The position numbers and the translations under genes are program-made. 64,000 nt of DNA from Gemmatimonadota bacterium (GTDB taxonomy: Bacteria > Gemmatimonadota > Gemmatimonadetes > Longimicrobiales > Gaopeijiaceae). Location of the stretch: contig SKKN01000001.1 in assembly GCA_007121455.1 (NCBI GenBank), positions 62,001 to 126,000 of the forward strand, written 5' to 3'. Shown here piece by piece: positions 1-64,000 of the stretch. Under the pieces are notes generated by a model that did not search any database, was not told the origin of the DNA, and was given only the letters and a program-made list of their open reading frames with translations. The first letter of the stretch is position 1; every line of letters begins with the position of its first letter.

Positions 1-66
1 GAGGTGAACCGCATGGTTCGCGCGGCATTCGGGGGCGAAACGGATGGTTCGCCGAGCGAGGCTTAG
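1..66 (+). CDS. C-terminal tail of an unidentified upstream gene (partial)
   Basis: Reading frame 1 is open from the window edge to a TAG at 64-66 and encodes a 21-residue tail ending in a Ser/Glu/Ala-rich segment. Codon use is GC-rich like the neighbours. It is followed at once by a strong inverted repeat, as expected at the end of a transcription unit. Nothing in the 21 residues identifies a family. It could also be a chance open frame, so confidence is low. Confidence 0.35.
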   Translation, partial: EVNRMVRAAFGGETDGSPSEA

Positions 67-68
67 AA

Positions 69-110
69 GGCCGTTGCCCCGTTCGGAGCGCCGTGGGGCG
101 CCTAACGGCC
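69..110. terminator. Long inverted repeat between convergent gene ends
   Basis: GGCCGTT (69-75) pairs with AACGGCC (104-110), and inside it GCCCC (76-80) pairs with GGGGC (95-99). The repeat lies between the end of a plus-strand frame (66) and the stop codon of the minus-strand phospholipase-like gene (102-104), so it could end transcripts from both sides. There is no T-run on either side, so it may be a 3'-end-protecting hairpin rather than a true intrinsic terminator. Confidence 0.4.
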
Positions 111-1052
111 CGTCGCCCGAATCCGACCCGGGAGAACGATCCCCGGGAGCTTGATGTCTCCCACCTTCGGAACCCAGAGGTGAGGGTGGTTGGGAAGAGG
201 AAAGAACTGATCTGCCATCTCCTCCAGGCGCTCCTCCCCTTCATCACGGCCCTCGGAGAGGGCGCGTCTCCGGAGCTTCTTGGCGAGTCGGAGGTTCAAC
301 TCCCCGATCGGATCCAGGGCCCATGGGCGAGACTCCTCGCCCCTCGCGAGGTAGTCGAGGACGTACTCCAGCGAAGTCCCGACGTACAGGTCGCGGAGGG
401 GGTCCGGAAAGTCGAAGCGTGAGCGCCGCAGTACCTCGTCGAAGATCCTCTTCCACTGGTCGTGATCCTGGACCCGGATCCAGCCCCGGAAAATCCTTCG
501 GTTCGTGCGGAAGCTGAAGAGGGTTCGGCTCAAGACGCGGTCGAAGAGCTCGTCGGCGGCGGAGTGGTCGTGGCGCATCACGACCTCCCGTGCCTTGCCC
601 AGATAGGGTTCACCGAGATGGACGTCCATCCGGTATTCCCAGTAGGTGTGTCCCAGAGCCTGGGTGGTGCTCGTGAGGAGGAGCCGACGGGGCACATAGA
701 TGTTGTGAGCGACGGTGTCCGCCGCCAGATGCGCCAGGTATCCGTAGCCGACCGCACGGAGCGGCTCGGTATCCGCCTCCTCGAGGATCTCGAGTCCTAC
801 CCTCCACTCGTGGCAGTGCCGCCCCACCGGGGCGTACTTCTTCGCGAACGAGATGTCCGCCGCAACGGATCCGTAGAGGAAGTGGAGAGGGTAGCGGTGG
901 AGGACGGCCCGCACTGCCGGCGGAAGGAGGTGGAGGGAGCCGAGGACGGCCTCCCCCAGAGCGATGTGCGTGGCTGGCCCCCACGCCGCGGCCTGCTCGG
1001 GGAGGAGAAGGAGGCCGAGGCCCACCGCCAGCACCAGGGAGAGCTTCGCCAC
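102..1052 (-). CDS. Secreted zinc-dependent phospholipase C-like protein
   Basis: A 316-residue protein with a signal peptide (about residues 1-23, ending AAA) followed directly by WGPATH. In zinc-dependent phospholipase C and S1/P1-type nucleases the mature N-terminal Trp and a nearby His are zinc ligands, so Trp24 and His29 fit that arrangement. Further ligand-like residues are His81, the H-x3-D-x3-H motif (His108, Asp112, His116) and the H-x3-E motif (His135, Glu139). This pattern matches the bacterial Zn_dep_PLPC family, presumed periplasmic or exported. The substrate is unknown. The start is GTG with no clear ribosome site. It lies downstream of and on the same strand as the DUF948-like gene. 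Confidence 0.75.
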   Translation of the reverse strand: MAKLSLVLAVGLGLLLLPEQAAAWGPATHIALGEAVLGSLHLLPPAVRAVLHRYPLHFLYGSVAADISFAKKYAPVGRHCHEWRVGLEILEEADTEPLRAVGYGYLAHLAADTVAHNIYVPRRLLLTSTTQALGHTYWEYRMDVHLGEPYLGKAREVVMRHDHSAADELFDRVLSRTLFSFRTNRRIFRGWIRVQDHDQWKRIFDEVLRRSRFDFPDPLRDLYVGTSLEYVLDYLARGEESRPWALDPIGELNLRLAKKLRRRALSEGRDEGEERLEEMADQFFPLPNHPHLWVPKVGDIKLPGIVLPGRIRATGR

Positions 1053-1129
1053 GGGGTTCGGTCCGTCAGGCTCTCAAGGCGTTTCGGAGCCCGCACCCAT
1101 CGGCGGTCCTCCAGTCGGCGACCGCGCGC

Positions 1130-1669
1130 TTAACCATCTACTTCCGGCCCTGGGCCGGAACCGGGCTCCGGCCGGGCAGCCGGTGGAGCTGCACGTGTCT
1201 GCCCATCCGTACGCCCGAGCTTTCGGGCCCCGGCCTTCACCCCCCGTACCGTCGACGCCGTGTCCAGGAAAACCCCCTCGGCTTCACCCTGGAGCACCTC
1301 CATCAGAGCGTTGAAATCCTCGAGGCGCTGCTCCATTCGCTCCGAAGCGCGCGTGACCGACGCGCTCAGCTTCTCGGTATCGGAGCGAACCGTATGGCTG
1401 ATGTAGTCGAGGTTGTCCGCGACGTTGCGGAGTCGTTCGACTCCGCGGTCCGTCGCGATGCCGCGCTTGACTTCCTGCAGGCCGCGCAGGGCATTCCGCA
1501 CCTGAAGGAGCACGACCCCCATACCCACGAGGAAGACGAGGGCAGTGAATCCCATCACGGCAACGCTGAGCCCCACGACCACGTCCCACGGATCACGGGC
1601 CTCCACGAGGACGGTATCCACCGCCTGGAGGGCGAAGGTCGACAGCGAAAGTTCTGCAAGGCCAATCAT
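1130..1669 (-). CDS. DUF948-like membrane-anchored coiled-coil protein
   Basis: A 179-residue protein with one strong hydrophobic segment near residues 32-57. A long helical, charged region with heptad character follows (about 60-140), and the C-terminus is Ala/Pro/Gly-rich. The arrangement of an N-terminal anchor and a methyl-accepting-like cytoplasmic helix is that of the DUF948 family, whose function is not established. ATG start. It is divergent from murA, so 1670-1788 must hold both promoters. The family call rests on architecture rather than on a catalytic motif. Confidence 0.6.
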   Translation of the reverse strand: MIGLAELSLSTFALQAVDTVLVEARDPWDVVVGLSVAVMGFTALVFLVGMGVVLLQVRNALRGLQEVKRGIATDRGVERLRNVADNLDYISHTVRSDTEKLSASVTRASERMEQRLEDFNALMEVLQGEAEGVFLDTASTVRGVKAGARKLGRTDGQTRAAPPAARPEPGSGPGPEVDG

Positions 1670-1788
1670 GAACTAAAGAGTAACGCCTTTCCACGTCGGA
1701 GATCCAGGGCTCCGGTCGGTTGCCCCCTGTTCCTCCCGGGAGGTACCTTTCGGTCGAAGAGGGTGTCGCCGAACGAACGAGAGGGGTC

Positions 1789-3084
1789 ATGCCTGTATAT
1801 ACGGTGGTCGGAGGCCGGTCCCTGAACGGGTCGATCCGGCCTGCAGGGAACAAGAACGCGGCCTTGCCCTGCCTGGCTGCCACATTGCTGACCGAGGAGC
1901 CCGTTGTCCTGGATAACGTGCCCAGGATTCGGGACGTGGAGACCCTCATCGAGCTCATCCGAACCCTGGGTGCCGAGGCGACCTGGAGGGGAGAGAACTC
2001 CGTCGAGGTGCGTGCGGCCAATGTGGCGTCCGGAAGAGTCGACCGGCACCTGGCGGAACGGATTCGGGCCTCGGTCCTTCTGGCCGGGCCTCTATTGGCC
2101 CGGTTCGGCGGAGTGTCGCTGCCCCCTCCCGGGGGGGATGTGATCGGGCGGCGACGACTCGACACGCACTTTCTCGCTTTTCAGGGGCTGGGGGCTCGCA
2201 TCCGGCTCGAGCGGGATCGCTTCGAGATCGAGGGGGATCAGCTCGAGGGTGCGGACATCTTCCTCGACGAACCCTCCGTCACGGCGACCGAGAATGCGGT
2301 CATGGCCGCCGTCCTCGCGCGAGGCACGACGATTTTCCGAAATGCGGCCGCCGAGCCGCATGTTCAGGATCTCTGCCGCCTGCTCCAGGCGATGGGGGCG
2401 AGGATCGAGGGAATAGGCACGCACACCCTCACCATCGAAGGGGTGCGGGAGCTGGGTGGCGCGACCTTCCGAATCGGCGCCGACCACATCGAGGCCGGAT
2501 CGTTCATCGGGCTGGCCGCGGTCACCGGCAGCCGGATCACCATCGAGGACCCCCCGATGGAGCACCTCGATTCCACCCTGATCGGATTCAAGCGGCTCGG
2601 GGTAAGCTGTACATTGACGGAGAAAGGGCTCGAAGTGCACGGCGAGGGCGAGCACCAGATCCGCGACGACGCGTTCGGCCATGTTCCCAAGGTCGACGAC
2701 GGGCCCTGGCCCGCGTTCCCCGCGGACCTGACCTCGATCGCGCTCGTCACGGCGACGCAGTGCCACGGCACCGTCCTCGTGCATGAAAAGATGTTCGAGT
2801 CCCGGATGTTCTTCACGGACAAGCTCGTCGGGATGGGTGCCCAGATCATCCTCTGCGATCCGCACCGGGCCGTAGTGGTGGGGCCTTCCCCACTCCGGGG
2901 TGCGACCGTGGAGAGCCCCGATATCCGGGCCGGAATGGCTCTCCTGCTTGCAGCGCTGAGCGCGGAGGGCACGAGCCGAATCTACAATGTGGGCCAGATC
3001 GAACGGGGATACGAGCGAATCGACACGCGTCTCGAGGCGCTGGGCGCACAGATCCAGCGGGAGGAAGATCATCATGGCGGATGA
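1789..3084 (+). CDS. murA: UDP-N-acetylglucosamine 1-carboxyvinyltransferase (MurA) with Asp at the fosfomycin-target position
   Basis: Transfers enolpyruvate from PEP to UDP-GlcNAc, the first committed step of peptidoglycan synthesis, in the cytoplasm. The 431-residue product has the family length and the AGNKNA motif with Lys22. The mobile active-site loop reads PPGGDVIG, with Asp117 where most MurA enzymes have the catalytic Cys that fosfomycin alkylates. The conserved [13 protein letters not shown] segment is near the C-terminus. ATG 1789 was chosen over an in-frame ATG at 1720 because it gives the standard N-terminus and follows a GAGAGGGG ribosome site. The last 11 bases overlap the next gene. 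Confidence 0.95.
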
Positions 3085-3493
3085 GCGCCGGACGGAGGAC
3101 GAGCATGCCGGAGAGCCGGGCCGCGAGGGAGAAGGTAAGGAATATCGCAGAACGGAGCGCGATCCAGTGGGGGACGGAATCCGGCAGGGGCTGGGAATCC
3201 TCTCCGCCGTCCGCGACGCCCTGGAGGAAACGATTGAGGAAGCCCGGCAGAGGGGCGACCTGAGCCAGGACCGGGCCAAGGAGATGGCCCGGAAGGCCAT
3301 GGCTCGCGCCCAGGAGGCGGCTGAAAGTGCCCGGGAGCGGATGGATCTCCCCACTCGAAAGGAGTTCGTCGCGCTGGAGCGGAGAATCGATGCGTTGGAA
3401 GCGCGACTCCGAAGCTTCGAGGGGCCTGCATCGGACGCTCCGGAGGGGGCGGGAGAGTCGGGCGAAGGGGGCGCCGGCGCCGGGCCTGGATGA
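3074..3493 (+). CDS. Small charged coiled-coil protein (phasin/UbiK-like)
   Basis: A 139-residue protein without signal or membrane segment. It has a charged N-terminus, a helical middle rich in Ala/Arg/Glu, then a segment [19 protein letters not shown] with clear heptads, and a Gly/Ala/Glu tail. The C-terminal coiled coil resembles those of polyhydroxyalkanoate granule-associated proteins and of the UbiK accessory factors. The evidence is too general to choose between these. ATG 3074 lies inside the last codons of murA, which suggests translational coupling. Confidence 0.5.
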
Positions 3494-3551
3494 AGGCAGG
3501 AGGACGCTTCACGCGGAACCCCTCCACAGACGTCACGAGAGCAGGCAGGCC

Positions 3552-3580
3552 TTGAGGGAAATCAGAAATTCTGATATACT
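3552..3580 (+). promoter_or_regulatory. Sigma-70-type promoter of the rimP-nusA-infB operon
   Basis: TTGAGG (3552-3557) and TATACT (3575-3580) are separated by exactly 17 nt. The -10 box matches the consensus at five of six positions. The surroundings are notably AT-rich for this genome. Transcription would start near 3587, giving an untranslated leader of about 118 nt before rimP that contains the terminator-like hairpin at 3627-3661. Confidence 0.75.
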
Positions 3581-3626
3581 CGTAAGCGCCAACGAGCGCT
3601 GCCCGAGGAGGGCGGCGGATTTTCTT

Positions 3627-3661
3627 GAAGTGGGGGAGCGGGCAGCCCCCGCTTCTTTTTT
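3627..3661 (+). terminator. Intrinsic-terminator-like hairpin in the rimP leader (candidate attenuator)
   Basis: The arms 3627-3636 and 3646-3655 form a 10-bp stem (one G-T wobble) with a 9-nt loop. Six T residues follow at 3656-3661. This is a textbook intrinsic terminator, placed about 40 nt after the predicted transcription start and 43 nt before the rimP start codon. A leader terminator upstream of rimP-nusA is known in other bacteria (the rimP-leader type of element), so conditional read-through is a reasonable inference. No alternative antiterminator stem was worked out here. Confidence 0.75.
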
Positions 3662-3704
3662 GCTCCGGGTATTACGCCGGAGTGAGGATCGGAGGCGGGG
3701 GGAC

Positions 3705-4202
3705 GTGGAAAGGATACCCGAGATCGAGGTGGAGCTCGAGCGGCGGATCGAGAGCCTGACCATGGAGTTGGTGGAGTGCGAGTGGGCAGGGAGCGAGCGC
3801 CGGCCGATCATTCGGATCCGGATCGATTTTCCACCTGCGGAGGAGGATCGTCGGGTGTCCGTCGAGGATTGCGCCCGGGTGAGTCGGGAACTGGAACCAT
3901 GGCTGGATGATCATCCCGATCTCTCGGAACGATATGTGCTCGAGGTATCGTCGCCGGGAGTCGAGAGGCCGCTCCACCGAAGGAGGGACTGGCTGCGTTA
4001 CGTCGGAGAGGAGGTGAGGATCCAGGGGCACGAAGCCTTGGTGGAAGGGGGGAAGCGAGTGGACGGAACGCTCGTCGGCGTGGAGGACGAGGGACCGGGA
4101 GCGGACGAATTCTCGGTTTTCCTTCGTGTTGCGGGCGGGAGCGAGATCCGGATTTCCCGCCGGGCCATACAGAGGGCCCACCTCATTTTCCGGTGGGAGT
4201 GA
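3705..4202 (+). CDS. rimP: Ribosome maturation factor RimP
   Basis: Needed for maturation of the 30S ribosomal subunit. The 165-residue product has the RimP N-terminal alpha/beta domain (about 1-85, ending in the SSPGVERPL motif typical of the family) and a C-terminal SH3-like barrel. The open frame runs back to 3327. GTG 3705 was chosen because it gives the family length and follows a strong GGAGGCGGGGGG ribosome site. It is the first gene of the long translation operon and sits directly before nusA. Confidence 0.93.
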   Translation: MERIPEIEVELERRIESLTMELVECEWAGSERRPIIRIRIDFPPAEEDRRVSVEDCARVSRELEPWLDDHPDLSERYVLEVSSPGVERPLHRRRDWLRYVGEEVRIQGHEALVEGGKRVDGTLVGVEDEGPGADEFSVFLRVAGGSEIRISRRAIQRAHLIFRWE

Positions 4203-4240
4203 AGCCGGAACACGAAGAATCCTGGGACGGGTGAGTGACC

Positions 4241-5689
4241 ATGACGAACGCCGGGCAGATCGTCGCCGCCTTTCGCGACATGGCGGCCACAAAGAGCCTG
4301 ACTCCCGACGAGATGAACGACCTGATCAAGGACGGAATTCTCGCGGGGCTTCAGAAAATCTTCGGCCCGAACGTTCGGGCCGAGATCGAAATTCACGAGG
4401 AGACCGGTGAGTTCGAAATCATCGTCCTGAAGCGCGTGGTGGAGGAAGTCGAGGATTCCGCGGCGGAGATCCCCCTGGAACGTGCCCGATGGGACGACCC
4501 GACGTTCGAGGTCGGCGATGTCATGGAGATCCCGGTGGACTTCGGGGAGTTCGGCCGGAACGCGGTGATGGCCACGAAGCAGCGGATCGTCCAGAGAGTC
4601 CGTGAGGGTGAGCGACAGAGGGTCCGGGAGGAGTTCGAAGACCGGGTCGGAGAGCTTCTTTCCGGAGAAGTGCAGCAGATCGAACGCGGAAAGATCGTCG
4701 TGATGTTGAACCGCGCGAAGGATGCGGAGGCGATCATTCCGTGGAAGGAGCAGAACCCCAGGGAGCGGTTTCGGCAGGGGGACCCGATTCGGGCGGTGCT
4801 GAAGAAGGTGGACGAGACGCCGAGAGGTCCGCGGTTGATCCTTTCTCGGGGGGACCCCGAGTTCGTCGAATCGCTCTTCAAGCTGGAAGTGCCGGAGATC
4901 TATCAGGGCATCGTGGAGATCCGCGCGAAGGCCCGTGAGGTGGGAGGCCGGACGAAGATCGCGGTTTCGAGTCGGGACGATTCGATCGACCCCGTGGGAG
5001 CATGCGTCGGGCTCAAGGGCTCGCGCGTCCAGGCCGTGGTCTCCGAACTCGGGGGGGAGCGGATCGACATCGTGCCCTGGCACCCGGATCCCGAGGTCTT
5101 CGCACGCAGAGCTCTCGCGCCTGCACGGGTCTCCAAGGTGATCAGCGATTCGACACGGCAGGTCATCACGGCGATCGTGGATGAGGACCAGCTCTCCCTC
5201 GCGATCGGCCGCAACGGCCAGAATGTCCGGCTCGCCTCGCAGCTCATCGGGTGGCAGATCGATCTGTACGGCTCGCGGGAGTGGCTGGAACGAGGGGCGG
5301 ACGCCGCTCTGTTCAGGGAGCCGGAGACGGATGCGTACGAAACGTCCGACTTCCCCCTCTCCGAGCTGGAGATCCCGGCGAATGGTCTGGCGGCGCTGGA
5401 AGCCGCTGGGTATAGTACTTTTCTGGAGATCATCGACCTGGAGCGGTCCGACTTCGTTCAGATCGAAGGGCTCGATGAGGAAACGGCGGACGCCCTGATG
5501 GCGATCATCGACGAGTTGACGGTGATCGAGGTGGAGCCGCAGGAAAGCGGAACCGCCGACGCCGAGGAAGAGCGGGAGTCGCCTGCCGGGGAAGGGGAGA
5601 CCGAAGCGACGCAGGAGCCGTCCGAAGAGGAAGGGGAGGTGGAGCCTGCCGATGGGAAGAAAACCGAGGAGGGCGAGCCGGCCGGATGA
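4241..5689 (+). CDS. nusA: Transcription termination/antitermination factor NusA
   Basis: Binds RNA polymerase and nascent RNA, controlling pausing, termination and antitermination. The 482-residue product has, in order, the N-terminal polymerase-binding domain (about 1-125), an S1 domain (about 130-200), two KH domains including LAIGRNGQNVRLA, and a helix-hairpin-helix-like C-terminal unit (about 365-430). It ends in a very acidic tail. ATG 4241 was preferred to the in-frame GTG at 4235. The end overlaps the next gene by 38 nt. The leader hairpin upstream of rimP suggests that NusA could influence its own operon. Confidence 0.95.
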   Translation: MTNAGQIVAAFRDMAATKSLTPDEMNDLIKDGILAGLQKIFGPNVRAEIEIHEETGEFEIIVLKRVVEEVEDSAAEIPLERARWDDPTFEVGDVMEIPVDFGEFGRNAVMATKQRIVQRVREGERQRVREEFEDRVGELLSGEVQQIERGKIVVMLNRAKDAEAIIPWKEQNPRERFRQGDPIRAVLKKVDETPRGPRLILSRGDPEFVESLFKLEVPEIYQGIVEIRAKAREVGGRTKIAVSSRDDSIDPVGACVGLKGSRVQAVVSELGGERIDIVPWHPDPEVFARRALAPARVSKVISDSTRQVITAIVDEDQLSLAIGRNGQNVRLASQLIGWQIDLYGSREWLERGADAALFREPETDAYETSDFPLSELEIPANGLAALEAAGYSTFLEIIDLERSDFVQIEGLDEETADALMAIIDELTVIEVEPQESGTADAEEERESPAGEGETEATQEPSEEEGEVEPADGKKTEEGEPAG

Positions 5690-6017
5690 CGTGCTCTCGC
5701 TCCTCGGCCTCGCGCGGAGGGCGGGAGAAGCGATATCGGGCATCGCCGCAAGCCGGGAGGCCCTGCGCCAGAACCGGGTCCACCTGCTGCTGATTGCTGA
5801 GGACGCGGCCGAAGGTCAGGTTTCGAAGCTCCGAGGAATCATGGAAGGACGGAAGGTCCCTTTCCGCATCGTAGGTGATCGGAAGGGGTTGGGAGCCGCG
5901 ATCGGGGAAAGTCCTCGTTCCGCGGTCGCAGTCACGAGCGCATCGTTCGCGGATCAGCTCCTGAAGCGGATCCCGGGGCCGTCGGGCCACGGATCCATGC
6001 GGGAGCACAGGAGGTAG
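5652..6017 (+). CDS. ylxQ: YlxQ-like L7Ae/L30e-family RNA-binding protein
   Basis: A 121-residue protein in the usual slot between nusA and infB. Its core contains LLGLARRAGEAISG, then the VHLLLIAEDAAEG segment and a GAAIGESPRSAVAVTS segment. These are hallmarks of the L7Ae/L30e/S12e fold of YlxQ proteins, which are presumed to bind structured RNA. The start lies 38 nt inside nusA, so it is translationally coupled. The ylxR gene often found immediately before it is absent. Confidence 0.8.
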   Translation: MGRKPRRASRPDDVLSLLGLARRAGEAISGIAASREALRQNRVHLLLIAEDAAEGQVSKLRGIMEGRKVPFRIVGDRKGLGAAIGESPRSAVAVTSASFADQLLKRIPGPSGHGSMREHRR

Positions 6018-6026
6018 CCCAGAAGC

Positions 6027-8771
6027 ATGCGGGTTGTTGAATTAGCCGCCGAGCTCAAGGTGCCTACGGATGCAATGCTCACCCTCCTAAGGGGGATGGG
6101 TATTCCCGTGGCCGACGGCAAGGCGAATGTGGGTGAGGCCGACGTGGCCAAAGTGCGCGCTCGAATCGAGCGAGAGCGTCGGGCCGGAAAGAAGGACGTG
6201 AGCGAAGCCGTCATGTCCGCCATCGAAGAGACCCAGTCGGGGACCCGGAGGAGGAGGCGTCGCCGAGCGGCGGACGAGCCGGTGGAGCCTGAGCCCGAGG
6301 AGGAGGTCGCCGAGGTCGAGGACGAAGCGACGGCTGTCGAGGGCGGAGGGGAGGTGGCCGCAGAGGAGGAGGCGGCCCCCGAGTCCGAGGAGTTCGACGA
6401 GGGCGAGGTCGTGGTGGAAGTCGAGGTCCAGGAGGTCGAACCGGTCGCCAAGGTCGAGGAGGTCGAACCGGTCGCCGAGGTCGAGGAGGTCCAGGAGGTC
6501 GAACCGGTCGCCGAGGTCGAGGAAGAGGCGGTTCCGGAGGCGCCCCCCGAGGAGCCCGCGGTCGAGGCTTCCGCGGAGGTCCAGGAGCCCGAAGAGCAGC
6601 CTGCCGCGGCCGGAGATGAGGAGCCTAAGACCCCAGCTCCCGCAGCTGCGGCGGAGCAGCCTTCGACCCAGGAGGGACCCGAGTCGCCGACGCGCGTGAT
6701 CCGAAAGCCTGTCCCGAAGCCGGCCGCGAGCGCGGGCCCGGGGGGTCAGGTACGGATCCAGGCCGAGGGATATACGTCCGAGGGGAAGCGGAAGAAGGAC
6801 AAGAAGAAAGGGAAGAAGCGGCAGCGAGTCGACCAGGATGCGGTCCAGGACAACATCCAGCGCGTCATGGCCGAGATCAAGGGAGGGGGGAAGAAGCGGA
6901 AGAAGGGTCGGGGCGCCCAGGCGGCAGCCCGCGAGGAGCGGGAGGAGGCTGAGGCCCAAGAGCGCGAAAAGGAGGCCGAAGAGGCCAAGACCGTTCGAGT
7001 GAACGAATTCCTCACGGTCGCGGAGCTCTCCGAGCTCATCGACGTGCCCTCTACCGAGATCGTCGGCGCCGCCTTCAAGAATCTGGGAATGATGGTCACG
7101 ATCAATCAGCGGCTCGACTTCGATCAGATCGAGCTTCTGTTGGAGGAGTTCAACTTCAAGGCGGTTCGCGAAGAGGAGTACGCGGACGAGCCGGAGGTGG
7201 CGATCGAGGTCGAAGAGGATCCGGCGAAGCTCAAGCCCCGTCCGCCGGTCGTCACCGTGATGGGACACGTCGACCACGGGAAGACGCTCCTCCTCGACCA
7301 TATCCGGAAGACGAACGTCGTCGCCGGCGAGTCGGGCGGGATCACGCAGCACATCGGTGCCTATCACGTCGAGCTCGACGATGACCGTACGATCACCTTC
7401 CTGGACACGCCGGGACACGCGGCCTTCACCGCGATGCGCGCGCGGGGTGCGGACGTCACGGACGTCGTCATCCTCGTCGTGGCGGCGGACGACTCGATCA
7501 TGCCGCAGACGATCGAGGCCATCAGCCACGCGAAGAACGCGGGCGTGCCCATCGTCGTCGCGATCAACAAGATGGACCTGCCTGCAGCGAATGCGGACCG
7601 CGTCCGGCAGGAGCTGCTCCAGCACGGAGTCACGGCGGAGGAGTTCGGCGGGGATGTGCTTTCCGCGGGCGTGAGCGCCAAGACCGGAGACGGGATCGAT
7701 GAGCTTCTCGAAAAAGTCCTGCTCCAGGCCGAGCTTCTCGAGCTTTCGGCGAATCCGGACCGGGAAGCGCAGGGAATCGTCATCGAAGCGAAGCTGGACG
7801 TCGGGAAGGGGCCCGTCGTCAGCGTTCTCGTGCGCCAGGGTACGCTCCGCGTTGGAGACAGCTTCATCTGCGGGAAGTTCGACGGCCGGGTGCGAGCCCT
7901 GCTCGACGAGCGCGGCAAGACCGTGGAGTCCGTCAAGCCGGGCATTCCGGTGCAGCTGCTCGGGTCTCCGGGCGTACCGCAGGCCGGGGATACGTTCCAG
8001 GTCATGGACGCGGTCCGGGCGCAGGAGATCGCCACCACCCGTCAGCGGCTCGAGAGGGAAAAGCAGCTCCGGATCAAGGAGCGCGGGGTGAAGCTCGGCG
8101 ACTTCTCCGCCCTTCTGGAACGGGGAGAGGCCACGACGCTTCCGCTCATCATCAAGGGAGATGTGGATGGTTCGGTCCAGGCCGTCTCGGACGCCCTGGA
8201 GCAGCTTTCGACGGACGAGGTCCACGTCGAGGTGATCCACCGCGGCGTGGGTGCCGTGAACGAGTCGGATGTGCTCCTCGCCCAGACGGCCGGAGCCGTA
8301 ATCATCGGCTTCCGGGTTCGCCCAGACACGAATTCCCGGCTTCTCGCGGAGCGGGAGGGTGTGGACATCCACGCGTATGAAGTGATCTATGAGGCGGTGG
8401 ACGAGGTCCGGAGCGCGCTCGAGGGAATGCTCTCGCCGGAGCGGCGCGAGAAGATCCTCGGTGCCGCGGAGGTTCGCGAGGTCTTCAAGATCTCCAAAGT
8501 CGGAACCGTGGCCGGCTGTTACGTGACCGACGGGATCATCGACCGAAAAGGCGAGGTGCGAGTGATCCGCGATGGGAGCGTCGCCTACACCGGAGAGATC
8601 GCGTCGCTCAAACGGTTCAAGGACGACGTCAAGGAAGTTCGAGAGGGATTCGAGTGTGGGGTCGGCGTCGCAAACTTCAACGACGTGAAGGTGGGCGACG
8701 TCATCGAATGCTTCGTCGTGGAGGAGTTCGCCCGGACGTTGGCGACGAGCGGCGCGGCCGAGAAGGGCTGA
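6027..8771 (+). CDS. infB: Translation initiation factor IF-2
   Basis: GTPase that positions initiator tRNA on the 30S subunit. The 914-residue product starts with an IF2_N domain (about 1-52). A long low-complexity Glu/Val/Pro/Ala and Lys-rich stretch follows (about 70-320), then a second IF2_N unit (about 320-375). The G domain carries GHVDHGKT near residue 412, DTPGH near 459 and NKMD near 514, and domains II-IV complete the usual C-terminal half. The acidic N-terminal part contains tandem EVEPVA repeats. It is the fourth gene of the operon. Confidence 0.97.
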   Translation: MRVVELAAELKVPTDAMLTLLRGMGIPVADGKANVGEADVAKVRARIERERRAGKKDVSEAVMSAIEETQSGTRRRRRRRAADEPVEPEPEEEVAEVEDEATAVEGGGEVAAEEEAAPESEEFDEGEVVVEVEVQEVEPVAKVEEVEPVAEVEEVQEVEPVAEVEEEAVPEAPPEEPAVEASAEVQEPEEQPAAAGDEEPKTPAPAAAAEQPSTQEGPESPTRVIRKPVPKPAASAGPGGQVRIQAEGYTSEGKRKKDKKKGKKRQRVDQDAVQDNIQRVMAEIKGGGKKRKKGRGAQAAAREEREEAEAQEREKEAEEAKTVRVNEFLTVAELSELIDVPSTEIVGAAFKNLGMMVTINQRLDFDQIELLLEEFNFKAVREEEYADEPEVAIEVEEDPAKLKPRPPVVTVMGHVDHGKTLLLDHIRKTNVVAGESGGITQHIGAYHVELDDDRTITFLDTPGHAAFTAMRARGADVTDVVILVVAADDSIMPQTIEAISHAKNAGVPIVVAINKMDLPAANADRVRQELLQHGVTAEEFGGDVLSAGVSAKTGDGIDELLEKVLLQAELLELSANPDREAQGIVIEAKLDVGKGPVVSVLVRQGTLRVGDSFICGKFDGRVRALLDERGKTVESVKPGIPVQLLGSPGVPQAGDTFQVMDAVRAQEIATTRQRLEREKQLRIKERGVKLGDFSALLERGEATTLPLIIKGDVDGSVQAVSDALEQLSTDEVHVEVIHRGVGAVNESDVLLAQTAGAVIIGFRVRPDTNSRLLAEREGVDIHAYEVIYEAVDEVRSALEGMLSPERREKILGAAEVREVFKISKVGTVAGCYVTDGIIDRKGEVRVIRDGSVAYTGEIASLKRFKDDVKEVREGFECGVGVANFNDVKVGDVIECFVVEEFARTLATSGAAEKG
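6432..6512 (+). repeat. In-frame 18-nt repeats in infB
   Basis: Three copies of an identical 18-nt unit begin at 6432, 6459 and 6495, each encoding EVEPVA and embedded in near-repeats encoding EVEEV. The spacings of 27 and 36 nt are multiples of three, so copy-number change would keep the frame. This is a length-variable linker in the N-terminal region of IF-2. Confidence 0.8.
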
Positions 8772-8799
8772 TCGCGCCTCGCGCCCTGTCGGAGGATTC

Positions 8800-9081
8800 G
8801 TGGTCGTCGTCGTCATCAGTTGGGAGCTTTCCATCCCCGCGAGCGCTTCGCTCAAGGACAAGCGCTCCGTGATCCGGTCGCTCAAGGATCGGATACGCCA
8901 CAAGTACAACGTCTCCATTGCCGAAACCCGTCACCAGGATGTCTGGACGCGTGCCGAGTTGACCGTGGCTCTCGTAGCGACGGATCGCCGGTTCGCCGAT
9001 TCCGTTGCCGACTCCGTCGATCGATTCGTGGCGGAGCACGGCCGCTGCGTCGTCATGACGACGCGCCGAGATACTTACTAG
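8800..9081 (+). CDS. ylxP: DUF503 family protein (YlxP-like)
   Basis: A 93-residue protein with the DUF503 signature: a first strand, then SLKDKRSVIRSLKDRIRHKYNVSIAE, read here as two adjoining segments, and a later ADSVADSVDRF helix. Its place between infB and rbfA is conserved in many bacteria and suggests a role in ribosome biogenesis, which is not proven. The GTG start follows GGAGG with a 5-nt spacer. Confidence 0.85.
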   Translation: MVVVVISWELSIPASASLKDKRSVIRSLKDRIRHKYNVSIAETRHQDVWTRAELTVALVATDRRFADSVADSVDRFVAEHGRCVVMTTRRDTY

Positions 9082-9091
9082 GCACTTCCCG

Positions 9092-9511
9092 ATGTCCAGC
9101 AGACGCGTCGAACGCCTCAACGAACAACTGAAGCGGGAAATCGCGGAACTCCTCCGAAAGGAAATCCGCGATCCCCGCATCGGTCGGCCGACGGTCACCG
9201 GGGTCGAGGTGACGCCGGACCTGTACTCGGCTCGGGTCCACGTTCAGCTCGACCGAGAGGGTGAGGAGGCTCGAGTGGCAATGACGGGCCTCCGGGCCGC
9301 CTCCGCGTTCATCCGGAAGGAGCTCGCAGGAACTCTGCATGTCCGCCGCGTTCCCGAGCTTCGCTTCGAGGAAGATCGGACGTTGGAACAGGCGATGCGG
9401 ATCGAGGAGATCCTCAGGGAGGTGCTCCCCGACGACGGGTCCACTGACGATGAGTCTGGCGAGTTGGCGGGTGGGGAGGAGACTGACGAGCCGGGGCAGG
9501 AGACATCGTGA
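9092..9511 (+). CDS. rbfA: 30S ribosome-binding factor RbfA
   Basis: Late-stage 30S maturation factor with a KH-like fold. The 139-residue product shows the family pattern: an N-terminal helix ending in IAELLRKEIRDPRIG, the VTGVEVTPDL strand, and the PELRFEEDRTLEQAMRIEEIL segment. An acidic Gly/Glu/Asp tail follows. The stop codon overlaps the truB start. Confidence 0.93.
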   Translation: MSSRRVERLNEQLKREIAELLRKEIRDPRIGRPTVTGVEVTPDLYSARVHVQLDREGEEARVAMTGLRAASAFIRKELAGTLHVRRVPELRFEEDRTLEQAMRIEEILREVLPDDGSTDDESGELAGGEETDEPGQETS

Positions 9512-10395
9512 GTCGGTCCGGGGATCGGAGCGGCGTTCTCCCCGTCGACAAGCCGCCGGGTCCGACCTCCCACGATGTGGTGGCCCGGGCCCGAAGAGCG
9601 TTGGGTATTCGCAAGGTGGGGCACACGGGAACGCTGGATCCTTTCGCCTCGGGGCTCCTCCTCCTCTGCACGGGCTATGCGACCCGCATCGGCGAGTACC
9701 TGAAGGATCTACCGAAAGAGTACGAAGCCGAGGCCCGACTCGGAGTCGCGACCGAAACGGACGATCCTGAAGGGGCCGTGGTTCGGGAGGACCAGGGGTG
9801 GCGGTCCCTGGGCGTGCCGGCGATCGAAGAGGCGCTTCACGCCTTCCATGGCCCGATCGTGCAGCGGCCCCCCCGGTACTCCGCGAAGAAGGTCGCGGGT
9901 GAAGCGGCTCATCGGAGGGTGCGGCGGGGGGAGGTCGTGGAACTGCCCACCTCTGAGGTCGAGGTGTTGGCGGTCGAGCTTCTGGGTGTCGAGTTGCCCG
10001 CGGTCCGGTTTCGGATCCGCTGCTCGCCCGGAACGTACATTCGGGCGGTGGCGCGAGACCTCGGCGAGGCGCTCGGGGTGGGTGGGCATCTCACCCACCT
10101 GCGTCGCACCGCCGTGGGCTCCTTCCGGGTGGACGACGCCCTCCCCGCGGATCAGCTCGACGTTTCCGCCGAGGTGGACCGGGTGTGGATTTCGGCCCTG
10201 GAGGCGCTGGCGCACCTTCCCACGCTCGAAGTGGATGAAGATCAAGCCGTTCGTCTCGCGCACGGGCGCGAGATCATCTCCGAATCCTCCTTTGCAACGG
10301 ACCGCCCCATCGCTCTGGCTCGCGAAGGGCAGCTGGTGGCCGTGGGCCGGTCCGACGGCGGGATCGTGCGACCCGTAAAGGTCTTCTCCTCTTGA
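9508..10395 (+). CDS. truB: tRNA pseudouridine-55 synthase TruB
   Basis: Converts U55 in the T-loop of tRNAs to pseudouridine. The 295-residue product has the catalytic motif GHTGTLDPFASG with Asp44, the early DKPPGPTSHDVV motif and the RYSAKKVAGEAAHRRVRRGE segment. A C-terminal PUA-like part follows. The GTG start overlaps the rbfA stop by 4 nt and follows AGGAG with a 6-nt spacer. Confidence 0.95.
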   Translation: MSRSGDRSGVLPVDKPPGPTSHDVVARARRALGIRKVGHTGTLDPFASGLLLLCTGYATRIGEYLKDLPKEYEAEARLGVATETDDPEGAVVREDQGWRSLGVPAIEEALHAFHGPIVQRPPRYSAKKVAGEAAHRRVRRGEVVELPTSEVEVLAVELLGVELPAVRFRIRCSPGTYIRAVARDLGEALGVGGHLTHLRRTAVGSFRVDDALPADQLDVSAEVDRVWISALEALAHLPTLEVDEDQAVRLAHGREIISESSFATDRPIALAREGQLVAVGRSDGGIVRPVKVFSS

Positions 10396-11339
10396 CCGGT
10401 CGCGCCCCGGACCCGGGCTTCCTTCCGGGAATTCCCCGGGACGGGCGTGGTTCGGTCGTGACGGTGGGAACCTTCGACGGTGTGCACCGCGGACACTGGG
10501 CGGTGCTCGATGAGATCGCGAAACGCGCTCGCTCCACGGGCCGGCGGGCGGTTCTGGTGACCTTCCACCCCCACCCGCTACGGATCGTCAAGCCGGAGAT
10601 CGCGCCTCTTCTCCTCACCCTGCCTTCGGAGAAGAAGGAAATACTCGCGGAAAGCGGACTCGACTACGCGGTCTTCCTCTCGTTCACCCACGAGCTCGCC
10701 CAGTACTCCCCGCGGAGATTCGTCGAGGAGATCCTCGTTCGCCGGATCGGAGTGGACGAGTTGGTGATCGGGTATGACCACGGGTTCGGTCGCGGGCGTT
10801 CCGGCGACGTCGAAACGCTTCGGCAGATCGGACAGGACATCGGATTCGAGGTGGATGTCGTACCCCCGGTCACACTGGTGGATGAGGCGATTTCTTCGAG
10901 TCGGATCCGGAAGGCGATCGCGGAGGGGAGAATGGAGGAGGCGCGCGAGGCTCTCGGTCGCCCGTACTCCCTCCGCGGGGTTGTAGTTCGTGGCGAAGGG
11001 AGGGGGCGAACGCTCGGCTTTCCCACGGCGAACCTGAAGGTGGACGATGGGAATAAGCTCGTCCCCCCGCCGGGGATCTACGCGGTGTGGGGGGCAATGG
11101 GGGCGAAGCGGGTGCCGGGTGCCCTCCACATCGGTCCGCGGCCCACGTTCCAGGGCTCCCCTCCCGCGACGGAGCTTCACCTCATCGATTTCGAAGGGGA
11201 GCTCTACGGCGCCGAGATCCGGGTCGACTTTCTTCGGTACCTTCGGGAGGTCCTTCCCTTCGACTCCGCCGCGGCTCTCGTTCAGCAGATGGAGCGGGAT
11301 GTCGAGGAGGCACGGGCGGTCATCCAGTCCGAAGATTGA
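10392..11339 (+). CDS. ribF: Bifunctional riboflavin kinase / FAD synthetase
   Basis: Makes FMN and then FAD from riboflavin. The N-terminal adenylyltransferase domain (about 1-185) has the [12 protein letters not shown] nucleotide-binding motif and the [12 protein letters not shown] motif. The C-terminal flavokinase domain (about 186-310) has [13 protein letters not shown] and a [12 protein letters not shown] segment. The TTG start overlaps the truB stop by 4 nt. Its place between truB and rpsO is common. Confidence 0.95.
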
Positions 11340-11491
11340 GCCGGCTACGGTGGAGCCCGTACGCGGTTGCCCGCTTTAAGCTCTTCTTTTACTCTTCAAG
11401 GCTACAGCAAGCGGGCCGTCGGGCGATGGGATCGAATGTCCCGGCCCTGCTTCCCTTGCAGCGCAGACTCTCGTGGAGGCGAAACAGAGCG

Positions 11492-11752
11492 ATGAAGGCA
11501 GTGAAGGAAGAAATCATTCAGAAGTACCGACTTCATGACAACGATCGGGGCAGCGCCCCTGTGCAGGTCGCACTTCTGACACAGAGGATCAACGAGCTTC
11601 GCGAACACTTCGACGAACACAAGCATGACCATCACAGCCGGCGAGGCCTGCTCAAGATGGTCGGTCGGAGGCGGAGGCTCCTGGAATATCTGAAGCGCAC
11701 GGACCTCGAGCAGTATCGACAGCTCATCGAAGATCTGGGCCTTCGGAAGTAG
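11492..11752 (+). CDS. rpsO: 30S ribosomal protein S15
   Basis: Primary 16S rRNA-binding protein of the 30S platform. The 86-residue product contains the [20 protein letters not shown] helix and the [21 protein letters not shown] motif typical of S15. The start was set at ATG 11492 because the longer open frame upstream is unlike any S15. The 152-nt gap after ribF may hold a weak promoter (TTGCCC and TACTCT separated by 17 nt), which is not convincing on its own. It is followed by a terminator-like hairpin. Confidence 0.95.
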
Positions 11753-11759
11753 CCGTAGG

Positions 11760-11790
11760 TGGCCACGGTGCCCCGCGCCGTGGCCATTTT
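11760..11790 (+). terminator. Hairpin terminator after rpsO
   Basis: TGGCCACGG (11760-11768) and CCGTGGCCA (11778-11786) form a perfect 9-bp stem with a 9-nt loop. TTTT follows and then CGTT. It lies 8 nt after the rpsO stop and 156 nt before pnp, so it probably tunes rpsO against pnp expression. In several bacteria the rpsO-pnp intercistronic region is also an RNase III processing target. Confidence 0.75.
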
Positions 11791-11946
11791 CGTTCGCCCC
11801 CACGACGGCGGCCGGGCCCTGGCCTGCCACATGCAGTGGCGGCTGGGAAGCCAGTCCTCCGAGCGCGGGCGACTCGTGTAGGCGTCCTCGACTCCATTTC
11901 CGGAGGGGGCGCTGAGAAACCCAGCGGAATGAATGGAAGGCAAATG

Positions 11947-14079
11947 ATGCAGAGACTTGAACGCGAGTTCGCAGGCAGGAAGCTGTCCCTGGAGATCGGT
12001 CGGATGGCCAAGCTGGCCCACGGCTCCTGTGTGGTACAGTTCGGAGAGACGGTCGTCCTCGTCGCAGTGACGACACAGGATCGCCCCACCCATCTCCCCT
12101 TCTTTCCCCTGACGATCGAATACCGGGAGAAGTCGTACGCTGCAGGTAAGATCCCCGGTGGTTTCTTTAAGCGGGAAGGACGGCCCGGCGAGAAGGAGAT
12201 CCTTTCCGCCCGGCAGATCGACCGCCCCCTCCGCCCGCTCTTTCCGGACGGGTTCATGCACGAGGTTCAGGTGGTCTGCAACATCCTCAGCGCAGATCAG
12301 GAGAACGACGCGGACGTCATTGCGCTTCTGGGTGCTTCTCTCGCGCTGAACATGTCGAAGGTGCCGTTTCGCACGCCCGTCGCGGCGGTGCGGCTCGGCC
12401 GGATCCAGGGGAACTGGATCCTGAACCCCACCTTCCAGCAGCTCGAGTACTCCGACGTGGACATCGTCGTCGCGGGATCGCACGATGCGGTCACCATGGT
12501 GGAAGGCGGCGCGGTCGAGGCGTCCGAGGAGGATATTCTCGAGGGGCTGGAGATCGCGCACGAGGGGATTCGGGAGCTCACCGCGATCCAGGAGGAGATC
12601 CTCGACGGCATCCGCCAGCCCGAGATGGAGTGGAGCCCGACCCTCCCGAGGGAGACGATCCAGAACAAGGTAGAGGATCTGGCCCGGAAGCGGGTGGCTG
12701 AGGCCATGGCGATTTCGGAGAAGTCGGAGCGGAGACAGGCGCTCGCCGCGATCCGGGAGGATGTCACCGACACCCTCCAGTCCGAGCTCGCCGAGGACGA
12801 GTTCGCCGAGTACGACGAAGCATTGGGCGACATCCTCAGGGGCATCGAAAAGGAGACGATGCGGGAGCGCATCCTCTCTGAGGGTGCGAGGGCGGATGGC
12901 CGGGACCTGGATACGGTGCGGGACATCTCCTGTGACATCGGGATCCTTCCGCGGACACACGGCTCCGCTCTCTTCACGCGGGGACAGACGCAGGCGCTCG
13001 CGGTCGCGACCCTCGGGACGTCCCGCGATGAACAGCGGATCGACTCCATCGACGCACACGAGGAGATCTCCAAGTCCTTCATGCTCCACTACAACTTCCC
13101 GCCCTTCTGTGTGGGCGAGGCGCGTCCGATGCGGGGGACTTCGAGGAGGGAGATCGGTCACGGGGTACTCGCGGAGCGCGCGATCCAGCCGCTCCTTCCC
13201 GACTACGACGACTTTCCGTACACGATCCGGATCGTCTCGGACGTCCTGGAGTCGAACGGCTCCTCGTCGATGGCGACCGTCTGCGGAAGCTCGCTCGCTC
13301 TGATGGCTGCGGGGGTCCCGATTCGCGCTGCGTGCGCAGGGGTTGCGATGGGGCTGATCAAAGAGGGGGACCGCACGGCGGTTCTCACCGATATCCTCGG
13401 GCTCGAAGACGCCCTCGGGGATATGGACTTCAAGGTTGCCGGCACGCGCAGCGGGATCACGTCGATCCAAATGGACATCAAGGTCGAGGGCCTCACCCGG
13501 GAGATTCTTCGGGAGGCGCTGGAGCGGGCTCACAAGGCACGGATCCACATCCTCGACATCATGGACCAGACGATCTCCGAGGCGCGCGAGGAGTTGTCGG
13601 AGCACGCTCCGCGGATCATGACGATCCAGGTGAATCCGGAGAAGCTCGGGGAGATCATCGGCCCGAAGGGGAAGACGATCCGGGCGATCCAGGAAGAAAC
13701 GGGCGCCCGCATCGAGGTCGACGACTCGGGTCTCGTCAAGATCGCCTCGGTATCCGGGGAAGGGGGAACCCGAGCCCGGGAGATGATCGAGGGGATCGTG
13801 AAGGAGCCCGAGGTTGGCCGCATCTACGAAGGTCCGGTGAAGAACACGACATCGTTCGGAGCCTTCATCGAGATCCTTCCCGGGACCGAAGGGCTCTGCC
13901 ATATCTCGGAGCTCGCGGAAGGACGTGTGGAGAAAACCGAAGACGTCCTGAACAAAGGCGATGTCACCCGGGTAAAGCTCCTCGCGATCGACGAAAAGGG
14001 GCGCCTGCGCCTCTCCCGGCGGGCGGCGCTTGCCGAGGAGGGGGAGAAGGTCGGAGCGGCCGAGGGGAGCAGCGAGTAG
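11947..14079 (+). CDS. pnp: Polyribonucleotide nucleotidyltransferase (PNPase)
   Basis: Phosphorolytic 3'-to-5' exoribonuclease. The 710-residue product has two RNase PH domains separated by an all-helical linker (about residues 235-310). The second contains the FPPFCVGEARPMRGTSRREIGHG region. A KH domain (IIGPKGKTIRAIQEETGA) and an S1 domain (GPVKNTTSFGAFIEILPG) follow. In-frame ATG codons occur at 11929, 11944 and 11947. The last has GGAAGG 6 nt upstream and gives the standard N-terminus and length. It ends the rimP operon. Confidence 0.95.
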   Translation: MQRLEREFAGRKLSLEIGRMAKLAHGSCVVQFGETVVLVAVTTQDRPTHLPFFPLTIEYREKSYAAGKIPGGFFKREGRPGEKEILSARQIDRPLRPLFPDGFMHEVQVVCNILSADQENDADVIALLGASLALNMSKVPFRTPVAAVRLGRIQGNWILNPTFQQLEYSDVDIVVAGSHDAVTMVEGGAVEASEEDILEGLEIAHEGIRELTAIQEEILDGIRQPEMEWSPTLPRETIQNKVEDLARKRVAEAMAISEKSERRQALAAIREDVTDTLQSELAEDEFAEYDEALGDILRGIEKETMRERILSEGARADGRDLDTVRDISCDIGILPRTHGSALFTRGQTQALAVATLGTSRDEQRIDSIDAHEEISKSFMLHYNFPPFCVGEARPMRGTSRREIGHGVLAERAIQPLLPDYDDFPYTIRIVSDVLESNGSSSMATVCGSSLALMAAGVPIRAACAGVAMGLIKEGDRTAVLTDILGLEDALGDMDFKVAGTRSGITSIQMDIKVEGLTREILREALERAHKARIHILDIMDQTISEAREELSEHAPRIMTIQVNPEKLGEIIGPKGKTIRAIQEETGARIEVDDSGLVKIASVSGEGGTRAREMIEGIVKEPEVGRIYEGPVKNTTSFGAFIEILPGTEGLCHISELAEGRVEKTEDVLNKGDVTRVKLLAIDEKGRLRLSRRAALAEEGEKVGAAEGSSE

Positions 14080-14205
14080 ACGATGTCCCGAGGCATCGTC
14101 CCGGGGCGGGGACGGGGGGGCTTCCCTCCGTTCCCGCCCTCTCGCATTCGGGCAGCAGGGCGGCTCACGCACACCTTCCCGACCGGGGTCGATGACGGGA
14201 GCCAG

Positions 14206-15471
14206 ATGCGCGAGACGGTTCTCCCCAATGGGGTGAGAGTGCTCACGGAGCGGATTCCGGGAGTCCGCTCCGTCGCTGCCGGCGTTTGGGTCCAGCAGGG
14301 AGCGGCGCACGAGACGCCCGAGCTTCAGGGAGCCAGCCATCTGCTGGAGCACCTGGTCTTCAAGGGAACGGAGAATCGGTCCCCGCGGGAGATTGCGATC
14401 GCTCTGGAAGGGCTCGGCGGATCGCTCGATGCCTACACGAGTAGAGAGCACACCAGCTATCAGGCGCGCGTCCTCGACGAGCACTTCCCCCAGGCGCTCG
14501 AGGTCCTCGCGGACATCATCCTGAACCCGAGCCTCCGGGCGTCCGACCTGGAGCTGGAGCGAGAGGTCGTCCTGGAGGAGATCTCCACGGTGGAGGACAC
14601 CCCGGACGATCTCGTCTTCGAGCTCCATGGGGAAGCGCTCTGGCGGGGGCATCCCTACGGTCGGTCGATTCTCGGAACGCGCGAGAGCGTCGGGCAGATG
14701 GAGGTGGAGAGCCTGCGCCGAATCCACCAGGAGCGATACCTTGCCGGTAGCCTGGTCGTTGCGGTGGCCGGCCGCCTCGAGCACGATGAAGTCGTGGAGC
14801 GCGTTCATGCACTCTTCGGGCATCTGCCGGAGGGGGGCCATCTGGCCGTGGCGAATGTGGGCGCCTTCTCCCCTCCGAAGGAGGAGAGGGTCTCCCGGCC
14901 CGCCGCACAGAGTCACATCGTTTTCGGCACGGTTCTGCCTCCCCGAACCGACCCCCGGCGATTTCCTCTGATCCTCCTCTCGTCGGCTTTCGGGGGAGGC
15001 ATGAGCTCCCGGCTCTTCCAGAGGGTCAGGGAGGAGCTCGCCCTCGCATACACGGTATTTTCGTTCCAGTCCTTCTACAGCCAGGCCGGTGCCTCGGGTG
15101 TGTACGTGGGCACGCGGCCGGGGTGGGCCGACCGAGCCGTCTCCACGATCGAGGCGGAGTTCGAACGACTGGCCCGGGAAGGGCTCGACGAGGACGAGTT
15201 GGAGAGCGTGAAGAATCAGGTGAAGGGACAGGTGATGCTGTCCCTCGAATCGACGAGCTCCCGCCTCTTCCGCCTGGCCGGCTTCGCTCTCTATGGCCAG
15301 GAGTATCTCACCCTGGACGACCTGCTGGCGCGGATCGACCGCATCTCGATCGAGGAGGCTGCGGCCGTGGCCCGGGAATTCTACGCGCCGGAGAAGCAGT
15401 TCGTGCTCCGACTCGGCCCGCCCGAAGGCTCCGATCCGGACGACGCCTCTTCGGACGAGGAGGACGCTTGA
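14206..15471 (+). CDS. M16 family zinc peptidase (processing-peptidase/PqqL-like)
   Basis: A 421-residue protein with the inverted zinc motif H-x2-E-H (His45, Glu48, His49 in HLLEHLVFKG) and the downstream Glu-rich EREVVLEEI segment that supplies the third ligand. The C-terminal inactive M16 half contains the usual SSRLFQRVREELALAY motif. The frame is open from 14083, but the extra residues are Gly/Pro/Arg-rich and unlike the family. ATG 14206 follows GGGAGC and gives the typical MRETVLPNG beginning. No signal peptide is present, so it is probably cytoplasmic. M16 genes often follow pnp, as here. Confidence 0.9.
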   Translation: MRETVLPNGVRVLTERIPGVRSVAAGVWVQQGAAHETPELQGASHLLEHLVFKGTENRSPREIAIALEGLGGSLDAYTSREHTSYQARVLDEHFPQALEVLADIILNPSLRASDLELEREVVLEEISTVEDTPDDLVFELHGEALWRGHPYGRSILGTRESVGQMEVESLRRIHQERYLAGSLVVAVAGRLEHDEVVERVHALFGHLPEGGHLAVANVGAFSPPKEERVSRPAAQSHIVFGTVLPPRTDPRRFPLILLSSAFGGGMSSRLFQRVREELALAYTVFSFQSFYSQAGASGVYVGTRPGWADRAVSTIEAEFERLAREGLDEDELESVKNQVKGQVMLSLESTSSRLFRLAGFALYGQEYLTLDDLLARIDRISIEEAAAVAREFYAPEKQFVLRLGPPEGSDPDDASSDEEDA

Positions 15472-15473
15472 CC

Positions 15474-16586
15474 ATGAGGATCGGCGTCCCGGCGGAGATC
15501 AAGGCGAACGAGTATCGGGTGGCCCTCGTTCCGGCGGGGGCGGAGGCGCTCGTCCAGGCGGGGCACACGGTATGGATCGAACGGGGGGCCGGCGTGGGAA
15601 GCGGCTTTTCGGACGACCTGTACGAGCAGGCCGGCGCGGTCGTCGTGGGTTCCGCAGAGGAGGTATGGGCGTACGCGGAGATGATCGTCAAGGTCAAGGA
15701 GCCGATCGAGGCGGAGTGGCCGCTCATCCGCGAGAAGCAGCTTCTCTTCACCTACTTCCACCTGGCCGCATCCGAAACGCTCACACGGGCGTTGATGGGG
15801 ACGAGCTGCATCGCGATCGCATACGAGACCGTGCAGCTCGAGAACGGGGAGCTTCCTCTCCTCACGCCGATGAGCGAGGTCGCAGGAAGGCTCGCCGTGC
15901 TGGAGGGGGCCAAGTACCTGGAACGGTTCTATGGGGGGCGCGGCGTGCTGCTCGGCGGTGTTCCAGGGGTCTTGCCCGCGAAGGTCGTGATTCTCGGGGG
16001 TGGGGTGGTCGGCACGAACGCGGCGAAGATGGCTGCCGGGTTCGGAGCGCAGGTGACGATTCTCGACGTCTCACTTCCGCGACTCCGCCATCTCTCGGAC
16101 ATCATGCCGGCGAACATTCAGCTCCTCTTCTCGAACCGCTACAACATTCGAGAGCAGCTCGAAGGAGTGGACCTCCTGATCGGGGGCGTGCTCCTGCCGG
16201 GAAAGAAAGCTCCCGGGCTCGTGAGGCGGGAGGACCTCGGGCGGATGCAGCCGGGATCCGTGATCGTGGATGTGGCGGTCGATCAAGGCGGCTGTGTGGA
16301 AACGATCCGTCCGACGACGCACCGCGATCCCATCTACGAGGTGGATGGGGTCATCCACTACGGGGTGGCGAACATGCCTGGGGCCGTTGCCCGGACAAGC
16401 ACTCTGGCACTGACGAATGCCACCCTGCCCTACGCTCTGCGTCTCGCGAACCGGGGTTGGCAGGCGGCGTGCCGTGCCGACCCGGCGCTCAGACGAGGGG
16501 TGAACCTCGTGGATGGAAGCGTCACCCATCCCGGGGTCGCCGAAGCCTTCGATCTCGGGTGCTCCCCCGTGGACGGGTTCCTGTGA
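15474..16586 (+). CDS. ald: Alanine dehydrogenase
   Basis: NAD-dependent interconversion of L-alanine with pyruvate and ammonia. The 370-residue product keeps the catalytic Lys75 (VKVKEP) and His96 (TYFHLAAS), numbered exactly as in characterised enzymes. It also has the Rossmann glycine motif [12 protein letters not shown] and the VAVDQGGC segment carrying the catalytic Asp. The ATG is 2 nt past the M16 stop. It could supply or recycle alanine for wall synthesis, which is inference only. Confidence 0.95.
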
Positions 16587-17044
16587 GCCCGTCCGAGGGG
16601 CCACTGGCGGTCCGGGTCCTTCGAACCGAGGCGAATCCGGATCTACCGCTCCCGGAACGCGCCAGCCGCCAGGCGGCCGGCTACGACGTGCGGAGCGCAG
16701 ATGCCGACTTCCACCTCGCACCCGGGGAGATTCGCGCGGTGGGGACCGGCCTCGTCCTCGAGCTTCCGCCGGGCGTCGAATGCCAGGTGCGACCTCGTTC
16801 GGGCCTCGCAGCCCGGTACGGGATCACCGTTCCCAACGCCCCTGGAACCATCGATCCGGACTATCGGGGCGAGCTCCGGGTGCTGCTCCAGAACACGGGA
16901 GCGGATCCAGTGCTCCTGCGCCGCGGCGACCGGGTGGCCCAACTGGTCTTCGCCCGGTTCGAGACTCCGCTCCTCACTGAAGCGACCACCCTCTCCACGA
17001 GCGCACGCGGCGAGGGTGGTTTCGGGAGCACCGGAACGGGTTGA
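16583..17044 (+). CDS. dut: dUTP diphosphatase (dUTPase)
   Basis: Hydrolyses dUTP to dUMP, keeping uracil out of DNA. The 153-residue homotrimer-type enzyme shows the ordered motifs AGYDVRSA, VRPRSGLA, GTIDPDYRGEL, RGDRVAQLVF and the C-terminal GEGGFGSTG. The GTG start overlaps the ald stop by 4 nt. The fit to the family is complete. Confidence 0.95.
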   Translation: MSPSEGPLAVRVLRTEANPDLPLPERASRQAAGYDVRSADADFHLAPGEIRAVGTGLVLELPPGVECQVRPRSGLAARYGITVPNAPGTIDPDYRGELRVLLQNTGADPVLLRRGDRVAQLVFARFETPLLTEATTLSTSARGEGGFGSTGTG

Positions 17045-17088
17045 GGCCGATCGTTCTCGCCTGCCTCCACGGACGGTTTCCCACCGGG

Positions 17089-17117
17089 TTGCACTCGTCC
17101 GGGTGGCATCGTATCAT
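17089..17117 (+). promoter_or_regulatory. Candidate promoter of the mreB operon
   Basis: TTGCAC (17089-17094) and TATCAT (17112-17117) are 17 nt apart. The -10 matches consensus at five of six positions, but the -35 matches only at the TTG. It lies in the 156-nt gap between dut and mreB. The same gap carries the perfect palindrome CCCTTTAAAGGG at 17174-17185, just ahead of the mreB start. Confidence 0.45.
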
Positions 17118-17200
17118 CCGTCACGCTGGTCGCCGGAAGGCGCGAATTCAAGCGGTTTCAGGTCTCCTTCTCCCCCTTTAAAGGGTCATGGGTTGACGCG

Positions 17201-18244
17201 TTGGCCTCGTTCTCGAAGTGGTTCAATTCCGGTACATTCGTCCCTGTGAACGACATCGCCGTAGATTTGGGAACTGCGAACACCCTCGTCTACGTGAAAG
17301 GCGAAGGCATCGTTCTGAACGAACCCTCGGTCGTGGCGGTGGAGAAGGGTTCGCGGCGCATTCTGGGAATCGGCCTCGAAGCCAAGCGCATGCTCGGGCG
17401 CACGCCTGAGAACATCGAAGCGGTGAGGCCCCTCAAGGATGGGGTGATCGCGGACGTGGACGTGACGGAGATGATGCTCCGCCACTTCCTCAAACAGGTC
17501 ACGGCGAAGAGGATCTTCCGGATCAAGCCGAGGGTGGTCGTGGGCGTCCCGTCCGGGATCACGGAGCTCGAGCGGAGAGCGGTGCGCTCGTCGGCGATTG
17601 CGGCAGGTGCAAAGGCCGTATACATGGTCGCGGAGCCGGTGGCTGCGGCCATTGGCGTGGGGCTTCCGATCGAGACGCCCACCGGCAACATGGTCATCGA
17701 CATCGGCGGAGGAACGACGGAGATCGCGGTCATCGCGTTGTCGGGGATTGTCTCGAACACCTCGATCCGCGTGGGAGGGGACGAGCTGGATTCGGCCATC
17801 GTGACCTTCCTCCGCAAGAACTACAATCTTCTGATCGGGGAGCCCACTGCCGAGGCGGTGAAGATCCAGATCGGCTCCGCGTTCGACTTCGGGGAAGAGC
17901 GGAGCATGGATGTGAAGGGCCGGGACCTGGTGAGCGGAATTCCGAAGACCGTGACGGTCCACTCCCAGGAAGTGCGAGAGTGCATCCAGGAGCCGATCCA
18001 GTCCATCGTCGAGGCGGTCCGGCGCTCCCTCGAGATCACACCACCCGAACTCTCCTCGGACATCGTGGACCGGGGGATCACGATGACCGGTGGAGGAGCG
18101 ATGATCCGGGGGCTCGACCGGCTGCTGCAGCACGAAACGAACCTCCCGATTCACGTCGACGAGGAGCCGCTGACCTGCGTGGTCCGCGGCGCCGGCCGGA
18201 TCCTCGATGACCTCCAAAAGTACCGAAGCGTGCTGGCGACTTGA
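17201..18244 (+). CDS. mreB: Rod shape-determining protein MreB
   Basis: Actin-like ATPase that forms membrane-bound filaments guiding lateral wall synthesis. The 347-residue product has the phosphate-1 motif DLGTANTLVYVKG, the phosphate-2 motif MVIDIGGGTTEIAVI and the adenosine motif TGGGAMIRGLDRLL. The TTG start at 17201 keeps a short amphipathic-looking N-terminus. A GTG at 17246 is a possible shorter start. It heads the mreBCD-mrdA-rodA cluster, implying a rod-shaped cell or rod ancestry. Confidence 0.95.
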   Translation: MASFSKWFNSGTFVPVNDIAVDLGTANTLVYVKGEGIVLNEPSVVAVEKGSRRILGIGLEAKRMLGRTPENIEAVRPLKDGVIADVDVTEMMLRHFLKQVTAKRIFRIKPRVVVGVPSGITELERRAVRSSAIAAGAKAVYMVAEPVAAAIGVGLPIETPTGNMVIDIGGGTTEIAVIALSGIVSNTSIRVGGDELDSAIVTFLRKNYNLLIGEPTAEAVKIQIGSAFDFGEERSMDVKGRDLVSGIPKTVTVHSQEVRECIQEPIQSIVEAVRRSLEITPPELSSDIVDRGITMTGGGAMIRGLDRLLQHETNLPIHVDEEPLTCVVRGAGRILDDLQKYRSVLAT

Positions 18245-18279
18245 AGCTTCGTCGTCGGCAGGAGGACCGTCGGACCTTC

Positions 18280-18291
18280 AAAAAAAAAAAA
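18280..18291 (+). repeat. A12 homopolymer between mreB and mreC
   Basis: Twelve consecutive A residues stand out in a genome of very high GC content. They lie 36 nt after the mreB stop codon and 33 nt before the mreC start. They are flanked by CCTTC (18275-18279) and GAAGG (18297-18301), and a second CCTTC follows at 18307-18311. Confidence 0.9.
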
Positions 18292-18324
18292 CGGTAGAAG
18301 GACGCTCCTTCAAACCTCTGGATT

Positions 18325-19299
18325 ATGCCCGCGTACGAGAGTGAAGGCGGCGACCGAGCAGGACGACGGCAGATCGTTCTCTCCCTCCTGTTCCTGATTC
18401 TGGCAGCGACGACCCTCTACCTTCCCGGCCATGTCCAGGAGGAGGTCGCCTCCTCTCTCCGGAGCTCCGTCCTCTACCCGTTCATCGCGACGCAGCGTGC
18501 TGTGGCCGACACCCGGATCCGGGCAACCCGGATGGAGGAGCTGCAGGCGCAGCTCGATTCCGCCGTGGCATCCGTATCAGCTCATCGAACGCTCGCGCAT
18601 GAAAACCGCCAGCTCCGTTCTCTGCTTGGACTACGGGAGATCGCCGGACCTGCCTTCGTGCCTGCCACGGTCGTTCGGCCCGGGACGCGCGGATCCGAGA
18701 GCATGCTGCTTTTGAATGTGGGTTCGGCCGATGGTGTGGCTGTGAACGATCCCGTCGTTTCCGCCGAGGGGCTCGTGGGCATCGTGCGCGAGGTGCGGGG
18801 GCGCTCTGCGATCGCCATGGATTGGACCCATCCCGATTTCCGGGTCAGTGGAATGGCCGTCGATGGGGAGGTGTTTGGCATCGTGGAGCCACGACGTGGC
18901 AGCTTCCGGGAGGAGGATCGGCTCATGCTGTCGGGCACGCCCTTCCACGCCGAGCTCGCCGATTCCAGCCTCGTGGTCACGAGCGGCCGTGGGAGCGTCT
19001 ACCCGCGGGGGATCACGGTCGGGAGGGTCCATTCCCTCGCGGAGGCGGAAGCCGGCTGGCGGAAGAGCTATTGGATCCTTCCGGCAGTCCGGCCCGCGAG
19101 CGTCACGCACGTGCTCGTGATGACGGACTCCGAGGCGGAGTCCCCGGACGACGTGCTCCACCTCTTCACCGAGGAGGAAGCCGTGGACGAGGAGGGGGAG
19201 GATTCGGAAATCGGCGGCGAGGAGGGGGCCGGTGAGGGTGGGGGTGGGGCGGAAGGGGATTCGCAAAGCGAGAGCGAGGACGTGGGAGGAGGCGGGTGA
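18325..19299 (+). CDS. mreC: Rod shape-determining protein MreC
   Basis: Periplasmic scaffold of the elongasome. The 324-residue product has one N-terminal membrane segment (about 17-38), a coiled coil (about 60-100, ending ENRQLRSLLGLRE) and the beta-rich MreC core with GSADGVAVNDPVVSAEGLVG. A Glu/Gly-rich C-terminal tail of about 45 residues is longer than usual and of low complexity. It is separated from mreB by 80 nt that include an A12 tract. The stop overlaps mreD. Confidence 0.92.
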   Translation: MPAYESEGGDRAGRRQIVLSLLFLILAATTLYLPGHVQEEVASSLRSSVLYPFIATQRAVADTRIRATRMEELQAQLDSAVASVSAHRTLAHENRQLRSLLGLREIAGPAFVPATVVRPGTRGSESMLLLNVGSADGVAVNDPVVSAEGLVGIVREVRGRSAIAMDWTHPDFRVSGMAVDGEVFGIVEPRRGSFREEDRLMLSGTPFHAELADSSLVVTSGRGSVYPRGITVGRVHSLAEAEAGWRKSYWILPAVRPASVTHVLVMTDSEAESPDDVLHLFTEEEAVDEEGEDSEIGGEEGAGEGGGGAEGDSQSESEDVGGGG

Positions 19300-19778
19300 A
19301 GGGGAGCTGGAGGTTCTGGGGAGTAGTTGCCACTCTCCCCATTCTTCACTTCTTTATCCACGTCGGGTTGGGATTCAGTGCGTGGTCGCCCGACCTCCTC
19401 ACGGTCGCGCTTCTGCTCGGGGCACGTGAGCTGCGGATGGGAGCCGCAGCGGGGCTCGGGTTCTTCTTCGGGCTCATGGAGGATGCGTTTTCGGTGCTCG
19501 CCTTTGGAGCGAACACGATGGCGATGACAATCGTGGGACTGGTGGGCGCGCGGTCACGGGACCTGTTTATGGGTGACTCGCTCCTCTTTCTCATCTCCTA
19601 CCTCGCCCTGGGCAAGTGGGTGAGAGACCTGCTCCACTGGCTCGTCAGTGCCCAGGACATCCGAGCCCCGGCGCTCGAGATGCTGCTGTTCGATGCTCCG
19701 ACGCAAGCCATCTATGCGGCGCTGGCCGGCGCGCTGCTCATCTTGCTTGTGGGGGCCTGGAGAGAGCCCATACGATGA
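19296..19778 (+). CDS. mreD: Rod shape-determining protein MreD
   Basis: Small integral membrane partner of MreC. The 160-residue product is almost entirely hydrophobic with five or six predicted membrane segments, and it carries the FFFGLMEDAFS motif characteristic of MreD. The GTG start overlaps the mreC stop, and the TGA overlaps the PBP2 ATG. Position and topology make the call secure despite low sequence conservation in the family. Confidence 0.9.
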   Translation: MKGSWRFWGVVATLPILHFFIHVGLGFSAWSPDLLTVALLLGARELRMGAAAGLGFFFGLMEDAFSVLAFGANTMAMTIVGLVGARSRDLFMGDSLLFLISYLALGKWVRDLLHWLVSAQDIRAPALEMLLFDAPTQAIYAALAGALLILLVGAWREPIR

Positions 19779-21610
19779 AGGCACAACAACATCCGCATGA
19801 GCGACGGCGGCGTGCCCAGGTGGCCACTACCTTCCTCCTCCTTCTCATGGGGGTCCTGGTCGCGAGCTTCTTCCGCGCCCAGGTCGTCCGATCGTCGACG
19901 TGGACTCTCCAGTCGGATTCGAACCGGTTGCGTGTCCTTCCCGTTCCGGCGCCCCGCGGGACGGTCTTCGATCGTGAAGGACGGATCATCGCGGACAACG
20001 TCCCCTCGTACTCGGTCTCCCTTTTTCCGGCGCCTGCCGACTCGATCCGGGCAACGCTGCATCGGATGCAGCCCTATCTCGACCTGTCCGAAGCACGGAT
20101 CGAGGCCCTTCTGGAAACCGCTTCCCGTAACCGCCGGGCCCCTTTGCTGGTCGCGATGGATGCCGGCTTCGAGGAGGTCGCCGCGCTCGAGGAGCGGAGG
20201 GCGGACTTCCCCGGAGTCTTCCTGGAGATGCGCCCCCGACGGCGGTACAACGGGGGGCAGGCGGTAGCCCATGCACTCGGATACGTAGGGGAGGTCTCCG
20301 CGGGCGAACTCGAGAGCTCCCGCTTCCAGGAGTATGAGCAGGGGATGATCGTCGGGAAGGAGGGCCTCGAGCGCCAGTACGAGGAGAACCTCCAGGGCGA
20401 TCGCGGAATCCGGTACGTCGAAGTCGATGCGGTAGGTCGGATCGTGGGGTCGTTCGAAGGGCAGCTGGACACTCCTGCGCGAGCCGGAGGGGACATCCAC
20501 CTGAACCTCGATCTGGCGCTGATGGAATGGGTTCACGAGATCTTTCCCGAAGGCGCACGAGGTGCCGTCGTGGCCCTCGATGCCCGTGACGGAGGGGTTC
20601 TCGCCCTCTACTCGGCCCCGAGCTTCGACCCGAACGACTTTGTCGGGGGGATCGACAGTGAGACGTGGACTCAGCTGAACGCGGACCCGGATCGACCCCT
20701 CTTCAACCGGGCTGCGCTCGGTCGGTACCCGCCGGCCTCGACCTGGAAGCTGGCGACCGCGGCGATCGGCCTCGAACTGGGCGTCGTCGACCCGCACGAG
20801 GTGATGCCGGTTTCGTGCACCGGTGGCTTCCGCTACGGAAACGTCTACCGTCGATGCTGGCGGGCCGAGGGGCACGGCCGACTCAATCTGGCGGAAGCGA
20901 TCAGCCATTCCTGCAACGTCTATTTCTATCAGCTCGGGCTACGGATTTCCCTCGAACAGCTCGTCCATGAGGGCGCGCGCCTCGGGTTCAGCGAGGAGTG
21001 CGGGATCGATCTGCCGCGGGAGTCACCGGGAGTCTTCCCTGCCGATCTCGATTACTGGGAAACCCAGTTCGGGTACCGGCCCTACGAAAACGAGGTGCTC
21101 TCCATCGCCATCGGACAGGGGCCGAACGACCAGACCCCACTGAAGCTGGCGCAATTCTACCTGGCTCTGGCGGGGGACGGGACGGCTCCGGTTCCGTCCC
21201 TGATCCGCACCGCGGATCCCCCCGAGGCATGGTCGCTCGACCTCGCTCCCGAGAGCATCGAAGCGCTACAGGACGGCCTCCGTAAGGTTGTCGAAGCGGG
21301 AGGTACGGCCTTTCTCTCTTCGCTCGAGCACTGGGACCTGATAGGAAAGACAGGCACGGCTCAGCAGGTGCCGGGGCGACCGCCTCATGCGTGGTTCGTG
21401 GGGATGGCCGGTCCGAGGGAGAGCGAGCCCGAGATCGTCATCGCCGTACTCGTGGAGGAGGGTGAGAGCGGGTCCGCCGCCGCTGCACCGGTGGCGGCGA
21501 AGGCTGCGGACTTCTTCCTCCGGCAGCGCTATGACATTCCCGTCGACACGATCCAGACGTTGGGCGAGCACCTTCGGAGCGGTACGCCCGCTCCATGGGC
21601 TCGATGGTAA
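19775..21610 (+). CDS. mrdA: Penicillin-binding protein 2 (elongation-specific transpeptidase)
   Basis: Cross-links peptidoglycan during elongation. The 611-residue product has an N-terminal membrane anchor (about 15-35), the PBP dimerisation domain with RGTVFDREGRIIADN, and a transpeptidase domain. Its three signature motifs are STWK (Ser322, Lys325), S-C-N near residue 381 and K525-T-G-T. The ATG overlaps the mreD stop by 4 nt. The open frame extends further upstream, but this start gives the standard short cytoplasmic tail before the anchor. Confidence 0.95.
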   Translation: MKAQQHPHERRRRAQVATTFLLLLMGVLVASFFRAQVVRSSTWTLQSDSNRLRVLPVPAPRGTVFDREGRIIADNVPSYSVSLFPAPADSIRATLHRMQPYLDLSEARIEALLETASRNRRAPLLVAMDAGFEEVAALEERRADFPGVFLEMRPRRRYNGGQAVAHALGYVGEVSAGELESSRFQEYEQGMIVGKEGLERQYEENLQGDRGIRYVEVDAVGRIVGSFEGQLDTPARAGGDIHLNLDLALMEWVHEIFPEGARGAVVALDARDGGVLALYSAPSFDPNDFVGGIDSETWTQLNADPDRPLFNRAALGRYPPASTWKLATAAIGLELGVVDPHEVMPVSCTGGFRYGNVYRRCWRAEGHGRLNLAEAISHSCNVYFYQLGLRISLEQLVHEGARLGFSEECGIDLPRESPGVFPADLDYWETQFGYRPYENEVLSIAIGQGPNDQTPLKLAQFYLALAGDGTAPVPSLIRTADPPEAWSLDLAPESIEALQDGLRKVVEAGGTAFLSSLEHWDLIGKTGTAQQVPGRPPHAWFVGMAGPRESEPEIVIAVLVEEGESGSAAAAPVAAKAADFFLRQRYDIPVDTIQTLGEHLRSGTPAPWARW

Positions 21611-22842
21611 CGGCTTCCCTTCGGCGGTGGACCGGCGACGCGCCCCTCGTGGCGGTCAGCCTCGCCCTCTCGTTGTTCGGGGTCGCGATGGTCTACTCGG
21701 CGGGCATCCTGAACGTGCCCAGCCCGATCGTGGAGGGGGCGTGGCTCCGCCAGCTCGTCTGGCTCGCAGTCGCCCTGGTCGCCTTCGCCGTCGCATCGCG
21801 GATCGAAAGCCGCTGGTTCGAGTGGGCTGCCTTCCCTGCGTATACCATTGCCGTCGTTCTCCTCGGCGTCACCCTGGTTCTGGGCACAGGAGCCGGGACT
21901 GCGGAAGGGGTGGGGAGGTGGCTCCAATTCGGCGGCATCCGCTTCCAGCCCGCGGAGGTCGCGAAGCTCGCCACGATCCTTGCGCTCGCTCGTCTCCTTT
22001 CCACTCGCGAGGAGGCCCCCACGAGCTTGAAGGCCCTCCTCGCTCCGGCGTGTCTCGTGGGCCTCCCGCTCGGGCTCGTCGTGCTCCAGCCGGACCTGGG
22101 AACCGCGCTCGCATTTGTCGGCATCCTCTTCGCCGCCCTCTTCTGGGCCGGGGTGCCCGGCACGCTGCTCTTCCTCCTCGCGAGCCCGGGCCTCGCCCTG
22201 ATCCTTAGCTTCGATACGCGAATCTGGTCCGCGTACTTCATCGGGCTCGCCGTCCTCCTCTACGTGCTCCGGTACCGGCTCTACCTCTTCGAGTCGGTGG
22301 GCGTGGCCCTCGCCAACATCGCGGCGGGCACGATCGCCTTCCCGCTCTGGAACTCCCTCGCTGCGTATCAGAAGAACCGCCTTCTCGTTTTCCTCGATCC
22401 CGGCCTGGACCCTCGTGGTGCCGGATGGAACTTGATCCAATCGAAAGTCGCGATCGGGAGCGGAGGGCTCACCGGGAAGGGGTTCACACAGGGAACCCAG
22501 AAGCGCCTGGACTTCCTGCCCGAGCAGCATACGGACTTCATCTTCTCGGTCATCGGCGAGGAACTGGGGTTCATCGGGACCACGTTGGCGATCCTCGCCT
22601 TCGCGGTCCTCCTGCATCGCCTCGTGCGCCTGGCCGAGAAAGCGGCGGATCCCTTTGCCGGCCTGGTGCTGTTCGGTATCTTCGGGGCTTGGCTCATGCA
22701 CATCTTCATCAATGTGGGGATGACGATCGGGATCGTACCGATCACTGGAATCCCCCTCCCGTTCGTGAGCTATGGTGGAACCTTCCTCGTCATGTGCTGG
22801 GTTTCGGTAGCGCTCGCCGTGCGGATGGCGAGCGAGGACTGA
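21595..22842 (+). CDS. rodA: Peptidoglycan glycosyltransferase RodA
   Basis: SEDS-family polymerase working with PBP2. The 415-residue product has about ten membrane segments, including the LQPDLGTALAF motif. The loop QKRLDFLPEQHTDFIFSVIGEE, read here as a continuous conserved region, marks RodA/FtsW proteins. An alternative ATG at 21604 is nine bases downstream. The 16-nt overlap with mrdA indicates coupling of the polymerase and transpeptidase partners. Confidence 0.95.
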   Translation: MGSMVTASLRRWTGDAPLVAVSLALSLFGVAMVYSAGILNVPSPIVEGAWLRQLVWLAVALVAFAVASRIESRWFEWAAFPAYTIAVVLLGVTLVLGTGAGTAEGVGRWLQFGGIRFQPAEVAKLATILALARLLSTREEAPTSLKALLAPACLVGLPLGLVVLQPDLGTALAFVGILFAALFWAGVPGTLLFLLASPGLALILSFDTRIWSAYFIGLAVLLYVLRYRLYLFESVGVALANIAAGTIAFPLWNSLAAYQKNRLLVFLDPGLDPRGAGWNLIQSKVAIGSGGLTGKGFTQGTQKRLDFLPEQHTDFIFSVIGEELGFIGTTLAILAFAVLLHRLVRLAEKAADPFAGLVLFGIFGAWLMHIFINVGMTIGIVPITGIPLPFVSYGGTFLVMCWVSVALAVRMASED

Positions 22843-22908
22843 CGACCGGCATATTGCGCGGGAGGGCCATCCGCAGCGGGGGGTCCGCAGGTCCTGGAGG
22901 AGCACAGA

Positions 22909-23763
22909 ATGGCATGGTTCCGGAAACCGAAGAAGCCGATTCAGGCTTCGGAGAGGCGTGACCTCCCCTCCGATGTCTTCGACAAGTGCGAGGGGTGCGG
23001 TGAGATCCTGTACCGGGAGAAGCTGCTTCAGAATTTGAAGGTGTGCCCTCATTGCGATCACCACTTCATGTTCTCCGCGACGGAGTATGTGCAGGTGCTG
23101 AGCGACGAGGGAAGCTTTGAGGAGTTGGGGCGGGGTCTTCGTTCCGCAGACCCTTTGGAGTTCACGGACCTCAAGCCTTATGCCGAACGGCTTGCCGCGG
23201 CGGAGCGGAAGGTCGGCGGCGGGGAGGCGGTGGTCACGGGACGAGCCCGGCTCGATGGCAACCCCGTGGCGCTCGGCGTCATGGACTTCCGCTTCATCGG
23301 GGGCTCGATGGGCTCGGTCGTGGGTGAAAAGATCGCTCGGGTGGGGCGGCTCGCCCTGGAGGAAGAGCGTCCTCTCCTGCTCGTGTCGGCGTCGGGAGGT
23401 GCTCGCATGATGGAGGGCACCTACTCTCTCATGCAGATGGCGAAGACCTCCGCGATGCTCGCCCGACTGCACGAGGCGTCGGTACCGTACATCTCGATCC
23501 TCACCCATCCCACGACGGGCGGGGTGACCGCCTCCTTTGCGATGTTGGGGGACGTTCATCTGGCGGAGCCCGGAGCTTTGATCGGTTTCGCGGGCCCTCG
23601 CGTGATCGAAGAGACGATCAAGCAGGAGCTTCCCGAAGGCTTCCAACGGTCGGAATTCCTCTCCGAGCACGGGATGGTGGACCGCGTGGTGGACCGACGG
23701 AAGCTCCGGGAGACGGTCTGTCTCCTGCTCGGACACATGGCTCCGGAGTGGCGGTCGGAGTGA
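22909..23763 (+). CDS. accD: Acetyl-CoA carboxylase carboxyltransferase subunit beta
   Basis: Transfers the carboxyl group from biotin to acetyl-CoA for fatty acid synthesis. The 284-residue product has the N-terminal zinc ribbon (Cys27, Cys30, Cys46, Cys49). The carboxyltransferase core includes SASGGARMMEGTYSLMQMAK and the oxyanion-forming TTGGVTASFAMLGD. AGGAG lies just upstream of the ATG. The alpha subunit gene is not in this window. Confidence 0.95.
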   Translation: MAWFRKPKKPIQASERRDLPSDVFDKCEGCGEILYREKLLQNLKVCPHCDHHFMFSATEYVQVLSDEGSFEELGRGLRSADPLEFTDLKPYAERLAAAERKVGGGEAVVTGRARLDGNPVALGVMDFRFIGGSMGSVVGEKIARVGRLALEEERPLLLVSASGGARMMEGTYSLMQMAKTSAMLARLHEASVPYISILTHPTTGGVTASFAMLGDVHLAEPGALIGFAGPRVIEETIKQELPEGFQRSEFLSEHGMVDRVVDRRKLRETVCLLLGHMAPEWRSE

Positions 23764-23765
23764 GC

Positions 23766-25106
23766 ATGCGTCCGGTCGGTGCGTCGGCCGCCGTCGTGGA
23801 GCGCGGCCCACGGGAGGAGCTGCTCGCGGAGCGACTCTTCCCTCCGGAGCCGGGGGAGATCCGGTGGGGGCTCGGACGAACCCGCGCGATGCTGTCCGAG
23901 CTGGGCGATCCCCATCTCGACTTTGCCGCCATGCACGTCGGAGGCACGAACGGAAAGGGCTCGGTCGCTGCGATCTGGTCTTCCGTGCTGAGGTCGCGCG
24001 GCCTTCGGGTGGGGCTCTATACCTCGCCCCACCTGCTCTCGCTTCGGGAACGATTCCAGATCGACGGAACGCCCCTCTCGGAAGAGGTTCTCGCGGGTGC
24101 GGCGGACGAGATCCGGCCGGTGCTGGAGCGATGGCGGCCTTCCCACTTCGAGGCCGGCACCGTGCTCGCCTTTCATCTCTTTCGCAAGTATGCGGTGGAC
24201 GTCGCGGTGGTCGAGGTCGGATTGGGCGGGCGACTCGACGCGACGAATGTCCTCCGGCCGGAGGTCTCGGCAATTACCAGCGTCGCCCTCGACCATGCTG
24301 CGTACCTTGGGTCATCCTTGAGCGAGGTGGCACGGGAAAAGGCGGGCATCCTGAAGCCCGACGTCCCTGCGGTCGTGGGCGAGACCCGGAGCCGGATCAG
24401 GCCGATCTTCGAGCAGGCGGCACGAGACTCCCGGGCCCCGCTTCACTTCGTCCGCCCGAGGGGGGGACTCCGGGCTCCTCCTGGGCCTCCCGGGAGGACG
24501 ACGCTGCGGATCGACACCGAAGCGTGGGGTCAGGTGGATCTGACGTCGTCCCTCGTAGGTCCCCATCAGGCCGCGAACGTCAGGGTCGCGGTGCGGGCGC
24601 TCGAGCTCCTTCCTCTCTGGCTTCGACCCGACCGGGAGGCTCTGCAGGCCGGCATCGCCGCCGCGAGCCTTCCAGGACGCTTTCAGGTCCTCGAGGCCGA
24701 GGGGCGGACGTGGATTCTGGACGTTGCCCACAACCCCGCGGCTGTGCGGGCTCTCATCCGGACCCTTCGCGCCTATCGTCCGTCCCGCCCGGTCGTGCTT
24801 CTCGCCGGGATCCTCGGGGACAAAGCATGGACGAAGATGCTTCACCGGCTCCTCGGCGAGGTGGACCGAGCCGTGCTGACCCAGCCTCCCTCCGCGCCGC
24901 TCCACCGCAGGTGGGACCTCGAGGCAGCCGGCCGGATGGTGTCCCCCGTCCCCCTCGAGGTCGTCGCCACATTTCACGATGCCGTCGCGGCGGCCGCGCG
25001 TGAGCCGGGAGGGACGGTCCTGACCACCGGATCCTTCCCGGTGGTGGCCGACGCAATTCGTGCGCTGGGGCCCGCCGCCTTGCCCCCCTTCCGCGCCCTT
25101 CTCTAG
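23766..25106 (+). CDS. folC: Folylpolyglutamate synthase / dihydrofolate synthase
   Basis: Mur-ligase-fold enzyme that adds glutamate to dihydropteroate or folates. The 446-residue product has the P-loop VGGTNGKGS (about 58-66), the YTSPHLLSLRERFQI folate-site motif, the EVGLGGRLDATN motif and a C-terminal Mur-ligase domain with LDVAHNPAA. ATG 23766 was chosen over in-frame GTGs at 23748 and 23760 because GGAG lies 5 nt before it. The accD-folC pairing is widespread. Confidence 0.93.
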   Translation: MRPVGASAAVVERGPREELLAERLFPPEPGEIRWGLGRTRAMLSELGDPHLDFAAMHVGGTNGKGSVAAIWSSVLRSRGLRVGLYTSPHLLSLRERFQIDGTPLSEEVLAGAADEIRPVLERWRPSHFEAGTVLAFHLFRKYAVDVAVVEVGLGGRLDATNVLRPEVSAITSVALDHAAYLGSSLSEVAREKAGILKPDVPAVVGETRSRIRPIFEQAARDSRAPLHFVRPRGGLRAPPGPPGRTTLRIDTEAWGQVDLTSSLVGPHQAANVRVAVRALELLPLWLRPDREALQAGIAAASLPGRFQVLEAEGRTWILDVAHNPAAVRALIRTLRAYRPSRPVVLLAGILGDKAWTKMLHRLLGEVDRAVLTQPPSAPLHRRWDLEAAGRMVSPVPLEVVATFHDAVAAAAREPGGTVLTTGSFPVVADAIRALGPAALPPFRALL

Positions 25107-25115
25107 ATTCGCGCC

Positions 25116-26420
25116 ATGGCAAAAGGAGAAAGTCTCGCCAGATTGCCCGGATTTCGAGATTTCGTGCCGGAAGATCTGGCGTTCCGAGAGCATATCTTCG
25201 AAGCGTGGCGCCGGGTTTCCCGGCGCTACGGCTTTTTGGGCTACGATGGCCCGCCCCTCGAGCCGCTGGAGCTCTATACGGAGAAGAGCGGCGACGAGAT
25301 CGTCGGGCAGCTCTACAACTTCCGGGACAAGGGGGACCGGGAGGTGGCGATGCGACCGGAGATGACGCCTTCGCTCGCTCGGATCCTGGGAGAGCGCAGC
25401 CGGTCGATGCCGAAGCCGATTCGCTGGTTCTCGACGCCGCAGCTCTTTCGGTACGAGCGGCAGCAGCGCGGACGCCTCCGGGAGCACTTCCAGTGGAACG
25501 TGGATCTCGTGGGCGAAGCGAATGTCGCGGCCGACGTGGAGATCCTCGCGGTCGCCCTCGATGGGCTCAGGGAGCTCGGCCTGACTGCGGAGGATTTCCG
25601 TGCACGAGTCTCCGACCGAAGGTTGCTGTCCGCACTCCTCCGAAGCGCGGGCGTTGCGGAGGCTCGGCTCGAGCAGGCGTTCCAGGTCGTGGACAAGGTC
25701 GAACGAGAGGCACGGGACCGGAGTCGTGAACGGTTGGAGCGGGAGGTCGGATTGGACCGCGAGGGGGCGAACCGGGTTCTTTCCCTCTTCGATGCTCCCG
25801 GCCGGGAGGCCCTCGAGGCAGAATTCGGCGAGGATGCCGAGGTCGCCCCGCTCCTGGGAGAGCTCGGCGAGTACATGGCCTCGCTGGAGGCACTCGGGCT
25901 CGGGGACTTCGTAGAGTTCGACCTCACGATCGTTCGGGGCCTCGCCTACTATACCGGAATCGTCTTCGAGCTCTTCGACCGACAGGGCGAGCTCCGGGCG
26001 ATCTGCGGGGGCGGCCGCTACGACCGCCTCCTCGAGCGGGTGGGCGGGGAGCCACTCCCCGCCGTCGGCTTCGGGATGGGCGACGTCGTTCTGGGCGAGC
26101 TCCTCCAGGAACGGAAGCTACGCCCGGAGTTCGCGAGGGGGGTGGACCTCTTCATCGTGACCGTAGGGGACGATCAACGCCCCCTGGCGTTGAAGGTCGC
26201 GCGCGCTCAGCGGGAACGCGGGCGCTCGGTCCTCTACGGTCTGCGCCCACAGTCCGTTCGCAAGCAGTTCCAGCACGCGGGCAACGAAGGGGCACGCGCC
26301 GTATTGGTGCTCGGGCCGGACGAGGTGGGGCGGGGGGTCGGGGTCCTGCGGGAGATGGCCGGAGGGGAGGAGCGCGAGGTCTCCCTCGAGTCCCTGATGG
26401 ACGGCACGGAAACCCCGTGA
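25116..26420 (+). CDS. hisS: Histidine--tRNA ligase
   Basis: Class II synthetase of 434 residues. It shows motif 2 (FRYERQQRGRLREHFQWNVDLVG), the histidine-binding signature RGLAYYTGIVFE and the CGGGRYDRLLE motif 3 region. A C-terminal anticodon-binding domain (about 335-430) follows. Presence of that domain and of the histidine signature argues against the HisZ paralogue. The ATG is 9 nt after folC. Confidence 0.92.
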   Translation: MAKGESLARLPGFRDFVPEDLAFREHIFEAWRRVSRRYGFLGYDGPPLEPLELYTEKSGDEIVGQLYNFRDKGDREVAMRPEMTPSLARILGERSRSMPKPIRWFSTPQLFRYERQQRGRLREHFQWNVDLVGEANVAADVEILAVALDGLRELGLTAEDFRARVSDRRLLSALLRSAGVAEARLEQAFQVVDKVEREARDRSRERLEREVGLDREGANRVLSLFDAPGREALEAEFGEDAEVAPLLGELGEYMASLEALGLGDFVEFDLTIVRGLAYYTGIVFELFDRQGELRAICGGGRYDRLLERVGGEPLPAVGFGMGDVVLGELLQERKLRPEFARGVDLFIVTVGDDQRPLALKVARAQRERGRSVLYGLRPQSVRKQFQHAGNEGARAVLVLGPDEVGRGVGVLREMAGGEEREVSLESLMDGTETP

Positions 26421-26460
26421 TTCCGGGGCCCGAGGCAAACGGAACGGTGGACCGAGGAGC

Positions 26461-26769
26461 TTGCAGGCAGTGACGAATGACGGGTTCAAGGAGACGCGGA
26501 GGACGATGGAGCGGGCAATTCGCCGGCTGAACGCTCTGGAGTACGCGATGCTCCTCGCGGCGGCCTTCTTTGCCCTCGCGGGCGGCGCGGTCGTCGCCTT
26601 TCTCCTCGCACCCGCCGGCATCTCCTTCAGGGTTTCATGGGCCGTCGCATCCCTGCTCCTCTTCCTCATCCCGGCTGCGGGAGTGGCAAGACGGGAGGCG
26701 GGAAAAGAGCGGCGCGCCGGCGACATCGACAAGGAACGGAGGAACGACGAGGCGAATGGCGGAAGATAA
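26461..26769 (+). CDS. Small two-helix membrane protein, unknown function
   Basis: About 102 residues with two hydrophobic segments (about 29-50 and 58-76) and basic, charged ends, suggesting a hairpin in the inner membrane with both termini cytoplasmic. The TTG at 26461, a GTG at 26470 and an ATG at 26506 are all possible starts, and the ribosome-site evidence does not separate them. The 3' end overlaps proS by 14 nt. No family was recognised. Confidence 0.5.
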   Translation: MQAVTNDGFKETRRTMERAIRRLNALEYAMLLAAAFFALAGGAVVAFLLAPAGISFRVSWAVASLLLFLIPAAGVARREAGKERRAGDIDKERRNDEANGGR

Positions 26770-28216
26770 AGGCATCACCCCGCAGAAGCAGGACTTTGCG
26801 GCCTGGTACAATGAAGTCGTGCTCCGGGGGGAGCTCGCCGACTACTCGCCCGTGCGGGGAAGCATGGTCATCCGCCCGTGGGGCTACGGGATCTGGGAGA
26901 ACATGCAGCGCGCCCTCGACGCCCGCTTCAAGGAGACGGGCCACGAGAATGCCTATTTTCCGCTCCTCATTCCGATGTCGTTCATCGAAAAGGAGAAGGA
27001 GCACGTCGAGGGCTTCAAGCCCGAGCTCGCAGTGGTCACCCACGCGGGAGGAAAGGAGCTCGAGGAGCCGCTGGTCGTTCGTCCGACGTCCGAGACGATC
27101 ATCTACTCGATGTACGCGAAGTGGGTGCAAAGCTATCGCGACCTGCCGATCCTGCTGAACCAGTGGGCGAACGTGATGCGGTGGGAGTTGAGGACCCGGC
27201 TCTTCCTGAGGACGTCGGAGTTCCTCTGGCAGGAAGGACATACCGCGCACGCTACGGCGGAGGAGGCGGAGGAGGAGACCCGGCGGATGCTGGACGTCTA
27301 CCGGACGTTCATGGAGGAGTGGATCGCGATGCCGCCCCTGACGGGCCTCAAGACGGAATCCGAGAAGTTCGCCGGAGCCGTGAGGAGCTACGCCTGCGAG
27401 GCCCTCATGCAGGACAACCGGGCGCTGCAGGCGGGAACGTCCCACTTTCTCGGGCAGAACTTTTCCCGGCAGTTCGACCTCACCTTCCAGACGGAAGGTG
27501 GCGAGGAGGACTATGCATGGAACACGTCCTGGGGGGTCTCGACCCGGCTCGTGGGAGGGATGGTCCTCACCCACGGGGACGATCGCGGCGTGGTCGTCCC
27601 GCCCAAGCTGGCTCCGACGCAGGTGGTGGTGATCCCGATCTGGAGGACGGAGGAAGAGGGAACGGCCGTGCGGGAAAAGGCCGAAAGCCTCGCCTTGCGA
27701 CTGCGCGAGAGAGGGGTTCGGGTTCGCGTCGATGCACGCGACCAGCTCACGCCGGGCGCGAAGTTTTACGAGTGGGAGCGCAAAGGAGTCCCGATCCGGA
27801 TGGAAGTGGGCCCGAAGGACCTGAAGAAGGAGCAGGTGGTCCTTGTGAGTCGTGTGGAGCTGGCGGGTGAGAAGCGGAAGGCCTTCCTTCCGGAGGGAGA
27901 GGCGGTGGAGTCCCTTCCCGGACGGTTGGATGCCTTCCAGACCGCGCTCCTGGAACGGGCCGTCGCGCGCCGGGAGGAGAACTCGTACCGCGGGGTGGAG
28001 TCGATTGGTGAGTTAGCCGAGATCATGGAGGGCCCGGGCGGCTTCGTGTATACGGGGTGGAGTGGTGACCCGGAGGTGGAGGAGCGGGTGAAGGCGGAGA
28101 CGAAGGCGACGATTCGCTGCATCCCGGATCCGGAGTTCCGCTCCAAGAAGGCGCCGACGCGATGTGTCGGAGGGGGCGAGGCCAAGATGGAGGTGGTGTG
28201 GGCCAGAGCGTACTGA
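26756..28216 (+). CDS. proS: Proline--tRNA ligase, archaeal/eukaryotic type
   Basis: Class II synthetase of 486 residues. The pattern is that of the shorter archaeal/eukaryotic-like type: no editing insertion between motifs 2 and 3, the motif PTSETIIYSMYAKWV, and motif 2 LRTSEFLWQEGHTAHAT. A C-terminal zinc-binding-like extension ends in a Tyr (VVWARAY). The start ATG 26756 follows GGAGG-rich sequence and lies within the end of the small membrane-protein gene. The open frame extends upstream, but that part is not ProRS-like. Confidence 0.95.
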   Translation: MAEDKGITPQKQDFAAWYNEVVLRGELADYSPVRGSMVIRPWGYGIWENMQRALDARFKETGHENAYFPLLIPMSFIEKEKEHVEGFKPELAVVTHAGGKELEEPLVVRPTSETIIYSMYAKWVQSYRDLPILLNQWANVMRWELRTRLFLRTSEFLWQEGHTAHATAEEAEEETRRMLDVYRTFMEEWIAMPPLTGLKTESEKFAGAVRSYACEALMQDNRALQAGTSHFLGQNFSRQFDLTFQTEGGEEDYAWNTSWGVSTRLVGGMVLTHGDDRGVVVPPKLAPTQVVVIPIWRTEEEGTAVREKAESLALRLRERGVRVRVDARDQLTPGAKFYEWERKGVPIRMEVGPKDLKKEQVVLVSRVELAGEKRKAFLPEGEAVESLPGRLDAFQTALLERAVARREENSYRGVESIGELAEIMEGPGGFVYTGWSGDPEVEERVKAETKATIRCIPDPEFRSKKAPTRCVGGGEAKMEVVWARAY

Positions 28217-28221
28217 CTCCG

Positions 28222-29496
28222 ATGGTCGCTTTCGATCGACGGGGCGGGGAGCTCCACTGCGGCGATGTTCCACTCGCGACGCTGGCGGAGCGCTTCGAAA
28301 CACCCCTCTACGTCTACAACCTCGCGGCCGTCGAGGCCCGGGTGAGGGGATTTCAGGAGGCCTTTGGCGAGCTCGACTTCGTGCTCGCCTATGCGGTGAA
28401 GGCGAACGGGAATCTGGCCGTATTGAACCGAATCGCCGGCCTCGGAGCGGGGGCGGACATCGTCAGTGGCGGAGAGCTTCAGCGAGCCCTTCGGGCCGGT
28501 ATCGTGCCGGAACGCATCTTCTTCGCAGGTGTGGGCAAGCGCCGGGAGGAGATGGAGTCGGGCATCAGGGCGGGGATCGGCGCATTCCACGTGGAGAGCG
28601 AGGGGGAGCTTCGCCTTCTCGCGCAGGTGGCCGAGGAGATCGGTGTCCCGGCGCCGATCGCGGTGCGCATCAACCCCGACATTCTCTCGCCGGCGTTCCA
28701 CGAATACACGCAGACGGGCCACGCCTCCTCGAAGTTCGGGATCCCTCCCGAGGTGGCGCGCGAGCTCTATTCATGGGCGCATCGCCACCCGTTTTTGCGC
28801 GTTCGTGGGATTGCGGTTCACATCGGCTCGCAGATCCTCGATCCGGCGCCCTACCTCGAGTCGCTCGACTCCGTCCTCGCCCTCGTGGAGGAGCTTGGAG
28901 CGGACGGGATCAGGCTCGAGTACCTGGATCTCGGAGGGGGCTTCGGCGTCGGATATGAGGGGGATCCGGGATTGGCGCCCCGCGATTTGGCGATGGCGAT
29001 CCTTCCCCGGCTCCGGTCGAAGGGGCTGACTCTGGTCCTCGAACCCGGTAGGACGATCGTCGGGGAGGCCGGAGTGCTCCTCACCCGGGTCCTGCAGGTG
29101 AAGCGCTCCGGTGGGAAGGTCTTCGTCGTGACGGACGGTGGGATGACGGAGCTCCTGAGGCCGAGCCACTACGGAGGGTTCCACCGGGTGGAGCCCGTCG
29201 TCCTCCAGGAGGACCGCCCGGAAGAGCGGGTCGACGTTGTGGGCCCCGTGTGCGAAACCGGAGACTTCCTGGCCCGCGATCGGGTGCTTTCGCTTCCCCG
29301 GCCCGGGGAGCTGCTCGCGGTCCGGACTGCAGGGGCGTACGGCTTCAGCATGGCATCGAACTACAACGCCCGATGCCGCCCTGCGGAGGTGGTCGTGGAC
29401 GGGAGCCGTGTGCACCTGGCGAGGCGCCGAGAGACCCACGAGGACCTCGTGCGGGGGGAATCGATCCCTCGCTGGACGGCTGCGGCCGACGGCTGA
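28222..29496 (+). CDS. lysA: Diaminopimelate decarboxylase
   Basis: PLP enzyme that decarboxylates meso-diaminopimelate to L-lysine. The 424-residue product has the PLP lysine Lys60 (YAVKANGN), the GGGFGVGYEG phosphate-binding glycine loop, the EPGRTIVGEAG motif, and the GPVCETGDFLA motif carrying the active-site Cys from the partner subunit. ATG 28222 lies 5 nt past the proS stop. The 207 nt that follow before tolC hold no gene that can be supported. Confidence 0.95.
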   Translation: MVAFDRRGGELHCGDVPLATLAERFETPLYVYNLAAVEARVRGFQEAFGELDFVLAYAVKANGNLAVLNRIAGLGAGADIVSGGELQRALRAGIVPERIFFAGVGKRREEMESGIRAGIGAFHVESEGELRLLAQVAEEIGVPAPIAVRINPDILSPAFHEYTQTGHASSKFGIPPEVARELYSWAHRHPFLRVRGIAVHIGSQILDPAPYLESLDSVLALVEELGADGIRLEYLDLGGGFGVGYEGDPGLAPRDLAMAILPRLRSKGLTLVLEPGRTIVGEAGVLLTRVLQVKRSGGKVFVVTDGGMTELLRPSHYGGFHRVEPVVLQEDRPEERVDVVGPVCETGDFLARDRVLSLPRPGELLAVRTAGAYGFSMASNYNARCRPAEVVVDGSRVHLARRRETHEDLVRGESIPRWTAAADG

Positions 29497-29703
29497 ACTG
29501 CGGGCCGGCGGCGCGTTCGTTCCCTCATCCCTGCGTTCCTCACCTGCCCCGGGGCACGGCGAAGGTCGACGGCCATTCGGTCGCCCCCAACGGTTTGGCC
29601 CCCTCGTCTGTCCTATCAGGTTGAAGTGCCTCGTGAAACCCGAAAATCGAATTCCCAGCGAACCGGATACCATCGTGACAGGGTTCGAAGGAGTGATCGC
29701 ATC

Positions 29704-31227
29704 GTGCAACGAAGGGTTTTCGCCCCTCGAACGTGTCTGCTCGTGGCGGCGATCGTGGCAGGAGGTGGGTTCGCCGCCCCCGATGGAGCGGCCGGGCAAC
29801 TGTCGTTCCCCGAGGGGCCGGAGGAGCTGACCCTGGAGGAGGCCCTTCGCCTCGCCCGGGAGCACAACCCCGACTTCCGGACCCAGGAGCGTCAGCTCGA
29901 AACCGCCGACCTGGAAGTGGGGGAGGCGTGGGGTGGTCTCATGCCCAGCGCCAACCTCTCGAACAACTATGGATTCCAGGCCTCCGGGGAGCGCCGGTTC
30001 GGGGACGTGCGTCTGGGTGAGCAGCCGGAAATCCTTTCGTCCTCCTATTCCCTGGGGCTCTCCCTCACGTTGAATGGGAGCAGCCTCCTCAGGCCGGGGC
30101 AGGCGCGGCGAGAAGCGCGGGCCGCGGAAGCCCGCGTTTCGGGTGCCGCCGTCGGCCTGCAGGCGGAAATCACCGATGCCTACCTGTCGGTCCTCGAGGC
30201 CGACGCGGAGGTGGACCAGGCGCGTGCGGCGCTCGAGCGAACCGGCCTGAACGTCCGCGAGGCCAGGGCGAGGGTGGAGGTGGGGGCTGCTACGCCGCTC
30301 GACATTCGGAGAGCCGAGGTCCAGGAAGGGCAGGCGGAGGTCCTGCTGGTACAGGTCGAGAACCAGGCAATCTCGGCCCGCCTCGCGCTCGGGCGCCTCG
30401 TCGGGGTGAGTCTCGACGAGGAGGTCCACCTGATCACCGATTTCGAGCTCTTCGATCCGGACCTCGACATGGACGACCTGGTGCAGCGGGCGATCGATGG
30501 GAATCCGGTGCTCCACGCGTCGCGCCTCTCCGCGGATGTCGCGGAAGGAGGGATTCAGAGTGCCCGGAGCCAATACCTCCCCAGCGTCAGTCTCTCCGCG
30601 GGCCTCAGCGCGTCCGTCTTCCAGGCCGGGACGCTCTCGCCGCTCGTGGAGGATCGGCTTCAGCAGCGGGGAGGCCAGTTTGAGTCGTGCGTCGAGGACA
30701 ACCGGATCCGGGAGCTTCTCGGGGACCCGCCGCGGAACTGCCAGCCCCTGAATCCGGCGGATCCGTCGGTTCGGGCGGATGTCCGGCAACAGATCGAGGC
30801 GGAGAACTCCGGCTTTCCGTTCGGCTACGACCGACAGCCCTGGAACCTCTCGCTGACGATCTCACTTCCTCTCTTCACCGGCTTCTCGCGGGGTCGGCAG
30901 GTGGAGCGGGCGCGCATCGATCACGCGAATGCCAACGAGCAGGTCCGTGCGGAGGAGCTTCGGCTCCGCTCCGAGGTGAACCAGGCGGCCCGGGGGGTCG
31001 AGACGGCTCGGAGGACAGTGGAGCTCCAGGGACGCGTGAGGGAGACGGCGGCGGAGGAGCTCCGACTCGCTCAGGAGCGCTTCCGCCTCGGGCTCGCGTC
31101 CTCGATCGAGATGGCTGACGCCCAGGCCACCCTTTCCCAGGCGGAACGGGACGAGATCACAGCGACCTACCAGTTCCACCAGTCCGTTGCGGCGCTCGAA
31201 GCGTTGATCGGTGGTGCGGTGCGCTGA
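29704..31227 (+). CDS. TolC-family outer membrane efflux protein
   Basis: A 507-residue protein with a signal peptide (about 1-30) and two copies of the OEP repeat. Long amphipathic helices include LTLEEALRLAREHNPDF at the start of repeat one and an NLSLTISLPLFTGFSRGRQVERA segment before the last helices. The frame is open from 29626. GTG 29704 gives a proper signal sequence and has GAAGGAG upstream. It is the outer membrane channel for the adaptor and two RND permeases that follow without a break. Confidence 0.92.
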   Translation: MQRRVFAPRTCLLVAAIVAGGGFAAPDGAAGQLSFPEGPEELTLEEALRLAREHNPDFRTQERQLETADLEVGEAWGGLMPSANLSNNYGFQASGERRFGDVRLGEQPEILSSSYSLGLSLTLNGSSLLRPGQARREARAAEARVSGAAVGLQAEITDAYLSVLEADAEVDQARAALERTGLNVREARARVEVGAATPLDIRRAEVQEGQAEVLLVQVENQAISARLALGRLVGVSLDEEVHLITDFELFDPDLDMDDLVQRAIDGNPVLHASRLSADVAEGGIQSARSQYLPSVSLSAGLSASVFQAGTLSPLVEDRLQQRGGQFESCVEDNRIRELLGDPPRNCQPLNPADPSVRADVRQQIEAENSGFPFGYDRQPWNLSLTISLPLFTGFSRGRQVERARIDHANANEQVRAEELRLRSEVNQAARGVETARRTVELQGRVRETAAEELRLAQERFRLGLASSIEMADAQATLSQAERDEITATYQFHQSVAALEALIGGAVR

Positions 31228-31307
31228 TGAGCCCAGGGTCCGATGAGTTGGAGGAGGGAAGGGAGGACGAAGCGAAGCCGGGATACATGGACAAGCGGGA
31301 GGCGGCG

Positions 31308-32570
31308 ATGAGATACGGTGTGCACGGCCCGAGTGGCCGAAGAGGATCGTGGGCGGCGGCGGGGGCGTGCCTGACGGCCGCCCTGCTCGTCCTGGCGGGG
31401 TGTGGGGACGGGGAAGCGGCGCCCGGCCCCGGGGCCCGAGGCGGCGGTCCTCCGGGAGCCGGCGAAGGGGGGGCTCCCGGTGCGCGGGCGACACCGGTCT
31501 CGGTGCGCGTCGCCGAGGCGGGCGATCTCGAGGTCACACTTCGCGCCTCCACTACCCTCCGGGCGAGAGAGCGGGTGGACGTGGTGCCGAAGCAGACGGG
31601 GATGATCTCCGAGATCCGGGTCGAGGAAGGGGAACGCGTCGCCGAGGGTGCCGTGCTCGCTCGCCTGGACGACGCGGAGTGGCGGTATCAGGCGGAGCAG
31701 GCGGAGGCACGCGCCAGAGCCGCTCGCGAAGCGGTCGAGCGGGGGCGGGCCCTCCGGGAGCTGGATCTCATGTCGGATCAGGAGGTGGAGAGCCTCGCGT
31801 CGGACGCTCAGGTGGCCGAGTCCGAAGTGGCGCTTGCACGCCTTCGGGTCGAGAACGCAAGCATCCGCTCCCCCATTGCCGGCACGATTACGCACCGTTT
31901 CATCGAGCGCGGTCAACAGGTGAACACGTCCGATCCCGTATTCGGCGTAGCCGATATGGATCGGCTGCAGGCTCAGCTCGCGGTTCCGGAGCGTGAGATC
32001 CACCGGGTCGAAGTGGGCCAGCTCGGGCGCATTCTCACGGAAGAGGGCGGCCAGCCCGTGGCCGAGGGCCGCGTGGAGCGGATTCGTCCCGTTGTGGAGG
32101 AGGCGAGCGGAACCGTTCTCGTGACCGTGGCCCTGGAAGCCCGCTCCGGTGACCAGCCTCTCCGGCCCGGGCAGTTCGTGAACGTGGACCTGGTGACGGA
32201 GACGCTGACCGGCCGGATCACCCTTCCCCGGACCTCCGTGCTCGTGGACGGGGCCGCCCCGCGGGTCTTCCTCGCCCGCGGGGGGGTCGCGGAGGAGCGG
32301 GAGGTCACGCTCGGCTACTCGCGGGGGGAGCGGGTGGAGATCCGTTCGGGCCTCGAGCCGGGGGACACGGTCGTCGTGGTAGGCCAGGACAACCTCCGTG
32401 GGGACGCGGCGGTCCGGGTGATGCAGATCGACGGTGATCCGATCGAAGCCGGGCCTCGGGCGGTGGAGGTCGAGGCCGAGGCAGGGGAGGGCCAGGGTCC
32501 GCAAGGTGAGCGTTCACCCCCCGAGGGCGGCCAACGGCCGACAGGGGAGGCGGGTGGAGGAGGGCGTTGA
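31308..32570 (+). CDS. RND efflux membrane-fusion adaptor (lipoprotein)
   Basis: Periplasmic adaptor that links permease and TolC channel. The product is about 420 residues. It has a lipoprotein signal ending LLVLAGC, a Gly/Pro/Ala-rich linker, and a lipoyl half-motif (GMISEIRVEEGERVAEGAVLA). A coiled-coil hairpin, the second lipoyl half (IRSPIAGTITHRFIERGQQV) and beta-barrel and membrane-proximal domains follow. ATG 31308 has GGGAGG 5 nt upstream. An ATG at 31227, overlapping the tolC stop, is an alternative that would bury the signal peptide. Confidence 0.9.
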   Translation: MRYGVHGPSGRRGSWAAAGACLTAALLVLAGCGDGEAAPGPGARGGGPPGAGEGGAPGARATPVSVRVAEAGDLEVTLRASTTLRARERVDVVPKQTGMISEIRVEEGERVAEGAVLARLDDAEWRYQAEQAEARARAAREAVERGRALRELDLMSDQEVESLASDAQVAESEVALARLRVENASIRSPIAGTITHRFIERGQQVNTSDPVFGVADMDRLQAQLAVPEREIHRVEVGQLGRILTEEGGQPVAEGRVERIRPVVEEASGTVLVTVALEARSGDQPLRPGQFVNVDLVTETLTGRITLPRTSVLVDGAAPRVFLARGGVAEEREVTLGYSRGERVEIRSGLEPGDTVVVVGQDNLRGDAAVRVMQIDGDPIEAGPRAVEVEAEAGEGQGPQGERSPPEGGQRPTGEAGGGGR

Positions 32571-35500
32571 AGCTCGTAGATTTCTCCACCGCCCGGCCCG
32601 TGGCGGTGTCGATGGCGTTCATTGCCGTCCTCGTCTTCGGGGGCGTGTCCTACTCGCAGCTCCAGATGGACCTCCTCCCGGACCTCTCCTTTCCCACGGT
32701 CACGATCGAGACGACGTACGATGGAGTGGGGCCGAGGGAGATCGAAAGCCTCATCTCACGGCCGATCGAGGAGGCGATCTCGGTCGTCCAGGGTGTGGAA
32801 CAGGTCACCTCCCGCTCCAGGCCCGGCCGGTCCGACATCACCGTTCAGTTCCGGTGGGGCACGGACATGGATTTCGCGGCGCTCGACCTCCGCGAGCGAC
32901 TCGACCTGATCAACCTCCCACCGGATGCCGGCCGCGCCACCATCGCCCGCTACGATCCGGCGTCGGAGCCGGTGATCCGGTTCGCGCTCATCTCTGCCCG
33001 TCCCCTCGATCCTCGCGTGGGCGCGGACCGGACGGAGTTGATGGCGCTCCGCTGGCTTGCGGAGGAGCAGGTGCGACGGGCCCTCGAGGGGATCGAAGGC
33101 GTGGCTGCGGTCCGCGTCACGGGTGGGCTCGAGGAGGAGGTTCACGTCGAGGTGGACGAGAGCCGCCTCGCTCAGGCGGGCATCCCGTTCGGCCAGGTGG
33201 GGTCCCGGCTGGCGGCGGAAAACATCAATCTGGCCGGTGGCGTCCTCGAAGAGGGGGACGCGCAGTACGTGGTCCGTACCGTCAACGAGTTCATCGAGGT
33301 CGACGAGATGCTCCGCGTGGTCGTGGGGAGCGCGGGGGGCGAACCCGTGCTTCTGGGAGACGTCGCCGAGGTGAGGCGGGAGGCCGCTGAGCGGGAGACC
33401 GTCTCTCTCGTGAACGGCAACGAGGCGGTAGAGATCGCTGTGCTGCGGGAGTCTACAGCGAACATCGTCGATCTCTCCCGCTCCGTCCGGGACCGGCTGG
33501 AGGCCCTGCAGGCGGATCTCCCGTCCGGCGTGTCGACCACAGTGGTCACGGACCAGTCCACCTTCATCGAGCGGGCTGTGGGAGACGTGCGGAAGGCGGC
33601 GATCCTCGGCGGGTTCTTCGCCGTCCTCATCCTCCTCCTCTTCCTGAGGCACCTGCCGACGACCCTGATCGTGGTCACCGCGATCCCGATCTCGGTCATC
33701 GCGACCTTCGTTTTGATGTTCTCCCGGGACATCACCCTGAACATCATGTCCCTCGGCGGCCTCGCACTCGGCGTCGGGATGCTGGTCGACAGCGCGATCG
33801 TCGTTCTGGAATCGATCGCACGGGAACGGGAAAGCGGGAAGGGGCCTCTCGAAGCCGCCCGGGACGGGACCGACCGTGTGGGGCGAGCGGTCATCGCTTC
33901 GATCCTCACGACGGTCGCGGTCTTCCTCCCGATCGTCTTCGTCGAAGGGGTCGCGGGGCAGCTCTTCGGGGACCAGGCGTGGACCGTCTCCTTCGCGCTG
34001 ATCTCGTCGCTCGTCGTCGCGCTCACCCTGATTCCGATGCTCGCGGCCCGCGGCGAGGGCGCGCAGGCGCGGATGGGGGAGGCGAAGACCCCCGGCCGGG
34101 TCGGGAACGTAATGGCAAAGGGGACCGGCGGAGTCCTGAGGGGTGCAGGCGGGCTCCTGCGCGCCGCGAGCGCGGGGCTCCGTCCCATCGGGAATGCGTT
34201 CGACCGGGTGTACATGGCGGTGGAGGACCGGTATCCGAGGTGGCTCGACAGGGTGCTCCGGCGTCCGATCGCCGTCCTCGGGGTGGCTCTCGTCGTCTTC
34301 GCGGCGGGAGTCGCGTTGATTCCGCGGGCAGGTATCTCCCTGGTCCCCGAACTCTCCCAGGGAGAGCTCGTCGTGGAGCTGGAGGCGGCTCCGGGAACGA
34401 GCCTCACCCGGATGGAAAGCCTGGCGCGGCAGGCGGAGGTGATCGCTCTCGAGGTTCCCGAGGTCCAGGAAGTCTTCACGAACGTAGGAGTCCGAGGAGG
34501 AGCGGGAACCCTCGGGCGGACGGGAGAGCGCTCACTCCATGCGGCGACCCTGCTCGTCCGACTCGACCGGATCGGGGTCGGGGAGGACCGATTGGCTGCG
34601 GAGATCTCGGACAGACTGTCCGACCTGCCCGGCCTCCAGGTCCGGGTCGACCGGCCGCAGCTCTTCACGATGAACGCGCCGCTCGAGGTCGAAGTGCGTG
34701 GATTCGAGCTCGGACTCCTGAACGACGTCGCGGGAGATGTGCGTGAGCTGCTGCGCTCACTCCCGGGCGTGGCGGGGGTGGAGGAGGAGCGCCGGCAGGG
34801 CACTCCGGAGATCGCGATCCGGTTCGACCGGGAGCGCCTCGCGCGCCAGGGGCTGACGGTTGGCGACGCCGCAGGGGCCTTGCAGGCGCGGGTCCGGGGG
34901 TCCGCTGCGACGGAGTTCGCCGAACGGGACCGCGACCTGAACGTCCTGGTTCGGGCGCGCGAAGGTCAGCGCGCCACGCTCGAAGACCTCGCCAACCTCC
35001 GAATCGACATCCCGGGTGGGGGAAGCCTCCCGCTTTCCTCCGTGGCCACGCTCGGGTTCCAGGAGGGGCCTGCGGAGATCGTTCGGCGCGGCGGCTCGCG
35101 GGTCGCTCTGGTCGAGGCCCGGACGACGGGCACGGACCTGGCGGGCACGATCTCCCGGGTGGAGACGGCCGTCCGGGGGATCCAGGTTCCCCCGGAGCTC
35201 TCGGTGGCCGTCGCGGGACAGTCGCGGGACCTGAAAGAGTCCGTGCGGTCGATGCAGCTCGCACTCCTCCTCGCGATCTTCCTCGTGTATCTCGTGATGG
35301 CGAGCCAGTTCGAGTCGTTCCGGCTTCCTGGTGTGATCCTGGCTTCCGTGCCGCTCGCCCTCCCCGGAGCTGTGGCGGCACTATGGCTTACCGGGCATTC
35401 GATCTCCGTCGTGGCGCTCATCGGTATGGTCATGCTCGTCGGGATCGTCGTAAACAACGCCATCGTCCTGGTGGACTACGTGAACGTCCTTCGCCGCGAC

Positions 35501-35830
35501 GAGGGACTGCCGCTGGACGAAGCCCTACGAAAGGCGGGGCGTGTCCGCCTGCGGCCCATTCTGATCTCGACGTTGACGACGGTACTCGCCCTCCTTCCCC
35601 TGGCACTGATCCCGGGGGAGGGTGCGGAGCTCAGGGTGCCGCTCGCCATTCCAGTGATCGGGGGGCTCCTCTTCTCCACCCTGCTCACCCTCTTCGTCGT
35701 GCCCGTGCTCTACCGGTCGTTCGAGATCCGGGGGGAGTGCGCGCGGGTGGAGGCGGAGTCGGGGTCCCGGGAACGGACGGGTGGCGGTCCGGTCGGCAGC
35801 GGGGAAGAGCCGGCTCCGGGGCCGGCATGA
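32567..35830 (+). CDS. RND efflux permease, first copy
   Basis: Proton-driven inner membrane transporter of 1087 residues with the twelve-helix, two-porter-domain layout of the AcrB/MMPL superfamily. The first membrane helix follows the FSTARPVAVSMAF start. In TM4 the relay motif reads GMLVDSAIVVLES, with Asp408 followed by Ser409 instead of a second Asp. The TTG start overlaps the adaptor stop by 4 nt. A Ser/Gly/Glu-rich tail ends the protein. The substrate cannot be told from sequence. Confidence 0.92.
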   Translation: MKLVDFSTARPVAVSMAFIAVLVFGGVSYSQLQMDLLPDLSFPTVTIETTYDGVGPREIESLISRPIEEAISVVQGVEQVTSRSRPGRSDITVQFRWGTDMDFAALDLRERLDLINLPPDAGRATIARYDPASEPVIRFALISARPLDPRVGADRTELMALRWLAEEQVRRALEGIEGVAAVRVTGGLEEEVHVEVDESRLAQAGIPFGQVGSRLAAENINLAGGVLEEGDAQYVVRTVNEFIEVDEMLRVVVGSAGGEPVLLGDVAEVRREAAERETVSLVNGNEAVEIAVLRESTANIVDLSRSVRDRLEALQADLPSGVSTTVVTDQSTFIERAVGDVRKAAILGGFFAVLILLLFLRHLPTTLIVVTAIPISVIATFVLMFSRDITLNIMSLGGLALGVGMLVDSAIVVLESIARERESGKGPLEAARDGTDRVGRAVIASILTTVAVFLPIVFVEGVAGQLFGDQAWTVSFALISSLVVALTLIPMLAARGEGAQARMGEAKTPGRVGNVMAKGTGGVLRGAGGLLRAASAGLRPIGNAFDRVYMAVEDRYPRWLDRVLRRPIAVLGVALVVFAAGVALIPRAGISLVPELSQGELVVELEAAPGTSLTRMESLARQAEVIALEVPEVQEVFTNVGVRGGAGTLGRTGERSLHAATLLVRLDRIGVGEDRLAAEISDRLSDLPGLQVRVDRPQLFTMNAPLEVEVRGFELGLLNDVAGDVRELLRSLPGVAGVEEERRQGTPEIAIRFDRERLARQGLTVGDAAGALQARVRGSAATEFAERDRDLNVLVRAREGQRATLEDLANLRIDIPGGGSLPLSSVATLGFQEGPAEIVRRGGSRVALVEARTTGTDLAGTISRVETAVRGIQVPPELSVAVAGQSRDLKESVRSMQLALLLAIFLVYLVMASQFESFRLPGVILASVPLALPGAVAALWLTGHSISVVALIGMVMLVGIVVNNAIVLVDYVNVLRRDEGLPLDEALRKAGRVRLRPILISTLTTVLALLPLALIPGEGAELRVPLAIPVIGGLLFSTLLTLFVVPVLYRSFEIRGECARVEAESGSRERTGGGPVGSGEEPAPGPA

Positions 35831-35885
35831 TCGGGGCCCCGGCAGCATGAGCAGGCTCACGACGTATACCCTGGGAGCATAGAGG

Positions 35886-38800
35886 ATGTCTCTACCGCGC
35901 TTTGCCGTTCGCCGGCCCGTCACAACCGGAATGCTCGTCGTGGCGGCGATCGTGATGGGTGGGATCTCGATGGAGCGGATCTCCCTCGACATGTTCCCCT
36001 CCTTCGAGCGCCCCGTGATCATGGTCACGGTCCCGTACCCGGACGCCTCTCCGGCCGAGGTGGAGCGACGGATTGTGCGCCCCATGGAAGAGGGGCTCGG
36101 AACCGTGCGGAGGCTCGACGCCATCCGCTCCACGGCGAGCCAGAACCAGGCGAGGGTGGAGCTGGAGTTCCAGCCGGGCACGGACATGGATCTCGCGGCG
36201 CTCGAGGTGCGGGAGCGGGTGGAGCAGATCCGGCGCGACCTCCCCGCCGATGTCCAGCGGGTGAACATGAGGCGGTTCTCTTCGGACGAGCAGCCCGTGC
36301 TGCGGGGTGCGATCTCGTGGGAAGGGGATCCGGGCCTACTCACCGAACTCGTGGAGCGGAGGGTGGAGCCGGCGCTTCTCCAGATCCCCGGGGTGGCCCA
36401 GGTCGACTTCTCCGGGCTCGAGGCTCGCGAGGTTTCGATCGAGTTGGACCAGGACCTCATGAGGGCCCAGGGCATCACCCTCACGCAGGTGAGCAGCGCC
36501 CTCCAGCGAGGGAACCAGGATTACTCCGCGGGCGATGTGGATCTCGACGGGACCCGCTTTCTGGTCCGGGCGGAGGGTCAGCTCGAGAGCGCGGAGCAGA
36601 TCGAGCGCCTTCCCCTGAACCAGGCAGGCGTGCGCCTCGGGGATGTGGCGACGGTGCTCTACGATTTCCCGGAGCGGGACTTCTTCTACCGCCTGAACGG
36701 GCTCGAGGCACGACAGGTCGAGATCTACAAGGAGTCCGACGCGAACATCGTGGAGGTCGCGCGCGCAGCGAAGGCCGCTCTCGCGGACATCACGGAGCAG
36801 TCGGGGATGGAAGGACTCGGCTTCAGCCTCTGGCAGGACCAGTCCGAGGGGATCCTCGACATCCTCTGGCTGCTGGGGAGCGCCGGCGTCTTCGGGGGCC
36901 TCCTCGCCGTAACCGTCCTCTTCGCCTTCCTCCGACGCCTCACCCCGACCTTGATCGTGGCGGCGGCAATTCCCGTCTCCCTCGTCTTCACCGTGGCCAT
37001 TCTCTACGTGGCCGGTAACACGTTGAACGTGATCACCCTCTCCGGGCTCATGCTCGCGGTGGGGATGCTCATCGACAACGCCGTCGTGGTCGTGGAGAAC
37101 ATCTTCCGGCACCGGGAACTGGGCGCGGGTCCCGACGAAGCGGCAGTGGACGGGGCGAACGAGGTCGGGCTCGCGATCCTCTCGGGTACGCTCACCACGG
37201 TGATCGTCTTCACCCCCCTCTTCTTCCTGCCGCCCAATCAGATGGGCACCCAGCTGAGCGCGTTCGGGACGAGCATCTCGTTCACGATGCTGGCCTCTCT
37301 CGGCATCGCCTTCACACTCGTCCCCCTTCTCGCCCTTCGGCTCCTGCGTGGAACGATGCCGGAGCCGGGCCGCGTCATGCAGTGGCTGAACGGGACGTAC
37401 CGAGGGGCGCTCGACCGGATGCTCGACCACCGGTACCTGACGGCGGGATTGGGTTTGGTGGTCTTCGCTGCCGGCGGCATCCTGCTCTGGCAGCTCCCCC
37501 GCGACCTGATGCCGGAAGAGGACAACCGGTTCATCCGGATGGGGGTGACGACGCCGCGCGGGATTTCCGTCGAGGAGCGGAGCCGGATCTTCGCTGAAGC
37601 CGAGAGCGCCCTGGTCGAGAGAGCGGACGAGCTCGAGATCCAGCACGTCTCCACCTTCTCCGGCGAAAACTTCTCCAACATCTTTATAAGCCTCATCCCA
37701 TACTCGGAGGGTGCCGGACGTCCGACGGCAGAAATCTCGATGGAGATGCAGGATCTTCTTCCCGTCATTCCGGGCGTGGAGTGGAGACAGAGGCGTGGGT
37801 TCGGGCGCGGGGCCCAGGTCCAGGTTCGGCTGATCGGAGAAAGCACGCAGGAGCTGGCGCGCCTTTCCGAGCTCGTGGAGCTCCACCTGGAAGCGGAGAT
37901 TCCCGGTGTCACGAACCTCGACAACTCGCTCGAGGCCGGGAACGAGGAGGTCCGCGTCCGCGTGGACCGGAGAGCCGCGGAGCGGCAGGGCCTCACCTCA
38001 CAGGAGGTCGCCCAGGCCGTTTCCGGGGCGCTGCGGGGGGAGGTCGCGAGCCGCTTTCGGTCCGGGGACCGGGAGGTCGATGTGCTCATCCAGCTCCGCG
38101 ACGAGGACCGGGTCTCGATCGCTCAGCTCGGAAACCTCGCCGTGGGAACCGCGGACGGGCGAAGCGTGCCCCTCGGAACCGTCGCGGACGTGCAGGTCGT
38201 CGGCGGACCCCAGAGCATCCAGAGGGAGAACCGGCAGACCGCCGTCACCGTCTCCGGCGAGCTCGCGCCGGGGATGAACCGGGACGAGGTGATGGAGCAG
38301 GTTGAGGTCGCGATGGCCGGGTTCAACCTTCCCCCCGGGTATCAGTGGGATCTCGGGCGTCGGTGGGGTGAGGAGCAGGAGCAGTTCGGTGACATGGCGA
38401 TCGCGGGAGCCCTGGCGCTCGTCCTGATCTATCTGATCCTCGCCGCTCTCTTCGAGAGCCTGGTCCTCCCTCTCATCATCTACTTCTCGATTCTCTTCGC
38501 CGTGCCGGGGCTCGGCCTCATCTTCCTCTTCACCGGAACGAGCTTCTCGATCCTCTCCTTCCTCGGAATCCTGATCACGGTGGGGATCGTCGTGAACAAT
38601 TCGATCGTGATGATCGACCTCGTGAACCAGCTTCGGCGTCGCGGCCTCGAGCGGAGGGACGCCCTTCTGGAGGGATGTACGGCCCGATTGCGACCGATCC
38701 TGATGACGAGCCTGACCACGGTCATCGGGCTCGTCCCGATGGCCTTCATGGCGAGCGAAGGGATGGGCCAGATGTTCGCGCCCATCGGTCAGGCGGTGAT

Positions 38801-38987
38801 CGGGGGGCTTACCGCGTCGACGATCCTTACCCTCGCCCTCACGCCGACCCTCTACGCCTGGCTCGATGACATCGGAGCCTGGGTGCGGGCCGTATTCGGG
38901 AATGCGATCGCCGCTTCGAGGCTCACCCGCGAGGAGCCGTCACCCGAGCTTGCGGTGAGCCGCTCCCGCATCGAGGCGGAGGGGTAG
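35886..38987 (+). CDS. RND efflux permease, second copy
   Basis: A second RND permease of 1033 residues, 55 nt after the first. It has the same topology but is only moderately similar. Its TM4 relay motif is GMLIDNAVVVVEN (Asp397, Asn398). The RFAVRRPVTTGMLV start and the GIVVNNSIVMIDLVNQLRRRG segment of TM10-11 are typical of the superfamily. Two unlike permeases behind one adaptor and one TolC recall the MdtABC arrangement, in which the permeases form a mixed trimer. Whether these do so is inference. Confidence 0.92.
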   Translation: MSLPRFAVRRPVTTGMLVVAAIVMGGISMERISLDMFPSFERPVIMVTVPYPDASPAEVERRIVRPMEEGLGTVRRLDAIRSTASQNQARVELEFQPGTDMDLAALEVRERVEQIRRDLPADVQRVNMRRFSSDEQPVLRGAISWEGDPGLLTELVERRVEPALLQIPGVAQVDFSGLEAREVSIELDQDLMRAQGITLTQVSSALQRGNQDYSAGDVDLDGTRFLVRAEGQLESAEQIERLPLNQAGVRLGDVATVLYDFPERDFFYRLNGLEARQVEIYKESDANIVEVARAAKAALADITEQSGMEGLGFSLWQDQSEGILDILWLLGSAGVFGGLLAVTVLFAFLRRLTPTLIVAAAIPVSLVFTVAILYVAGNTLNVITLSGLMLAVGMLIDNAVVVVENIFRHRELGAGPDEAAVDGANEVGLAILSGTLTTVIVFTPLFFLPPNQMGTQLSAFGTSISFTMLASLGIAFTLVPLLALRLLRGTMPEPGRVMQWLNGTYRGALDRMLDHRYLTAGLGLVVFAAGGILLWQLPRDLMPEEDNRFIRMGVTTPRGISVEERSRIFAEAESALVERADELEIQHVSTFSGENFSNIFISLIPYSEGAGRPTAEISMEMQDLLPVIPGVEWRQRRGFGRGAQVQVRLIGESTQELARLSELVELHLEAEIPGVTNLDNSLEAGNEEVRVRVDRRAAERQGLTSQEVAQAVSGALRGEVASRFRSGDREVDVLIQLRDEDRVSIAQLGNLAVGTADGRSVPLGTVADVQVVGGPQSIQRENRQTAVTVSGELAPGMNRDEVMEQVEVAMAGFNLPPGYQWDLGRRWGEEQEQFGDMAIAGALALVLIYLILAALFESLVLPLIIYFSILFAVPGLGLIFLFTGTSFSILSFLGILITVGIVVNNSIVMIDLVNQLRRRGLERRDALLEGCTARLRPILMTSLTTVIGLVPMAFMASEGMGQMFAPIGQAVIGGLTASTILTLALTPTLYAWLDDIGAWVRAVFGNAIAASRLTREEPSPELAVSRSRIEAEG

Positions 38988-39130
38988 CGTCCCCTCGCCG
39001 AGTCGCTCGGTCGCGCCCCACTTCGGCGCCGGGAACCTTTCCGGTGTCGAGGGCGTACGCGGCGGCGTCTCGGCACCCCCTCGCGCCCCAGGGGGCATCG
39101 GCGCTCCTCGACACGTAGAGGCCAGCTCTT

Positions 39131-40687
39131 TTGGATCAGCACCGTCAGCACGACCGCATTCTGATCCTGGATTACGGGTCCCAGTACACCCAGCTCATCG
39201 CACGGCGGATCCGGGAGGAACGGGTCTACTGCGAGATCCATCCCCCCACACACGGGCTCGATTGGATCCGGGAGTGGAACCCGAACGGCATCGTGCTCTC
39301 GGGCGGCCCGTCCTCCGTCTATGGCACGGACGGTCCGACTGCGGATCCCGAGCTCCTCCGGATGGGGATCCCGATTCTCGGGATCTGTTACGGCATGCAG
39401 CTCGTGGCCCACCTCGAGGGGGCCGAGGTGGAGCAGGGGCGGCGGGAGTACGGTCGTGCCGAGCTGACCATCGTCGAGCCGGACGAGCTCTTCGACGGGT
39501 TCGATCCGGCGGAGCCCACGACGGTCTGGTGCTCCCACGGGGACCACGTCGATGCCCCTCCTCCGGGCTACCGCATGCTCGCCTCGACCCCCACGCTTCC
39601 AGTCGCGGCCTTTCGGGCCGAGGACCGAGAGGTGTATGGGGTTCAGTTCCACCCCGAGGTGGCACACACCCCGCGTGGGGAGGAGGTCCTCTCCAACTTT
39701 CTCTTCAAGATCTGCCGCTGCACACCCACCTGGACGGCCGGAGCGTTCATCGATGAGACCGTCGCGCAGATCCGGGAGCAGGTCGGGGATCGCGCGACGG
39801 TGTGCGGCCTTTCCGGAGGGGTGGACTCCTCGGTGGCCGCGACGCTCGTGTACCGTGCGATCGGAGAGCAGCTCACCTGCATCTTCGTGGACAACGGAGT
39901 GCTCCGGAAGGGCGAGCGGGAGGCAGTGGAGCGGACCTTCCGGAAGCACATGGGAATGCGTCTCATCGTCGTGGATGCCCGGGCCGAGTTCCTCCGCGCG
40001 CTCGAGGGAGTGACGGATCCGGAGGCAAAGCGCGTGGCGGTGGGGAACACGTTCATCCGCGTCTTCGAGCGGGTGGCGGAGGAGGAGGGGACGGACGCGG
40101 GCTTCCTCGTGCAGGGGACGCTCTATCCGGACGTGATCGAGTCCCTGGCGGTCCGGGGACCATCAGCCACGATCAAGACCCACCACAACGTCGGTGGCCT
40201 ACCGGAGGAGATGCATTTCGCGCTCGTCGAGCCCCTGAGGGAGCTCTTCAAAGACGAGGTGCGGCAGGTGGGACGGGAGCTGGGGCTGCCCGAGGAGTTC
40301 GTCGGGCGCCACCCCTTTCCGGGCCCGGGCCTCGCGATCCGGGTGCTGGGCGAGGTCACGGAGGAGCGTCTGCACGTGCTTCGGGAGGCGGATGCCATTT
40401 ATCTCGAGGAGATTCGCGCCGCCGGGCTGTACGACGATATCTGGCAGGCCTTCGCCGTCCTCCTCCCCGTGCGCTCCGTCGGGGTGATGGGGGATGCCCG
40501 GACGTACGAGGACGTCGTGGCCCTCCGAGCGGTGACGTCACGGGACGGGATGACGGCCGACTGGTACCACTTTCCGCACGAGGTGCTGGCTCGGATCAGC
40601 ACGCGGATCATCAACGAAGTGGCCGGGGTCAACCGCGTCACGTACGACATCAGCTCCAAGCCCCCGGCCACGATCGAGTGGGAATGA
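39131..40687 (+). CDS. guaA: GMP synthase (glutamine-hydrolysing)
   Basis: Converts XMP to GMP using glutamine. The 518-residue product has the class I amidotransferase domain with nucleophile Cys86 in GICYGMQ and the HPEVAHTP histidine/glutamate pair. The ATP pyrophosphatase domain has the PP-loop [10 protein letters not shown], and a C-terminal dimerisation domain ends [17 protein letters not shown] is used as start, preceded by a modest AGAGG. The 143 nt before it, after the RND permease, are GC-rich with no gene. Confidence 0.96.
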
Positions 40688-40723
40688 CTCCCGGGACGCC
40701 ACGGATCACACCATAAACCATCA

Positions 40724-40753
40724 TTGACTGCGGCCGTCGCACTAAAGTAGTGC
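40724..40753 (+). promoter_or_regulatory. TTGACT box followed by a 15-nt operator-like palindrome
   Basis: TTGACT (40724-40729) matches five of six -35 positions. GCACTA-AAG-TAGTGC (40739-40753) is a perfect 6-bp inverted repeat around a 3-nt centre, and it covers the place where a -10 box would lie (TAGTGC at an 18-nt spacing). A repressor binding there would block the promoter. The -10 is poor, so promoter activity is uncertain. The downstream gene starts at 40973. Confidence 0.45.
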
Positions 40754-40779
40754 AGTGGGATGTCGGGAGCCGGAGCTCA

Positions 40780-40817
40780 GGGGGCGAGCGAACCCCCCTC
40801 TTCTGGCAGAAAGAGGG
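40780..40817 (+). other. Two adjoining hairpins in the guaA/40973 gap
   Basis: GGGGG (40780-40784) can pair with the C-run at 40793-40797, and CCCTCTT (40796-40802) pairs with AAGAGGG (40811-40817). The two stems share bases and are therefore alternatives. They may end the guaA transcript or form part of a structured leader of the gene at 40973. The rest of the 285-nt gap contains the palindrome CTCCCGGGAG at 40864-40873 and no convincing gene. Confidence 0.4.
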
Positions 40818-40972
40818 CAGAATGCGTTCGGGGTACGGGGCTTGCACCCGGTCCGGCTGCTCGCTCCCGGGAGTGCACTGTGGAGCTGCTCCTGGCGGGC
40901 TGCAGATCGCTCAGGGGGCTGATGGAGTGAGGGCATTTCGGGTACGGGTGAATACTTGAACGGGGGGACAGG

Positions 40973-41590
40973 ATGAAGAACGGGCTGTTCGGACTCATGG
41001 TGGTGGGACTGCTGGCCATCTCCGCCGCACCGGCACAGGGACAGGTTGCGTGGGAGTCGCCCATGCTCCTGGGGCCGGCCAGCCCGGCCGGATGGGGCGT
41101 GTTCCTCGTCGACCCCTCGCCACGAAGCGGGATCGGGGTCCTCACCACCTTCCGAAGCGCGGATGCGCCGGCGGGGCTTGGATACCGATTGGGGCTTGCC
41201 GAGGGAGCGCGTGATCGTCTCGCCGTATACGGCGGGATCGACGTTTCGGGCTTCCTCGTTCGTCATTCCCCCGACTTTCCGCTCGATGTGATCTGGCTCG
41301 CCGGCGCGGGGTTCGGCGCGGGCGATCACTTCCGGTTGGGCTTTCCCCTGGGCGCCGCGATCGGGAGGATGTTCGACGCCGATGGGGTCGTCTTCCACCC
41401 CTACGCCGCTCCCCGCGTCGTGCTCGACGCATTCATCGGGAGGGACCGGCCGGACGACAACCTCGATCTCGCGCTCGTCGTGGACCTTGGGATCGACGTG
41501 GCGTTTCAGCCGAACTGGGCCGTCCGCTTCGGAGCTTCGGTCGGAGACCGCTCCGCCCTGGCGATCGGAATGAGCTTTCGCGTCTTCTGA
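40973..41590 (+). CDS. Secreted, probably outer-membrane beta-barrel-like protein of unknown function
   Basis: A 205-residue protein with a clear signal peptide (about 1-23, ending AQG). It has a Gly-rich, alternating hydrophobic/polar pattern throughout and ends in the aromatic residue Phe (SFRVF), as many small outer membrane barrels do. No catalytic motif or cysteine pair is seen. The ATG follows GGGGGGACAGG. No family was recognised. The long structured leader suggests regulated expression. Confidence 0.6.
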   Translation: MKNGLFGLMVVGLLAISAAPAQGQVAWESPMLLGPASPAGWGVFLVDPSPRSGIGVLTTFRSADAPAGLGYRLGLAEGARDRLAVYGGIDVSGFLVRHSPDFPLDVIWLAGAGFGAGDHFRLGFPLGAAIGRMFDADGVVFHPYAAPRVVLDAFIGRDRPDDNLDLALVVDLGIDVAFQPNWAVRFGASVGDRSALAIGMSFRVF

Positions 41591-41648
41591 GGATGGGGGA
41601 TGGAAGGAGGCGTACGCCTCTCGTCGAGGTGGGCGTCCACACCGGCAT

Positions 41649-42050
41649 TCAGGGGCCCGGACCCTCCTCCTCCCCGTCCTCCGTGTCCTTCGGACGCGAG
41701 GCTTCCTCGAGAAGCTCCTCGTCTACGGCCCGAATCCTCCGGTGCGCTTCGTCCCAGATGCGCTTCATGTAGTGGACGTCCGTCCCATGCACTTCGACGA
41801 AGCGCAGTAGCTCCTCCTCCGTGACCTGATGCTCCTCGAGGATTCGGCGCCGGTCGACGGAGGAGAGCTCGCCGGTGGGCCCACCCAACGCTTCCACGCG
41901 CAGGTCCACGTATACGGCGATGAAGACTTCCTCGTCGATCGTCTCGGCGCCGGCCCCCAGAAAGGGGAGCTCGCCGCAGCCCCCCGTCCCGAAGATGAGG
42001 AGGAGGAGGGGGAGCGCGCGTGCGGCACGCAGGAGTGGGCTCGAGGACAC
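41649..42050 (-). CDS. Small lipoprotein, DUF4296-like
   Basis: About 133 residues: a short basic signal with LLLLIFGTGGC at the lipid-attachment Cys, then a helical domain with EEVFIAVYVDLRVEAL and a HYMKRIWDEAHRRI helix, and an acidic tail. This layout is like the small DUF4296 lipoproteins of Bacteroidota, although similarity is only by eye. The frame is open far upstream, but that part is antisense to the M14 gene and not protein-like, so GTG 42050 was chosen. No good ribosome site is visible. It is convergent with the 40973 gene; the perfect palindrome GAGGCGTACGCCTC lies between them at 41607-41620. Confidence 0.55.
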   Translation of the reverse strand: MSSSPLLRAARALPLLLLIFGTGGCGELPFLGAGAETIDEEVFIAVYVDLRVEALGGPTGELSSVDRRRILEEHQVTEEELLRFVEVHGTDVHYMKRIWDEAHRRIRAVDEELLEEASRPKDTEDGEEEGPGP

Positions 42051-42272
42051 GAAGACGTCCAGGTGAAGGCGAACATGGGAAGACGCGTGGAACGGTCGCT
42101 TCCTTCGGGCACGAAGGTGTGGGGCCCTCCTCCCACCGTCAACGGCCGAGGGAGAGGCGGTGGAACCCCCGCTTCCGAAGTTGCCAGGGTTTGTGAACGG
42201 CACGTACGTTCCCACGTTCCCCGACCCGAACCCGTACACGCGAACCCACCAGAACGCTCCGGAGTCCCCGAT

Positions 42273-44822
42273 ATGCTTCGTCATCGTTCGAGAGCCGCTG
42301 GATTCGGCGCGCTCGCGGTCCTCCTCCTTCTCCCCGGCCTCGCGTCGGCACAGGAGGTCCCTTCTCCGGAAGAGGTGCTCGGGTACCCGCTGGGCGAACA
42401 TTTCACGGACGTGGCCGGGATCGAGCGCTACATGCGGACGCTGGCGGAAGCTTCCGACCTCGTTTCGGTCGAAGAGTACGGCCGCTCCGTCCAGGGCCGT
42501 CCGCTTCTCCAGGTCCTGATCGCTTCCCAGGAGCACAGGGCGCGACTCGACGAGATCCTCGAGCTCAACCGGGAGCTCACCCTCCCCGAGACGTCCGCGC
42601 AGCGCGCGGAGGAGATCATCGCCGGCAACCCGGCGGTCGTCTACTTCTCCTACGGAGTACATGGGAGTGAGAGTTCGTCTCCGGAGACGGCCCTCTGGAC
42701 CACGTGGGAGCTCGCCGCGGGGGGAGGGGAAGTGGATGGTGTTCTGGACTCCCTCGTCGTCGTCGTGGATCCTGCGCTCAACCCGGACGGCCGGGACCGC
42801 TGGGTGAACTGGTTCCGTGAGTCCCGGACGGAGCGGCCGAGCGCGAGCGTGCAGGCGCGTGAGCGCCGGGAGCCGTGGCCGGGAGCCCGGGTCAACCACT
42901 ACCTCTTCGATCTCAACCGCGACTGGACGTGGGCGAGCCAGCCCGAAACCCGGAGTCGCCTCGCCACGTGGGACCGGTGGAACCCCCAGGTGCACGTCGA
43001 CTTCCACGAGATGGGTTACACCTCGACCTACTTCTTCTTTCCCGCCGCCCCGCCCATCAATCCGATCTTTCCCGACCACGTCCTCGAGTGGGGAGAGCGC
43101 TTCGGGGAGGGGAATGCACGGGCGATGGACCAGGCCGGTCGCTTCTACTACACGGGCCAGGACTACGATCTCTTCTATCCCGGATACGGGGACTCGTGGC
43201 CCTCGCTGCTCGGAGCGATCGGAATGACCTACGAGCAGGCGGGCGGAGGGTTCGGCGGGATCGCGATCGAACGACCCGATGGAACGGTGCTCACGCTCGA
43301 GGAGCGTGCAGAGGGGCACTGGATCACGGGACGGGCGACCCTTCGCACCGCGGCCGAGGGGAAATCAGAGCTCCTTCGTGGCTTCGCCGAGTTGCACAGG
43401 AACGTCGACGAGGGGCTGAGCGACATCGTCCTCGTTCCCGGTGAGGACCCGCACCGGGTGGATGCGCTGGTCCGGCTTCTCAGGACGCAGGGGGTCGAGG
43501 TGGAGCGGGCCGGTTCGGACTTCGGCCTCTCGACGCAGCCGCACGCGGGGTTCGACGCCCGCTCCGACTTCGCGGCGGGCACCTACCTCGTCCGTGCCCG
43601 GCAGCCGAGGGGCCGACTGGCTGGAGCCCTCCTCGCCGAGGAGCACCACCTCGACGCCACGTTCTCCTATGACATCAGCTCGTGGTCGCTCCCGTATGCC
43701 TATGGAGTCGAGGCGTACTCGGCGACCGGGAGCATTCCGGACGCATCGTGGGAGGCCGTGGGGGAGGTTCCGGACCGAAGCGACGGACCCCCGGCGGCTC
43801 GGGGAACGTACGGCTACCTGCTCGAGCCCCACTTCGATCACATGCCGTCCCTCCTCCGGTTCCTGGAAGAAGGAGGGCGGGCGTATTCGATGGCGGAGAC
43901 GTTCGCTCTGGAGGGGAGTGAGTACCCGCGCGGGACCTTCCTCCTCCCTCGTTCCACGAACGACGAGCTCGAGTCGCGCCTCGAGCGGTCGGGGCTCCAG
44001 GCACGGGTCACCCCGATCGGTACCGCGCGCGCGGATTCCGGGCCCGATCTCGGAACCCGGGACGCGGCCCCCGTGCACCTGCCGCGTCTCGCCCTCCTGG
44101 TCGGAGAGGGTACGCAGGCTGCCTCTGCAGGTGCGCACTGGTTCTTCCTCGAGCGGGTGCTCGATATGCCCTTCGACCTCGTCGACGTCTCCGACGTCTC
44201 TTCGGTGGAGCTCGCCGACTACGATGTGATCGTCGTGCCCGGTGCGGGAGGTGGTCTTTTTTCGGTCCTCGGCGAAGGGGGGATGGACCGGCTGGATTCC
44301 TGGGTCCGGGGTGGCGGCACGGTGGTCGCAGTCGCGGGCGGGGCCCACGCTCTCGCGGGTCCCCTCGCCGAGGTCGAGCTTCGCGAAAGAGAGGAGGAGC
44401 TGGAGCGGGACGACGAGCTTCGGCGCGCACTTCGCACGCGGGAAGAGCGGGAGCTCGCCGAGTGGGAGGACCGGATTCCGGGGACGATCCTGGAGGCGAC
44501 CCTCGACCCGGGGCACCCCCTCGCCTTCGGTGCGGGGGCACCCCCGTCGCCGGAGCGGATGTTCGTCCTCTCGACCGGATCCGCGTTCGAGCCGGCCGAA
44601 GACTTCGAGTCGGCGGCGTACTTTCCGGAGGAGGTCCAAAGGGTGAGCGGTCTGATCTCGGATGAAAACCTCGAACAACTCGAGCAGAGCAGCTGGCTCG
44701 TCCAGAAGCGGGTAGGCGGGGGCTCGGTGATCCTCTTCGCGGACGATCCCCTCTTCCGCATGCTCTGGTACGCCGGCCATCAGCCGTATGTGAACGCAAT
44801 CCTCCTGGGGCCGGCTTTCTGA
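42273..44822 (+). CDS. Secreted M14 zinc carboxypeptidase-like protein with C-terminal GATase-like domain
   Basis: An 849-residue protein with a signal peptide (about 1-26). The M14 domain (about 40-380) has zinc ligands His130 and Glu133 (YGVHGSESSSPE) and His245 (DFHEMG), with catalytic Glu322 in GMTYEQ. A long beta-rich middle follows. A C-terminal unit (about 645-700) contains YDVIVVPGAGGGLFSVL and GGGTVVAVAGGAHALAG, which looks like a class I GATase fold lacking the nucleophile Cys. ATG 42273 has GGAG 9 nt upstream. Peptidases of this size are common in Gemmatimonadota and Bacteroidota. The substrate is unknown. Confidence 0.88.
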   Translation: MLRHRSRAAGFGALAVLLLLPGLASAQEVPSPEEVLGYPLGEHFTDVAGIERYMRTLAEASDLVSVEEYGRSVQGRPLLQVLIASQEHRARLDEILELNRELTLPETSAQRAEEIIAGNPAVVYFSYGVHGSESSSPETALWTTWELAAGGGEVDGVLDSLVVVVDPALNPDGRDRWVNWFRESRTERPSASVQARERREPWPGARVNHYLFDLNRDWTWASQPETRSRLATWDRWNPQVHVDFHEMGYTSTYFFFPAAPPINPIFPDHVLEWGERFGEGNARAMDQAGRFYYTGQDYDLFYPGYGDSWPSLLGAIGMTYEQAGGGFGGIAIERPDGTVLTLEERAEGHWITGRATLRTAAEGKSELLRGFAELHRNVDEGLSDIVLVPGEDPHRVDALVRLLRTQGVEVERAGSDFGLSTQPHAGFDARSDFAAGTYLVRARQPRGRLAGALLAEEHHLDATFSYDISSWSLPYAYGVEAYSATGSIPDASWEAVGEVPDRSDGPPAARGTYGYLLEPHFDHMPSLLRFLEEGGRAYSMAETFALEGSEYPRGTFLLPRSTNDELESRLERSGLQARVTPIGTARADSGPDLGTRDAAPVHLPRLALLVGEGTQAASAGAHWFFLERVLDMPFDLVDVSDVSSVELADYDVIVVPGAGGGLFSVLGEGGMDRLDSWVRGGGTVVAVAGGAHALAGPLAEVELREREEELERDDELRRALRTREERELAEWEDRIPGTILEATLDPGHPLAFGAGAPPSPERMFVLSTGSAFEPAEDFESAAYFPEEVQRVSGLISDENLEQLEQSSWLVQKRVGGGSVILFADDPLFRMLWYAGHQPYVNAILLGPAF

Positions 44823-44860
44823 TCCGAACCCGCCGTGTGGGAGCGGGGTAGCCCTGCGGC

Positions 44861-46336
44861 ATGACATGCCTGGCGAAGCTCATGACCTGCGTGGCAAAGC
44901 TTCCGACGCGCCCGTGTAGCGGCGCCCTTCTGGTTCTCCTCCTCTCGCTCGCAGGGTGCGCCGTGAATCCGGCCACGGGAGAGCGGCAGCTCGTGCTCTT
45001 CAGTGAGAGCCAGGAGATCCAGATCGGGGAGGACGCGGACCAGGACATCACCGCGAGCCTCGGCATCTACGAGGACGAGGCGCTCGAGACCCTCGTCTCC
45101 GATCTGGGGCAGCGAATGGGCCGAGCATCGGAGCGCCCGGACCTGCCATGGACGTTCCGCGTCCTCGACGACCCGACGATCAACGCCTTCGCTCTCCCGG
45201 GTGGTTACATCTACCTGACTCGGGGCATTCTGGCCCACCTTACCTCGGAAGCGGAGGTCGCGGGGATTCTCGGCCACGAGATCGGCCACGTCACGGCACG
45301 GCATGGGATCGTCCGCCTGACCCAGGCCCAGATCACCCAGCTCGGCCTGGGCGCTGCGATGATCCTCGCGCCCGAGCTTCAGCCGTTCGGTGAAGCCGTG
45401 GGGGTCGGGGTCCAGCTCCTCTTCCTCCGAAACTCCCGGAGCGCGGAGCGGCAGGCGGATGAGCTCGGGATCGAGTACATGCGAAACCTGGGCTACGATC
45501 CGCGGGAACTCGCCCGCGTCTTCACGATGCTGGCGCAGGCTTCGGGGGCCCGGGACGGGGACCGGATTCCCGGGTTTCTCTCGACCCATCCCGATCCGCT
45601 CGAGCGACGGGACGAGGTGCTTCGTCGGGTGGAGGAGGCGGGAGAGGACCTGAGCGATGCGCGGATCGGGCGAGAGGAGTACCTGCGGCTTCTCGACGGG
45701 CTGACGTTTGGAGAGAACCCTCGGGATGGCTTCTTCCGGGAGCAGACGTTTCTCCATCCGGAGATGGCGTTCCGGGTCGATTTCCCGGCCGGCTGGCAGA
45801 CGGTGAATGCCCGGACGCAGGTGCAGGGAATGAGCCCGGAGCAGGATGCGGCCATCGTGCTCACCCTCGTCGCGGAGGATGCCCCAGGTGCAGGGCGCTC
45901 GGCGTTCCTCGGACAGGCCGGAATGGAAACGCTCCGCCGGTGGGACGATCCCGTCGGCGGCCTCCCGGCCGCCTGGGCCGACTTCCGCGCCCGGACCGAG
46001 CAGGGGACGCTCCAGGGGGTCGTTCTCTTCGTCCGGCACGGGGACCGTACCTTCAGGATTCTCGGCTACGGGCCCGAGAACACATGGGATCGGCGGCGCG
46101 GAGTGGCGCACTCTGCCCTTCTCTCCTTTCAGGCGTTGACGGATCCCGAAGTTCTCGGCATCCAGCCCCGTCGGGTCGAGATCGTGCAGCTTCCTCGGGC
46201 GATGACCCTACGGACCTTCCTCCAGGAGTATCCCTCCAACGCTCGGGACGAGACGGTCGCCCAGATCAACCAGCTCGAGTTGGGCGAAGAGGTCCCTTCG
46301 GGCACGCTCCTCAAGCGAGTCGTCGGTGGCTCCTGA
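44861..46336 (+). CDS. M48 family metallopeptidase lipoprotein (BepA-like)
   Basis: A 491-residue protein with a lipoprotein signal (SLAGC, Cys33). The M48 domain carries H139-E-I-G-H143 and a third-ligand Glu in the SAERQADELGIEYM helix. A C-terminal alpha/beta domain (about 280-490) ends in a short segment similar to those linked to the M48/YcaL proteins. It probably acts in the periplasm in outer membrane protein quality control, as BepA/LoiP do. The N-terminus begins with two near-identical seven-residue units, MTCLAKL and MTCVAKL, each with its own ATG (44861 and 44882). Confidence 0.88.
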   Translation: MTCLAKLMTCVAKLPTRPCSGALLVLLLSLAGCAVNPATGERQLVLFSESQEIQIGEDADQDITASLGIYEDEALETLVSDLGQRMGRASERPDLPWTFRVLDDPTINAFALPGGYIYLTRGILAHLTSEAEVAGILGHEIGHVTARHGIVRLTQAQITQLGLGAAMILAPELQPFGEAVGVGVQLLFLRNSRSAERQADELGIEYMRNLGYDPRELARVFTMLAQASGARDGDRIPGFLSTHPDPLERRDEVLRRVEEAGEDLSDARIGREEYLRLLDGLTFGENPRDGFFREQTFLHPEMAFRVDFPAGWQTVNARTQVQGMSPEQDAAIVLTLVAEDAPGAGRSAFLGQAGMETLRRWDDPVGGLPAAWADFRARTEQGTLQGVVLFVRHGDRTFRILGYGPENTWDRRRGVAHSALLSFQALTDPEVLGIQPRRVEIVQLPRAMTLRTFLQEYPSNARDETVAQINQLELGEEVPSGTLLKRVVGGS

Positions 46337-46468
46337 GCGACCGGACCGGCTGGGGCCTGGATCATCGGCCCGACGGCCCCTCCCCTGATGGTCCGATTCT
46401 TGAACTGTATTGGTGGGTGAAGGCACTGGAACCGCGAATCCGGCCGCTCTGGCCGGAGCCTCGACGTT

Positions 46469-46510
46469 CCGCCCCGTGCGGGTGCTGCCATAACGGCAGG
46501 GACGGGGCGG
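46469..46510 (+). other. Large nested hairpin in the clpB leader
   Basis: CCGCCCCGT (46469-46477) pairs perfectly with ACGGGGCGG (46502-46510). Within it, CTGCC (46485-46489) pairs with GGCAG (46495-46499) around the loop ATAAC. The structure ends 31 nt before the clpB ATG and leaves the GGAAGGG ribosome site free. There is no T-run. It may protect or regulate clpB mRNA, or end the transcript of the upstream M48 gene. Confidence 0.6.
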
Positions 46511-46541
46511 GCCGACGCACGAACTGAACACGGAAGGGTTC

Positions 46542-49172
46542 ATGGCAAATCTGGACCGGCTCACGGTGAAGGCGGGCGAAGCGCTTCAGGCCGCGGCGAG
46601 GGATGCGCGGGAACGGGGGCACCCCGAGGTCGCGGGCGTCCATCTCCTTGCCGCGCTTCTCGATCAGGAGGGCGGGATCGTACCCCCGGTCCTCAAGAAG
46701 GTCGGGGTATCCATGCCGGTGCTCCAAGAGCGGGTCTCGGAGGCGCTGGACCGATACGCCCGGGTGGAAGGGGGGGCCGATCCCGGCCTGTCGCGAGAGC
46801 TCCGGCGCGCTCTGGAGGCGGCCGAGGGCGTGGCCCGGAAGCTGGGCGACGAGTATGTGTCGACGGAGCACCTCCTCCTCGGGCTCGTGGAGGAGAAGGA
46901 CGATGCCGGCCGTGCGCTCGCGGAGGTCGGTGCGAGCGCCCCGCTCATCACCGAAGCGCTGGCCGACATCCGTGGCTCGCACCGGGTCACGGACGCCAGC
47001 CCCGAGGAGAAGTACCAGGCCCTCGAGCGATACTCGCGGGATCTCACCGACCTCGCCCGGTCGGGGAAGCTGGATCCAGTGATCGGGCGGGACGAAGAGG
47101 TCCGGCGCGTGATCAAGGTGCTCGGCCGCCGGACGAAGAACAATCCGGTTCTGATCGGCGAGCCGGGGGTGGGAAAGACCGCGATCGTGGAGGGGCTGGC
47201 GCAGCGGATCGTAGCCGGCGATGTCCCCAGCTCTCTCGCGGACAAGCGCCTCGTCGCGCTCGACATCTCATCCATGCTTGCGGGTGCGAAGTACCGTGGG
47301 GAGTTCGAGGAGCGGATGAAGGCCGTCCTCAAGGAGATCTCGGATTCCGAGGGCCGGTACGTCGTGTTCATCGACGAGCTCCATACGATCGTGGGGGCCG
47401 GCGCCGCCGAAGGGGCGGTCGACGCCGGGAACATGCTGAAGCCGATGCTCGCCCGTGGCGAGCTTCGGCTCGTGGGTGCCACCACCCTCGACGAGTACCG
47501 GAAGCACATCGAGAAAGACGCTGCCCTCGAGCGCAGGTTCCAGCCGGTCTTCGTCGCTCCTCCCTCCGTCGAGGACACGGTTGCCATCCTTCGAGGCCTC
47601 AAGGAACGGTACGAGGTGCACCATGGGGTGAGGGTCCGGGACGATGCGCTCGTCGCGGCGGCGAAGCTCTCGGATCGGTACATCGGGGGTCGGTTCCTCC
47701 CGGACAAGGCGATCGATCTGATCGACGAGGCGGCGAGTCGGCTCCGGATCGAGATCGATTCGCTCCCGCAGGAGATCGACGAGGTCGAGCGTCGGATCAC
47801 GCAGCTCGAGATCGAGAAGCAGGCCCTTTCGAGGGAGGAGGATCGGTCCGCGCAGGAGCGGAGGGAGGCGATCGAGGAGGAGCTGGCCGAGCTTCAGGAG
47901 CAGAGCTCTGGAATGAAGGCGAAGTGGCAAGCGGAGAAGGACCAGATCCTCCGGATCCAGGAGTTGAAGGAGCGGATCGACGAGCTCCGTAGCGAGGCCG
48001 AGCGGGCAACCCGCACGGGTGATCTGCAGCGGGCTGCAGAGCTTCAGTACGGGGAGATCCCCCGCACGGAGCGGGAGGCCCAGGAGGCGGAGGCGCAGTT
48101 GGCCGAGCTCCAGGAGGAGAAGAAATTCCTGAGGGAGGAGGTCGATGCCGATGACATCGGCGTCGTGGTCTCGGAGTGGACGGGGATCCCCGTGTCCAGG
48201 CTGATGGCGTCGGAGCGGGAAAGGCTCACGCAGCTCGAATCGCTGCTCGAGGAGCGCGTCGTCGGACAGGAGGAGGCGGTCGCCGGCGTCTCGAATGCCG
48301 TACGCCGGGCCCGTGCGGGGCTGCAGGACCCGAACCGACCCGTCGGCTCCTTCATCTTCCTCGGCCCGACCGGGGTGGGAAAGACCGAGACGGCACGCGC
48401 TCTTTCACAATTCCTCTTCGATGACGAGCGGGCGATGGTCCGGCTCGACATGTCCGAGTACATGGAGAAGCACGCAGTCGCCCGCCTCATCGGCGCCCCT
48501 CCCGGATACGTGGGATACGAGGAGGGGGGTCAGCTCACGGAGGCGGTCCGGCGCCGCCCGCATGCGGTCATCCTCTTCGATGAGATCGAGAAGGCGCACC
48601 CCGAGGTCTTCAACGTCCTCCTCCAGATCCTCGACGACGGACGCCTCACGGATGCCCAGGGACGCACGGTCGACTTCCGGAATGCGGTGATCATCATGAC
48701 CTCGAACGTCGGAAGCCAGTTCATTCTGGAGGAAACCGACCGGATGTCCTGGGAGGAGATCGAAGGTCGCGTGCGGAAGGAGCTCCACTCCCACTTCCGA
48801 CCCGAGTTCCTCAACCGGATCGACGACATCATCCTCTTCCGGCCACTGGGCAGGAAGGAGCTCGAGCGGATCGTGGAGATCCAGGTGGGCCGGGTTGGGG
48901 ACCTCGCGCTCGAGCTTGGGGTGGAGCTCGAGGTCACTCCCGAGGCGAAGGTGCGACTCGCGGAAGCCGGGTACGACCCGGTCTTCGGAGCCCGTCCGCT
49001 GAAGCGGGCAATCCAGCGCCTCGTCCAGAACCCGCTCGCGCTGGAGTTGCTCGAGCGGGAGGTTCCGGAGGGGACGCGGGTCCGGGTGGTGCCCACCGAG
49101 GACGGGGACGGCCTCTCCTTCGAGTTCCTCGTGCCGGAGGAGGTCGAGCTCGAGCCGGAGTCCGTCGCTTGA
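46542..49172 (+). CDS. clpB: ATP-dependent disaggregase ClpB
   Basis: AAA+ chaperone that pulls proteins out of aggregates with DnaK. The 876-residue product has the Clp N-domain (about 1-145) and NBD1 with Walker A GEPGVGKT near 206. The long coiled-coil M-domain (about 400-530) separates ClpB from other Hsp100 proteins. NBD2 has [10 protein letters not shown] near 608 and the GYVGYEEGG pore loop. The 205-nt upstream gap has a CTTGAA box at 46399 but no matching heat-shock -10. A nested hairpin lies at 46469-46510. Confidence 0.96.
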
Positions 49173-49234
49173 CCTGAGCGGGTGGGAAGGTCTAACGTCC
49201 GGCCGTCTCTCCGACACGGACTCCGACCCCGCAC

Positions 49235-49750
49235 ATGAATCGACGAACGACACTCCTGCTCGCGCTCTGCCTCCCGGCACTCCTCGCGTCGTGCGTGTCG
49301 ACTCCCGGGCCCGGGTCGGGGGAGATGGCGGCCGTGGCCCCCATGCTGTCCGTGGAGCGGTTCCTCCAGGCGACGAACAGCCAGGACTTCGACACGATGG
49401 CCCGGCTTTTTGGTACCCGTAGCGGCACGATGGTCGACCAGCAAGGAAACACGTTGAGCTGCGCCTTCAGGAAGATCGGCTCCTGGTTCCGGCTGAACCG
49501 GGCGTGCGTACAGCGGACCGACGTGGAGCTGAGGATGAACGCGATCGCCATGATCCTCCAGCACGACGACTACGAGATTCGAACGGAGAACCGTGTGCCC
49601 GGGCGGAGTCATCCGACGGTCCGCATCGGGGTCGACCTGCTGCGTGGCTCGAACCGGTTCGCAGACGTTCCCTTCGTGGTGGTTCAGACCTCGGAAGGAC
49701 GCTGGCTCGTGGAGGAGATCGGGCTCGAGAGCGTCACGGGGAGTCGGTAA
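49235..49750 (+). CDS. Lipoprotein of unknown function
   Basis: A 171-residue protein with a lipoprotein signal (LLASC, Cys20) followed by a short Pro/Gly linker. The compact domain, beginning with an SVERFLQATNSQDFDTMARLFG helix and ending in a strand GRWLVEEIGLESV, has the pattern of SnoaL/NTF2-like folds. No active-site residues can be named. It lies 62 nt after clpB and ends 16 nt from the convergent epimerase gene. The fold call is inference. Confidence 0.6.
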   Translation: MNRRTTLLLALCLPALLASCVSTPGPGSGEMAAVAPMLSVERFLQATNSQDFDTMARLFGTRSGTMVDQQGNTLSCAFRKIGSWFRLNRACVQRTDVELRMNAIAMILQHDDYEIRTENRVPGRSHPTVRIGVDLLRGSNRFADVPFVVVQTSEGRWLVEEIGLESVTGSR

Positions 49751-49766
49751 CCGGCACCCTTCCCGG

Positions 49767-50171
49767 TCAGACCTGAACGAGCTCGGTCAGAATGCTTTGC
49801 GTGGCGCTCGGGTGAAGGAAGGCCACGAGGTGCCCGCCGGCGCCCCGGCGCGGCTTCCGGTCGATCAGGCGGATGCCCGCGGCTTCCAGCCGGTCGAGTT
49901 CCGCCTCGATGTCGTCCACCTGGAAGGCGATGTGGTGGAGGCCCGGACCTCGTCGCTCGAGAAAGCGGGCTACCGTGCCTTCGGGGTCGAGGGGCTCCAG
50001 CAGCTCCACCTGACCGACGAAGGCGACGCGAACTCCCTGCGAGGGAAGGTCCTCGACGGGGGAACAGGATTCCCCGGTCAGGAGTTCGAGAAGAGGAGCG
50101 GTCGCCTGGATGGATTCTGTGGCGACGCCGACGTGGTGCAGCGGATGGGTGCTTGGATCGGGAGGCGTCAC
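49767..50171 (-). CDS. mce: Methylmalonyl-CoA epimerase
   Basis: Interconverts (S)- and (R)-methylmalonyl-CoA in propionate and odd-chain fatty acid metabolism. The 134-residue glyoxalase/VOC-fold protein has the family signatures HHVGVATESI near the N-terminus (metal-binding His), GPGLHHIAFQVDDIEAEL in the second half, and the closing HLVAFLHP motif. The GTG start has GAAGGA 7 nt upstream. Methylmalonyl-CoA mutase genes are not in this window. It is divergent from trxA across 99 nt. Confidence 0.9.
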   Translation of the reverse strand: MTPPDPSTHPLHHVGVATESIQATAPLLELLTGESCSPVEDLPSQGVRVAFVGQVELLEPLDPEGTVARFLERRGPGLHHIAFQVDDIEAELDRLEAAGIRLIDRKPRRGAGGHLVAFLHPSATQSILTELVQV

Positions 50172-50270
50172 GAGGTATCCTTCGGCGGCGGTTCGTCGAA
50201 CTGAACGATCAATTTAGGCACGCGCGCCGGCATCCTATGGCGCCCTGCCGAGAATGGAAAGGAGCAGAAC

Positions 50271-50606
50271 ATGACGGAAGGAACCAAGGTTCTCAAGGTC
50301 ACGGATGACACGTTCGTGGATCAGATCGAGCAGGGGAAGGGCCTCACGATCGTCGACTTCTGGGCGGAGTGGTGCGGTCCGTGCCGGATCGTCGGGCCGA
50401 TCGTGAATCAACTCGCCGACAAGTACGCGGATCGGGGCGTGCGGGTGGGGAAGGTGGATGTGGACCAGAACCCCGAGACGGCGAGCCGGTTCGGGATCCG
50501 CTCGATCCCGAGCATCCTCTTCTTCAAGGACGGCCAGCACGTCGACACGGTGATCGGCGCCGTTCCGAAGGCCCACCTGGAACAGAAGCTGGAAGAACAC
50601 CTGTAG
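50271..50606 (+). CDS. trxA: Thioredoxin
   Basis: Thiol-disulfide reductant of the cytoplasm. The 111-residue product has the active site WAEWCGPCR, the IVDFWAEW strand, the cis-Pro motif SIPSILFF and normal length. No signal peptide is present. It is followed after 32 nt by rsmI on the same strand. The upstream gap shared with the divergent mce gene shows no clear promoter. Confidence 0.95.
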   Translation: MTEGTKVLKVTDDTFVDQIEQGKGLTIVDFWAEWCGPCRIVGPIVNQLADKYADRGVRVGKVDVDQNPETASRFGIRSIPSILFFKDGQHVDTVIGAVPKAHLEQKLEEHL

Positions 50607-50638
50607 GCGGCTCTCCCGCGCACCGGCGGCCGGCTCGG

Positions 50639-51475
50639 ATGGGTACGCTCTTCGTGGTGAGCACGCCGATCGGAAACCTCTCGGATCTCACCCGCAGGGC
50701 TGAGGAAGCGCTGGGAGAGGCGGCCGTCGTCCTGGCCGAGGACACGAGGAGGACGGGGGTGCTTCTCCGCCACCTCGGGGTGGAGACGCCCTTGATATCG
50801 CTTCACCAGCACAACGAGGCGGGGCGGACCCGGGAGGTTCTCGGTCGACTGGCCTCCGGCGCCGTGCTCGCTCTGGTGGCGGACGCGGGGACTCCTCTCG
50901 TCTCGGACCCCGGGGGCCGGCTCGTGGAGGCCGTGATTGCCGAGGGGCATACGGTGGTTCCAATCCCGGGGCCCTCGGCCGTACTGGCGGCGCTCGTCGG
51001 GTCGGGCCTTCCCGCCGACCGATTCGCGTTTCTGGGGTTTTCGCCGCGAAAGGGGAGGGATCGCGAGGCGTTTCTGGCTCGGGTGGCGGACAGCGAGGAG
51101 ACCACGATCCTCTTCGAGTCCCCGGAGCGCATCTCGGCGCTTCTGGACGACCTGGCAAAGCGTTGTGGGAGGACCCGTAGAGTGGCGGTGGCCCGGGAGC
51201 TCACGAAGCTTCACGAAGAGTTCGTGCGTGGAACCTTGATCGAGGCGAGCCGCTATTACCGTGAGAACCCACCGCGGGGCGAGATCACCGTGGTGGTGGA
51301 GGCGGCTCCCGAATCCGCGGAGGGGGAGCTTTCGGACGAAGAGGCCGTGCGGGTGCTCGCCCGCTCGGCCCTCGACCGGGGGCTTCGTCCGTCGGCGGCG
51401 GCGAGGGAAGTCGCCAGGCGCCTCGGAGCGCCCCGGAACCAAGTGTACCGGATCGTGCAGTCCCTCGACTCCTGA
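50639..51475 (+). CDS. rsmI: 16S rRNA (cytidine-1402-2'-O)-methyltransferase RsmI
   Basis: Methylates C1402 of 16S rRNA with S-adenosylmethionine. The 278-residue product has the tetrapyrrole-methylase fold with TPIGNLSDLTRRA, the AEDTRRTGVLLRHLG motif, DAGTPLVSDPG, and PGPSAVLAALVGSGLP. The GFSPRKGRDREAFL loop of RsmI follows. ATG 50639 was used because it begins directly with the family N-terminus. It precedes the DUF4159 run by 15 nt. Confidence 0.94.
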   Translation: MGTLFVVSTPIGNLSDLTRRAEEALGEAAVVLAEDTRRTGVLLRHLGVETPLISLHQHNEAGRTREVLGRLASGAVLALVADAGTPLVSDPGGRLVEAVIAEGHTVVPIPGPSAVLAALVGSGLPADRFAFLGFSPRKGRDREAFLARVADSEETTILFESPERISALLDDLAKRCGRTRRVAVARELTKLHEEFVRGTLIEASRYYRENPPRGEITVVVEAAPESAEGELSDEEAVRVLARSALDRGLRPSAAAREVARRLGAPRNQVYRIVQSLDS

Positions 51476-51490
51476 AGGGTCCGCGCCTCG

Positions 51491-52204
51491 ATGACGACAT
51501 CCGTCCTACTCCTCGGGCTTGCGTTGCTCGTCTCGGCCGATCGGGAGTCGGCGGATCCCCGAGTCGCCGACATCGAAGGCATCGGCGTCGAACAGACGAC
51601 GGAGCTGTTCACGATCGGGCGCCTCGAGTACGGTGGCGGAGGTGACTGGTACGCGAATCCCTCCTCCCTTCCGAACCTCCTCGAAGCGATCCGGGAGCGG
51701 GCGGGCCTGCCCGTCGCCGAGCGGGAGGTGACGGTGTCTCCACTCGATCCCAGACTCCACGACATTCCCTATCTTCACATGACGGGTCACGGGAACGTGG
51801 AGTTCACCCCTGCCGAACGCGAAGCGCTCCGCGAATACCTCTTCGCCGGGGGCTTTCTGCACGCGGACGACAACTACGGGATGGACGAAGCCTTCCGCAG
51901 GGAGATGGCGGCCCTCTTCCCGGACCGCTCCATGGTGGAGCTTCCTCCCGATCACCCGATCTTCCATGTCTTCTACTCCTTCCCGGAGGGCATCCCGAAG
52001 ATCCACGAGCACGACGGGCACCCTCCTCAGGCTTTCGGGATCTTCCACGAGGGGCGTCTGATCGTGCTCTACAGCTACGAGACGGACCTCGGCAACGGGT
52101 GGGAGGATGAGGAGGTCCACGGGAATCCTCCGGAGGTGCGCGAGCAGGCGCTCCGCATGGGGGTGAACCTCTTCTTGTACGCCCTGAGTCAGGCGGCTCC
52201 GTGA
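51491..52204 (+). CDS. DUF4159 secreted protein
   Basis: A 237-residue protein with a hydrophobic N-terminal signal (about 1-16). The DUF4159 core has TIGRLEYGGGGDWY, YLHMTGHGNVEF, and AGGFLHADDNYGMDEAFRREM (read as the hallmark segment, residues 119-139). The strand-turn-helix around Asp126/Asp127 sits where a class I GATase-like fold has its nucleophile Cys, so it may be a non-enzymatic or altered member. DUF4159 genes usually accompany MoxR/BatA/DUF4175 clusters of the envelope. Its stop overlaps the next gene by 4 nt. Confidence 0.85.
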   Translation: MTTSVLLLGLALLVSADRESADPRVADIEGIGVEQTTELFTIGRLEYGGGGDWYANPSSLPNLLEAIRERAGLPVAEREVTVSPLDPRLHDIPYLHMTGHGNVEFTPAEREALREYLFAGGFLHADDNYGMDEAFRREMAALFPDRSMVELPPDHPIFHVFYSFPEGIPKIHEHDGHPPQAFGIFHEGRLIVLYSYETDLGNGWEDEEVHGNPPEVREQALRMGVNLFLYALSQAAP

Positions 52205-55200
52205 CCGGACCGCACGCGGACCGGTCGACGCGGGACGAGGAGCCCGCCGGGCTGGAGGGGGGCGTCGCGGGTCTCGTCTCGACGATCCGGGGCCGCCTCC
52301 TGCGGCACGGCGCACTCGCCGCGATCCTCTGGTGGGGCAGCCTGACCTGCGCCGTTCTGACGCTTGCATGGGTGCTCGCGGGCAGTGGCGGCTGGGAGGA
52401 GGGAGCGGTCGCTCCACTCCTGCTCCTCGCGGCAGTCGTGCTCGGAGCCGCGGGTGCCGGGGTGGCGTTCGCGGGGGCGAAGCGGAGCGCGCTCAAGGAG
52501 GAGAGGGTCGTCCGGCACCTCGAAGAGGCGAGGGGGCTCCCGCAGGGCCTCCTGAGGGGGTCGCTCGAGTTGGCCCGCGGCTCCGGGCAGGCCTCGTTCT
52601 CCCTCGCCCGCGAGGCGGAACGGTCCGTTCTCTCGCGGGCCGGCGGAAGGGAGCTTTCGGCCGGCCGGCTCGAGGAGCGCCTCCGCCGGGCGGTGCGAAC
52701 CGGAGGAGGGGCTCTCTGCGTCACCTTCTCACTCGTCGTCCTCCTCCTTCTCCTCTCCCCGGACCGGGCGCTCCGCGCCTGGGCCGGAGTCGGAACGTCG
52801 GTCTCCGTTCTCGCGGCCTCCCCCCTTCCGTCGCTCCTCGTCGAGCCCGGGACGGTCGAGGTCCCCAGGGGCGACGACCTCGAAGTGCGGATCGCGGCGG
52901 GGCCCCGTGAGCATGTCTTCCTCCACCTCCGCAGAGCGGGGGAAGTCCCGGCGACGGATACGATCGAGGTGGCGGGAGGGGAGGGGGCGGTCCACATCCG
53001 GGACGTTCGTGCGCCTCTCGAATACTGGGTGAGCGCTCCCGATGGTGACGAGACTCCGCACTACGCGGTCACGCCGGTCGACCCCGTCTTTCTCTCGGGC
53101 GTTCGGCTCGAGGTGATCTTCCCCGCACATACGGGGCTGGGCCTGGAAGAGTACCGTGGAGAGATCCCTCCCCTCTCCCTCCCGGTCGGCAGCGAGGTTC
53201 GGCTCGAGGCGCGTACGAGCCGGGAGCTCACCTCCGCCTCGCTCGCGGTGCCCGATGACGAAGAGGTCGTGGAGCTGAACGTGGATGGCAGGTCCCTCGA
53301 GGGGACGTGGACGCCCCGGCGCTCCGGTCGTTACGACTGGGATCTCATCGACCGGCAGGGGGAGGGCGTGTCGTCCGTGACCCTTCCGCCGCTCGACTTC
53401 ACGCTCGTCGCGGATTCGGTGCCACAGGTGGAGATCCTCTTCCCCGAGAGGGACGAGGTCCTCCCCCTCTCTCGCCGCCAGCCGCTCACGGTCGAGGCGC
53501 GCGACGACTTCGGTCTCGAGCGGCTCGAGGTCGTCGCGTACCGGGAGAACTCAGAGGGAGAGGCGTCGGACCCGGTCGTCGCCGGCACGGACCTGGAGGG
53601 AAGCCGGAGAGCGACGATCCGCTCCGTTCTCGACGTCACGGGCTGGGAGCTCGTACAGGGGGACGAGGTCCGGTATTACGCCCGTGCCGTGGACAATCAC
53701 CCCTCCGGCCAGGAAGCGCGGTCCGAGGAGTTCGTACTCCGCGTTCCAAGCGGCTCCGAACTGGGCGCGGAGGCATCCCGGCAGCTCGGCGAGGCATCGG
53801 AGCGCGTGGAGTCCTTGGCGGAGCGGGCGCGATCCGCGGAGGACGAGACGCGGAATCTGGCTCGGCAAAGCCAGAGCGTGCGGGAGGGCTCGGGTTCGGG
53901 GGATCCGGGCCGAGGCCGAACCCCATCGGAAGGAGAGGACCGCCTCGACTACAGTACTGCCCAGGAGCTCCGGCAAAGCCTCGAGGGGCACGAGGGGATC
54001 GTGGACGAGCTCGAGTCGATGCGCGAGGAGCTGGACGAGCTGGCTCGGGGCCTGGAGGAGGCGGGTCACTCCGACCCCGATCTCGGAACGGACCTCCAGG
54101 AACTTCGGGATCTCCTGGAGCAGATGACCTCCCCCGAGCTCCGAGAGAGGCTTCAGGACATCGACCAGGCACTGGACGATGGGGATCTGAGCGCCGTTCG
54201 GGAGGGGCTGCGGGAGCTGATGGAACAGCAGTCCGACCTCCGGGAAGGGCTGGACGAGTCCCTCGAGCGGTTCCGCCGGGCCGCCGCGGAGCAGGAGATG
54301 CGGGCATCGGGCCAGGAAGCGGAGGAGCTGGCGCAGGAGGAGCGACGGTTGGCGGAGGCCTTCGAGGAGGGTTTTGATCCCCAGGAGGGGGCCCAACGGC
54401 AGGCCGAGCTCGAGGAGCGGACAGAAGTGCTCGAGGAGCGGCTCCTCTCCCTGAGCGAGCGGCTGGAGCAGATCGACGAGTCCAGTGCGGCGGAGGCTGC
54501 GCGAAGCTCCGCCATGGACGCGCAGGAGGCGCGTCAGGCGATGGCGGACGCGGCCGCCGCCGCGGAGATTGGCGACGGCGAAGGGGCGGCGGCCGAGGCG
54601 GGTGAGGCAGCCGAGCGGCTCGAGGCGCTGACGGAGGCGCTCGACGAGGCTCAGCAGCAGATGGCGGAGGAGTTCCGGGAAGCGCTCAGGCACGCGCTCG
54701 AGCAGACCGCGCACGATGCGCTCGGGCTCGCACGCCGCCAGGCCGATCTGATCGAGTCGATGCCCCAGTCGGGCCGAAGCCGGCGAGCGGGCGAGCTCCA
54801 GGAGGAGGAGGCGATGGTCCTCCAGGGGCTCCGCAACCTGGCCGCTCACCTCGCGCACGCGGCGCGGATGGCTCCCGATATTTCTCGCCGTCTGGGTCCC
54901 GCACTCGGAGGGGCGATGGAGGCGGTCGAGGAGACGGTGAGCGCCCTTTCCGCAAGCCGCGCGGCCGGTCCGTCTCCCCGCCGTGCAGCGGGCGATGCGC
55001 ACGAGGCGCTGAACCGCCTCGCCCATCAGGCGTTGCTCCAGGCGGAGCAGGCCGGTGAGGACGGGCCGTCGAGCGCGATGGAGTCCGTCCTCGAACAGCT
55101 CGAGGCGCTCGCTCAGCAGCAGGGGGAGCTCCAGCAGGAATCCGAGTCCCTCCTCCCGATGGAGATGGGTCTCGAAGCAATGATGGAGGCGCTTCAGGAG

Positions 55201-55650
55201 CTGGCGGCGGGGCAGTCCGATGTCGCGGGGGGGCTCGACGACCTCGCCCAGCAGCCGGGCGGGGAGTCGGACGTGCTCGGGGACCTCGACGAGATGTCCG
55301 AGGAGGCGCGGGACCTGGCACAGGAGCTCGAAGGAGGACGGCTCGATGCGGAGACCATCGAGCGGCAGGAGCGCCTCTTCCAGAGGTTGTTGGATGCGGG
55401 GAGGACCCTGGAACGAGACGAGCAGAGCGATGACCGGGAGGGCACCACCGCAGTGGAGGTGGATCGTCCGGAGGTCGCTCCGCTCCCAGCCGAGCTTCTG
55501 GAAGGGATGCGCTTCCGACCTCCGAACGCGGCGGAGCTCGAGGCACTCTCCCCGGGAGAGCGGCCGCTGGTCCTCGAGTACTTCGAGCGCCTGAATCGGC
55601 AGGCGCCGCCTCGCGCCCCCGAGGGCGGAGAGCCGGAGGGATGGCGATGA
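52201..55650 (+). CDS. DUF4175-like giant membrane protein with long coiled coil
   Basis: A 1149-residue protein. Two membrane segments lie near 35-90 and one near 175-195. Beta-rich, probably periplasmic domains follow (about 205-500) with PSLLVEPGTVEVPRG and DEVRYYARAVDN repeats. The remainder is a very long Glu/Gln/Leu/Arg-rich coiled coil (about 505-1100) with many EELR/EQLE heptads. The layout matches the DUF4175 proteins found beside DUF4159. It would span from membrane to periplasm as a structural tether. The GTG start overlaps the DUF4159 stop by 4 nt. Confidence 0.75.
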   Translation: MTGPHADRSTRDEEPAGLEGGVAGLVSTIRGRLLRHGALAAILWWGSLTCAVLTLAWVLAGSGGWEEGAVAPLLLLAAVVLGAAGAGVAFAGAKRSALKEERVVRHLEEARGLPQGLLRGSLELARGSGQASFSLAREAERSVLSRAGGRELSAGRLEERLRRAVRTGGGALCVTFSLVVLLLLLSPDRALRAWAGVGTSVSVLAASPLPSLLVEPGTVEVPRGDDLEVRIAAGPREHVFLHLRRAGEVPATDTIEVAGGEGAVHIRDVRAPLEYWVSAPDGDETPHYAVTPVDPVFLSGVRLEVIFPAHTGLGLEEYRGEIPPLSLPVGSEVRLEARTSRELTSASLAVPDDEEVVELNVDGRSLEGTWTPRRSGRYDWDLIDRQGEGVSSVTLPPLDFTLVADSVPQVEILFPERDEVLPLSRRQPLTVEARDDFGLERLEVVAYRENSEGEASDPVVAGTDLEGSRRATIRSVLDVTGWELVQGDEVRYYARAVDNHPSGQEARSEEFVLRVPSGSELGAEASRQLGEASERVESLAERARSAEDETRNLARQSQSVREGSGSGDPGRGRTPSEGEDRLDYSTAQELRQSLEGHEGIVDELESMREELDELARGLEEAGHSDPDLGTDLQELRDLLEQMTSPELRERLQDIDQALDDGDLSAVREGLRELMEQQSDLREGLDESLERFRRAAAEQEMRASGQEAEELAQEERRLAEAFEEGFDPQEGAQRQAELEERTEVLEERLLSLSERLEQIDESSAAEAARSSAMDAQEARQAMADAAAAAEIGDGEGAAAEAGEAAERLEALTEALDEAQQQMAEEFREALRHALEQTAHDALGLARRQADLIESMPQSGRSRRAGELQEEEAMVLQGLRNLAAHLAHAARMAPDISRRLGPALGGAMEAVEETVSALSASRAAGPSPRRAAGDAHEALNRLAHQALLQAEQAGEDGPSSAMESVLEQLEALAQQQGELQQESESLLPMEMGLEAMMEALQELAAGQSDVAGGLDDLAQQPGGESDVLGDLDEMSEEARDLAQELEGGRLDAETIERQERLFQRLLDAGRTLERDEQSDDREGTTAVEVDRPEVAPLPAELLEGMRFRPPNAAELEALSPGERPLVLEYFERLNRQAPPRAPEGGEPEGWR

Positions 55651-56291
55651 CGGGCCTGCCAATGGGTGTGGCGTTCGCGCTGGTCGTCCTTTCGGGGAGC
55701 CCCGTCGCTCCCGAACGGGGCGCCTCTCCGGCGGATACCCTACCTGCGCTGGAACGGGGGTACGAGCTCCTGCGAGGCGACCAGCCGGCGGAGGCCCGTG
55801 GTCCCCTGATGGAGGCCGTGCCGACCTTGCCGAGCGCGAGGGGGACGACGGTTCTCCGGCTCGTCTCCCTCCTCGACCGGGTGGAGGAGCCGGCCGACCG
55901 GCTCGCCGCCCAGGCCTTCCTCGCAATCGAGGACGGGGAACCCGAGGAGGCGCTGAGGATTCTGGAGGAGGGACTGGAGGAGGCACGGGAGGAGGATCGA
56001 GCGCCCCTCCTGGCCCTCGCCGCGGACGCCGCAGACCGGTTCGACCGGGAGCGCAGCGTGCAGCTCCGCACCCGTCTCTTCGAGCAGCATCCCGATGCCC
56101 TCGAGACCGTGGAGGCGGCGATCGCTCTTGCGCGTTACCATTCGGCCACCCTCGAAGGCGCGGAGGAGGCGCTCGCGATTCTCGAGGCGGTCATCGTCGC
56201 ACGCCCGAACCATCCACTCGCGCCCGAAGCCCGCCGCCATTTCGAGCGGCTCCGGGAGCGGGTTCGACGGGAAGGAGGATTCCCCCGATGA
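55647..56291 (+). CDS. Secreted TPR-like helical repeat protein
   Basis: A 214-residue protein with a signal peptide (about 1-17) and a series of helical hairpins with TPR-like spacing (LERGYELLRGDQPAEA, AQAFLAIEDGEPEEALRIL, AEEALAILEAVIVARP). ATG 55647 was preferred over 55641 because GGAGG is 7 nt upstream and the ATGA overlap with the previous stop is the pattern of this operon. It probably acts as a periplasmic adaptor between its neighbours, which is inference. Confidence 0.65.
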   Translation: MTGLPMGVAFALVVLSGSPVAPERGASPADTLPALERGYELLRGDQPAEARGPLMEAVPTLPSARGTTVLRLVSLLDRVEEPADRLAAQAFLAIEDGEPEEALRILEEGLEEAREEDRAPLLALAADAADRFDRERSVQLRTRLFEQHPDALETVEAAIALARYHSATLEGAEEALAILEAVIVARPNHPLAPEARRHFERLRERVRREGGFPR

Positions 56292-57544
56292 GAGTCTTGG
56301 TTCTCGTCCTGCTCACAGCCCTCATCCCGATGCTTCCCAGCGCCCTGGGCGCGCAGCACCTCCTCGTGCCGATGGACCGGGAGCAGGCGAATCATCTGCG
56401 GGCGTACGGACTCACCTACTGGGCGTTAGAGCGAGGAGAGGAGGCCGAGTGGCTCCTCAACTACCGCGACGGTGCATTCCTTTTGCCCGACCGGGAGGAG
56501 GTTCGCCGCGAGGCCTCCGTGAGGGGGGTCTCCGTCGTCGCCAAGGACGCCTCCGAGGTGGCCCGGATCCGGAGCACGATCGACAGGTCGAACATGGAGG
56601 CGGTCCTCCTGGAGTCCGCTCCGAGGATCGCGATCTACACACCGCCCCACACAGCGCCCTGGGACGATGCGGTGACCCTCGCGCTGACCTACGCCGGCAT
56701 TCCCTACGAAACGATCTGGGATCCCGAGGTGCTCAGCGGGGAGCTCGGCGACTTCGACTGGCTCCACCTTCACCACGAAGACTTCACCGGCCAGTACTCG
56801 AAGTTCTTCATCACGTACGCCGGTGCGTCCTGGTTCCAGGAGGAGATGCGGAGAAACGAGGAGGTGGCGGGGCGCTTCGGCTTCCCTCACGTGCCCGCGC
56901 TGAAGGAGGCGGTAGCCCATGAGATCCGTACCTACGTGGAGGAGGGGGGCTTTCTCTTCGCGATGTGCTCTGCGACCGAGACGATCGACCTCGCCCTCGC
57001 CGCTGACGGTGTGGACATCGCGGCGGCCTTCGTCAACGGGTTGCCACCCGACCCCGACGCCTCCGAACGGATGGACTGGTCCCGGGCATTCGCCTTCCAG
57101 GGAGCCCGCATCCAGATCGCTTCTTCGGTGAATGCGTTTTCGGACATCGACAGCCACCAGGTGAACACCCAGTGGCGCCAGCCGCTCGGCTACTTCACCC
57201 TCTTCGAGTTCAGCGCGAAGATCGATCCGGTCGCATCGATGCTCGTCCAGAACCACGAGTCGGTGATCCCCGACTTCTACGGCCTGACGACCGCCTTCGA
57301 TCAGGCCCGGATCCGCCCCGGTGTCACGATTCTCGCGCAGGAGGGAGACCGTGCGAAATACATTCACGGTTCGCTCGGAGAGGGGACCTGGACCTTCTAC
57401 GGCGGGCACGACCCGGAAGACCCCGAGCACCAGATCGGTGACGCACCCACGAACCTGGACCTCTACCCGAACTCGCCGGGGTATCGGCTGATCTTGAACA
57501 ACGTACTCTTCCCGGCTGCGAAGCCCCAGCCCCAGAAAACCTGA
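56288..57544 (+). CDS. Secreted conserved protein of the family often labelled 'asparagine synthetase B'
   Basis: A 418-residue protein with a signal peptide (about 1-22). Diagnostic segments are YWALERGEEAEWLLNYR, PWDDAVTLALTYAGIPYE, the HLHHEDFTGQ motif (160-169), GGFLFAMCSATETID with Cys227, and the closing HDPEDPEHQIGDAPTNL and NSPGYRLILNNVLFP. They match, from memory, a family common in Bacteroidota and databased as asparagine synthetase B. It lacks the N-terminal Cys and PP-loop of real AsnB. The Cys227 turn resembles a GATase nucleophile elbow. ATGA overlap upstream with GAAGGAGG; its stop overlaps the next frame. Confidence 0.75.
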   Translation: MRVLVLVLLTALIPMLPSALGAQHLLVPMDREQANHLRAYGLTYWALERGEEAEWLLNYRDGAFLLPDREEVRREASVRGVSVVAKDASEVARIRSTIDRSNMEAVLLESAPRIAIYTPPHTAPWDDAVTLALTYAGIPYETIWDPEVLSGELGDFDWLHLHHEDFTGQYSKFFITYAGASWFQEEMRRNEEVAGRFGFPHVPALKEAVAHEIRTYVEEGGFLFAMCSATETIDLALAADGVDIAAAFVNGLPPDPDASERMDWSRAFAFQGARIQIASSVNAFSDIDSHQVNTQWRQPLGYFTLFEFSAKIDPVASMLVQNHESVIPDFYGLTTAFDQARIRPGVTILAQEGDRAKYIHGSLGEGTWTFYGGHDPEDPEHQIGDAPTNLDLYPNSPGYRLILNNVLFPAAKPQPQKT

Positions 57545-60201
57545 GCCAGGAACGCCCCCCTCTCGCCCTCGCTCCCGAGGCCGCGGAGCGAATTCGCCGC
57601 GAGATCGAGCGCGCCGGGGGGCGAGAGGTTTGCTTCCTCGCCTCCGTCGAACCGGGGGGTACGATCCGGGACCCGAGGCCCGTGGCCCGCGGCAACCGGC
57701 AGGCGGTCCTCGTTGCGGCCCGGGATGCACCCGAAGGCACCCTCGTCCTGCACAACCATCCCTCCGGGCAGCTCGAGCCGTCCGACGCGGACCTGGCCGT
57801 GGCGGCACGGCTGTACCAGGAGGGACTCGGCTCGGCGATCGTCGACAACGCCGTGCAGGGCATGTACGTCGTCGTGGAGCCGCCGACTCCGAGGGTGGTG
57901 GAGCCGATCGACCTCGAGGGGCTCGAGGAAATGCTCGGCCCCGAGGGAGCGTTGAGCAGAGCGCACCGCCAGTACGAGGACCGGCCGGGGCAGCGGAACA
58001 TGGCAGGGCTCGTGGGAGAGCGGTACAACGAGGGCGGCGTGCTTCTCGTGGAAGCGGGAACGGGCACCGGGAAATCCCTCGCCTACCTCCTGCCCGCGGC
58101 GCTCTGGGCACAGCAGAACGGCGAGCGCACCGTCATCTCGACGAACACGATCAACCTCCAGGAGCAGCTTGTCGGCAAGGATCTCCCCCTTCTGGAGCAG
58201 GTCCTCGGGCGGGAGGTGCGGTGGGCGCTGGTGAAGGGTCGCGGGAACTACGTCTCGATTCGGCGCGCCCGCCTCGCGGCCGAGAGTGCGGGCTCCCTCT
58301 TCGAGGACGACCGGATCGGCGAGCTCGACGCGCTCCTGCAGTGGATCGCCGCCACGGAAGATGGTTCGCTCTCCGATCTGCCGGCTCCGCCCTCGGATGA
58401 CGTGTGGGAAGAGGTTCGGAGCGACTCGGACATCTGCCTCCGGGCCCGCTGCCCCCACTTCCAGGAGTGCTTCTACCAGAAGGCGCGGCGCCGGGCCTCG
58501 GGAGCCGACCTCCTCGTGGTGAACCACCATCTGCTCTTCTCCGACCTCGCGCTTCGGACGGACTCGCCCGAGGCGACCGGATCGCTCGTCCTTCCCGCCT
58601 ACCGCCACGTCGTGCTGGACGAGGCCCATAACGTGGAGGACGCGGCCACCTCGCATCTGGGCTTCGATGTCTCCCGCCTCGGCCTCTTCCGCCTCCTCTT
58701 CCGCCTGGACCGAGGGGGGAAGGGAGTCCTCTCCGCGGTGGAGGATATCCTCCGCGCGCATCCGGCCGAGCCGGACCGTGACGAGCTCCTCGGGCGGGTC
58801 CGCGAGCGTGCCTCCCCTCGAATCCGGGAGGCACGCCAGGCGCTCGAGTCCTTCTTCGACATGCTCGAGCCCCTCGCGCCCGAATCGGGAGAAGGGCCGG
58901 TCCGTCTCGGCCCTCCCGGAGACCTGGAGCCGGCGCACGCCCCGGAGCTTCGAAAGCACCTCGATACCCTCCTCTCCGCACTCCACCGCGCTCGCAAGGA
59001 GGTGGAGGAGCTGCGCTCACGGATGGAGCTCTCGGCGATCTGGGTCGACCGTCTCGAGGGGAGAATTCTGGACCTTCAGAGCGCGGAACGCCGGTTCTTC
59101 GAAGGCGCGGCGGCGCTTCGCACGGTGCTCCTCCCGGCTCCGGAGGAGACGACTTTCGTGCGGTGGATCGAGGTGCGGGGAGGCGGAAGGAGGGCAGGAG
59201 GACGGAACGTCGCCCTCGCGGCCGCGCCCGTGGAGCCCGGCTCCCTCCTCCGGAAGGCACTCTTCGAGCGGGTGGAGACAGCGATTCTCACCTCGGCCAC
59301 CCTCGCGACCCGTGAACGCTTCGCGTTCATTCGCCGGCGCCTCGGCCTGACGGACGTCGAAGAGGAGCCGAGCCTGATCGGCGTCGACGAAGGCGGGGTC
59401 GAGCCGGCGGAACTCGGCCTGACGGACGTGCAGGGCGACGGGGAAGGGGGAGTCGTGGACTGGGGCCCCGATCCCGGACCTTCTCCTTCCCTCGACGTGT
59501 TCGAGGCGCTCGTGCCCTCGCCCTTCGACTTCGGATCGCAGGCCCTCCTCACGGTCCCGACCGACCTTCCGGCTCCGGAGGAGTGGGTGGCGTTCCAGGA
59601 GGCGACGGCCCGGAGCGTGGCGGCGTTCGCCGAGATCACGGGAGGGGGTGTCTTCGTCCTCTTCACCTCCCACAGGGCGACGCGAGCCGTCGCGGACCTC
59701 CTCCGTCGAGGAGGGGCCGAGTCGCGCTGGCGCCTCTTCGTGCAGGGGGAAGCACCCCGCTTTCGACTTCTGGAGGAGTTCGTCCGTTCGGGAGACGGGG
59801 TCCTTCTCGGGACGTCATCCTTCTGGGAGGGAGTGGACGTGCCGGGCCGCCCGCTCCGGGGCCTCGTGATCCAGAAGCTTCCCTTTCGGGTGCCGACGGA
59901 GCCGGTGACCGAGGCGCGGATCGAGGCGATGGAGGGTCGGGGTGAGAACCCCTTCTGGCGCTACGTGCTGCCGCTCGCAGCTCTTCGTCTGAACCAGGGG
60001 TTTGGGCGCCTGATCCGGTCCCGGGACGATCGGGGCGCGGTGCTTCTGCTCGATAGCAGGATCCTCTCCCGCCGGTACGGGGGGTATCTGAGATCTTCCC
60101 TTCCTCCAGCTCCCCGCCGTTCGGGGAGCTGGGACGAGATCGCGGTGGAGCTTCGGCGCTTTTATGAGGGGACCGGTTGCCAGGCCCCGTCCGGAGGGTA
60201 G
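57541..60201 (+). CDS. DinG/XPD-like helicase with N-terminal JAB/MPN domain
   Basis: An SF2 helicase of 886 residues if read from CTG 57541, or 839 from the first canonical codon, GTG 57682. The N-terminal JAB domain (about 10-115) has the metal motif HNHPSGQLEPSDAD (His71, His73, Ser81, Asp84) and a possible metal Glu29. The helicase part has Walker A EAGTGTGKS (171-179), DEAH (360-363), and the motif VI-like NQGFGRLIRS. The iron-sulphur region keeps Cys299, Cys304 and Cys310, but the expected first Cys is Ser239. The GTG start would cut off the first JAB strands, so the upstream start is favoured. No ribosome site is visible, so coupling to the previous stop (CTGA) is inferred. Confidence 0.85.
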   Translation: MSQERPPLALAPEAAERIRREIERAGGREVCFLASVEPGGTIRDPRPVARGNRQAVLVAARDAPEGTLVLHNHPSGQLEPSDADLAVAARLYQEGLGSAIVDNAVQGMYVVVEPPTPRVVEPIDLEGLEEMLGPEGALSRAHRQYEDRPGQRNMAGLVGERYNEGGVLLVEAGTGTGKSLAYLLPAALWAQQNGERTVISTNTINLQEQLVGKDLPLLEQVLGREVRWALVKGRGNYVSIRRARLAAESAGSLFEDDRIGELDALLQWIAATEDGSLSDLPAPPSDDVWEEVRSDSDICLRARCPHFQECFYQKARRRASGADLLVVNHHLLFSDLALRTDSPEATGSLVLPAYRHVVLDEAHNVEDAATSHLGFDVSRLGLFRLLFRLDRGGKGVLSAVEDILRAHPAEPDRDELLGRVRERASPRIREARQALESFFDMLEPLAPESGEGPVRLGPPGDLEPAHAPELRKHLDTLLSALHRARKEVEELRSRMELSAIWVDRLEGRILDLQSAERRFFEGAAALRTVLLPAPEETTFVRWIEVRGGGRRAGGRNVALAAAPVEPGSLLRKALFERVETAILTSATLATRERFAFIRRRLGLTDVEEEPSLIGVDEGGVEPAELGLTDVQGDGEGGVVDWGPDPGPSPSLDVFEALVPSPFDFGSQALLTVPTDLPAPEEWVAFQEATARSVAAFAEITGGGVFVLFTSHRATRAVADLLRRGGAESRWRLFVQGEAPRFRLLEEFVRSGDGVLLGTSSFWEGVDVPGRPLRGLVIQKLPFRVPTEPVTEARIEAMEGRGENPFWRYVLPLAALRLNQGFGRLIRSRDDRGAVLLLDSRILSRRYGGYLRSSLPPAPRRSGSWDEIAVELRRFYEGTGCQAPSGG

Positions 60202-60315
60202 ATTGGCTGACCGAAGGCCCTTCCATGGGGACGGGCCCTGGGCGGTCGGACCTGCCGGGCACGGTGGGGATGACGGCGACCAATGTACACGAATGCGCGG
60301 GGAGGCTCAGGTACG

Positions 60316-60516
60316 ATGAATCGGATTCTGGGAATCGTGGCGGGGGTAGTCATCGGGATCTTGGCTTTTCGCGCCTTCCAGAACGCGGCGGACGGGTGGG
60401 GCGCGGGCCACTCGGACATCGGTCTGTGGTACGCGATCATCGCCGGCTTCCTGATGATCGCGGCCGTGGCGGCGATCGTGGGAACGATCCTCCACACCCG
60501 GGTCCCGGAACGGTGA
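60316..60516 (+). CDS. Small two-helix membrane protein, unknown function
   Basis: A 66-residue protein with two hydrophobic segments (about 4-20 and 37-58) linked by a short polar loop (QNAADGWGAGHSD). It would form a membrane hairpin. ATG 60316 follows GGGAGG at about 10 nt. A longer frame from 60283 adds residues without any support. No family was recognised. It precedes the FAH gene by 28 nt. Confidence 0.6.
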   Translation: MNRILGIVAGVVIGILAFRAFQNAADGWGAGHSDIGLWYAIIAGFLMIAAVAAIVGTILHTRVPER

Positions 60517-60544
60517 GGCGCGGCCGCTCCAGGAGGAGCCGGAG

Positions 60545-61174
60545 GTGAGCCTACCGAACCGACCCACGAAGATCCTCTGCGTCGGGCGGAACTACCGCGC
60601 ACATGCCGAGGAGCTCGGGCAGGACGTACCGACCGAGCCGCTCATCTTCTTGAAGCCTCCATCGAGCCTGCTTGCGAACGGCGATGCCATCCGCCTCCCA
60701 CGGGGTGCGGGCCGGGTCGATCACGAAGGTGAGATTGCGGTCGTCGTCGGCCGGAGGGCGCATCGCGTGGGGGAGGATGAAGCGTTCTCCTATCTGGCGG
60801 GAGTGGTGCCGGCCAACGACGTGACCGCGCGCGACCTGCAGCGGAAGGATTCCCAGTGGACCCGGGCCAAGGGCTTCGACACCTTTTGCCCGGTGGGCGA
60901 GCCCGTGCCGCTCGATCCCGAGGAGTGGCCCGATCTCGTGGTGCGAACCCGGGTGAATGGCGAGCTCAGGCAGGAGGGAAGGGTCTCCGACCTGGTCTTT
61001 TCTCTGCCCTTTCTCCTCGCGTACGTGACCCGGATCATGACGCTCGAACCGGGCGACCTCCTCCTCACGGGATCGCCTCCGGGCGTGGCGCCCCTTCAGG
61101 CAGGAGACCGGGTGGAGGTGGAGATCCCCGGGGTCGGCACGGTGGAGAACCCCGTGGAAGAGGCGTCCGCGTGA
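60545..61174 (+). CDS. Fumarylacetoacetate hydrolase (FAH) family protein
   Basis: A 209-residue metal-dependent hydrolase/decarboxylase of the FAH superfamily. It has the NYRAHAEELG motif, the metal-binding HEGEIAVVVG pair of Glu residues, the NDVTARDLQ motif with the third acidic ligand, and a GDLLLTGSPPGV terminus. The length is that of the short acylpyruvase/oxaloacetate-decarboxylase-like clade. The exact substrate cannot be assigned. The GTG start is used and the stop overlaps dapL by 4 nt. Confidence 0.9.
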   Translation: MSLPNRPTKILCVGRNYRAHAEELGQDVPTEPLIFLKPPSSLLANGDAIRLPRGAGRVDHEGEIAVVVGRRAHRVGEDEAFSYLAGVVPANDVTARDLQRKDSQWTRAKGFDTFCPVGEPVPLDPEEWPDLVVRTRVNGELRQEGRVSDLVFSLPFLLAYVTRIMTLEPGDLLLTGSPPGVAPLQAGDRVEVEIPGVGTVENPVEEASA

Positions 61175-62358
61175 GCGGATCGGAGTCGTTCCTCCCGCGC
61201 TCGCGGGCGCTCGACTCGCTGCCCAGCTACCCGCTCGCCGACCTCCCGGCTCGGAAGCGGGAGCTCACCCAGCGGGGGATCGAGGTCATCGATCTCGGAG
61301 CGGGGGACGCCCGTCTTCCGCCGCCGGATCCGGCGGTGAGCCGCCTCCGAGCGGTGGCCGGGGACCCCGAGTTCTCACGGTACGGCTTCCAGATGGGCCT
61401 TCCCGAGTTCCGGGAAGAGGTGGCCCGCTGGATGGCATCCCGTTTCGGGGTGACGCTCGATCCGTACCGGGAGATCCATCCGCTCATCGGCTCGAAGGAG
61501 GGGATCACCCATCTCGCTCTGGGCTGCTTGAATCCGGGGGACGTGGCGATTCTGCCCGACCCCGGGTTCCTCGCCTATCTCGGCGGCGTCGTCCTCTCCG
61601 GAGCGGAGCCGTATCTCGCACCGCTGCGACCCGAATCGGGCTTCCGGGTCGTCTTCGACGAGCTTCCCGAGGATGTGGTGAAGCGGGCCCGTCTCCTCTA
61701 CCTCAACTATCCGAACAACCCGACCACCGCGACCGTGGACGTGGGCTACTACCGCGAGGCGGTGTCGTTCTGCCGCCGGAACGGGATCGCGTTGATCCAG
61801 GACCACGCGTACAGCGAGATCGCCTTCGACGGGTATCGTCCACCGAGCGTGCTCGAAGTGAAAGGAGCCGAGGAGATCGCCGTCGAATTCCACTCCCTCT
61901 CCAAGACGTACAACATGACCGGGTGGCGGCTCGGCTGGATCGCGGGAAACCCGGAGCTCGTGGGGAGGCTCGCGAGGGCCAAGAGCTTCATCGACACCGG
62001 CCCGTACCTCGCAGTCCAGGCCGGGGGCGTCGAGGCGCTTCGGAGCCACGGGGAGTGGGTTCCGCGGAACGTGGCGGTTTTCGAAGCCAGGCGGAATGCC
62101 GGTGTGGATGCCCTCCGGGAGGAAGGCTTCGAGGTGAGCCGACCGCGGGCCACGATGTACCTCTGGGTTCGCGTACCGGGAGAGGAATCCTCCGCGAGCT
62201 TCACCCGGCGGGCGCTCGAGGAGGAAGGGGTGGTGCTCTTCCCGGGCGCGGGGATGGGCGCGGGGGGGGAGGGGTTCTTTCGCATCGCGCTCACGGTGCC
62301 CGAGGGCCGCCTCGCCGAGGCGGCCCGCCGCCTCGGCCGCCTTCGGCGGAGGGCTTGA
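61171..62358 (+). CDS. dapL: LL-diaminopimelate aminotransferase-like enzyme
   Basis: A 395-residue class I PLP aminotransferase. The best-fitting family is DapL, which makes LL-diaminopimelate from tetrahydrodipicolinate in one step. Shared segments are IHPLIGSKEGI, LLYLNYPNNPT, DHAYSEIAFDGYRPPS and FHSLSKTYNMTGWRLGW with the PLP lysine. The early GDARLPPPDPAV differs from the usual GDPDLPTPD, so a related aminotransferase is possible. The GTG start overlaps the FAH stop. LysA, the last step of the pathway, is at 28222-29496. Confidence 0.8.
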   Translation: MSGSESFLPRSRALDSLPSYPLADLPARKRELTQRGIEVIDLGAGDARLPPPDPAVSRLRAVAGDPEFSRYGFQMGLPEFREEVARWMASRFGVTLDPYREIHPLIGSKEGITHLALGCLNPGDVAILPDPGFLAYLGGVVLSGAEPYLAPLRPESGFRVVFDELPEDVVKRARLLYLNYPNNPTTATVDVGYYREAVSFCRRNGIALIQDHAYSEIAFDGYRPPSVLEVKGAEEIAVEFHSLSKTYNMTGWRLGWIAGNPELVGRLARAKSFIDTGPYLAVQAGGVEALRSHGEWVPRNVAVFEARRNAGVDALREEGFEVSRPRATMYLWVRVPGEESSASFTRRALEEEGVVLFPGAGMGAGGEGFFRIALTVPEGRLAEAARRLGRLRRRA

Positions 62359-62414
62359 CGGAGCGGGACACGAGCCCGGAACCGCCCATGGCGAGGCGGT
62401 GTTTACAAGGAGCG

Positions 62415-63263
62415 ATGACCTCCTCTTCCCCCCCTCCTCCCCACACCTCTCCTCCCCACGAGCCGAAGCAGCCGCGGAGGCCCCGAAACGGCCGGATCGT
62501 GGCTCTCTCGCTCGCGGTCTCTCTCGTGCTCCATCTCGTGGTGATCGTGCTCTACCCGATCATCATGGACGGATTCTCTCCCGAGGTCCCGGTATTCGAT
62601 CCCGACGAGCACCCGGAATTCCGGGACGTTCCGGAGATCGTGCTCTTGCAGCCGATCCCCGATCCACCGGAGGTCGACCCCGCGCCCGCCCCCGTGGAAG
62701 AAGAGCCGGTGGAGGAGGATCCGGTCGATCCGGCGGAGCCGGCGCCCCCGCCCCCGGACGCTCCCGAAGAGGTAGATGAGCTGGAAGAGGTCGAGGATGT
62801 GGAGGAGCCCGATGCGCCCCTGACCCCCGCGGAACGCCTTCGGCCCCAGCTCGGCGACGCGCGCCTCTGGGTCCCGGCCGACCCCTCGTTGGGTGAGCTC
62901 ACCCCGGAGGAGCGGGCGCAGCTCATGATCCGCGGGATGATCCAGGATTGGAACGACTCGGTCGCGATTGCGGAGGCGGTGGCTGCGGCGGGCACGGACT
63001 GGACGATCACGGACGATGAGGGACGGCGCTGGGGGGTGAGCCCGGGTCGCCTCCATCTCGGTAACTTCTCCATTCCGCTCCCCTTCCATTTCAGCACGCC
63101 CGGCTACCTCCGGGAGGACGCCGCATTCCGGCAGTGGGAGCGGGAGGACATCCAGCGAGGGGCCGCGAACCAGCAGATCAGGGAGACCTGGGCGGAGCGG
63201 GCGAGGGAGATCCGCCGTCGGATGGACGCCGAGCGGGGAGATACCCTGCGCATCCAGCACTGA
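62415..63263 (+). CDS. Membrane-anchored Pro/Glu-rich protein resembling a TonB N-terminus
   Basis: A 282-residue protein. It has a basic N-terminus, one membrane segment (about 29-50), and a Pro/Glu/Val/Asp-rich rigid stretch (about 80-140) like the periplasm-spanning part of TonB. A C-terminal helical domain (about 145-282) does not look like the TonB C-terminal domain. It may be a periplasm-spanning tether. ATG 62415 follows AAGGAG at a short spacing; ATG 62388 is possible. No family was recognised beyond this. Confidence 0.6.
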   Translation: MTSSSPPPPHTSPPHEPKQPRRPRNGRIVALSLAVSLVLHLVVIVLYPIIMDGFSPEVPVFDPDEHPEFRDVPEIVLLQPIPDPPEVDPAPAPVEEEPVEEDPVDPAEPAPPPPDAPEEVDELEEVEDVEEPDAPLTPAERLRPQLGDARLWVPADPSLGELTPEERAQLMIRGMIQDWNDSVAIAEAVAAAGTDWTITDDEGRRWGVSPGRLHLGNFSIPLPFHFSTPGYLREDAAFRQWEREDIQRGAANQQIRETWAERAREIRRRMDAERGDTLRIQH

Positions 63264-63307
63264 GCGCCCGGTGCTGCAGGATTCGGGCAGTCTTCCAGAG
63301 CCGGAGA

Positions 63308-63339
63308 GGAACCGCGAGGTTCCCAGGGGCGTACCCCCT
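63308..63339 (+). other. Two tandem hairpins upstream of valS
   Basis: GGAACC (63308-63313) and GGTTCC (63318-63323) close a GCGA loop of the stable GNRA type. One base later AGGGG (63325-63329) and CCCCT (63335-63339) form a second stem. They lie 45-76 nt past the end of the preceding gene and about 90 nt before valS, in a 165-nt gap with no gene. There is no T-run. They could be 3'-end structures or part of a valS leader. Confidence 0.5.
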
Positions 63340-63428
63340 GTGACGCGGCCATTCCCGGTGCACCGCCCGGCCCGGGAGGGAGGCCGTCCGCGCGGCGTGT
63401 CGGGCCAATTCCCGTAGATCCCAGGACG

Positions 63429-64000
63429 ATGTCGGTGACGGTTTCCGAAGAGCTTCCACCCCGGCTGGACCCCGGCTCCATCGAGCCCCACCTTTATGCA
63501 CGCTGGATGGACCGTGGCTATTTCCACGTCCGCCCGGAGGAAGTGCTGGACGAGGGGCGGGAGCCGTACGTGATCGTCATTCCGCCGCCGAACGTCACCG
63601 CCGTGCTCCATATGGGACACGGCCTGAACAACACGATCCAGGACGTGCTCATCCGGTGGCGGAGGATGCAGGGGCGCGCGGCGCTCTGGGTGCCGGGCAC
63701 GGACCACGCGGGAATCGCCACGCAGAACGTGGTCGAGCGAACCCTCGCGGAGGGGGGACGCACCCGGTACGACCTCGGGCGGGAGGCGTTCGAGGAGGAG
63801 GTCTGGAGCTTCGTCCGGGAGACCGGCGGGACGATCCTCGATCAGCTCAAGGCGATCGGGGCGAGCTGCGACTGGGACCGGACCCGGTTCACTCTCGACC
63901 CGGAGCTGAGCCGTGCCGTGCGCGAAGTGTTCATCCGGCTCTACGAGAAGGGGCTCGTCTACCGGGGCGAGTACATCATCAACTGGTGTCCCCGCTGCCT
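63429..64000 (+). CDS. valS: Valine--tRNA ligase, N-terminal part (runs off the window)
   Basis: The first 190 residues of a class I synthetase, open to the window end. [17 protein letters not shown] carries the HIGH-type signature (His61-Met-Gly-His64) in the form used by ValRS. It is followed by [18 protein letters not shown] and [13 protein letters not shown]-like sequence that starts the editing region (here [13 protein letters not shown]). ATG 63429 begins the typical charged N-terminus. The open frame, not a chance one, is supported by this run of conserved motifs. Confidence 0.93.

What the first reader, a model, noticed from the sequence alone, without database searches (positions are those of the whole stretch)
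51491..60201. Five-gene translationally coupled run of envelope and helicase genes of unknown joint function
DUF4159, a DUF4175-like giant, a secreted TPR-like protein, an 'AsnB-like' secreted protein and a JAB-DinG helicase overlap successively by 4 nt each. Four are predicted exported or membrane-spanning. Such tight coupling argues for matched synthesis. DUF4159 and DUF4175 are known from MoxR/BatA-type clusters, but no MoxR, BatA or DUF58 gene is present here. The group is the best candidate in the window for an undescribed envelope system.
Basis: partly seen in the sequence, partly recalled or inferred. Interest (0 to 1): 0.7.

Follow-up and report, generated by a model that had tools for sequence, protein, structure and literature searches.

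The report
Conserved four-gene envelope module, function unknown
Four of the five overlapping genes form an undescribed set of exported cell-envelope proteins that Gemmatimonadota, Marinimicrobia and (in pieces) Bacteroidota have kept together, including an almost unchanging enzyme-like protein mislabelled as asparagine synthetase; the fifth gene, a helicase, is a local neighbour.

Summary
The 4-nt overlap chain is real. The last junction needs a CTG start, which the two closest relatives also show. The run is not five genes of one envelope system but four plus a neighbour. A (DUF4159), B (DUF4175 relative, inner membrane), C (exported TPR) and D (exported, no Pfam or NCBIfam family) recur in this order across the window's class. 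They recur in 9 of 9 loci fetched from a second phylum, Marinimicrobia. In a deeper Gemmatimonadota class the set splits into A-B and C-D. A and D occur in exactly the same 37 of 51 sampled Bacteroidota genomes, usually unlinked. E (JAB-DinG helicase) was linked only within the window's class. D is not asparagine synthetase. Its model has a class-I glutamine-amidotransferase-like (ThuA-like) fold with C227, H374 and E377 (near-)invariant in 148 sequences. A has the same fold without the cysteine and matches solved structure 4i66. Most likely reading: an inner-membrane-anchored periplasmic assembly in which B-A is the scaffold arm and C-D the (possibly catalytic) arm. Substrate and chemistry are unknown. 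A strict Type IX secretion link was tested and not supported in Gemmatimonadota. No paper in the searched library describes it.

The parts
50639..51475 (+). rsmI (16S rRNA methyltransferase), gene just upstream of A (15 nt gap), probably same transcript; not part of the module
   Evidence: Pfam TP_methylase and RsmI_C; RsmI-A order kept in most loci of the class
51491..52204 (+). A: DUF4159 protein, 237 aa, probably exported; GATase1-like fold without the cysteine (HADDNYG at the elbow)
   Evidence: PF13709 E 1.8e-68; model pLDDT 87, solved DUF4159 protein 4i66 Z 24.9, then HisH 10.2
52201..55650 (+). B: 1149 aa, three N-terminal hydrophobic segments (37-60, 66-94, 164-191), then a long region with Ig-like and coiled-coil character; DUF4175 relative; GTG start overlapping A by 4 nt
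55647..56291 (+). C: exported TPR protein, shortened here to 214-216 aa (start 55647 or 55641)
   Evidence: weak TPR hits; full-length homologues about 560-640 aa; short forms also in L034 and L050
56288..57544 (+). D: exported 418-aa GATase1/ThuA-like protein, no Pfam/NCBIfam family; C227, H374, E377 and C-terminal KT (near-)invariant
57541..60201 (+). E: JAB (RadC-like, JAMM motif)-DinG helicase fusion, CTG start; lineage-specific neighbour rather than a member
   Evidence: linked only in the window's class
56966..56968 (+). codon of D residue Cys227, at the nucleophile-elbow position (strand 222-226, helix 228-238)
   Evidence: 148 of 148 aligned sequences have Cys; secondary structure

Best explanation
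A-B-C-D encodes one inner-membrane-anchored periplasmic assembly inherited within the FCB bacteria. B is the membrane scaffold with a long periplasmic part; A is its secreted partner domain; C is a periplasmic TPR adaptor; D is the secreted, conserved enzyme-like arm. I infer that D uses Cys227 with His374 and Glu377 as a GATase1-type hydrolase or transferase on an envelope component, and that B-A positions or regulates it. Shown: conserved order, close coupling, phyletic co-occurrence of A and D, predicted folds, invariant residues. Inferred: physical complex, catalysis, substrate. E is not part of it.
For: Order RsmI-A-B-C-D-E in most of 60 loci; all of A-E detected in 43, and most shortfalls are contig ends or the f7/f8/f9 lineages. 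A-B-C-D in order with short gaps or overlaps in 9 of 9 fetched Marinimicrobia loci; D in 29 of 31 genomes there, 21 of them with DUF4159 about 5-6 kb upstream on the same strand. The deep Gemmatimonadota class keeps A-B and C-D pairs at separate loci. Bacteroidota: A and D in the same 37 of 51 genomes and missing from the same 14 (Fisher 8e-13, not phylogenetically corrected). Gemmatimonadota: 15 of 16 D-less genomes also lack A-type DUF4159. B next to A in Bacteroidota genomes G194, G197, G220, G236 and in Kapabacteria G157. B-like and A-like domains fused in paralogues L096 and L103. Folds: D residues 109-414 GATase1/ThuA-like (ThuA-like 1t0b Z 12.7, MetA 11.7, PdxT 11.3); A: 4i66 Z 24.9, then HisH, PdxT, GatD. 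C227 148/148, H374 143/143, E377 141/143, T418 141/142. Profile comparison aligns A and D only at the elbow strand (15 columns, 53%).
Against: No biochemistry, no transcript data, no complex prediction. The catalytic triad was not superposed residue by residue. GATase1-like folds also serve non-catalytically (IFT52 is among A's matches). Bacteroidota scatter the genes, and Flavobacterium G159 has A and D but no detectable B, so a four-part complex is not obligatory. C is strongly shortened in the window's own lineage.
Confidence: 0.5

Rival explanations
1. A and D are not enzymes: their GATase1-like folds bind an envelope ligand or partner, and the module is a structural or sensory complex.
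For: A lacks the cysteine; non-enzymatic GATase1-like domains exist (IFT52 N-terminal domain Z 9.4 with A; a levan utilisome chain Z 12.2 with D); D's C-terminal -KT is as conserved as its putative triad.
Against: Cys, His and Glu (near-)invariant at the expected positions in 148 distant D sequences, with many other invariant polar residues.
Confidence: 0.3
2. The module works as client or effector of the MoxR-DUF58-BatA type of system acting from elsewhere in the genome.
For: Shorter DUF4175-DUF4159 paralogues occur in relatives, and a BatA gene lies beside the DUF4175-like gene in L093; the window's genome has a DUF58-BatA pair on contig C51; DUF58 is found in 148 of 150 genomes.
Against: D-less genomes without an A-type DUF4159 keep DUF58 (for example G010, G032, G125), so dependence is at most one-way; no MoxR or BatA gene was seen at the A-B-C-D loci examined.
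Confidence: 0.2
3. The module is an accessory of Type IX secretion or gliding, which is also an FCB trait.
For: All 37 D-bearing Bacteroidota genomes have SprA, and all 11 SprA-less ones lack D (Fisher 8e-9).
Against: Not strict: Gemmatimonadota G072 has D without SprA; G010, G016, G023, G047, Marinimicrobia G169 and G186, and Bacteroidota G200, G205, G226 have SprA without D. No association in the small Gemmatimonadota sample.
Confidence: 0.1
4. Neutral synteny: unrelated housekeeping genes that happen to stay together behind rsmI.
For: A lies beside rRNA methyltransferase genes in several lineages (RsmI here, RsmE in Bacteroidota L233, L234, L236).
Against: A and D appear and vanish together even when unlinked; A-B and C-D pairs persist after separation; B-A fusions.
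Confidence: 0.1

Closest known systems
MoxR-DUF58-BatA type clusters with DUF4159 and DUF4175
   Same: Same two families adjacent (paralogues L094, L104) or fused (L096, L103); both lineages belong to DUF4159; DUF4175 by relatives.
   Different: Here no MoxR, DUF58 or BatA gene at the locus; B is about 1130 aa instead of about 700; C and D are added.
ThuA-like / class-I glutamine-amidotransferase-like proteins
   Same: Predicted fold of D (residues 109-414) and of A; Cys at the elbow and His-Asp-Pro-Glu after the last strand in D.
   Different: Exported, with an extra N-terminal domain, an invariant C-terminal tail and no known synthase partner; no Pfam match of D to ThuA or GATase.
Hoch_4089 (PDB 4i66), solved DUF4159 protein of Haliangium ochraceum
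   Same: Fold of A, Z 24.9, 33% identity over 185 residues.
   Different: Different phylum; no function reported in the papers searched.
DinG/YoaA/XPD-type helicases (E only)
   Same: Helicase core with Walker A, DEAH box and three of the cluster cysteines.
   Different: N-terminal RadC-like JAB domain; in 19 of 48 E sequences, the window's included, the first Fe-S cysteine is serine.

Membership tests
DUF4159 (PF13709), for A | match above the curated cut-off and the solved fold | tested here: met
   230.5 bits vs cut-off 25.9; 4i66 Z 24.9
DUF4175 (PF13779), for B | profile match of the window protein itself | tested here: not met
   no Pfam family for the window's B
DUF4175 (PF13779), for B | profile match of aligned relatives | tested here: met
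   13 of 28 alignment members, best E 2.2e-13
MoxR/BatA-type cluster | MoxR, DUF58 and VWA/BatA genes at the locus | tested here: not met
   no such match among the window genes scanned; the only DUF58 is on contig C51
Asparagine synthetase B, for D | AsnB catalytic domain match | tested here: not met
   no family hit in Pfam or NCBIfam; 33 members scanned without it
GATase1/ThuA-like fold, for D | class-I GATase-like Rossmann-type fold | tested here: met
   Z 10.8-13.0 against ThuA-like, MetA, PdxT, GATases over 174-226 residues
GATase1-type enzyme, for D | Cys-His-Glu triad in active-site geometry | tested here: inconclusive
   residues (near-)invariant and at expected secondary-structure positions; coordinates not superposed
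Type IX secretion accessory | occurrence only together with SprA | tested here: not met
   G072 has D without SprA; association only in Bacteroidota
JAB/JAMM domain, for E | HxHx7SxxD motif | tested here: met
   present in the window (HNHPSGQLEPSDAD) and in 42 of 48 sequences

The most novel reading that the evidence does not exclude
A-B-C-D is a previously unrecognised ancestral envelope machine of the FCB bacteria, with a new family of exported cysteine enzymes (D) working with a paired non-catalytic protein of the same fold (A) on a membrane scaffold, acting on an envelope component specific to these phyla.
Probability: 0.35. Interest if true: 0.85.

Novelty: new variant of a known kind. 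Interest (0 to 1): 0.62.

Why it matters
An exported protein whose putative active site and last residues are nearly unchanged across several phyla, which has no family model and whose occurrence tracks that of DUF4159, marks an unknown and probably important envelope function of Bacteroidota, Marinimicrobia and Gemmatimonadota. It gives DUF4159 and DUF4175, both without assigned function, a defined partner set. Cultured Flavobacterium and Pedobacter carry A and D, so the function can be tested by gene deletion.

Tried and rejected
Asparagine synthetase: no support. D by sequence against PDB: nothing significant. Strict link to Type IX secretion: rejected as a rule, though the Bacteroidota correlation is strong. 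Defence role: PADLOC hits E only as generic DinG and B through a coiled-coil stretch. E as part of the envelope system: rejected from linkage range and absence of an export signal. A frameshift instead of a CTG start for E: disfavoured because relatives share the position. Literature searches for the DUF4159/DUF4175 pair, the 'asparagine synthetase B' label in Bacteroidetes or Flavobacterium, Hoch_4089 and JAB-DinG gave no description; one DUF4175-annotated protein is AdvA of Acinetobacter, a division protein (PMC7481262), whose relation to B was not tested. The promoter/terminator scan found no terminator-like site above chance.

Full report
Observation. The window is contig C19:62001-126000 of a 3.5-Mb genome. 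The five frames overlap by GTGA, ATGA, ATGA and CTGA. The last overlap requires a CTG start for the helicase, because no ATG, GTG or TTG lies in frame before 57682. That reading is supported by relatives: the two closest loci (L032, L033) also have CTG, and 24 others have GTG, TTG or ATG at the same spot with the frame open. The overlaps are therefore a conserved feature; -4 is the commonest spacing at three of the four junctions in relatives and frequent at the fourth.

What the proteins are. A is a DUF4159 protein. B has three hydrophobic segments near its N-terminus and a long remainder. It has no Pfam match itself, but 13 of 28 aligned homologues match DUF4175. C is an exported TPR protein of about 560-640 aa in most relatives. 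The window's lineage carries a 214-216-aa form that aligns to the C-terminal part; L034 and L050 have similar short forms. D has no family match at all. E has a RadC-like JAB domain with a complete JAMM motif and a DinG-type helicase.

Recurrence in the phylum. D was found in 134 of 150 genomes of the phylum, mostly at 55-76% identity. Among 60 loci fetched around D, the order RsmI-A-B-C-D-E is the rule in the window's class; all of A-E were detected in 43 loci, and many of the rest end at contig ends. Exceptions are informative. Family f7 has B-C-D at the locus. The single f8 locus has B-C-D with A a few kilobases upstream. The other class (f9) has A-B at one locus (L099-L102) and C-D at another (L087-L089). 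So the natural sub-units are A-B and C-D, and E is an addition of the window's class.

Recurrence outside the phylum. A codon-biased pattern scan found D in 119 loci, with the scan cut at its limit: Bacteroidota, Chlorobi/Ignavibacteria/Kapabacteria, Cloacimonadota, Caldithrix and Marinimicrobia. One record labelled Bifidobacterium is probably a mis-binned contig. In Marinimicrobia D was found in 29 of 31 genomes and DUF4159 in 30. In 21 of those with D, DUF4159 lies about 5-6 kb upstream on the same strand (counted by eye). All nine fetched loci show A-B-C-D in order with near-constant gene lengths. In Bacteroidota the genes are mostly scattered. A sits beside RsmE in three of the loci read (RsmE recognised from its sequence, not by a profile). 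D follows dnaB in at least 46 of the 119 scanned loci. B is adjacent to A in G194, G197, G220 and G236. D and DUF4159 occur in exactly the same 37 of 51 genomes. The same holds for the Gemmatimonadota if DUF4159 is split by score: 15 of the 16 D-less genomes have no A-type copy. The Fisher values ignore phylogeny and should be read as description, not as independent trials. In Gemmatimonadota the D-less genomes belong to several families (f3, f5, f7, f9, and the single f4 genome G131), so more than one joint loss is likely.

Folds. The D model (pLDDT 89) has a class-I glutamine-amidotransferase-like domain at residues 109-414, with ThuA-like proteins, MetA, PdxT and GATase domains at Z about 11-13. 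The first residue after strand 222-226 is C227, invariant in 148 sequences. H374 and E377 lie in GGHDPED after the last strand. This is the place and order of the GATase1 Cys and His-x-Glu (established knowledge of the fold; not superposed here). The chain ends in -KT in 109 of 115 sequences outside the phylum, the rest being mostly truncated. The A model (pLDDT 87) matches the solved DUF4159 protein 4i66 at Z 24.9 and then HisH, PdxT and GatD. A and D thus share a fold; the sequence link is a 15-column match at the elbow strand. A has HADDNYG where D has FAMCSATE.

Mechanism. Best reading: a periplasmic assembly with a scaffold arm (B-A) and a possibly catalytic arm (C-D). The A-B link is supported by adjacency in three or more phyla and by fused B-A proteins among paralogues. 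The C-D link is supported by adjacency in Gemmatimonadota, Marinimicrobia and one 'Bacteroidetes' MAG, L190. Joining of the arms is supported by order and by A-D co-occurrence. Catalysis by D is inferred. A non-enzymatic role is the main rival.

Relation to known systems. Shorter DUF4175-DUF4159 pairs occur elsewhere in relatives, and in one locus a BatA gene lies beside the DUF4175-like gene, so the pair is shared with MoxR/BatA-type clusters. The locus itself fails their defining feature. The genome's single DUF58 gene sits beside a BatA gene on another contig. Dependence on Type IX secretion was tested with SprA: perfect inclusion in Bacteroidota, but exceptions in both directions elsewhere. 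No held paper describes the module.

Limits. C's homology outside the phylum rests on weaker profile scores (E 1e-12 to 1e-26) plus position.

Noticed in passing
window 57541-60201 (E, residue 239) and 19 of 48 E homologues: The first of the four DinG-type Fe-S cysteines is serine (NYVS instead of NYxC) in 19 of 48 E sequences, the window's included; the other three are invariant.
   Followed up: partly
window 55647-56291 (C); L034, L050: C has lost most of its TPR region in this lineage (214-226 aa instead of about 580 aa) while keeping a signal-like N-terminus and the conserved C-terminal part.
   Followed up: partly
L109-L227 (Bacteroidota and allies): In Bacteroidota D lies directly downstream of the replicative helicase gene dnaB in at least 46 of 119 loci, while in Gemmatimonadota it is followed by a DinG helicase gene.
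   Followed up: no
L232, L242, L244, L245, L248 and about 10 Bacteroidota loci: A small YjbQ/UPF0047-like gene (identified from its PHTTAGITINENADP motif, from memory) often follows D.
   Followed up: no
L096:7016-10294, L103:9992-13153: Single proteins that fuse a B-like (DUF4175-type) N-terminal part to a C-terminal DUF4159 domain.
   Followed up: partly
D homologues L052, L056, L058-L061, L063, L065, L066, L078: In family f4 D often carries a twin-arginine-like leader (MKRRxFL) instead of the Sec-like leader seen elsewhere, hinting that D may be exported folded.
   Followed up: no
window 17201-22842: Cell-shape cluster: MreB, MreC, a PBP with transpeptidase domain, RodA/FtsW.
   Followed up: no
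L158 (CALPQG020000255.1): Contig labelled Bifidobacterium breve carries a Bacteroidota-like D gene; probably mis-binned.
   Followed up: no
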